Counted from the first letter of the stretch, positions 1 to 37,404 are shown. The stretch is DNA of 37,404 nucleotides from Candidatus Poribacteria bacterium (GCA_024278235.1 JAJRTO010000514.1:1-37404); one strand, 5' to 3'. Numbers and translations: made by a program. Notes: generated by a model not told the origin, from the sequence alone.

Positions 1-3000
1 ACTCCACAGGAGCAGGATGTGCTCTATGAAGGGAATCTCCATTTCAAGAACCTATCGGCGGATCCCTGGTTGCGTATGGTGTATGGCTGGCCTGTCCAGT
101 TCGAGCAGTTTGGCGGCACCATCGATATCTCGCTCAACTATAACGGTTTCTTGAAAGATCCGGGCACATTCAATTTGTCTGGCGAGACAACATGGTATCA
201 ACCTTCCGTCAACGGCCTCCAATTTGCAGACTCACAGGCTCAATTTCGAGTACGGGGCGATGCCATTAACTGCACGGGAACATTGGATGGCGGTACATTT
301 GCTCTCTCCGGCAATCTGGGATTTCTCAAGCCCTACGTTATCAATCATCGGTTTGATGAACTTCATGTGGGACGATGGACAGAAGCACTGCGTCTCCCTC
401 CGTTAGCGGGTGACGCCACCGTGACCGTTCAGGTGACAGCAGAGACACCAGCAACGGTAGCATTTGATATTCCCCGGGCATCTCTGCACGGAGTGTCTCT
501 CGGTCAGATCGAGGGGGATGTTCGCTTTGTAGGGCAAACCCTCTACCTGGATCGTATCGAGATCCGGGGGTTCGCCGGTAGTAGGGGAGAACTCAGCGGA
601 ACGGCCATGCTGACCGATGAATTTCCCCTGGATCTGGATTTGCGCCTGGAATCGATAGATCTATCACATTATATCCGGCTGACAGGCACAGCCCATCCCA
701 TAGCGGGCCGAGGAACCGGCTCGATGCACCTGGAAGGACCTCTGAAAGAACTCACAGGGTCAGGACAATTCGACATGACGGAAGTGATGGCGTGGGGGCT
801 ACCCATCGATGATCTGATGTTGAAAGTAAATGTCTCCGAAAGCGTCTTTCATATTCCGCCAACCAGACTGATCACCAGTGGACAGGAGGGTCGATTTGAG
901 CTGAGCGTCGATCTTGATAGCCGTTACAGCGTGTTGGTCACCACGGAAGCATGTGAGTTGGTTGCGCTACGTGAGCCTCACCAGGTCACGTGGCCATTGG
1001 ATGCCCTGGTAGAAGCACGTGTCGAGGCTCAGGGAGATAAGAGTTCACAGAAGTTGGTGATTCGAGCACAGACCGATCTGTTGACATTTGCCGGAGAACC
1101 TTTGGGCGACGCCTATGTGGAAGGCCATTTACTGGAAAACGGGGTGATCCGCTTTGAGGGCAGTGGACTCGCAGACACTGTCGCATTGCAGATGGATCTG
1201 GAAAAAAGCGGGAAATCTTCCTCCGCTGATTTGTCTTCTTCCTCGGACTCAACATGGGATGTACCACTGCCCTTTACCCTGAAAATTCAATTCACGGATG
1301 GACGTCTGGAGCCATTCATTGCTGCTTTGAAACAACCCACACTCACGCACTTCCGAGGTACGGCCACCGGATCGTTTGAAAGTTCCGGCGATCTGATGGA
1401 CCCTGAAAACGTCATAAGCCACCTGAGTGTCGATTCACTCCGCATAGAAGGGCATCAGCAGTACCAGAACACACAACCGATAGAGATCAGCTTGATAGGC
1501 CCCACAACGCGGATCGATTCATTGCAGATAGCACCGGTAGGACAGGCGAATCCCACAGTTGAGGTGAACGGTTCATTCTCTGATGCCGAATATGATCTCA
1601 GGATTGAGGGGCGTTCTATATCCTTTGTAACACTGCTGGATCTGGCGGATCAGGAAGCTGTTTTACAGGGAGAAGGCCAACTTCAGGCAACCATTCAGGG
1701 TGCTCCGGCCTCCCCGGAAATCAACGTCGTCTGGGATTTCCCATCTGCTGTTTCCATCCCCAACAGGAGCTTCCTTGAAATTCCATACGGTGACTTCTCG
1801 AATCTGATCCTTCATTTCACAGACATTCGCGGTGAGGCGGATAGCCTCGACGGGGAACTTTTCATCGATAGCCGTTTCAAGGTGGAGGACAACCCCGTTG
1901 TGGTGACAGGGCATTGGCCGATGGTTCCATCTCCGCAGTCTCAGTCGCGGACAACACCGCCTCAAGGAGAGATAGAGACCACTATCGACTGGGAGCAAAT
2001 CGGTTTTCTGTCTGAGATCTACAGACGTATCCCCGATCTCCCCCCTATAGAAACATTTGAAGGCTCGATTTCAGGGACACTACAATTCACCGGAACCACT
2101 GAACATCCTCAACTGGTGGGAAATCTCAACGGTAAAGATCTCAGGCTGAAATGGGCTGATTGGCCCCAGTATCTGACGAATGGGGGTTTTCGATTAGAGA
2201 TCGATGCACGAGATCAAATTCAATGGACACTGACGGAATTCACCGGGAACATTGAAGATGCGGTCATCACCATCGATTCGGAGATCTCCTATCCCGGAGA
2301 TCTCCGGGACGCGCTCCGGGATACGACTTTCTGGCAGGATGTTCTGTTAGAACTCACGGCGACTGTCGACCGTCTGGATCTGGAGGTTCCCGCCCGCATC
2401 TTGGCCAAACAGCCAACTTTTCCTCTCCGGGGGACACTGACAACCGAACTACACTTAGAAGGGCGGGGGACGGGACTCGCAGGCTACACAGGAAGCATCA
2501 CCATTTCGCAGCTTGAGATACAAGTGCCGGGACATACCGTCCAACTCCAACGTCCCATTGAGTGCCGTTTGAGGGATGAAAAGCTGTATTTTGACGATGT
2601 CGCCCTGATCCAGGATCAAGGTAGACTCGAGCTGAATGGTCACCTGGAGTTGGTTGATCAAGCGGCCCAACTACGTGTCAAAGCGCAGCAACTCGATCTA
2701 TCGCTGTTATCTTCTTTTATTGACCTGCCCTATCCACTTCGAGGGCTCATCACGCTTGATCTATCGGTCGATGGAAATCTCAATGATCCCCGGCTTCAAG
2801 CAACGTGGGGAGTGCGCGGCGTCGGTATGCGGGCTGCCCAACTGGACGCACTTGCCGGCGAAGCGATCTATAAGAACCGCTTACTCATCCTGAAGGAGAC
2901 GCAGATCAGCGGTTATGGGAATCAATTTGTCCTATTTGGACGTATGCCCATCGATCTGGCACTCAGACCGATGCCCAGTGAAGAACGACTTCTCAATCGA

Positions 3001-5433
3001 CCGATGGATATGACGATCCGGGGAGAAGATGTCGAACTGGGTTTCCTGGCTTCCTTTAGCCGGTCCGTTCAAGAAGCCAGCGGCAAAGCGAACCTTGCTC
3101 TACATATTCAGGGCACAACAGCCCGACCTTACCTGCACGGTTCCGCTTCGATAGAAGATGGTATCGTGCAACTATACGGATTTGATATACCGCTCACAGA
3201 AGGCCGCTTGAGCATGACGGCTCGGCAAGGAACCCTGGTATTCGATGAGATCGGCTTTCGCATTGGCGCGGGGAGATACACTGCCCAGGGAGACTTCCGG
3301 ATGGATGGACTCCTTCCGCAGCATTTTCGAGGTTCTTGCCGTGGTGAACGTGTTCAATTGGATGACATCGCCAGAAATTTCCTTCCCCCTCCCTTAGCAG
3401 AGCAGGTAGGAGGAGAGATGAATTTCAGCGCGGATCTGAGCCTGGATCTCGCTCGTTGGGCGGAGGAACTGCGTTTGCTCGATGTATCTCCCTTGAACCC
3501 AAGCACTATCGTCAGATATGCCAGAGGCGAACTCCGTATCGAAGATGTTCGGATACGGTTTGGAGACAGCCTTATCAGAAATCGTAGTGCGGCTTCGCGA
3601 TCCTCGACCGGGAAACCGATGCGGATGATCTTTGAAAATCAGATGTTGAGTTTGGCCGGATTTGAACTAGCAGATGTAAGGAACGATAGCTTCTATGTTC
3701 ATGTGCGTGACGGTCAGGTGTGGAAACTCAATAAAGCATTGGATCTCGACGTTCAGGGATATGTGACAGATCGGTTGGTCAGCGATTTTCTGCCGCCATC
3801 CCCTCAACTAACGGGCAAATTAGACTACCGTATTACGGTGAGTGGTAATGAAAAGCAACCGATCATCGATTGTTACTGGCGTCTTCCACAGTTCACACTG
3901 AATGATGCCACGTTTGATCTCCTCGAAGGACGCCTGCGCTACGAGGATCAGATGTTATCTGTGGGTCAAGATCAACCGATTCATGCAAAGATCGGCACAA
4001 ATACGCTCAACATTACAGGTAAAATCCCCGTTACTATGACTCCTATTGAGTGGCGATGGGCACTGCTCCCCGGCAGTTCACAACTTGAACTCAACGCCTT
4101 TCTCCCCGATTTGGGATTCATACCGCTGCTGCAGCGCGATTTAACCTATGTTGATGGACGCGCCGAGCTTAACCTGACAGTTGGAGGGTATATTCGCCAA
4201 CCATCCTTCTCCGGATTCCTACGCACTCGGGATCTCAATCTTGGCATTGCCCAGGCGGGGCTTGAATTTGCATCTGTGAATGGTGACCTGGATTTCTCCG
4301 AACAACAGATCCGTGTCGTCTACCTGGGAGGACAGTTGAATGGGGGGACATTCAGTGTTCGAGGTTCGATCGGACTCACAAACTACTTACCGGAGAAACT
4401 CGAATTGGTCGGGGAACTTAATCAATGCGTCTTTGCCCAACCCGGGGTTTATGAGATAACATGCAGCACAGAACGCTCAGGGATCCGCCTGGAGCGAACG
4501 TTAGCTCAACCCCATCTGCGAGGAGACATCACTGTCCTGGATGGGCGTTACGAACAGCAGTGGGAAAATCTCGTTCGAGACTGGTTCTCCTACAAGAGTA
4601 AAGCCCAAGACGCAGTAGTTTATGATGCCCCTATTCTGCGAAACCTGACACTTGATCTTGGCATTGAGTCGCCCAACAACCTTCGGCTCGACACGCGGGG
4701 GCTGGCGGATATCGAGGCGCGTGTCAGTGGACGGTTGGTAGGTCCACTCGATAACCCTGTTTTTGTGGGGGATGTCTACCTTATCGATGGTGAGTTCTAT
4801 TTCCTTGAACACAAATTTGAACTGGATCGACAAGATCCGGGAGTCATCAGCAATCGAGATGAGACTGTTTTCAATCCTAACTATCGCATTTCTGCAAAGG
4901 CGACCATCCCATCGGTCGATCTCTATGATATCAATGGCGGACTTGTTACGAAGGATGTGCGCATTCATACAGATCTGCACGGTACACTGCTGAAACCCGC
5001 CCCCCCTGTATTTACGGTCGAAATCCTGCAACCGGAGGGGCGACAATTCCCCATACTGGATAGCCAACAGGTCTTGTGGCTTCTAACCATCGGTCGTACA
5101 GCACCTCTCAATCCGGACGGAACCCTGGCTTTATCCGAGACGGCTCCCGACCTACTGACCAAAACTCAACGTTATTTCTTCAACCGATTCGGTCGCGCTA
5201 TCGGACTGGGGGCTTTGGAAGTCGATGTGGATCCCAATGCTCTTGAGGCATCGCGTATCCTCTTCAAGAAGACGTTCTCGCCCCGCTGGGCCTTGACGTA
5301 TTCTTCCTCGCTCCATGAAGAACCCCGCATCGAAGTGGAATATCAGTTGAACGACCGAATCTCCATCAATGCAGAACGCAATGAGCGCGGACAATATGGC
5401 ATCGACTTAAAACTTGAGCATGAATTTGATTAA
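1..5433 (+). CDS. TamB-family (DUF490/AsmA-like) translocation/assembly module protein, 5'-truncated by window edge
   Basis: Frame 1 is open from base 1 to 5433. Very long repetitive beta-rich protein with a typical TamB C-terminus (LDTRGLADIEARVSGRLVGPLDNPVFVGDVYLIDGEFYFLEHKFEL...). Followed directly by a BamA/TamA-family gene. Confidence 0.88.
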   Translation, partial: TPQEQDVLYEGNLHFKNLSADPWLRMVYGWPVQFEQFGGTIDISLNYNGFLKDPGTFNLSGETTWYQPSVNGLQFADSQAQFRVRGDAINCTGTLDGGTFALSGNLGFLKPYVINHRFDELHVGRWTEALRLPPLAGDATVTVQVTAETPATVAFDIPRASLHGVSLGQIEGDVRFVGQTLYLDRIEIRGFAGSRGELSGTAMLTDEFPLDLDLRLESIDLSHYIRLTGTAHPIAGRGTGSMHLEGPLKELTGSGQFDMTEVMAWGLPIDDLMLKVNVSESVFHIPPTRLITSGQEGRFELSVDLDSRYSVLVTTEACELVALREPHQVTWPLDALVEARVEAQGDKSSQKLVIRAQTDLLTFAGEPLGDAYVEGHLLENGVIRFEGSGLADTVALQMDLEKSGKSSSADLSSSSDSTWDVPLPFTLKIQFTDGRLEPFIAALKQPTLTHFRGTATGSFESSGDLMDPENVISHLSVDSLRIEGHQQYQNTQPIEISLIGPTTRIDSLQIAPVGQANPTVEVNGSFSDAEYDLRIEGRSISFVTLLDLADQEAVLQGEGQLQATIQGAPASPEINVVWDFPSAVSIPNRSFLEIPYGDFSNLILHFTDIRGEADSLDGELFIDSRFKVEDNPVVVTGHWPMVPSPQSQSRTTPPQGEIETTIDWEQIGFLSEIYRRIPDLPPIETFEGSISGTLQFTGTTEHPQLVGNLNGKDLRLKWADWPQYLTNGGFRLEIDARDQIQWTLTEFTGNIEDAVITIDSEISYPGDLRDALRDTTFWQDVLLELTATVDRLDLEVPARILAKQPTFPLRGTLTTELHLEGRGTGLAGYTGSITISQLEIQVPGHTVQLQRPIECRLRDEKLYFDDVALIQDQGRLELNGHLELVDQAAQLRVKAQQLDLSLLSSFIDLPYPLRGLITLDLSVDGNLNDPRLQATWGVRGVGMRAAQLDALAGEAIYKNRLLILKETQISGYGNQFVLFGRMPIDLALRPMPSEERLLNRPMDMTIRGEDVELGFLASFSRSVQEASGKANLALHIQGTTARPYLHGSASIEDGIVQLYGFDIPLTEGRLSMTARQGTLVFDEIGFRIGAGRYTAQGDFRMDGLLPQHFRGSCRGERVQLDDIARNFLPPPLAEQVGGEMNFSADLSLDLARWAEELRLLDVSPLNPSTIVRYARGELRIEDVRIRFGDSLIRNRSAASRSSTGKPMRMIFENQMLSLAGFELADVRNDSFYVHVRDGQVWKLNKALDLDVQGYVTDRLVSDFLPPSPQLTGKLDYRITVSGNEKQPIIDCYWRLPQFTLNDATFDLLEGRLRYEDQMLSVGQDQPIHAKIGTNTLNITGKIPVTMTPIEWRWALLPGSSQLELNAFLPDLGFIPLLQRDLTYVDGRAELNLTVGGYIRQPSFSGFLRTRDLNLGIAQAGLEFASVNGDLDFSEQQIRVVYLGGQLNGGTFSVRGSIGLTNYLPEKLELVGELNQCVFAQPGVYEITCSTERSGIRLERTLAQPHLRGDITVLDGRYEQQWENLVRDWFSYKSKAQDAVVYDAPILRNLTLDLGIESPNNLRLDTRGLADIEARVSGRLVGPLDNPVFVGDVYLIDGEFYFLEHKFELDRQDPGVISNRDETVFNPNYRISAKATIPSVDLYDINGGLVTKDVRIHTDLHGTLLKPAPPVFTVEILQPEGRQFPILDSQQVLWLLTIGRTAPLNPDGTLALSETAPDLLTKTQRYFFNRFGRAIGLGALEVDVDPNALEASRILFKKTFSPRWALTYSSSLHEEPRIEVEYQLNDRISINAERNERGQYGIDLKLEHEFD

Positions 5434-8158
5434 ACTCGCGATCGTGATCCTACTCCCACTATTGTTCCAGGTGGGCCTCTATGCCCAGGACTCCTCTGTC
5501 GTACTCTCCATCCGCTATGAAACGGGCAGTGGAGAGCCGCTCGCAGAGAATTTATTTGAGCAGGTGCAAGCCCGAATGCACGTGAAGATCCAACAGCCTC
5601 TGTCTCGATATCAAGTGCGCAAATCTATCGAAGATATCTATCAACTCGATCAGTTTTCCCAGATAACCGTAGAGTCCGAAGATGAACCCGGTGGTATCCG
5701 CCTCGTGGTGCGATTGGAGGAGAAAACTCAGATTCTCACCATGACCATACGGGGGAACGAGGTCATCAAGCCTAAGACAATTCTGGCAGCGATATGGTCT
5801 TCCCCGGGAAGGGAATACGTACCCTCCCGGTGGCAGCGAGATCAGGAGATTATCAGAAAACTCTATCAGGATCAGGGATATTTTCAGGCTCAAGTCAGTG
5901 TCGAGGTGCGCAGAGCAGCAGAGCACAAAGTGGAACTTCGCATTGAAATTGTTGAAGGGGAACCGACCCGGATTTCAAGCATCTATTTCAGCGGAATCCG
6001 GGCCTTTGATGAACAGAAACTCCGCAAGCTGGTACACACGAGACCCGGAAAGATCTACAAGGCAAGCACCCTGTCGGAGGATGTGAAACGCCTGACGCAG
6101 TTCTATCGCAAGAACAATTATCTTTCGATGCAGGTTCTCAGGGCAGGCCCTGGCGAATATTCTGAAAAGGACAATCAAACTTCAGTGGTCATCGAAATCG
6201 AAGAGGGAACCAAGCTGATCCTGCATATCGAAGGAAATGACCGTATCAGCACAAAGGAAATCAAGAAAAACCTGTCATTTCACCACGGCCGACAGCAATA
6301 TTCAACATACACTCTGCGGAAGAATGCCCTGAACATCCAAAGGCTCTACCAACAACGGGGATATTCCTGGGCTCAGGTGGAGACACATATCGACCAATCA
6401 TCTGATGACGAAACCCACGTCTATTTCGTCATCGAGGAAGGCAAGCAGTTTCATGTTTCCCGAATCGAGTTTCAGGGAGATCGTGCCTTCTCGGATGACA
6501 GGCTACTCGCTGAGATACGTACCCGGCCGCGTCATTTCCTTTCACTTCCGGGGCTTTCTTGGCTTCCGGGGCTTTCCTGGCTGTTTTCCAAAGGCACTTT
6601 CGATGAGGATACTTTTGCCACAGACCTCCGTGCACTTGAACTGTTCTACAAAAGACAGGGCTATCAATCTGTGGTTATCGAACCTGTCAGGCAGTACGAT
6701 GTCGAAACGGGAAGCGTGTCCCTGACTATCCGCATTCAGAAAGGACCTCAGAGTATTCTCCGTGATATACGGATCGAAGGCAATCAGGCAATACCAACAT
6801 CGGAGATCATGGATGAACTGCGTCTCCAGAAAGGTATGCCCTACGCGCTCGACCTTGTGAAGGTCGATAGAACTCGAATCGAGAATCGCTACCGGCGGGC
6901 TGGCTACATCCACAGCAAGATACAATCAGAGATCCAAAACGACACGGTTATCTATCATATAGAAGAGGGTCCGAGGGCCTTCCTCGGTAAACTCATCATC
7001 CAGGGAAATAGACGGACGAAAGATGAAGTGATCCTGCGAGAATTCAGACTCAAGGAGGGCGACCTATACGATGCTGAGGAGATTATGCTAACCCGGCAGG
7101 CACTCTTCGGATTGGGGCTTTTCCGAAACGTTGATCTCGAGCCGATGTTTCGACAGCAAAGCCCGGAGAAAGTGACCATCGACCTGAAAGTAAACGTTGA
7201 TGAACGTCGAGCCGGGTCGATCAATATCCGGGGGGGATACAGTCCGTCAGAACAGCTTCGTGGCACGTTCGAGATCGTTCACCGAAATCTGTTTGGCCGT
7301 GGGCGGCGATTGGGGACGATATTAAGACGAGGAACCGCCGGGAATCTCTATGAAGTCCATTTTGTGGAACCCTGGCTATTCCACACACGCACTCGCACCA
7401 CTGCACGTATCTTTCGTGATCGACGTGAGGAACTGGACAATACCCTGGCAACCGGAGGGATTCTGGCGGTGTCACGCCGTCTGAACCTCCTGAACACCCA
7501 GAATGACATTGCTTTGCAATATAGATATGAACAACTCGAACATCCGAGTCAGCCGAACATCCTTGTCAGCAGTATCGGCACTGCCCTCCAGCAAGACACA
7601 AGGAACGATCCGCTGGATCCGATGAAGGGTTCTTATCATCAACTCTCTGTGGAGTACGCAGGATCCCACCTGGGCGGAAACAGCAACTTCATCAAGCTCA
7701 AGACGGACCACCGCTACTACATGATGCATGAGGATGCCGTATTCGCCTTTGCGATACGCGCCGGGCTTGGAGAGGGGTTGCGTTCCACCAAAGAGATCGC
7801 TGCAGCAGAGCGATTCCATGCAGGAGGGCCTTACACCTTGCGAGGGTTCAAACAGTTCTCACTGGGCGAAAAAGATGCGACAGGTAATTTCAGCGGCGAT
7901 GTGATGCTGATCCTGAATGCCGAGTTGCGTTTCCCAATACATGGTATTCTGGGCGGATCGTTCTTTCTGGATGCGGGGAACGTCTGGGGAGGGCTCGCCG
8001 ATCTTCGTCCCTTCAAAATCAAATCGAACGTTGGCCTGGGACTCCGTTTCGCAACCCCCATTGGCCCCGCCCGTATCGACTATGGTTTCCCCTTGATTCG
8101 CCGCACCGGCGGAGGTATCCCCGGAAAACTCTGGTTCGTGCTAGGGCAAGCGTTTTAA
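5414..8158 (+). CDS. BamA/TamA (Omp85) family outer membrane protein with multiple POTRA domains
   Basis: Signal-peptide-like N-terminus, repeated POTRA motifs (hxGNxxh...GY...V...hxIxEG), C-terminal beta-barrel with LRGF motif (GGPYTLRGFKQF) and terminal Phe. Overlaps the TamB gene by 20 nt. Confidence 0.93.
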   Translation: MSMNLIKLAIVILLPLLFQVGLYAQDSSVVLSIRYETGSGEPLAENLFEQVQARMHVKIQQPLSRYQVRKSIEDIYQLDQFSQITVESEDEPGGIRLVVRLEEKTQILTMTIRGNEVIKPKTILAAIWSSPGREYVPSRWQRDQEIIRKLYQDQGYFQAQVSVEVRRAAEHKVELRIEIVEGEPTRISSIYFSGIRAFDEQKLRKLVHTRPGKIYKASTLSEDVKRLTQFYRKNNYLSMQVLRAGPGEYSEKDNQTSVVIEIEEGTKLILHIEGNDRISTKEIKKNLSFHHGRQQYSTYTLRKNALNIQRLYQQRGYSWAQVETHIDQSSDDETHVYFVIEEGKQFHVSRIEFQGDRAFSDDRLLAEIRTRPRHFLSLPGLSWLPGLSWLFSKGTFDEDTFATDLRALELFYKRQGYQSVVIEPVRQYDVETGSVSLTIRIQKGPQSILRDIRIEGNQAIPTSEIMDELRLQKGMPYALDLVKVDRTRIENRYRRAGYIHSKIQSEIQNDTVIYHIEEGPRAFLGKLIIQGNRRTKDEVILREFRLKEGDLYDAEEIMLTRQALFGLGLFRNVDLEPMFRQQSPEKVTIDLKVNVDERRAGSINIRGGYSPSEQLRGTFEIVHRNLFGRGRRLGTILRRGTAGNLYEVHFVEPWLFHTRTRTTARIFRDRREELDNTLATGGILAVSRRLNLLNTQNDIALQYRYEQLEHPSQPNILVSSIGTALQQDTRNDPLDPMKGSYHQLSVEYAGSHLGGNSNFIKLKTDHRYYMMHEDAVFAFAIRAGLGEGLRSTKEIAAAERFHAGGPYTLRGFKQFSLGEKDATGNFSGDVMLILNAELRFPIHGILGGSFFLDAGNVWGGLADLRPFKIKSNVGLGLRFATPIGPARIDYGFPLIRRTGGGIPGKLWFVLGQAF

Positions 8159-8187
8159 CACCGCTCTCAGTCTGAAAGGAGAATCTA

Positions 8188-9141
8188 ATGAATGCAAACC
8201 GTATCTATGATCCCACAGTTGAAAAACTGGCATCGCTGTTTCCGCGTTTTGATATTTCCGATGCAGCCGGGGCAAGGGCCATACTGAACAAATATATGGA
8301 GGCTATGGCAGCCGAAGGCGTCGAACGACCGACCGATGACCGCATCGAGGAAATTGAGCGGACGATACCAGGGCCAAACGGTGCACCTGACGTGCCAATT
8401 CGCATCTATATGCCCAAAGATCGTACAGAAGCGGGGCCGGGCTTTGTTAATTTTCATGGTGGCGGATTTATTCTGGGAGATCTGGAGACAGAGCATCCGC
8501 GCTGTCTGATAATGGCAGCGGAGGGTGGAGCCGTTTCTGTAGGCGTTGATTATCGACTTGCTCCTGAAAACCCATTCCCGGCAGGTGTTGAAGACTGCTA
8601 TGCGGCCTTACAGTGGGTGGCGGGACACGCAGAAGAACTCAAAATCGATCCGACCAGGATTGCGATTGGCGGCGGCAGCGCGGGCGGCAATCTGACGGCG
8701 GCAGTTGCGTTGATGGCACGGGATCGCGGTGGGCCAGATGTGGCGTTCCAAATGCTGATTTATCCCGTCATCGATGACCGGTGTGAGACTCCGTCGATGA
8801 AAAACGGTGCAGATCTGTACATCTGGAATGAGCAGAACTCGCTGGACATGTGGGATCACTACATCGGTGAAGACCGTAGCAACGTGTCGCCCTATGCAGC
8901 ACCCGCCCGTGCCGAAGATCTATCAGGTTTGCCACCTGCTTACATCATGACCTGTGAGCACGATCCCCTGCGCGACGAGGCCATCATCTACGCAATGCGA
9001 CTGATGGCGGCCGGCGTTCAAGTCGAATTACACAACTATCCGGGCACAGTCCACGGTTTTGATTTCCTGACACCATCCGAAATCTCGACGCGTGCGATCC
9101 ATGAGGGAGTTGAGGCGTTTAAGCGAGCGATGGTGAGCTAA
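8188..9141 (+). CDS. alpha/beta hydrolase, HSL/acetyl-esterase family
   Basis: HGGGF oxyanion-hole motif (FHGGGFILGD), GGGSAGGN nucleophile elbow, C-terminal H in GTVHGF; RBS aaaggaga upstream. Confidence 0.9.
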   Translation: MNANRIYDPTVEKLASLFPRFDISDAAGARAILNKYMEAMAAEGVERPTDDRIEEIERTIPGPNGAPDVPIRIYMPKDRTEAGPGFVNFHGGGFILGDLETEHPRCLIMAAEGGAVSVGVDYRLAPENPFPAGVEDCYAALQWVAGHAEELKIDPTRIAIGGGSAGGNLTAAVALMARDRGGPDVAFQMLIYPVIDDRCETPSMKNGADLYIWNEQNSLDMWDHYIGEDRSNVSPYAAPARAEDLSGLPPAYIMTCEHDPLRDEAIIYAMRLMAAGVQVELHNYPGTVHGFDFLTPSEISTRAIHEGVEAFKRAMVS

Positions 9142-9321
9142 GAAACGTAAGTAGCGATAGCTTAAGCAGCAGGAATATCCTATGCACATCATTACGAGAA
9201 AACGGGAGAACGTGAAGACGCGCCAATTCCCGTCTTCCCGTCTTCTGTGATTTCGGTACCTGTTTACAAAAATGTTACCCACTGAAACCGTTGAACAAAA
9301 ATGATTCATAAGGAAAAAACC

Positions 9322-10788
9322 ATGAAAAACGGCAAGAAGAAGTTGACCACAAATGCGGGTGCTCCCGTACCCGATAATCAGAATGTGATGACTGCCGGGC
9401 CTCGCGGCCCACAATTGCTGCAGGATGTCTGGTTCCTGGAAAAGCTCGCCCACTTTGATCGTGAGGTCATCCCCGAGAGGCGTATGCATGCCAAGGGATC
9501 CGGGGCGTATGGAACCTTCACCGTTACCCACGACATCACCCGCTATACCAAAGCAAAGATTTTCTCCGAGGTTGGAAAGAAGACCGAACTTTTCACACGT
9601 TTCTCGACGGTGGCGGGAGAACGCGGCGCGGCAGATGCGGAGCGGGATATCCGTGGGTTTGCCGTAAAATTCTACACCGAAGAAGGTAATTGGGACCTGG
9701 TGGGTAATAACACGCCCGTCTTCTTCCTGCGCGACCCACTCAAGTTCCCTGACCTCAACCACGCAGTGAAGCGAGATCCCCGAACAAACCTGCGGAGCGC
9801 ACGCAATAACTGGGATTTCTGGACATCACTACCGGAGGCACTGCACCAAATCACCATCACCATGAGCGACCGTGGCATTCCCTACTCCTATCGCCACATG
9901 CACGGATTTGGCAGTCATACCTTCAGCCTCATCAATGCCCAAAACGAACGGCACTGGGTCAAGTTCCATTTTGTCAGCCAACAGGGCATCAAGAACCTCA
10001 CAGATGCCGAAGCCGAGGCCGTCATAGGCAAATGCCGGGAAAGCCATCAGCGCGACCTTTATGAAAGCATCGAGAAGAAAGACTTTCCGAGGTGGAAGTT
10101 TTTCATCCAGGTGATGCCGGAGAAGGAAGCCGCCAACTGCCCGTACAATCCATTCGACCTGACGAAGGTATGGTTCCACAAGGACTATCCGCTCATTGAG
10201 GTCGGGATTATGGAACTGAATCGCAACCCCGAAAACTATTTTGCCGAGGTCGAGCAGTCCGCCTTCAACCCGGCCAACATCGTGCCCGGTATTGGCTTCT
10301 CACCCGATAAAATGTTACAGGGCCGTCTGTTCTCGTACGGGGATGCCCAGCGTTATCGGCTTGGTGTGAATCATCACCTGATCCCGGTCAACGCATCGCG
10401 CTGCCCCTTCCACAGTTATCACCGCGATGGAGCCATGCGAGTCGATGGCAACTATGGCAGCACTCTCGGCTATGAACCCAACAGCTATGGTGAGTGGGAA
10501 CAGCAATCAGCGTTCTCAGAACCGCCTCTCAACCTGGACGGAGCTGCCGATCATTGGAACCATCGTGATGACGACGATTACTACACCCAGCCCGGCTTGC
10601 TTTTCCGCCTGATGAGTCCTGAACAGCAAGAAGCCCTCTTTGGCAATACCGCTCGTGCCATGGGCGATGCACCCAGGGAGATCAAGATCCGGCATATCGG
10701 CAACTGCATGAAAGCCGATCCCGCTTATGGAAAGGGCGTGGCCGATGCTTTGGGTATTTCGCTTGACGATGTACCCGGAGAGGGATGA
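9322..10788 (+). CDS. katA: heme catalase (monofunctional, KatA-like)
   Basis: Typical catalase sequence ([43 protein letters not shown]; heme ligand region [14 protein letters not shown]). ORF opens at 9301, but the ATG at 9322 has the better RBS (aaggaaaa). Confidence 0.95.
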
Positions 10789-10846
10789 CATCGGCATCCC
10801 GTAGCAGATTGCGTTGAAACATTACTCTGCTCTCTTTCACGGATTC

Positions 10847-12037
10847 CTAATCGAAGAAATCCTCATCCCCTTCGGGCAGATACTGTCTGGCAGCTTCCGC
10901 ATTGAGTTCAACACCCATGCCCGGCTTATCCCACACCCCGATGAAGCTGTCCTGGACGATGGGATCGGGCAACCCTTCCACGATGTCGTACCACCAGTCC
11001 GGTCGGCCTACGGGATACTCGAAGGCAATGTAGTTGTGGGGTAACGTCGCCGAGACCTGCACGAGCGCGGCAAGCCCCAGCAGTCCATCGCCGACGCCAT
11101 GTGGGGCCATCAGAATGCCGTGCAGGTCCGCATACTCCGCCACCCACTTGAGTTCAGCGATGCCACCGATGTCGCAGGGGTCCGGGCCGATAATGTTTAC
11201 GGCATGTTGCTCAATGAGATCCTTGAAATTCTGTCGGAGGTAGATCTGTTCTCCCGTGTGGATGGGCGTCGAGGTGCTCCGAGTCACCTCTCGATAGACA
11301 TCTGGTGAAACATACGGTACGTAGTCACCCGTGAGCATATCCTCAAGCCACATCACGCTCAGTGGCTCCAGTGCCTTTGCCAGACGGATGGCGTCCGGTA
11401 CCATCCAGCCCGGTCCGCAATCCAGCGCGAGTCCTACTTCATCACCGAGCACGTCCTTCATCGCTTCGACGCAGGCGATCACGTGCTTCAGCCCGCGTTC
11501 CGTCAACGGCCCCCGGTTCGGGTGGAAACCGCCTCTCTGCGCATCTCCGTAGAAGAACTCAGGGACGGTTGCGATCCTGCCACCATGGAAGGCGATTCCC
11601 TGCTTGATGATAGAGAATTTCTCCGGCGCAGCTTTCATCTTCCGCATGTTTTCGGCATAGTCCTCCGGAGAGATACCATTCATCGGGAACCTGACGCCGC
11701 CGTTGTAGACGCGAACCCTATCGCGGACCTTGCCGCCCAGCAGTTTGTAGACGGGCAGTCCAGCCGCCTTGCCAGCAATGTCCCAGAGTGCCATTTCAAT
11801 CGCGCTCACCGCACTCCCCCAGGGCTTGAAGCTCCCAAGTCGGCGGATCTTGAGCATCACGCGTTCGACATCCGTTGGGTCTTCTCCTACGATGAACTGC
11901 TTGTAGAAGAGGATGTGCGGCTTCAGGTAGGACTTGCTGGATTCAACCTCGCCAAGCCCACTGATCCCCTCGTCCGTCGTGATGCGCACTACGGGGTTCT
12001 GTCCAAGCACGGTACATCTCAGATCTGTGATTTTCAT
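10847..12037 (-). CDS. mandelate racemase/muconate-lactonizing enzyme (enolase superfamily) protein, sugar-acid dehydratase-like
   Basis: WDIAGKAAGLPVYKLLGG, ALDCGPGW, WLEDML and HTGEQIY motifs of the MR/MLE family. Confidence 0.9.
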   Translation of the reverse strand: MKITDLRCTVLGQNPVVRITTDEGISGLGEVESSKSYLKPHILFYKQFIVGEDPTDVERVMLKIRRLGSFKPWGSAVSAIEMALWDIAGKAAGLPVYKLLGGKVRDRVRVYNGGVRFPMNGISPEDYAENMRKMKAAPEKFSIIKQGIAFHGGRIATVPEFFYGDAQRGGFHPNRGPLTERGLKHVIACVEAMKDVLGDEVGLALDCGPGWMVPDAIRLAKALEPLSVMWLEDMLTGDYVPYVSPDVYREVTRSTSTPIHTGEQIYLRQNFKDLIEQHAVNIIGPDPCDIGGIAELKWVAEYADLHGILMAPHGVGDGLLGLAALVQVSATLPHNYIAFEYPVGRPDWWYDIVEGLPDPIVQDSFIGVWDKPGMGVELNAEAARQYLPEGDEDFFD

Positions 12038-12321
12038 GTGCTCTCCATTCGGCTCACTGCCGTGTGATGTTCCCGGTCGCTCAAGAGATCCATTCGGGGT
12101 TCAGCATCCCGGAACTTGATATACTGTTCCAGCTTCCGCACGGATCAGATCGTCGCCTGAGCAGGTTGCAAGAGGTCATTATTATACATCAGTTCTAGCC
12201 TCTTGCCAACGGTAAACCCCGAACAGTTCATCCCCAACATGCTATCAACATAAGTTACGCAGAATCAGTTTGATATACTTACCCCCGAAAATTAAATGAC
12301 CCTGAATCAGGAGATGGACGC

Positions 12322-12350
12322 TTGACACCCCTGCTCGAAATTGGTATCAT
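12322..12350 (+). promoter_or_regulatory. putative sigma70-type promoter (TTGACA - 17 nt - TATCAT)
   Basis: TTGACA at 12322-12327, TATCAT at 12345-12350, 17-nt spacer, about 110 bp upstream of the 12463 CDS. Confidence 0.55.
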
Positions 12351-12462
12351 TCCAAGCAAATGACCCGACATCAGATCCATAGGAATCATGTTGACACTCG
12401 CTGAAGATCGCCTGGACTTCAGATATTCATTGGAAATCTACTGAAACAGAGAGGAACCTACT

Positions 12463-13332
12463 ATGTTCAAACTTGGTGTGATTAGCGATGAAGTATCACA
12501 GGAATTTCAAGAAGTCGTGGATATGGCCACTGAATTTGACCTCGACTCGATTGAGATCCGATCCGTATGGGAGAAGCCACCTCAGGATCTGACCGAGGAA
12601 GATGTGAAGCGGATGAAAGAGATCCTGGCAGGCGCGGATCTGCAGATCATCGGCGTGGCTTCGCCCTTCTTCAAATGCGATATCGATGATCCCGATGCAC
12701 GTAAAGAGCATATTCAGATTCTGCGAGATTGCATTGACATTGCACATCAGTTTGACGCGCGGATCATCCGAACCTTCGTCTTCTGGGAGACAGGCCAAAC
12801 GGAGGAGCGATGGCAGGAGTTGCTGGATTCCTACGAGGAACCTGTTCGTATAGCTGAACGCGAGGATGTGGTGCTTGGCCTGGAGAATGAAGCCTCGACA
12901 TCATTGGCAACAGCGCTTCTGACAGAGCGATTCATCCGTGATATCAACCTGCCCCAGGTGCGCGCCATATGGGATCCTGCGAATGAAGCACATGCGAAGG
13001 ATGGCGAGAAGCCCTTCCCGGACGCTTATCAGCGACTCAGACCGCTCATGGTGCATGGCCATATCAAAGATGCCGGTGAAGATGAGAATGGCGAGATGAC
13101 CTCCGTTCCCGTCGGTGACGGTGTGATCGGCTGGCAGGATCAGCTCCAGGCTTATGTGGACGATGGCTATGAGGGACATCTAACACTGGAAACTCATTGG
13201 CGACCCAAGAGATCCCTCTCAGAATCGCTACTCAACGAACCAGGCGGAGCCGCATTCTCGGCCTCCGGAGCCGAGGCGTCTCGCATATGCCTGGAGAATC
13301 TCAAAGAGATGATCAGCAAATTGAGCAGATGA
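12463..13332 (+). CDS. sugar phosphate isomerase/epimerase (xylose-isomerase-like TIM barrel)
   Basis: MFKLGVISDEVSQEF...ASPFFKCD...LGLENEAS...VHGHIKDA...LTLETHW. RBS gagagga upstream. Confidence 0.85.
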   Translation: MFKLGVISDEVSQEFQEVVDMATEFDLDSIEIRSVWEKPPQDLTEEDVKRMKEILAGADLQIIGVASPFFKCDIDDPDARKEHIQILRDCIDIAHQFDARIIRTFVFWETGQTEERWQELLDSYEEPVRIAEREDVVLGLENEASTSLATALLTERFIRDINLPQVRAIWDPANEAHAKDGEKPFPDAYQRLRPLMVHGHIKDAGEDENGEMTSVPVGDGVIGWQDQLQAYVDDGYEGHLTLETHWRPKRSLSESLLNEPGGAAFSASGAEASRICLENLKEMISKLSR

Positions 13333-13516
13333 GTTCCGACAGACCACCATTCATGGCTGTTAGTCATATCATTGGTTCACGGCAATTGGATACCGCATGC
13401 CTGTGCAGAGCATCATAGCGGTCTGTATGTAGCCGTCGTGGTTTGCACATTCAAGACAGGTTGTGCCTCATAAGAATAGCCCCAACAAAGCACCCGGATA
13501 AGGAGGAGACACCAAG

Positions 13517-14494
13517 ATGTCAGCAGAACTGAAAGTGGGAGTGATCGGTTGTGGTGGTCATGCCCAAACTCATTTTGCGATGATCAAAAACGAACCGCGC
13601 ATGCGCCTGATTGCAATCGCGGAGATCCATGAGGAACGACTGGCACGGGCAAAAGCAGAGCACAACCCGGAACTTGCATTCCACGACTACCGTGACATGC
13701 TGGATAGCGTTGACCTGGATGTCGTGTATGTGATCACGATGCCCGGCCATTTACGGTCCATCGTGCTGGAGTGTCTGGGACGGAACCTGCACACGTCCGT
13801 TGAGAAGTCGCCGGGGATGCACGCAGAAGAAACCAAGCAGATGCGAGATGCCGCCTGTAAAAGCAAAGGCAAGGCTATCGTGTCATTGAACCGTCGGTAT
13901 ATTCCACAGATACTGGCAGTACGACAACTGCTGCAGGAGCATGGCGGGGCCGTGCAGGTAGCTGCGAACTATCACAAACCTGTATCGGGACTGGCACGTC
14001 TGGGACGACGAGGGATTGCACCATCAGAGATTGTCTGTGATGCCATCCATCATGTTGATCTGCTACGCTGGATGGCGGGCCGAACTCCTCTGGAGGCCGC
14101 GGAAGCGGTCGAAGTCCATGCCCATTCATGGCACGGTGACCGGGACGGCACACCGCGTTACAACGCCATCATCACATTTGGCAACGGCTGCCACGGCACG
14201 ATGATGAGTCACTACGGAGTTGGCTACCGTATTCAAACAGCAGAAGTCCACGCGGAAAACATGTCAGCCTATCTCGATCTGACACGTGCACCGCAGATCG
14301 TGCTCTACCTGGACGGCAAGCTGCGCGAAGAACCTCTCGACCTCGATGCGGTGGGAGGGCCGGATTTCAATGAGACACGCCACTTTGCAGACTGTATCCT
14401 GAACGACACTACGCCCTGGAGCCCATTGGCAGATGCCGTCAAGACCATGGATCTGTGCGAAGCAATCGAGCAGAAACATTGTGGAAAACTCTGA
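13517..14494 (+). CDS. Gfo/Idh/MocA family oxidoreductase
   Basis: N-terminal Rossmann motif (VGVIGCGGHAQTHF), VYVITMPGHL, EKSPGMHAEET; RBS aaggagga upstream. Confidence 0.9.
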   Translation: MSAELKVGVIGCGGHAQTHFAMIKNEPRMRLIAIAEIHEERLARAKAEHNPELAFHDYRDMLDSVDLDVVYVITMPGHLRSIVLECLGRNLHTSVEKSPGMHAEETKQMRDAACKSKGKAIVSLNRRYIPQILAVRQLLQEHGGAVQVAANYHKPVSGLARLGRRGIAPSEIVCDAIHHVDLLRWMAGRTPLEAAEAVEVHAHSWHGDRDGTPRYNAIITFGNGCHGTMMSHYGVGYRIQTAEVHAENMSAYLDLTRAPQIVLYLDGKLREEPLDLDAVGGPDFNETRHFADCILNDTTPWSPLADAVKTMDLCEAIEQKHCGKL

Positions 14495-14511
14495 TGTAAG
14501 CTGAGCGAGAC

Positions 14512-15585
14512 ATGCTGACCAAAGAAATGCTCCCAACCTTACCGGCGACACCGGGTGTCTATTTCTTCAAGGATGAACGGAAGAAACTACTCTACGTAGG
14601 TAAGGCCAAATCGCTTCGCAAGCGCGTGATGTCCTATACGTATGAATCGAAAAAGCGTCCCCGGCGGATTCGAGAATTGATCAAGCGCACCGAATGGGTT
14701 GAATACGATCTCTGTGGATCCGAATTGGAGGCACTGATCGTCGAATCTCGCCTCATCAAAGAATACCAGCCCTCCTTCAATCGCGCTCAGAAGCGTTTTC
14801 GTCGATTTCGCTTCATCAAGATCGACGCTTGCATGGCATTTCCAAGAGTATCCGTTGTATCTGAGATTCACGGCGACGATGCACGCTACTTTGGGCCTTT
14901 TCACAGTTTTGATGCAGCAGAAAGTGCTGTTGGTGTGATTCACAAGCTATTCCCGATACGCGTTTGTGAGGGGCCGCTTGTGCCAAATGCTCAGACACGC
15001 CCTTGTTTTGAGTTTCACCTGGAGCGATGCCATGCCCCATGTGCAGACAGGATTTCACCTGAAGAATATGCCCGGATGCTGGAGGATGTGGAACGCTTTC
15101 TGAGAGGCGAGAATGAAATATTTCTCAAGCGATTGATAGAAAAGCGAGACGCCGCCTCCCGCGTCCTTGAATTCGAGAAAGCAGCCCATATCCAACGTCA
15201 GATCAAACAAATACAGTATGTCCTGGATCGTCACCGGTTCTGCGTGAACTCAGTGGATCACAATGACGTGGCGGTCATTGGAGTACCCGGCCCGGGAGGG
15301 CAAACAGTTCTGCTGATCCGCTACGGTCGTCTCGAAGCCCACGAACGTCTGGTCGGCAGTACTAAGCAGCGAAGGAGCAAACTGCAGAGGAGAGTGAGAC
15401 AGATCTACTCGATGGATACTCCTCCAGAGGGATGCACACCTTTTGATGTCGATGCGATGAACATCATCTCAAGCTGGCTCTATCAGCACCGGGACGAGCA
15501 ATCCATCGTGCACTTTCATCAGGATATCGAGCAGTTCACGGATGCGATTCTGCTCACAGCAGAGCGGATTCGGCTCCTTTCCTGA
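14512..15585 (+). CDS. UvrC-like GIY-YIG endonuclease lacking the UvrC C-terminal nuclease and HhH domains (Cho-like)
   Basis: GIY-YIG core (PGVYFFKDERKKLLYVGKAKSLRKRV...ALIVESRLIKEYQPSFN) and UVR-like helix (EFEKAAHIQRQIKQIQYVLDR). Ends at 357 aa. Confidence 0.85.
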   Translation: MLTKEMLPTLPATPGVYFFKDERKKLLYVGKAKSLRKRVMSYTYESKKRPRRIRELIKRTEWVEYDLCGSELEALIVESRLIKEYQPSFNRAQKRFRRFRFIKIDACMAFPRVSVVSEIHGDDARYFGPFHSFDAAESAVGVIHKLFPIRVCEGPLVPNAQTRPCFEFHLERCHAPCADRISPEEYARMLEDVERFLRGENEIFLKRLIEKRDAASRVLEFEKAAHIQRQIKQIQYVLDRHRFCVNSVDHNDVAVIGVPGPGGQTVLLIRYGRLEAHERLVGSTKQRRSKLQRRVRQIYSMDTPPEGCTPFDVDAMNIISSWLYQHRDEQSIVHFHQDIEQFTDAILLTAERIRLLS

Positions 15586-15633
15586 TTCTCATGTTGGCAT
15601 GCCGGGCATTCGCGATACGCAAGGATCCGCGCC

Positions 15634-16029
15634 TCAATGTACAAACCAACGACCAGCAGGAACCGCCAAGTTCAGCAAAATATGTGCAACCACCGTCCAG
15701 CGTATAGATCCGCTCGTCCTCGCCACCCATCCCCATACAAGACCCAGCAAAATGGACTGCAAGGCAAATCCCACCCCTCCACCAATTCCACTATTCTCAA
15801 CGGCCTGCGGTGATATATGCCACACCCCAAACCAGATTGAAGGGTACACATATCCCCAAAACCATCCTTTGGGAAACCCCACAACGAATGTCCCACGCCA
15901 CAGCACTTCCTCCATCATCCCATTCACAACCGCATATGAGGCGGACCATACCATCACCGCCACACTCGCAGAACGAACTTCTCCCGGAAAAACCGTCAGG
16001 TACGATGTTGGCCCGACGACCAGGTTCCG
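15634..16029 (-). pseudogene. CPBP (CAAX/Abi) family intramembrane protease, apparently N-terminally truncated
   Basis: EEVLWRG (EExxxR), WFGVWHIS and VAHILLN motifs in order. The open frame extends upstream only to a stop at 16030-16032, leaving no room for the usual N-terminal transmembrane helices. Confidence 0.6.
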
Positions 16030-16090
16030 TCAAGCGATTTGTCTCTCCCGCAAGCGATTGATATTCTCTGCTTGAGCATTAGCAAGCGTA

Positions 16091-17665
16091 TCACAAATCT
16101 ACATTAGGCACAACTTGAATATGCCATAGCCATTCTGCTGGTATCGGTTGCAGTTTCTCATCTTGCTTCCACAACAGCCGGATCACGCCCTTGTTTTTAT
16201 TGTTGTAGTATTCCAGCAGGATGGAGTGCAAACCCTCTTCAAGTGAGATTCGCTTGCCGTGTATCGTGGGGGCATGATCGTTCCAGTCATCCACGATAAG
16301 TTTCCCATCCACCCAGAGTCTCGCGCCATCATCATTTTGCACGAGCAGCTCATATTCATCCGCCTCAGGTAGTCTGAGCCATCCGATCCAGCGGGCAGAG
16401 AACAGGTTCTCAGATGCAACATCTTCCACCGGTGATTCAGACCATTGGAAGTTCACCTGCTTATCAACACGCAGCGAGTGTTCGGTATCGAAGCTCTTAC
16501 CCCGATAGTAAACACCTTGCAGCCCCTGTTGCAAAAGGGAAGTCGTGAGCAGATACCGGAGCAACTCATCTTTCTCCAGAGAAATACCCTCGCCAAGCAT
16601 CTGCCGTAATGCCTTTTGTGCAAAGACGCGGATGTCTCCTTCTGGCTCGGACAACGCATTCACCAGCACCACCGGCTTCATCGCCTCTGCTGTCAGAGGG
16701 ATCTGTGACAGCGCATCATTGGCCTGAGCACGAGTTACCCCCTGGGCGGCTTGTGTCCACCAAAGTCCCAGCAGATCATGTTTCTCGATCAACAATTCAA
16801 GGGCCTGCTGCTGAATCTCAGATTGCGGATGTTTCAGTGCCCGTCGCAACGCGGATCGTTGGTCGAGCATACCCAGACGTTTAAGTGCCGTACGGGCCCT
16901 CTTTATGTCATCCCCATACAGCAACCGATTGAGGTACTCCAGGTCATTCCATTGTTGAACCTCTTTTGCTCGTTGCCGCGCTTCTTCTGCGAGCTTGCGA
17001 TTGTGTTGGATCAGTTTCTGGTATCTGTCCACCTGGGCACGCATCCGCTCTGCATCTTCGGTTTTGCCATCTTCTTCCCACCTCTGAGCCGCATGCAGGC
17101 TGTAACGGACACCCATGGCGTCATAGAGCCTTGCTGTCCGTTCCCGGGCTTCGGCGATCACTTCAAATTGCTCGGGATACTTTGCCTTGCGCTCCAACAC
17201 ACTGAGTTCGAGTCCCAGCATGCCGTGATGCATCATTGGATAGAGATCCGCCGAGGCGATCATCCGTATCTCAACACGGCGTCTTGATTTTTCACGCCGG
17301 GCTGGTGTCGGTTGGACCTTTTCCCAGTCTTCTTTCGCCTTGTCGCGGCAAGTCGCGATCCATTGCTCAAAATCCCGGAGCCATTTCTCGCTCTCGGCGA
17401 TCTTTCCTGTATTATTGCGAGCTTGATAGTATGCGAGATACTCCTCATACTGAGGTACTGAAATCCAGTAATAGAATTCAGCAGCGAGTTCCCTCTCCTC
17501 GGCCGCGCGGGCGAATCGTCCGGCCTTCTCAAATTTCTCGGCGTGCTTCATGTTGGCGATGGGTACGCCGAGGACGGCGAACGATGGCAGGCACAGGATG
17601 GAGAACACAAGACATAGGATGCAGAACACAAAGCTGAGAGATCTGAGACGGGGGGAGAGGGCCAT
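16091..17665 (-). CDS. secreted helical/HEAT-like protein with C-terminal PA14 domain
   Basis: Signal peptide, helical repeats, HEAT-like section (KHPQSEIQQQALELLIEKHD), PA14 signature (LQGVYYRGKSF...FSARWIGWLRLPEADEYELLVQNDDGARLWVDGKLIVDDW). Confidence 0.8.
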   Translation of the reverse strand: MALSPRLRSLSFVFCILCLVFSILCLPSFAVLGVPIANMKHAEKFEKAGRFARAAEERELAAEFYYWISVPQYEEYLAYYQARNNTGKIAESEKWLRDFEQWIATCRDKAKEDWEKVQPTPARREKSRRRVEIRMIASADLYPMMHHGMLGLELSVLERKAKYPEQFEVIAEARERTARLYDAMGVRYSLHAAQRWEEDGKTEDAERMRAQVDRYQKLIQHNRKLAEEARQRAKEVQQWNDLEYLNRLLYGDDIKRARTALKRLGMLDQRSALRRALKHPQSEIQQQALELLIEKHDLLGLWWTQAAQGVTRAQANDALSQIPLTAEAMKPVVLVNALSEPEGDIRVFAQKALRQMLGEGISLEKDELLRYLLTTSLLQQGLQGVYYRGKSFDTEHSLRVDKQVNFQWSESPVEDVASENLFSARWIGWLRLPEADEYELLVQNDDGARLWVDGKLIVDDWNDHAPTIHGKRISLEEGLHSILLEYYNNKNKGVIRLLWKQDEKLQPIPAEWLWHIQVVPNVDL

Positions 17666-17668
17666 TGT

Positions 17669-19339
17669 CTATTCCTCTTCTTTCAACTGATCCGCCAGGA
17701 TTCCCGCTGTGATCCCGTTGATCAGTTGTGTGAGCCAGGACGATTCGGGAGAGGTGAGGGAAAGCGTCAGTTCATTCGGTGTCGTCTTCAGTACCAGTAT
17801 CAGAGGTGTGATTTGCTCCAGACGTTGTGCAATCGGATCCGGGACGGTTTCCTGACTCTGACCTGCAATGAACTGGAGGATGTCTCCGGCGGAAACATAG
17901 GCCGCAATTCGACCATCAATCGGAGTATCACGGTCCGCTTCCAACAATCTATAGATCTGACCCGGATGATTGCTCAACGCGATCAACCCGCTCCCATCAC
18001 GCTGGCGTAGGATCGTTGCTGTCGGGGTTAGTGCGATCCCGGGGACAAGCTGATCTATTGATAGGAACAGTTTGTAGACATCCTGGCCCTGTTTTTCTTC
18101 GACGCCCAATACAGACGCATGTGCGAGTCCTGTGCGCTGGAGCGACTTGCTGATGCGGCTCATGGCCTCGGTAAAATCGGACACGTCGCTCAGGCCAACG
18201 AAGATAATCGGTGCGAGCTTCAGAAGGTCAAGGGGACGGTTTTCAGGATTAAACTCCCCTTCAGGAATGCTCAGCATGGCCCCGATTTCTCCGGAAAAGA
18301 GCGGCAGGAATTTCTTCCGCAGATCGACCCCGACGAGATCACTCAACTGTCGGATCCCCTGAAGTATCTCCTTCGATTGCTCGTCCCCGGTAAGAGGAAA
18401 AAGCGTGTTCCATATCTGCTGCAAGTCCCCGATATTCAATCCCAACCAGACGCCCTGAACATCGGTGAGCCACGAAGAGGAAAGCATGGGGGGACGTTCC
18501 GTGAAGATCAATTGGTAGAAGATCTTGATGAATGGATTGTCCGGTTCATGTACCTTCAGATAGAGTTTCTGTTCATAGCCTGTCAGGTCGATCTTAAGTC
18601 CTATGGCTTCCAGCGCACTGAAAATCGCCTCTGCCCCGGGATCGGGTGCTTCATCGCCCTGCATCAACATAGGTGCAAGTTGCTCAAGATCTGCATAGCC
18701 CCAGACTTGTCCTTCTGTTCCGAGATCCTGCACCATGCTCTGGTAGGCATCGGTCGTATGTATCGGCTTGCCGTCTCCGAGCATCCTGTCCACAACGCGT
18801 TGAAATCCTCCGTTGAAGCCGAGCACAAACAGATTCTCAATGGATGCAAAACATATGGCGTTTTCTTCGTTTGTGATCCCTTCATAATCGATCCCACGAT
18901 AGGTGCCAGGTTGTGGGAGTTGCTCCCCATTTGACTCTGTAAGTATGCGGATTTCATCGATCACCTCCGCCGCCTGATCGGGATCGCGGCGCACATCTGT
19001 CAGAAATGCGAGGATCGCTTTCCCGTTGTCCAGGCCATAAAATGCCAGGGTAAGCTCATCCCCAAAAAGATTCAGAAAATCCTCAAAGCCTATGCCAACC
19101 AGCATGGGCACAATCGGAGCCATCTGTTGAAGCATCTCCTCGAGCATAGCGAAGGAAGATAACTCCTGGATGCCTTCTTTCTGTATCGTGCGATTGATCT
19201 CGGTCAGCAGGCGTGGCAGATCTCCGACTCTCACAAATCCAATCGCATCCGCAGAGACCATCTCGGAAATATCCAACGCAGCATGGCCTGATCCTGTTAT
19301 CAACAATAGCAATACGATCCCAACTGCAAACTTTCGCAT
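17669..19339 (-). CDS. secreted DUF3352-like protein of unknown function
   Basis: Signal peptide followed by VSADAIGFVRVGDLPRLL...FLNLFGDELTLAFYGLDNGKAILAFLTDVR, characteristic of DUF3352-type proteins. Confidence 0.7.
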   Translation of the reverse strand: MRKFAVGIVLLLLITGSGHAALDISEMVSADAIGFVRVGDLPRLLTEINRTIQKEGIQELSSFAMLEEMLQQMAPIVPMLVGIGFEDFLNLFGDELTLAFYGLDNGKAILAFLTDVRRDPDQAAEVIDEIRILTESNGEQLPQPGTYRGIDYEGITNEENAICFASIENLFVLGFNGGFQRVVDRMLGDGKPIHTTDAYQSMVQDLGTEGQVWGYADLEQLAPMLMQGDEAPDPGAEAIFSALEAIGLKIDLTGYEQKLYLKVHEPDNPFIKIFYQLIFTERPPMLSSSWLTDVQGVWLGLNIGDLQQIWNTLFPLTGDEQSKEILQGIRQLSDLVGVDLRKKFLPLFSGEIGAMLSIPEGEFNPENRPLDLLKLAPIIFVGLSDVSDFTEAMSRISKSLQRTGLAHASVLGVEEKQGQDVYKLFLSIDQLVPGIALTPTATILRQRDGSGLIALSNHPGQIYRLLEADRDTPIDGRIAAYVSAGDILQFIAGQSQETVPDPIAQRLEQITPLILVLKTTPNELTLSLTSPESSWLTQLINGITAGILADQLKEEE

Positions 19340-19355
19340 AACGATTCTCCTTATC

Positions 19356-20768
19356 TCAATCCAGACAGTAAAAGAAGAAATTCATCGAACCGACATACAA
19401 ACGTCCGTCTGAGATGGCAGGGGAAGCCAAGATACGGGCATCCGTGTTGAATGCGCTCTTGCTTGCGTCAAACTCCCAGATGGATTTACCTTCTGTGTCG
19501 AGTGTATAGAGTCGTCCTCTGTTAGAGCCAAAGTAGACCCGATCATCGGTGAGTGCGGGCGACGAGAGGATCGGGGCTTCCGCATCAAATCGCCAGATCT
19601 CCTGCCCCGATGATGCATCAACGCAGTAGAATAGGCCATCACGTGACCCAAAATAAGCCCGGCCTGCCCCCAATGCAACCGACGTCAGGACAGCATCTTG
19701 CGCCTCGAAATACCACTGCTTTTCGCCAGAGAGGGCGTCCACGCAGATAACGCCGCCCTGGGGATCCAGAGGATCGCTGATATCGAAGTTCCCATTGCCA
19801 ACCCCCAGGATCACTCTCCCTTCGACACTCGAAGGTGCTCCCCAGGCAGGGACCTCCAACGGAATCTTCCAGAGCTTCTGACCGGTCTCAAAGTCCAGGC
19901 AGTACAGGCCCTCATCCCCGTAACCGGAACCGAAGTAGACGCGCCCATCCATCACAAGTGGAGCTGAGTCAGCATGGACTCCGGGGAATTGCCAGATCAC
20001 TTCGCCACTGACCGCATCGAGACAATAGACCCCGTCTTCACCCGCACCGAAGATGACCTTTCCATCGACTACCGTTGGGCTGGATTCTGTGTGGCTGGTT
20101 GTCTGGAATTGCCATATCAATTCTCCTGTCACCGCATCCACGCAGTAGAAGAGCGCGTCGTCCACATAGTGGAGTCCCTCGCCAAAGTAGACGCGTCCAT
20201 CCGCAACCGCAGGCGATGAAAAGAGTTCATACATCGCCTCGAACTTCCACAGGACTTGACCCGTATCGGCATCAAAACAATAGAGAAAATAGTTGTCACT
20301 CCCGACGTAAACTCGATTACCAGCAATAGCAGCGGAGGAGTTGAACGGTGCGCGATCCAGCCTCTCACGGAACCTCCATTGCTCAACGCCTTCGATAGGG
20401 CCCGGTTCCGCTTGATTTGTCCGTGTGATGTTTCTTCCCAGCATGGGCCAACCTGTTAAGGGTGCGGATACTGAAGTAGGGGTCGCTGGCCCAGAGAGGC
20501 GAAAGGCAAGAAGCACAGCCACCGCGATCAATCCGAGCAAGGTAGCGGATACCAGAGATGGTCTGTTACGCCATTTCGCAAATAGCCCCTTCCACGTGCT
20601 CCATTTGAAAGCAAGCGAGATGGTGAAGACAAGAAACAGGAATATCTGTGGCAGGAAAGAAAGTACCCCTTGCATGACAGACCAGAGTTGAGGAACCACG
20701 GCCTCCGCAGCGTGCGTGCTCAGAAACAGTACGAGTATGAGCAGCCAGAGATTCATTGTTCCTCCCAC
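19356..20768 (-). CDS. membrane-anchored PQQ-like beta-propeller repeat protein
   Basis: Repeated AxxVYFGSxxGxLYCLDAxTGExxWxF units after N-terminal transmembrane segments. Confidence 0.88.
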   Translation of the reverse strand: MGGTMNLWLLILVLFLSTHAAEAVVPQLWSVMQGVLSFLPQIFLFLVFTISLAFKWSTWKGLFAKWRNRPSLVSATLLGLIAVAVLLAFRLSGPATPTSVSAPLTGWPMLGRNITRTNQAEPGPIEGVEQWRFRERLDRAPFNSSAAIAGNRVYVGSDNYFLYCFDADTGQVLWKFEAMYELFSSPAVADGRVYFGEGLHYVDDALFYCVDAVTGELIWQFQTTSHTESSPTVVDGKVIFGAGEDGVYCLDAVSGEVIWQFPGVHADSAPLVMDGRVYFGSGYGDEGLYCLDFETGQKLWKIPLEVPAWGAPSSVEGRVILGVGNGNFDISDPLDPQGGVICVDALSGEKQWYFEAQDAVLTSVALGAGRAYFGSRDGLFYCVDASSGQEIWRFDAEAPILSSPALTDDRVYFGSNRGRLYTLDTEGKSIWEFDASKSAFNTDARILASPAISDGRLYVGSMNFFFYCLD

Positions 20769-22267
20769 TCGCGTTCTTCCAGATTGCCGGGGGAAATCAG
20801 CACATCGGTCACTTTCCCGGTTTCATCGTCAACGAATATGATAGCGAGATCGCTGAAGTCCTGGGTATAGTAAGATACGGTCCAGCAAAACCCCTGAAAC
20901 CACGCAAATTCTTTGATGTTCCTGTGCTCTCTGAAAATTTGCCTGACCTTTGCATGGGTTCTTGCCGCTTGAATCGCCTTCTCAGCAGTGAGCTTGTGCT
21001 TGGACTGTGGTACACGAAATTCCTTGTTGTCCGCTTCAACAGGCCAATACTGTGGGTTCTTCTCTGCCAGGGCCCGTAGCGTTGCTGAACGTCTCAGATG
21101 TCCATCTCGTACCTGCTGATACAGTTCCGCCTGATGGGATAATGGCTTTACCAATTCCTGGCGATTGGAGTCTTTTGCCTGTTTGACTGCATTGCGAAAA
21201 TACTGGATAGTCACCCTGTCATACTGCTTGGCACACATATCTGAGGCTTCTGCTTCTAGTAGCAGTGCTTGGCGGTATTTCTGCTGATCCTTCAGAGCCT
21301 CCATCGGTTCTCTGAAGGAATTCTGATAGATGCCAAAGTTATAGAACTGCTTTGGGTAATAGGCAACCCATTCTCCTATGAACTCACGGATCTTGGCGCG
21401 TTCAGCATCGAGTTCCTTCTGGTTCTCGGTTGCCTTTTCCCAAAGCAGTTTGGAGCGTCGCAGATGTTCTTCGCGTTGTCGCTCGATATCCGCTATCTCC
21501 TCCTTGAGTTTCTCGACCATATCCACATCACGACGGCGTTGGGCATATTCGAGCGTGATCTCTGACAAAGGCGTCGAGATCACATCCAGACATTGCGCTG
21601 CCGCTTCTCGCCAGAGAGCAGCCTTGCCGAACGCCTGCTTTCGTTCATAGCGACGTATCATGATGTTCGCGTTCGCTGTTCCTTCACGAACCGCTTCAGA
21701 TGAGGGAACGATCCCGTAGAAGCATATCGAGCCTGCCAGGAATAGTATCATAACGTTGGTCTTTGAGGTTCGCTGACGCAGAGATCCTACCAATGCCCCC
21801 AGTCCCCGTGCAAGCAGGATCACCCACAGGATCTGACCAAGGATCGGGACCAGGAAAGCCAGGTTGAAAGTGACTGCTCCCAGTAGAATTGTGGTCAATG
21901 GGGTGCTATTCTCCCTGAGCAGGGCGATGCGTTGGCCGATCTCCTGTGCTTCGATTGCAAACGCACATAGGCTCAATATCAGCAGGATCAGAAACAGAAT
22001 GCCGACAACAGGATCGGGTGCACCGAAACCAGCGACAGCCAGAACGATTCCAATGATCACAACATAGTTGAGCAAGCCAAGCCAGATCCCGCTATGACCA
22101 CGCTGCTGGGCACGCATCGCCGCATCTTCCAATCGGGTACGAAAGAAGGTTACTGCTAACACACAAAACGCCATCAGCCCCACGGAGATGGCGATATAAA
22201 GAATGGTGCCCCCAAAGAGCGAGGCAACTTTCTCTGCTGCATCACCAGCAAAGGCGAATCCAATCAT
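20753..22267 (-). CDS. membrane protein with long helical region, unknown function
   Basis: Several hydrophobic segments in the N-terminal ~190 aa, then charged helices. Overlaps the downstream PQQ gene by 16 nt. Confidence 0.75.
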   Translation of the reverse strand: MIGFAFAGDAAEKVASLFGGTILYIAISVGLMAFCVLAVTFFRTRLEDAAMRAQQRGHSGIWLGLLNYVVIIGIVLAVAGFGAPDPVVGILFLILLILSLCAFAIEAQEIGQRIALLRENSTPLTTILLGAVTFNLAFLVPILGQILWVILLARGLGALVGSLRQRTSKTNVMILFLAGSICFYGIVPSSEAVREGTANANIMIRRYERKQAFGKAALWREAAAQCLDVISTPLSEITLEYAQRRRDVDMVEKLKEEIADIERQREEHLRRSKLLWEKATENQKELDAERAKIREFIGEWVAYYPKQFYNFGIYQNSFREPMEALKDQQKYRQALLLEAEASDMCAKQYDRVTIQYFRNAVKQAKDSNRQELVKPLSHQAELYQQVRDGHLRRSATLRALAEKNPQYWPVEADNKEFRVPQSKHKLTAEKAIQAARTHAKVRQIFREHRNIKEFAWFQGFCWTVSYYTQDFSDLAIIFVDDETGKVTDVLISPGNLEEREWEEQ

Positions 22268-22789
22268 CTATCCTCCAGAGTTCCTTGATAAGGTGCGGTG
22301 GTTCCATAGGAGTGTGAGCGCGAGCAGTAGAAGCAGCACGGGCCATATCCAGGAAGGCTGCATTCCGGTCAATTGAGCCGTCTGGTCATCCAGGATATTC
22401 ACGGCGCGTTGTAGCCAACTCCCCGGATTTACCGGGAAGAAAAGCCGCGAAACCCACTGATGCCAGCCGAGCAACCCGGCGTAGCCAAGTCCCAGTACCA
22501 ACAATAACAGTGCCACCAGGGATCCGTGAGGTTGTCTTTGGGGTAACGTCTCCGGATGCATCTGGATCTTTTCCATCACCTGTGCAACCAAATCGCTGTC
22601 CGTTTGCGGTATGGGCTGTTGTATCGCCAATTGATGGAGTTGCTGCATATCATCGAGAGTTTTGCGGCAAGCAGCGCAGTCCAGTAGGTGGGATGCGAGA
22701 TCCGACTTTTTCTGGTCTGTGAGAGATTGTTCCAGGTATTCCTGAATTCTTTCTGTAGCCTGATGACATAGCATGATGGATTGTGCCAT
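22268..22789 (-). CDS. anti-sigma factor with zf-HC2 zinc finger and transmembrane segments
   Basis: HLLDCAACR (Hx3Cx2C) ZAS motif, two hydrophobic segments, immediately downstream of an ECF sigma gene. Start moved to MAQSIMLCHQ at 22789. Confidence 0.85.
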   Translation of the reverse strand: MAQSIMLCHQATERIQEYLEQSLTDQKKSDLASHLLDCAACRKTLDDMQQLHQLAIQQPIPQTDSDLVAQVMEKIQMHPETLPQRQPHGSLVALLLLVLGLGYAGLLGWHQWVSRLFFPVNPGSWLQRAVNILDDQTAQLTGMQPSWIWPVLLLLLALTLLWNHRTLSRNSGG

Positions 22790-22796
22790 CGGGATA

Positions 22797-23357
22797 TCAC
22801 CCTCCATGCCAGAAATGGCGTAGTTGCTTCTGAAGTTTTTGGCGTGCACGGAACAGATAGGTCTTGACAGTACCTTCTGGGATCTCCATGATTTGCGCAA
22901 TTTGACGGCAGTCGTGTCCCTCCAGGTACCGAAGTGTGAACACAAGTCGATGGCGCGATGGAAGCCTCAGAATAGCTTCCTGCAAGGCCATCTGGAGTTC
23001 ATTGGTCTCCACAGACCTCCTTGGGTCAACGGAAAGATTATCGAGTGCATCGTCCGTGGCCGGTAGCTCCCGCTTCTTCTTGTCGATCCAGTTCAAGCAT
23101 AAATTCGAAATGATACGTGAGATCCAGGGGCCAAAGCCCTGTTCCGTCCGAAATCTGGATAGGGCTGTATAGGCTCGTAGAAAACACTCCTGTGTCAGGT
23201 CCTCGGCATCTTCTACTCGACCTGTCATGCGGTAAGCAATCGTATACACCAGCTTCTGGTATCGTTTCATAAGCAGGGCATACGCGTTTCTTTCCCCTTT
23301 TAGCACACGTCGGATGAGCCATGCATCGGTTTCTGTGGGTTGCTTTCTGTTCAGCAC
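22797..23357 (-). CDS. RNA polymerase ECF sigma factor (sigma-70 family, RpoE/SigW type)
   Basis: Sigma2 (YRMTGRVEDAEDLTQECFLRAYTALSRFR) and sigma4 (LPSRHRLVFTLRYLEGHDCRQIAQIMEIPEGTVKTYLFRARQKL). GTG at 23357 is preferred because an extended -10 lies inside the longer ORF that starts at 23408. Confidence 0.92.
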   Translation of the reverse strand: MLNRKQPTETDAWLIRRVLKGERNAYALLMKRYQKLVYTIAYRMTGRVEDAEDLTQECFLRAYTALSRFRTEQGFGPWISRIISNLCLNWIDKKKRELPATDDALDNLSVDPRRSVETNELQMALQEAILRLPSRHRLVFTLRYLEGHDCRQIAQIMEIPEGTVKTYLFRARQKLQKQLRHFWHGG

Positions 23358-23388
23358 GAATGGCCTTTCACGGTGGAAGACGTACTTT

Positions 23389-23397
23389 ATTATACCA
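23389..23397 (-). promoter_or_regulatory. putative extended -10 element (TGG TATAAT) for the ECF sigma operon
   Basis: Perfect TATAAT preceded by TGN on the minus strand upstream of the sigma gene. Confidence 0.45.
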
Positions 23398-23558
23398 TCC
23401 ATCCGCAAATTGGTTTCAAAATTCGATCTTTTCTGATGCCTTCCCGTTCGTCCATTTTCGGAGTCGCTCTTCTTTCTTGCTCCGGAAGGTGCAGGATGAT
23501 ATGATAGGAGCCATCGTGAGCAACGATCCGGGATTGAAAACTAAATAACCTTCCCATT

Positions 23559-23656
23559 TGAGCAAGTTTCACGTGAAACGTTGAACGTTAGAAAAGTACT
23601 GTGGTTGCTGGGTTCCTGGCGTTTGAAACTTAACATCCATTTCTGAAACTTGCTTG
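23559..23656 (+). repeat. Dispersed repeat family A, copy 1 (98 bp, 12-bp TIR, parS-like core, 1 heptamer)
   Basis: TGAGCAAGTTTC ... GAAACTTGCTTG ends; GTTTCACGTGAAAC + GTTGAAC x1 + GTTAG; 66-bp body colinear with two other copies. Confidence 0.9.
23566..23579. promoter_or_regulatory. parS-like palindrome GTTTCACGTGAAAC
   Basis: Perfect 14-bp palindrome identical to the core of canonical parS (TGTTTCACGTGAAACA). Confidence 0.6.
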
Positions 23657-23673
23657 AGTAAGGAGCCGTAAAA

Positions 23674-24552
23674 ATGAGCTGGCAGTTTGAGTTGGTTGCA
23701 GGTCCTTTCGGTTTTACAGAGGGCCCCGCATGGGATGGAGAGACACTTCTATTCACTGATATTCCGAATAACCGTATCATGAGATACGACCCCAAGAGCG
23801 GGGAATCCAGCGTATTTCGCACGGGGACCAACGGCGGCAATGGTTTGATGTTTGATCCGCAGGGACAATTGTATGGTTGCGAAGGGGATGCCCGATGTAT
23901 CGCCCGCTACGATGCTGACGATACCACAACGGTCATCGCAGACCGATTTGAAGGGAAACGACTCAACAGCCCAAATGATCTCGCATTTGACAAACAAGGC
24001 CGACTGTGGTTCACGGATCCACGCTACGGTGATCGCACGGATGATCTGGAGTTAGGGCATGAATCGGTATTCCGCCTCGAAGAACAATCAGATGGGACAT
24101 GGAGTATCCAGCGCATGACATATGATACGACCAAGCCCAACGGATTGTTGATCTCTCCCGATCAGAAAACGCTCTACGTTGCCCAGAGTGAGTATGGTGA
24201 GGATAAGAAGCGTGAACTACGTGCCTATCCTATCCTCGAAGATGGCACACTCGGTGAGCATGAGGTTCTGCACAACTTTTATCCCCACCGAGGCATCGAT
24301 GGGATGTGCCTCGATACGGATGGAAATATCATCGCAACAGCGGGCTGGCAACAGAGTGGACCCGGGCCGATGATCTATGTATTTGCCCCCAACGGACGGG
24401 TATTGGAGACACATCCGATGCCTGCGGATCGCCCTACGAACTGTACTTTCGGTGATGACGATCTCCAAACACTCTACGTCACTGCATCTGGCTGCCTGTA
24501 TCGTGTCCGTACAGAACGGAAGGGATACCTGATCTTTCCTCCGTGTTGCTGA
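23674..24552 (+). CDS. SMP-30/gluconolactonase/LRE-family protein
   Basis: EGPAWDGETLLFTDIPNNRIMRYDP...NGLMFDPQGQLYGCEG...NSPNDLAFDKQGRLWFTDPRYG...HRGIDGMCLDTDGNI...PTNCTFGDDD. Confidence 0.92.
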   Translation: MSWQFELVAGPFGFTEGPAWDGETLLFTDIPNNRIMRYDPKSGESSVFRTGTNGGNGLMFDPQGQLYGCEGDARCIARYDADDTTTVIADRFEGKRLNSPNDLAFDKQGRLWFTDPRYGDRTDDLELGHESVFRLEEQSDGTWSIQRMTYDTTKPNGLLISPDQKTLYVAQSEYGEDKKRELRAYPILEDGTLGEHEVLHNFYPHRGIDGMCLDTDGNIIATAGWQQSGPGPMIYVFAPNGRVLETHPMPADRPTNCTFGDDDLQTLYVTASGCLYRVRTERKGYLIFPPCC

Positions 24553-24597
24553 TTTGTGTCCGCCAGTATCATGTGTTGCTTCCTGCCCTCATGCATG

Positions 24598-24663
24598 TGG
24601 GGAGATGAGGGCATCAGGAGGTGGGGAGAATTCTCCCTGCCACCCCATCGCTCTATCTCCCCA
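24598..24663. terminator. nested inverted repeats between convergent genes, possible bidirectional terminator
   Basis: TGGGGAGAT (24598-24606) pairs with ATCTCCCCA (24655-24663), enclosing GGTGGGGAGAATTCTCCCTGCCACC. No clear U-tract. Confidence 0.4.
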
Positions 24664-24730
24664 TCATGGGTCGTTCCGAGCGATAGAATTCCATGATCTA
24701 TCGCGGCACGAATCGGTAAGAGCAAAAAAA

Positions 24731-25543
24731 CTAAGCACCATTGGCGTTCAGACCCTCGAGGATGCCGCTGATGAAACTGTGAGTCGCACGAACGTTGGCG
24801 TTGATTTCATTCAATTCCTTGCCGCCAACGCACTCGACATACAGGGGCCCCTGGAATCCGCCTGAGACCAACCCGCCGAGAACCTTCTCAAAGTCTACGA
24901 GTCCTTCACCTGGCGTGACCATCACATCCGGTTGCCCATCCCGGAGCACACAGTCCTTGATAATCCCCGTGTTCAAGGTAGGAACCACCTTTTCGATGTC
25001 CGTCTCGGGGAGCAGTTCACCCCGGGTGTAATAGATGATGTTCCCAGGATCGTAGCAGATACCAAACGCAGGATGATTCACCCTCTCGTATGCATTGACG
25101 AGATCCTGAGCCGTAAGCGTAATTCCACCGTGAGGCTTCAACGTGATCGAGACACCGACCTCCTGTGCGTGGGGAGCTGCCTGCTCCATGACTTCAAAGA
25201 ATGCGTCGTACCATTCCTCCTTGCCTGTCCCGCAATCAAGTAGCCATATGGTCCCGAGTGCAGCGGCGTTATCGAGCAATCGTTTATAGTCGTCGATTGC
25301 ACCACTGACCCCGAGATCCAGGCGGGTGCGTCCCAACAACATGGATGGTATCAGTCCGGCATCTGACGCAGCTTCACGTGCTTCTGCGATCTCCTCCTCC
25401 GTACTGTCTGAGCTGACAGGAATCTTGCCTGCGTTTGAGAACACCGCAACATCAGTATAACCAGCGGCGGCAATGTGCATACACGCCTCTGCGAATGTCA
25501 GGTTGGAGTAGGGTCTTGTCGTACAACCGAGCACGAGTTCCAT
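24731..25543 (-). CDS. sugar phosphate isomerase/epimerase (TIM barrel)
   Basis: MELVLGCTTRPYSNLTFAEACMHIAAAGYTDVAVF...FGICYDPGNIIYY...GPLYVECVGG. Confidence 0.85.
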   Translation of the reverse strand: MELVLGCTTRPYSNLTFAEACMHIAAAGYTDVAVFSNAGKIPVSSDSTEEEIAEAREAASDAGLIPSMLLGRTRLDLGVSGAIDDYKRLLDNAAALGTIWLLDCGTGKEEWYDAFFEVMEQAAPHAQEVGVSITLKPHGGITLTAQDLVNAYERVNHPAFGICYDPGNIIYYTRGELLPETDIEKVVPTLNTGIIKDCVLRDGQPDVMVTPGEGLVDFEKVLGGLVSGGFQGPLYVECVGGKELNEINANVRATHSFISGILEGLNANGA

Positions 25544-25581
25544 AGGATCGTTTTCCTTTCATGAACAAATGAACTATCATA

Positions 25582-25686
25582 TAAGCAAGTTTCACGTGAA
25601 ACGTTGAACGTTGAACGTTAGAAAAGCACGGTGGTTGCTAGGTTCTTAACATTTGGAACTTGACATCCATTTCTGAATACTGCTTA
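25582..25686 (+). repeat. Dispersed repeat family A, copy 2 (105 bp, 2 heptamers)
   Basis: TAAGCAAGTTTC ... GAATACTGCTTA ends; GTTTCACGTGAAAC + GTTGAAC x2 + GTTAG; same 66-bp body length as copy 1. Confidence 0.9.
25589..25602. promoter_or_regulatory. parS-like palindrome GTTTCACGTGAAAC
   Basis: Perfect 14-bp palindrome identical to the parS core. Confidence 0.6.
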
Positions 25687-26036
25687 ACATCATGGTGGAA
25701 GGAGCCGTGTCTTCGTTACGAGAGTTTAGCACAATTCCTTCCATGGATCCAAACGAAAAAGAACCGTCATTGGCCCTCCCCTCCCCGTAGCACTCTCATG
25801 ACAGCTTCTGTATCATTTGTGTTGCATGCGGTGTCCCCCTTCCTATCCCCAATCACCCTACTTTCGTGGCAGAGGCAGATCCGGAGTCGCCGGGCACAGC
25901 GTCCGCCCCGATTCTCCGATAGGGGAAGCTGGATTGGAGATGATGGTATGCCGTTTGCTCTGTGTGGGTAGGCCAGGTAGAAAACCGTAGAATGCCCTGA
26001 AACCATGTTCAGGTACTCGATAGAACGGAAATCGAC

Positions 26037-26810
26037 ATGAAACACCTCAGCATACCCATGATGATTGTCCTCCTGCTGTTGCTTGTGACACTTGTTTCAA
26101 ACAATGTTATTTCCGCTACTGATGAGTTAAGATCCACCAATGCGCATATTTATCCCGTCACACGTTTTCTGAACAAGGGCATTGACGCTGGCTGGTTCCC
26201 CGGTGTGAATAGCGGCCTGAATCGTTTCTCGATCCCCGTACCGGGGCTGCGCAAACCTATCCCCATCCAGTTGACCATCCCTACTATCGAACTCAGGATC
26301 CCCGGTATCTATGCGCGCATGCGTATCCAGTCGCTCCGATTTCGGCGTTTCAGCCTCCAGTTTGATGGAGAGAGGCAAGCTCTCCGTCTGCGGATTTACT
26401 TTCATAATCAGAGAAATGGTGTGGTTGGTTACTACAAGGTAGGCCCTCTGCGCCATCCACTCCGCCTTCATGTGAAGCGTGCCCAGTTGAATGTCTATCT
26501 GAAACCCTATATCCAAGACGGGCATCTTACTTTTCAGCCATTGGAAGTTGAACTGTCATTCTATGAGGGCAATATCCCGGGAATGGCACGTCCTGTTTTG
26601 TCCGACGCCATCCAGGATGCCATAGAAACCTCTACTGTGAGTTTACAGAGACAGTTCGATAGATATATCCCCGAATTCCTTCAAGCATTGGAGGAACACG
26701 CCTTTCCCACGACACAGCTTCGAGACATCGTGATTGAAGAAGGATCGGTTACCTTCAGAACACGCTCTTCGAGCGCATCCCCGCTTGACAATCTTCCCAA
26801 CTTCAGGTAA
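26037..26810 (+). CDS. secreted protein of unknown function
   Basis: Signal peptide (MKHLSIPMMIVLLLLLVTLVSNNVISA), beta-rich body, amphipathic C-terminal helix; uninterrupted 257-aa frame. Confidence 0.65.
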   Translation: MKHLSIPMMIVLLLLLVTLVSNNVISATDELRSTNAHIYPVTRFLNKGIDAGWFPGVNSGLNRFSIPVPGLRKPIPIQLTIPTIELRIPGIYARMRIQSLRFRRFSLQFDGERQALRLRIYFHNQRNGVVGYYKVGPLRHPLRLHVKRAQLNVYLKPYIQDGHLTFQPLEVELSFYEGNIPGMARPVLSDAIQDAIETSTVSLQRQFDRYIPEFLQALEEHAFPTTQLRDIVIEEGSVTFRTRSSSASPLDNLPNFR

Positions 26811-26872
26811 CATTTAGGAACTTTTCTGAACCGGTCGGGAGTCTTCAGTCGAGGATCTGTGGCAGTCGCTCA

Positions 26873-27808
26873 ATGCCTGTTCTTCTGACTCCTGATCTCC
26901 GACTTCCCCAAAGGTTCACGCAAACACATTACGTTTTGTATCTGATATTTTGCTATGGAGCTATAGAAACCTTGAACTGGACATTGATTGATCGATTGAT
27001 TGATTTGGCCCTGGATGAGGACATCGGACCGGGAGACATCACCTCAGAGATAACTGTCCCTGCCGAACTGGAGGGGCAAGGCACTTTGATTGCCAAGAGC
27101 CCCGGCATTCTCGCAGGAGTACCCGTCGCACAACGGGTGTTGACGAGGATCGATGAACGTTTGAGCTTGAAGGCATGGAAACGAGACGGTGATATACTCG
27201 AAGCGGGCAATCGGATCGGTTCCATTACGGGGCCTGTAAGGGCAATGCTCACGGCGGAAAGAACGCTGCTCAATTTCCTCCAAAGGCTCTCCGGTGTTGC
27301 GACACTCACAGCACAGTATGTGGAGGCCGTGAAAGACACCCAGGCCAGGATTGTGGATACACGGAAAACCACCCCCGGGTTGCGCATGCTGCAAAAGTAT
27401 GCAGTGCGCGTAGGAGGAGGACATAATCATCGCTTCGGGCTCTATGATGCCGTGTTGATCAAGGATAATCATATTGCAGCAGCGGGAGGGGTCATCCCCG
27501 CTGTTCGAGCCGCTCGCGCATCGATCCCTCATACCATGCGGATCGAGGTGGAAGTCAAGACAGCAGCCCAAGTAGAGGAGGCCATCGAGGCGAAACCGGA
27601 TATTATCATGCTGGACAATATGTCCCCTGAACAGATGCGTCAGGCCGTTGAACGGATCGGTGGGCAAACCATTGTTGAAGCGTCCGGCAATATCTCTCTC
27701 GAAACTGTCTCTCAAGTTGCCGCTACAGGCGTCGATATTATCTCTGTAGGGGCACTTACACATTCAGCTTTGTCATTGGATATCAGTTTGGAGATAGAGG
27801 CTGAGTGA
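26873..27808 (+). CDS. nadC: nicotinate-nucleotide pyrophosphorylase (carboxylating); true start may be further downstream (near 26972)
   Basis: ALDEDIGPGDITSEITV, FLQRLSGVATLTAQYV, DTRKTTPGLRMLQKYAVRVGGGHNHRFGLYDAVLIKDNH, EVEVKTAAQVEEA. Confidence 0.95.
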   Translation: MPVLLTPDLRLPQRFTQTHYVLYLIFCYGAIETLNWTLIDRLIDLALDEDIGPGDITSEITVPAELEGQGTLIAKSPGILAGVPVAQRVLTRIDERLSLKAWKRDGDILEAGNRIGSITGPVRAMLTAERTLLNFLQRLSGVATLTAQYVEAVKDTQARIVDTRKTTPGLRMLQKYAVRVGGGHNHRFGLYDAVLIKDNHIAAAGGVIPAVRAARASIPHTMRIEVEVKTAAQVEEAIEAKPDIIMLDNMSPEQMRQAVERIGGQTIVEASGNISLETVSQVAATGVDIISVGALTHSALSLDISLEIEAE

Positions 27809-28611
27809 ACTATGATGATCTCGTCATAGGTCTGGAGACACGTTCCTTCGGCCGTCAACTTTATCTGTTTCGGGAAACGGATTCAACCAATGATCTTGCT
27901 CTACGAATGGGGCATTATGGTGAACCGGAGGGGACCCTTGTCGTTGCAGAGTATCAGACGGCTGGACGTGGGAGGCGAGGTAAACAGTGGCTGGCGCCAC
28001 CATCGACCTCAATCTTAGCATCTCTGATTGTCCGTCCGCCTTCGGCAATGGCTTCATGGGAACCCGTTGCAGCATATTCCGAAACATGGTATACTTTGCT
28101 CACAGCACTGGCGATTGCTCAGAGTATCGAACAATTAACCCGCCTGGAGACGGGGGTCAAATGGCCCAATGATGTCTGGATAGATAGACAGAAAGTCTGT
28201 GGTATACTTACAGAATATGCTATCGACCAGGAAGAACGCCCGTTTTACGTTATCGGCTTTGGAATCAACGTCAACTTTACTAAAGAGACGATTCCGCTGC
28301 CGATTCGCCGGACAGCAACCGCTTTGAACCTTTTGCTCGGATTTGAGGTTCCCCGGGAACAACTCCTTCAGAGAGTCTTGCTGGAGATCGAAAATCGCGT
28401 ATTGGAACTGCGAGAGCAGGGAATGGAACAACTCATGCGTGAATTGTATGCGCGCTCCATAATCCTTCAGCATCGCGTGCGCGTCACGACTTCAGAAAAG
28501 GATATCGAAGGAAGAGCATGTGGTTTTGATCTGGATGGGAGCCTGCTCATCCAGCAGGATAACCAACGTGTCATAGAGTTGCATGCAGGTGAACTCCACT
28601 TGATAGATTAA
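27805..28611 (+). CDS. birA: biotin--[acetyl-CoA-carboxylase] ligase
   Basis: TDSTNDLALRMG, VAEYQTAGRGRRGKQWLAPPSTSILASLIVRP, LETGVKWPNDVWIDRQKVCGILTE, GFGINVN. 4-nt GTGA overlap with nadC. Confidence 0.93.
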   Translation: MNYDDLVIGLETRSFGRQLYLFRETDSTNDLALRMGHYGEPEGTLVVAEYQTAGRGRRGKQWLAPPSTSILASLIVRPPSAMASWEPVAAYSETWYTLLTALAIAQSIEQLTRLETGVKWPNDVWIDRQKVCGILTEYAIDQEERPFYVIGFGINVNFTKETIPLPIRRTATALNLLLGFEVPREQLLQRVLLEIENRVLELREQGMEQLMRELYARSIILQHRVRVTTSEKDIEGRACGFDLDGSLLIQQDNQRVIELHAGELHLID

Positions 28612-28631
28612 ACTCACCCCATAAATCGAGT

Positions 28632-28726
28632 CTCAGTAGATCACAATTCTATGGTAGGAGTGGCCTCCCGGCCACGATGATCGCGTCCAGGAAGACGCTC
28701 CTACGGCGAAAATGTGAGGTACTGAG
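28632..28726 (+). mobile_element. MITE-like repeat family B, copy 1 (about 95 bp)
   Basis: Imperfect TIRs CTCAGTAgaTCACA...GTAGGAG and CTCCTAC...TGTGAggTACTGAG; internal hairpin GTGGCC-TCCC-GGCCAC; second near-identical copy at 34855. Confidence 0.75.
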
Positions 28727-28903
28727 TCTTGTCACAAATCGAGTTTTGTCAGAAGAAGTCGTCAGTGATTCATTCGGTTCTGTTTTCAGTATCAGTGCAT
28801 CCCAAATGCCCCTGTTGGATCGCCAAATCCACCGGAAAATCCGGGATTTGACAATCCCGATTGAGCAGATGTGAGATCCACTGAGTATAGGTGGTGATGA
28901 GCT

Positions 28904-31900
28904 ATGCAGTGCGCGAGATGTGATTTTGTGAATCCCACAGGCTTTAACTACTGCGGTTATTGTGGTTCTCCGTTGCAGCAATCATGTCGTCATTGTGGGC
29001 ACAAGAACCGGCAGCAGGCGCGATTCTGTAACCAATGTCGGAACACTCTTGGAGATGTCTGTCCACGATGTGGACAGACCGAGAGTTCCAGGGCTCATTT
29101 TTGCAGTGCTTGTGGGCTCCGGTTAGAAAAAGTGTGTCCGGAATGTCAAACGATCAATCCTCTCTACGCCAATTACTGTAACCATTGTGGAGGAGATCTC
29201 CCCGAACAAGACATCCAACCGATTCATGCATCATCACAGTCAACCCTGCCTATCATCTACAAACCACAGCCTCCCAGAGCAACTGAGCATCCTGTTCGAG
29301 AAGAGATCATCCCTGTCGTTTCTAGAACCGCCGAGGAACCCATAGCTCCAGAAGAAGCCGAACCAGAACCTTCGCAGGACGACGTACGCTTCCAGCAATT
29401 GCAGCAATATATTCCTGAAGCGCTTCGGACCATGATCCTGAACACAAAGGGGAAAATCGAAGGGGAGCGCAAGCAAGTCACGATGGTATTTGCTGATCTG
29501 AGCGGATATACGGCCCTGTCTGAGCGATTCATCGAAGAACCCGAGGAAATTGCACACATCATCGATAACTGTCATCGCAAAATGAGCGATTGCATCTACA
29601 AATATGAGGGGATTATCGACAAGATTGTCGGTGACGAGGTGATGGGGCTTTTCGGTGCTCCCCTCTCCCATGAAAATGACGCCGAACGCGCCATCCTGGC
29701 TTCGATAGAGATGATCGAGCAGATCGAGATTTATGGAAAAGAACTTGATCTGCCTTTAACCCTCCATATTGGTATCAACACGGGGACCGTGGTTGTCGGT
29801 GACATTGGCACACAGAATCGCCTGATGAATTATACAGTGATCGGTGATCCGGTCAATGTGGCGGCTCGACTTGAGAAGGTTGCCCAAGAAGGCGAAATCG
29901 CTGTGGGTGAGAATACCTACAAGCTCACACGAAATCTCTTGGAATGGCCTGACGAGCCACTTCACGTCGAGTTGAAGGGGAAAGCAAAGCCACAACCTGT
30001 CTACAAGGTAATTGGACGTAAGGAAGAGCGCGGAGATATGCGTGGGCTGGAGGGATTGAATTCACGAATGATAGGTCGTGATAAAGAATTTCAGACCCTC
30101 TGTAACTCCTTTGCAAAGGTCGAGCAGGGGCAAGGCCAGCTTGGTATCATCATGGGAGAAGCCGGACTCGGTAAATCCCGTCTCAAACGGGAGTTTAAGA
30201 GTGTGGTTCAAGAACGGGCGCTTTGGATAGAAGGTCAGTGCCTTTCCCATACACCACAAGATGCCAATGCCTATTCTGTTTTCCTGGATGCCTTCCGGTA
30301 CTACTTCGGAATCCTCGGTACGGATACAGAAGAGGTTGTCCGCGAGAAATTGACCACCAAAGTGACAGCACTGTTTGCTCACGAGCCAGTGAATGTCGAG
30401 GAAGAGATCCTCCCTTTCCTGTTTAAGATCATGTCTTTGCCGCTCGATGTGAAGATGGCTGAGGCGATCCGTTATCTGGAACAGAATCCCGAGGATCTAC
30501 GGAAGCGAACCTTCTACGTCATTCACGATCTTTTTGAACAAGTAGCGAAAGAAAAACCTCTCGTTTTGGCCCTGGAGGATCTCCATTGGGTCGACATGCT
30601 CTCGATTGACCTGATCCTTTTTCTCATGGAGAACCTGTTGGACGCTCCTATCTTGCTGCTTTGTGTATATCGTCCTGAAAAGACGGATCCCTGCTGGCGT
30701 ATCGGTGAAACCGCACGTTCTGTGTTCAATGATGTCTATACAGAGGTCGCCATTGGACGACTGGAAGACCAGTACATGGCTGAGATCTTCCGATCATTGC
30801 TGCACATGGATGATACGGAAGAGAATCAAGCGCTTCAGAAACTGGTGCTGGAAAAAGTCCAGGGGAATCCTTTCTACATGGAGGAGATGATCCGTTCCCT
30901 TCTCGATAATGGAGTATTGGTACAAGACGAGGAGAACAAGCATTATATCCTCACTCAAGCGGTTGAGGATATTGAGGTGCCACCAGGAGTAGAAGCCATT
31001 ATCCGCACCCGTATTGATCGTCTCGACAAGATGCAGATCGGTGCGAAGCGAACGCTCCAACACTCTTCCGTTATTGGGCGCATTTTCGAGAGACGTATCC
31101 TTTCCGGGATTACAGAGGATGCTCGAGATCTGGATGCACATTTCCATACTCTCATGCAACTGGAGTTGATAGACCCGGTAGTCACGGCACCAGAATCAGA
31201 GTATGAATTCCAGCATCTGCTGACCTATCAGATTGCCTATGACAGCCTGATTTTGCGGCGTCGACGTCAACTGCATGCAAAGGTAGCGGAACAGATCGAG
31301 AAGGTGTATCCGATCAGCCGCTATCCGGGGAAACTGGATGACATCACGAATCATTATCGTCGGAGCGATCACCATGAGAAGGCTATCGAGTACCTGATTA
31401 GCTCAGGAAAACGGGCCTATGCCCTGGCAGATAACGAGCGCGCCATCGATTGTTATAGAGAAGTCCTGAAACGACTCGCGTCTTCCCCTAAAGAGATGTC
31501 CGATGCCGAACAGCGGGAGACCTATGCCATAGCCTATGAAGGGTTGGCTGACACCTGCCGTCTGATGGGAAAATTCAAGCGTGATGATGGGGGCGCAGAG
31601 GATGACTACGGAGCTTTGGAGGCCTACCTGGAGACTCTGGACTACATGACGGATCCTGAGGCAAAGGCGCGCGTCCACAAGAGTCTCGGAGACATTTATG
31701 AACGGCTTGCCCAGTGGGATGATGCCCGGAACCAATATATGCTTGGGCTCGATATAGTGGGTGATATGGATTCCCCACAAAAACCTCGGCTCTACAACGG
31801 GCTTGGGTTTATCTATTATCGTGAAGGTGTTTATGCGAAGGCAAAAGCGGAATACCTGAAAGCTCTGGAGATACTCGAAGGTGGAACTGATTACGTCACA

Positions 31901-32812
31901 CTGGCAGAGGCGTATAAGAACATGGCTATCATACAATTCGTCACAGGCCAGGCAGATACCGCTTTTGAGTCAATGGCCCGGAGCCTCGATGTTGCGGCAA
32001 GGACGAACAATGAGATGTTACTTGCCAAGCTCTATAACACGAGTGCAGCGATGCAGATGAATTCCCGTAATGTGGATGAAGCAATTGAGTATATCCAGAG
32101 ATCTCTTAGAATTCGTGAAAAGTACGGAGACCTGGACGGAGTGGCATCCTCCAAATCAGATTTGGGAAACGCCTACAACCGGAAAGGTGAGTCTCAACGG
32201 GCCATCAAGTGCTTCGAGGAGGTTCTGGAAACATGTGGAAAGACGGGTAACCGTCGTCTGCTTGGGGATGCATACAATAACCTGGGACTCGTCTACCGAA
32301 AGCTAAACAACCTGGATCGTGCCATTGAATACCTGAAGAAGGCACTCGAATTACAGACGGAACTCCATCGTCCCCTTGGTGTTGCCACATGCCAGATCAA
32401 TATCGGAGATGCCCTTCTCCAACAAGGAGACCTTAAAGAGGCCGAGCGATTTACATCCGAAGCGATTCGCAATGCGGAGGAGATTGGCAACCAGCAGGTT
32501 GCCGCTTACGCATATCATACGCTTGCAGAGGTTTCTATTGCTAAAAGCGCGTGGGATCAGGCGCTCATGTACTGCGATAAATCCATTGAACTCGGTGAGA
32601 CACTGCATGATCAGAGGATCGTTGGCGATGGGATGAGGGAGAAAGGACGCGTGTATATCGAGTTGAATGATCCGAAACGAGCGGAGGAGTGTTTCAATGA
32701 GGCACGCAAGCTCTACTCAACGACTGGCGACACCACCAAGCTGGCTGAAGTGGATGCGATCATCGAAGCAGCAATGAATGCAGCGAACAAGCAGGCAACG
32801 TCGGATGCATAG
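28904..32812 (+). CDS. class III adenylate/guanylate cyclase with N-terminal zinc ribbons, AAA-type ATPase and C-terminal TPR repeats
   Basis: Eight CxxC motifs in the first ~105 aa; cyclase domain (MVFADLSGYTALSERF, IDKIVGDEVMGLFGAP, NYTVIGDPVNVAARLE); Walker A GEAGLGKSRL and Walker B LVLALEDLHWVD; TPR units to the end. Confidence 0.92.
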   Translation: MQCARCDFVNPTGFNYCGYCGSPLQQSCRHCGHKNRQQARFCNQCRNTLGDVCPRCGQTESSRAHFCSACGLRLEKVCPECQTINPLYANYCNHCGGDLPEQDIQPIHASSQSTLPIIYKPQPPRATEHPVREEIIPVVSRTAEEPIAPEEAEPEPSQDDVRFQQLQQYIPEALRTMILNTKGKIEGERKQVTMVFADLSGYTALSERFIEEPEEIAHIIDNCHRKMSDCIYKYEGIIDKIVGDEVMGLFGAPLSHENDAERAILASIEMIEQIEIYGKELDLPLTLHIGINTGTVVVGDIGTQNRLMNYTVIGDPVNVAARLEKVAQEGEIAVGENTYKLTRNLLEWPDEPLHVELKGKAKPQPVYKVIGRKEERGDMRGLEGLNSRMIGRDKEFQTLCNSFAKVEQGQGQLGIIMGEAGLGKSRLKREFKSVVQERALWIEGQCLSHTPQDANAYSVFLDAFRYYFGILGTDTEEVVREKLTTKVTALFAHEPVNVEEEILPFLFKIMSLPLDVKMAEAIRYLEQNPEDLRKRTFYVIHDLFEQVAKEKPLVLALEDLHWVDMLSIDLILFLMENLLDAPILLLCVYRPEKTDPCWRIGETARSVFNDVYTEVAIGRLEDQYMAEIFRSLLHMDDTEENQALQKLVLEKVQGNPFYMEEMIRSLLDNGVLVQDEENKHYILTQAVEDIEVPPGVEAIIRTRIDRLDKMQIGAKRTLQHSSVIGRIFERRILSGITEDARDLDAHFHTLMQLELIDPVVTAPESEYEFQHLLTYQIAYDSLILRRRRQLHAKVAEQIEKVYPISRYPGKLDDITNHYRRSDHHEKAIEYLISSGKRAYALADNERAIDCYREVLKRLASSPKEMSDAEQRETYAIAYEGLADTCRLMGKFKRDDGGAEDDYGALEAYLETLDYMTDPEAKARVHKSLGDIYERLAQWDDARNQYMLGLDIVGDMDSPQKPRLYNGLGFIYYREGVYAKAKAEYLKALEILEGGTDYVTLAEAYKNMAIIQFVTGQADTAFESMARSLDVAARTNNEMLLAKLYNTSAAMQMNSRNVDEAIEYIQRSLRIREKYGDLDGVASSKSDLGNAYNRKGESQRAIKCFEEVLETCGKTGNRRLLGDAYNNLGLVYRKLNNLDRAIEYLKKALELQTELHRPLGVATCQINIGDALLQQGDLKEAERFTSEAIRNAEEIGNQQVAAYAYHTLAEVSIAKSAWDQALMYCDKSIELGETLHDQRIVGDGMREKGRVYIELNDPKRAEECFNEARKLYSTTGDTTKLAEVDAIIEAAMNAANKQATSDA

Positions 32813-32875
32813 TATTAGGCGTCAGGTATCGGGCTTCAGCGAATGAGCCGGCTACTGAATCCTGATGTCCGTATT

Positions 32876-32987
32876 TAAGCAATATTCAGAAATGGATGTC
32901 GAGTTTCAAATACCAAGAACCCAGCAACCACCGTGTTTTTCTAACGTTCAACGTTCAACGTTCAACGTTTCACGTGAAACTTGCTTA
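32876..32987 (-). repeat. Dispersed repeat family A, copy 3 (112 bp, 3 heptamers)
   Basis: Reverse-oriented: TAAGCAATATTC ... GAAACTTGCTTA ends; on the minus strand GTTTCACGTGAAAC + GTTGAAC x3 + GTTAG + 66-bp body. Confidence 0.9.
32967..32980. promoter_or_regulatory. parS-like palindrome GTTTCACGTGAAAC
   Basis: Perfect 14-bp palindrome identical to the parS core. Confidence 0.6.
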
Positions 32988-33043
32988 ATCCTGATGAGCC
33001 AAAAAACTCCGGACTACCTCAGCGGATAAGATCAGGGAAACCA

Positions 33044-33493
33044 ATGGTCAGTGAATATGAAATGCTGCTCCGCCTCGTTGTTGCCATGGTATGCGGTAGC
33101 TTATTGGGGATTGAACGTGAAATCACCGGTCATTCTGCCGGCCTCCGTACCATGACGTTAGTGTGCATGGGAGCAGCCCTTATTATCCTGACGGATATCT
33201 ATGTACATACCACGTTCAAGACACAAGATAGTTTTCGTATGGCAGCACAAGTGGTCACGGGAGTTGGATTCATTGGCGCAGGCACCATCTTCCAGACGAG
33301 GAGCATGGTCAAAGGGTTGACGACGGCTGCAACCATCTGGATTTCCGCTGCGATTGGTCTGGCTATCGGCGCCGGGTCTTATATCATTGGAGTCGGTGTG
33401 ACCATTCTGGCGTTGATCATGTTGCTCCTGGAGCCACTTGGACGGCATCTGCCCACTATCAAGCAGAAGGAGAAGGACGATCTGGAGAAGTAA
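33044..33493 (+). CDS. MgtC/SapB family membrane protein
   Basis: LLRLVVAMVCGSLLGIEREITGHSAGLRTMTLVCMGAALIIL...VTGVGFIGAGTIFQ...VKGLTTAATIWISAAIGLAIGAG. ATG at 33044 preferred; the longer ORF begins inside the upstream repeat. Confidence 0.92.
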   Translation: MVSEYEMLLRLVVAMVCGSLLGIEREITGHSAGLRTMTLVCMGAALIILTDIYVHTTFKTQDSFRMAAQVVTGVGFIGAGTIFQTRSMVKGLTTAATIWISAAIGLAIGAGSYIIGVGVTILALIMLLLEPLGRHLPTIKQKEKDDLEK

Positions 33494-33513
33494 GCAAGTT
33501 TGGACAACCAAAA

Positions 33514-33540
33514 CAGCCCTGAACTTGACGTTCAGGGCTG
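33514..33540. terminator. intrinsic terminator-like hairpin between convergent mgtC and rplL
   Basis: Perfect 11-bp stem CAGCCCTGAAC / GTTCAGGGCTG with 5-nt loop; U-rich stretch (TTTTGGTTGT) on the minus strand. Confidence 0.75.
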
Positions 33541-33600
33541 AAAGCTCCCATTTGCTCAAAGCGGGCCGGGAACTGCAATACAAGGGTTTTCTAAAGTTCT

Positions 33601-33996
33601 TTACTTGATTTCGACGGTGGCACCAACTGCCTCAAGTTGAGCCTTGAACTTATCGGCATCTTCCTGACTTACCCCTTCAACAATTGCCGTAGGAGCGGAT
33701 TCAACCGTGTCTTTGGCTTCCTTGAGGCCAAGCCCTGTAATGGCACGCACTTCTTTGATAACAGGGATCTTGTTCGGCCCAATCTCAGCCAGTACCACGT
33801 CAAATTCGGTCTGTTCCTCAACAACAGGCGCATCCTCCTCTGCAGACGCAGAAACTCCGGGCATCGCACCCATCATCATGGGAACCCCTGCAGATGCGGT
33901 AACGTCGAACTCTTCTTCAATCGCCTTGACAAATTCATTCAACTCGACAACCGTCATGTTTTTGATGGTTTCGATCAATGCAGCAATATCAGCCAT
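33601..33996 (-). CDS. rplL: 50S ribosomal protein L7/L12
   Basis: [34 protein letters not shown]...[35 protein letters not shown]...GATVEIK; start trimmed from 34068 to 33996. Confidence 0.98.
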
Positions 33997-34021
33997 TTCG
34001 TTTTTTCCTCCTTTGAATTGA

Positions 34022-34585
34022 TTATGCAGCAGGTGAGTCTTGCTGCTCTGCGACAGCACGTAAGCCATTTGCCAGCTTGCTGATCATACTCTGGAGCGCA
34101 CCAGCCATGGGACCAACAGGAGCAGCTCCATTGAGCGCGCTTGCCAATCGAGTGATCGGAGACTGTAATCCATTTGCTACCATTGAATAGAGTTGATCAC
34201 GCGATGGCATGTTGACCAGTGCATCCACATCCTCAGGCCCAATGACTTGTTTCCCCAAGATCCCGGATTTAATGGTCACTTGCTCAAAATCGCTCCTGCT
34301 ATCTTTGAAGACTTTCGCGGGCGCAGACGGATCTTTGCTTAGCGCAATTGCTGTAGGACCCACAAGATAAGGGTCCAACCCTTCAATATCAAGGGACTGA
34401 GCAGCTATTCTGAGCAATGTGTTCTTGTAAACCCTAAATTCCACATCAGCTTCTCGTAAACGCCTACGCAGCTCCGTGATTTGAGTCACATCGAGGCCCT
34501 GATAATCTGTGAGAACAACGACCTCAGCATCCTGGAGTTTGCTAATAATCTCCTGGACTTTCTGCTCATTCGCCGGACTAGGCAT
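34022..34585 (-). CDS. rplJ: 50S ribosomal protein L10
   Basis: [40 protein letters not shown]..., upstream of rplL with an L10 leader. Confidence 0.97.
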
Positions 34586-34683
34586 TCAACCACCTCCCTC
34601 CATCTGTTTCGTTGCACATGGTTCAAACTCATTTTAGGTACACGATGTACCGGGCTTATGGACAGCAATAGACTTCAGGCAAC

Positions 34684-34703
34684 AAAAAAGCCCCTACCGG
34701 GGC
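34684..34703 (-). terminator. rho-independent terminator/attenuator in the rplJL leader
   Basis: Minus strand GCCCC-GGTA-GGGGC-TTTTTT. Confidence 0.8.
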
Positions 34704-34822
34704 AGCTCATATCCGCTACAAAGCGGATTGAAATAAAGCCAGCCTCGGCAGGTCGATGGAGATCGTTATGCCCAAAGGCACCTGCTGTCTACGACGGGTG
34801 CTCTTCTGTTTCGATGTAAAGC
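34704..34822 (-). ncRNA. L10 ribosomal protein leader RNA
   Basis: Minus strand contains GTAGACAGCAGGTGCCTTTGGGCATAACGATCTCCATCGACCTGCCGAGGC, recognisable as the L10 leader motif, followed by a terminator hairpin before rplJ. Confidence 0.8.
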
Positions 34823-34854
34823 GATGTCCTGTTTTCTACTATCTCCCGATCAGT

Positions 34855-34937
34855 CTCAGTAGATCACAATCCTATGGTAGGAGTGGCCTCCCGGCCACGA
34901 TTATTGCGTCCCCTACGGCGAAAATGTGAGGTACTGA
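34855..34937 (+). mobile_element. MITE-like repeat family B, copy 2 (about 83 bp, internal deletion)
   Basis: Near-identical to 28632-28726 (GTAGGAGTGGCCTCCCGGCCACGAT...CTACGGCGAAAATGTGAGGTACTGA); lacks about 12 bp of the internal segment. Confidence 0.75.
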
Positions 34938-34939
34938 AT

Positions 34940-35641
34940 CTATGCTGTTCCTGCGGTGAACTGCAGTGGATCAAGCTTGATTCCGGGGCCCATTGTTGTC
35001 GAGATGGCAACACTACGCATATAGCGTCCCTTGACACTCGCAGGGCGTGCTCGCACAATAGCATCTAACACGGTCTCTACGTTTTCCCTGATCTGCTGCT
35101 GCGAAAAGGATGCCTTCCCTACGGGCACATGCACAATGGGTGCACGCTCAAGTTTGTACTCAATACGTCCGGCCTTGATTTCGCGAACAGCCGACGCAAC
35201 ATCCTCGGTAACAGTTCCCGTCTTGGGGCTTGGCATCAATCGCATTGGCCCCAGAAGACGTCCGAGGCGTCCCACTAACCGCATCATACTGGGCGCAGCG
35301 ACCGTTGCATCGAACTCAAGCCAGCCACCCTGTATTCGTTCGACCAGATCCTGGCCACCAACATAGTCAGCACCCGCTTCTTCCGCTTGACGTGCCAAAT
35401 CCCCTTCGGCGAATACAACAACGCGGGTGGTTCTACCAGTGCCGTAGGGTAAGCTTACCGCCCCACGGATGTTCTGGTCAGCCTGACGTGGATCCAGCCC
35501 TAAACGGACAGCCAGATCGATGGTTTCATCAAACTTGGCCGTCGCTGTTTTCTTGATGATTTCAGCAGCCTCATCAAGCGAATAGAGCTTGTTGCGGTCG
35601 ACAAGCTCAGCAACTTGCTGATAACGCTTTCCTCGTTTCAT
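34940..35641 (-). CDS. rplA: 50S ribosomal protein L1
   Basis: [80 protein letters not shown]... Confidence 0.98.
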
Positions 35642-35653
35642 TGTCGATTGCCC

Positions 35654-36082
35654 TTATCCCTTCTCAACCGTGATACCCATGCTGCGCGCAGTACCAGCGA
35701 CCATGCGCATGGCAGCCTCCATCGAAGCTGCGTTCAAATCAGGAAGTTTCGTCTCCGCAATCTCGCGTATCTGAGACTCTGTCACAGACGCAACCTTATT
35801 GCGATTGGGTTCTCCAGAACCTTTCGCAATCTTTGCAGCCTGTTTCAGCAACACAGCAGCGGGCGGTGACTTGACTTCAAAGGTATAAGATCGGTCCACA
35901 TAGCATGTCACGACCACAGAGACGATCAACCCCATCTGATCCTGTGTCTGAGCATTGAAGGATTTCACGAATTCCTGCAGGTTGATCATGTAGGGAGCAA
36001 GACTCGGGCCAACCGGCGGCTGAGGTGTTGCTTGTCCTGCGGGGATTTGCAGTTTAACAACCCCAGCGACTTTCTTAGCCAT
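35654..36082 (-). CDS. rplK: 50S ribosomal protein L11
   Basis: [52 protein letters not shown]...; start trimmed to MAKK. Confidence 0.98.
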
Positions 36083-36170
36083 GATTCTCTCCAAGAAGAT
36101 GATTCAAGATTCGTAAGGTGAGTTCACGACGCCCCAACGTTTTACAACACGTCAGAATCCATAACCCACC

Positions 36171-36195
36171 AAAAAAATGCAGGCACCGGGCCTGC
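36171..36195 (-). terminator. rho-independent terminator/attenuator between nusG and rplK
   Basis: Minus strand GCAGGC-CCGGT-GCCTGC-ATTTTTTT. Confidence 0.85.
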
Positions 36196-36232
36196 TAGAG
36201 TAAATACTTTGAACTTGTGACGGAAGAAAAAC

Positions 36233-36796
36233 CTAAACACGTTCCACTTGAAAAAACTCAAGTTCAACAGGTGTTGCGCGACCAAAAATAGAGATCATCA
36301 AGCGGAGTTTTTGTTTCTCTTCGTCAATTGAGTTGACTTCGCCTGGGAAACCGGCAAAAGGCCCATCGATGACTTTGACCTTATCACCTACCGCGTAACT
36401 CAACACAGGCGTTGGTTTCTGCTCTTCCTTACCTTCCGAGAAGCGCAGGATAGTCTCAACTTCTGATTCATCCAGTGGAGCCGGATGAGTTCCGGAACCC
36501 ACAAACCTCATGACACCAGGAGTGTTGCGGATGGTATACCACACACGCAACTGTTCGTCGCTTGGTTCATCAGGATGGATTTCCTGGCTCGTTTTGACGA
36601 GAACATATCCAGGAAAGAACGTCCGTGTGGTTACACGGCGCTTGCCATCCTTCAGCTCAGCAACTTCCTGTGTGGGGATCAGAACTTCAAGGATATCCTC
36701 CTCCAGGTTAAGAGCACGGATGCGTTCCTCCAGATTGGCTTTGACCTTATTTTCATGTCCTGAATAGGTATGGATAACATACCAAAAACCTGGCAT
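36233..36796 (-). CDS. nusG: transcription termination/antitermination protein NusG
   Basis: WYVIHTYSGHENKVKANLEERI...FFPGYVLVKT...VWYTIRNTPGVMRFVGSG, KOW region VGDKVKVIDGPFAGFPGEVNSID. Confidence 0.98.
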   Translation of the reverse strand: MPGFWYVIHTYSGHENKVKANLEERIRALNLEEDILEVLIPTQEVAELKDGKRRVTTRTFFPGYVLVKTSQEIHPDEPSDEQLRVWYTIRNTPGVMRFVGSGTHPAPLDESEVETILRFSEGKEEQKPTPVLSYAVGDKVKVIDGPFAGFPGEVNSIDEEKQKLRLMISIFGRATPVELEFFQVERV

Positions 36797-36817
36797 TTTT
36801 TGGAAACTCCCGAACCG

Positions 36818-37003
36818 TTAACCAAGAAACAGATTACGTCCCTGTTCAAGAATCAAGTCGATCACCCAGAGATACAACACCACAAGCATGGTTGCCACAA
36901 CAACGACACTCGTTGAGCCCCATACTTCATTGTAAGTGGGCTTGGAAACCTTCAACCACTCACTCTTTACTTCTTGTAGATAACGTTTAATACGTTTTAT
37001 CAT
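36818..37003 (-). CDS. secE: preprotein translocase subunit SecE
   Basis: 61-aa single-TM protein (RYLQEVKSEWLKVSKPTYNEVWGSTSVVVVATMLVVLYLWVIDLIL) between tRNA-Trp and nusG. Confidence 0.95.
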   Translation of the reverse strand: MIKRIKRYLQEVKSEWLKVSKPTYNEVWGSTSVVVVATMLVVLYLWVIDLILEQGRNLFLG

Positions 37004-37013
37004 AGACGTTATT

Positions 37014-37090
37014 TGGCAGGCCAGGAGGGATTCGAACCCCCAACACCCGGATTTGGAGTCCGGCGCTCTAGCCGTTCGAGCTACTGGCCT
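37014..37090 (-). tRNA. tRNA-Trp (anticodon CCA), CCA tail encoded
   Basis: Minus strand AGGCCAG...CCGGA-CTCCAAA-TCCGG...GGGTTCGAATCCC...CTGGCCTGCCA; cloverleaf arms pair; tuf-rpmG-trnW-secE context. Confidence 0.96.
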
Positions 37091-37099
37091 ACCATACCT

Positions 37100-37252
37100 T
37101 TATCGTGTTTCCTTATGGAGCGTGTGTTTACGGCAGAAACGACAATACTTGCGAAGCTCGTACCGGGTCTGCACACGACGTTTATTACGAGTCGTCGTAT
37201 AATTCCGACGTTTGCATTCATCACATGCTAGAAGAACAATATCTCGTGCCAT
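37100..37252 (-). CDS. rpmG: 50S ribosomal protein L33
   Basis: Translated by hand: [50 protein letters not shown]. Not in the supplied ORF track. Confidence 0.96.
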
Positions 37253-37263
37253 TTTTTATTTCA

Positions 37264-37404
37264 CTATTCAATAATTTTTGTAATAACGCCAGCACCCACC
37301 GTGTGACCACCTTCACGGATGGCGAATCGTAACTCTTCTTCCATCGCTATCGGCATGATCAACTCAACGGTGATGGTGACATTATCGCCTGGCATCACCA
37401 TCTC
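37264..37404 (-). CDS. tuf: elongation factor Tu, C-terminal part (truncated by window edge)
   Basis: Translated by hand: [46 protein letters not shown]. Confidence 0.96.

Follow-up and report, generated by a model that had tools for sequence, protein, structure and literature searches.

A putative autoregulated ECF sigma factor operon with a fused membrane partner and secreted envelope proteins in Candidatus Poribacteria

An ECF sigma factor gene and its zinc-type anti-sigma factor gene head a compact series of six genes in Candidatus Poribacteria that may constitute a dedicated, autoregulated envelope-monitoring operon, in which a membrane protein resembling a co-anti-sigma factor would serve as sensor, a reading in which we have moderate confidence. 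Its basis in sequence comprises the gene content, the tight packing, a conserved core order, a promoter motif shared with a second locus and a gene fusion. The window analysed here (37,404 nt) makes up one entire contig of a Poribacteria MAG of 5.19 Mb (G000), and was compared with 85 Poribacteria genomes. Poribacteria are uncultured, mostly sponge-associated bacteria; a literature search found no paper on ECF envelope signalling in Poribacteria, and none on DUF3352.

Layout of the operon and its promoter

All six open reading frames lie on the minus strand, running from 23357 to 16091 (Table 1), and the gene order and compactness given in the initial annotation are borne out. The sigma and anti-sigma genes are separated by 7 nt, the latter beginning at ATG 22789; the anti-sigma gene abuts gene 3 (0 nt); genes 3 and 4 share a 4-nt ATGA overlap (-4 nt); and gaps of 16 and 3 nt precede genes 5 and 6 respectively. 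A Shine-Dalgarno-like sequence stands directly before each of the six starts. Since homologues occur in other genomes, the frames are, on comparative grounds, real coding genes and not chance ones. Two boundaries required correction: the sigma gene had been started at 23408, but this TTG sits inside the promoter and GTG 23357, behind GAAAGG, is the likely start, while a 16-nt overlap described at 20753-20768 needs an upstream GTG, whereas the ATG at 20756 is preceded by GGAGG.

Table 1. Features of the six-gene operon, with positions in the window
Feature	Position	Strand	Basis or remark
Predicted ECF-type promoter, TGAAACC-N16-GTAT	23392..23418	-	Motif common to G014:C604; ~35 nt upstream of sigma start
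ECF sigma factor, 186 aa	22797..23357	-	Pfam Sigma70_r2/r4_2; GTG 23357; Shine-Dalgarno GAAAGG
Class I zinc-type anti-sigma factor, 173 aa	22268..22789	-	zf-HC2; two TM peaks
Gene 3, N-terminal polytopic membrane domain, aa 1-170	21758..22267	-	35% to G014:C604 1512-2102
Gene 3, C-terminal part, aa 171-504: former signal peptide, helical, alpha/beta PepSY-like	20753..21757	-	Family in 67/85 genomes
Gene 4, signal/TM-anchored PQQ-type beta-propeller, 466 aa	19356..20756	-	PQQ_2; ATG 20756
Gene 5, secreted DUF3352-like protein, 556 aa	17669..19339	-	PF11832 at family level
Gene 6, secreted: N-terminal helical, middle HEAT-like (weak), C-terminal PA14	16091..17665	-	PA14 match

Upstream of the sigma gene, the window and its counterpart in genome G014 (contig C604) share TTGAAACCAAT-N13-GTAT. 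A shared 10-mer, 13-nt spacer and 4-mer arose in 3 of 2000 dinucleotide-shuffled pairs, and TGAAAC-N16-NGTA was held by both members in none of 2000, probabilities that are partly post hoc because the motif was first spotted by comparing the two loci. Across the window's genome the pattern has 6 strict and 11 relaxed matches, and the operon site is the only one of those 11 to fall outside an open reading frame. Conservation of the motif and this sole non-coding position together suggest that the operon is autoregulated by its own sigma factor. The proposal that the set carries its own sigma switch, with -35 and -10 elements to be sought upstream and elsewhere, thus gains a shared motif at the operon and no sign of a wider regulon, genome-wide matches being no more frequent than those of a reversed-pattern control and the others lying inside open reading frames. 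An E. coli sigmaE-like GGAAC motif, picked out by eye near 23610, was dropped because the shared motif fits better. A strict match in G014 (C520:9045-9071, L247) precedes by ~15 nt the start of a gene that was recognised by eye as MotA-like; it may mean nothing, as chance matches are equally frequent.

Two other coding sequences in the window are of note. At 15634-15963 on the minus strand, 127 nt downstream of gene 6, a 109-aa frame encodes a CPBP/Rce1 (CAAX-type) protease core (54.8 bits); its upstream frames are closed, so that it looks like a truncated remnant, and it has no paralogue in the window's genome. Proteases related to CPBP/Rce1 can cleave anti-sigma factors (PrsW). On the plus strand, 14512-15585 encodes a short GIY-YIG/UVR protein of 357 aa, a UvrC/Cho-like nuclease with no further UvrC domains by Pfam.

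The six gene products

The sigma factor contains sigma2 and sigma4 domains only (Sigma70_r2 77.9 bits and r4_2 64.5 bits, both well above the Pfam cut-offs; TIGR02937 129 bits against a cut-off of 42.9) and has a length within the ~180-200 aa expected of the ECF group. Its best NCBIfam match is SigW, at 136 bits well below the SigW cut-off of 209, and it is 53% identical over 175 aa to the G014 sigma factor. The anti-sigma factor matches zf-HC2 in Pfam just over the cut-off (22.7 against 22.2 bits) and carries the signature C-x25-H-x3-C-x2-C, followed by a pair of TM helices joined by a short extracytoplasmic loop; the zinc motif reads HLLDCAAC here and HLLYCSAC in the G014 homologue, to which it is 37% identical over 68 aa (Z 21.5). 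With H-x3-C-x2-C in an N-terminal anti-sigma domain and a gene adjoining that of its ECF factor, it conforms to the Class I zinc-type anti-sigma (ZAS) signature (PMC7406223). Because it has no large sensor domain of its own, a partner protein is plausible.

Gene 3 is, on homology evidence, a fusion of a conserved membrane protein with a secreted helical/PepSY-like family. Residues 1-170 match a separate 196-aa membrane protein in G014 (35%, Z 22.3), with the conserved motif EAQ.IG...P..GQI...RG.GA; the membrane protein was found only beside this sigma pair, in two families, with no convincing homologue elsewhere in the 85 genomes (a profile search gave two extras at chance level). Residues 171-504 (gene 3C) match a stand-alone secreted protein present in 67 of the 85 genomes, whose family is recorded at 55 loci, only in Candidatus or uncultured Poribacteria records, and which in other genomes sits elsewhere, unlinked to the sigma gene. 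The fusion joint coincides with the signal peptide of this secreted family (...YGIVPSSEA followed by VREGTANANIMI...), from which the C-terminal part is predicted to be periplasmic. On visual inspection the internal ATG lacks a good Shine-Dalgarno sequence upstream, so gene 3 is likely to encode one protein. The AF2 model (pLDDT 82, above 90 over most of aa 200-490) places a helical domain before a helix-helix-four-strand end. This end matches the PepSY model (PF03413) over its full length but below threshold (13.8 against 24 bits), and the C-terminal domain of YpeB (5boi) weakly in Foldseek (E 0.51), where gene 3 returned nothing at E<=0.001; searching PDB sequences with the families of genes 3 and 5 yielded no useful match.

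Gene 4 encodes a PQQ-type propeller (PQQ_2 167.5 bits in Pfam) with a predicted inner-membrane anchor and no cysteine (lipobox) in the signal region; lacking a lipoprotein signal and scoring 127.9 against the 285.2 bits required, it does not qualify as BamB. Most genomes of the phylum carry a single member of this family, 40-48% identical and sited elsewhere, which in the genomes inspected often follows a conserved protein of ~390-430 aa. A second copy in the window's own genome (C224, L162:6552-9288) still follows that partner, itself 49% identical to the G022 protein. The window propeller, 46-48% identical to the G003 copy, seems to be a paralogue that has diverged from the phylum-wide single-copy family, but with long branches the relationship is uncertain. 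The partner belongs to a family without assignment, with the motif AFI.RHYTLQEVL, and the pair occurs once per genome in most Poribacteria.

Gene 5 itself scores below threshold against DUF3352 (PF11832; 16.1 against 26.8 bits), and 12 of 15 relatives match the model (best 2.4e-14), which supports, in profile terms, a DUF3352 identity at the family level; modelled by AF2 with no alignment, gene 5 gave an unusable structure (pLDDT 37.6). In gene 6 the PA14 domain is strong (70.7 against 24 bits, aa 379-504) and the HEAT match sub-threshold (15.6 against 27.7 bits). The gene 3C profile also matches gene 6 at aa 11-237 (E 4.3e-11; none of 500 shuffled sequences was reported), and by this measure the N-terminal domain is a distant relative of gene 3C; it is 39% identical to a stand-alone 208-aa protein of genome G005 that is without PA14. 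The domain labels first assigned therefore survive for the sigma factor, PQQ and PA14, marginally for zf-HC2 and at the family level for DUF3352, while HEAT remains sub-threshold; the sensor-like roles suggested for the propeller and PA14 are guesses.

Conservation of the switch across Poribacteria

One true counterpart was found among the 85 genomes, namely G014:C604, from another family. The order there is the same: the sigma factor is followed by a zinc-finger anti-sigma factor, a polytopic membrane protein of 196 aa and a DUF3352-like protein. Neighbouring genes overlap slightly or are 3 nt apart, and no propeller gene stands between the last two. C604 breaks off within the DUF3352-like gene, and no contig continuing it past that point was found. 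Contamination as the source of C604 was rejected on composition, its tetranucleotide profile fitting G014 (0.909).

In G005, representing a third family, contigs C427 and C752 share an overlap of exactly 75 bp (L117, L118) and, when joined, set a DUF3352-like gene, its 5' end apparently frameshifted, beside the 208-aa homologue of the gene 6 N-terminal domain. This pair occurs without the orthologous sigma gene; divergent from it are a different ECF sigma factor, a zinc-type anti-sigma factor and a Metal_resist/LTXXQ (CpxP/Spy-type) protein. DUF3352 is the gene common to all three neighbourhoods and acquires here its first conserved regulatory context, and in other families most of its more distant relatives lack a neighbouring sigma pair of this kind. 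Judged by these comparisons, the core switch is conserved and the six-gene set, unique to the window's genome, is not, the other parts being lineage additions. It had been proposed that the operon be abandoned as a unit if the downstream four genes were not co-conserved with the sigma pair; this came half true, since the membrane and DUF3352 genes keep their order with the pair in G014, whereas the gene 3C and propeller families are unlinked to the sigma gene in other genomes, so that the comparison does not support a six-gene unit.

A proposed mechanism and its alternatives

We infer a membrane complex, a signal, a release step and roles for genes 4 to 6 along the following lines. The zinc-type anti-sigma factor, with only a short loop outside, would hold the sigma factor at the inner membrane, where the polytopic protein of gene 3 would act with it as co-anti-sigma factor and sensor, as YhdK does with YhdL, bringing its own periplasmic helical/PepSY-like domain through the fusion. 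On arrival of a signal from the envelope or surface, which that domain would read jointly with the secreted DUF3352-like, propeller and PA14 proteins, the complex would loosen, and the freed sigma factor would transcribe its own operon from TGAAACC-N16-GTAT, producing more of the switch and of the envelope proteins. The three downstream proteins could be signal input, effectors or both.

The nearest model comes from Bacillus subtilis, where the autoregulated sigM operon encodes the anti-sigma complex YhdL-YhdK (PMC6827917). By gene order the present operon appears to fit it, an ECF sigma factor, a membrane anti-sigma factor and a second membrane protein sharing one operon; unlike sigM-yhdL-yhdK, DUF3352, propeller and PA14 genes follow here and the partner carries a fused periplasmic domain. 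YhdK family membership is not claimed for gene 3. RpoE-RseA-RseB offers the same envelope-facing ECF/anti-sigma logic, but the operon has no MucB_RseB match and its anti-sigma factor is without the C-terminal periplasmic domain of RseA. FecI-FecR-TonB differs in that no FecR or TonB receptor domain occurs among the six proteins, and BamB, the repeats of which gene 4 shares, differs in its lipobox. SigW is the nearest NCBIfam model, and TGAAAC-N16-NGTA resembles the SigW promoter consensus, although the score is well below cut-off, the -10 element here is GGTA/TGTA as against CGTA, and the phylum and neighbouring genes are others.

A bolder version, which we consider unlikely, would have gene 3 as a one-protein sensor and co-anti-sigma factor founding a new family of polytopic anti-sigma partners. 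In this lineage the family would have acquired, through fusion, a periplasmic helical/PepSY-like domain specific to Poribacteria, and the stand-alone form found in most Poribacteria would be a soluble signal carrier for envelope-stress switches. The fusion connects an orphan secreted family to an ECF switch in a way that can be tested.

The simplest rival treats the locus as an ordinary ECF/anti-sigma operon: the envelope genes downstream would be no more than regulated cargo for repair or the surface, sensing would fall to the anti-sigma factor alone or to a protease cascade acting on it, and gene 3 would stand outside the switch. We regard this as a genuine but lesser possibility: in the window's genome an ECF/anti-sigma pair is commonly followed by an envelope gene (as on contigs C8 and C34), and both the propeller and gene 3C are members of families general to the phylum, yet the restriction of the membrane protein to the vicinity of this pair is expected of a dedicated partner, and the anti-sigma factor has little outside sequence with which to sense.

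Contact or surface sensing, whereby PA14 and the propeller would recognise glycans of the host (sponge) or matrix and relay the signal to the sigma factor, seems to us improbable. It draws on the strong PA14 match and on a phylum known, as Poribacteria record titles also indicate, largely through sponge-derived MAGs, but PA14 is absent from the G005 homologue of gene 6, G014 has no propeller in its sequenced part, and both parts are lineage add-ons outside the conserved core. About as improbable is a small sigma/anti-sigma operon beside unrelated genes that rely mostly on promoters of their own, for although the full set occurs in one genome and its gene 3C and gene 4 families lie elsewhere in others, the junctions leave no room for promoters, promoter-like matches in the region do not exceed those in shuffles (6 against 5.9), and the membrane and DUF3352 genes are co-conserved with the pair in G014.

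Apart from the envelope-monitoring operon proposed here, the window's genome encodes two more classical envelope-stress systems, an ECF/anti-sigma/MucB_RseB-like module at G000:C8 (L169) and an ECF/anti-sigma/trypsin-PDZ protease module at G000:C34 (L175).
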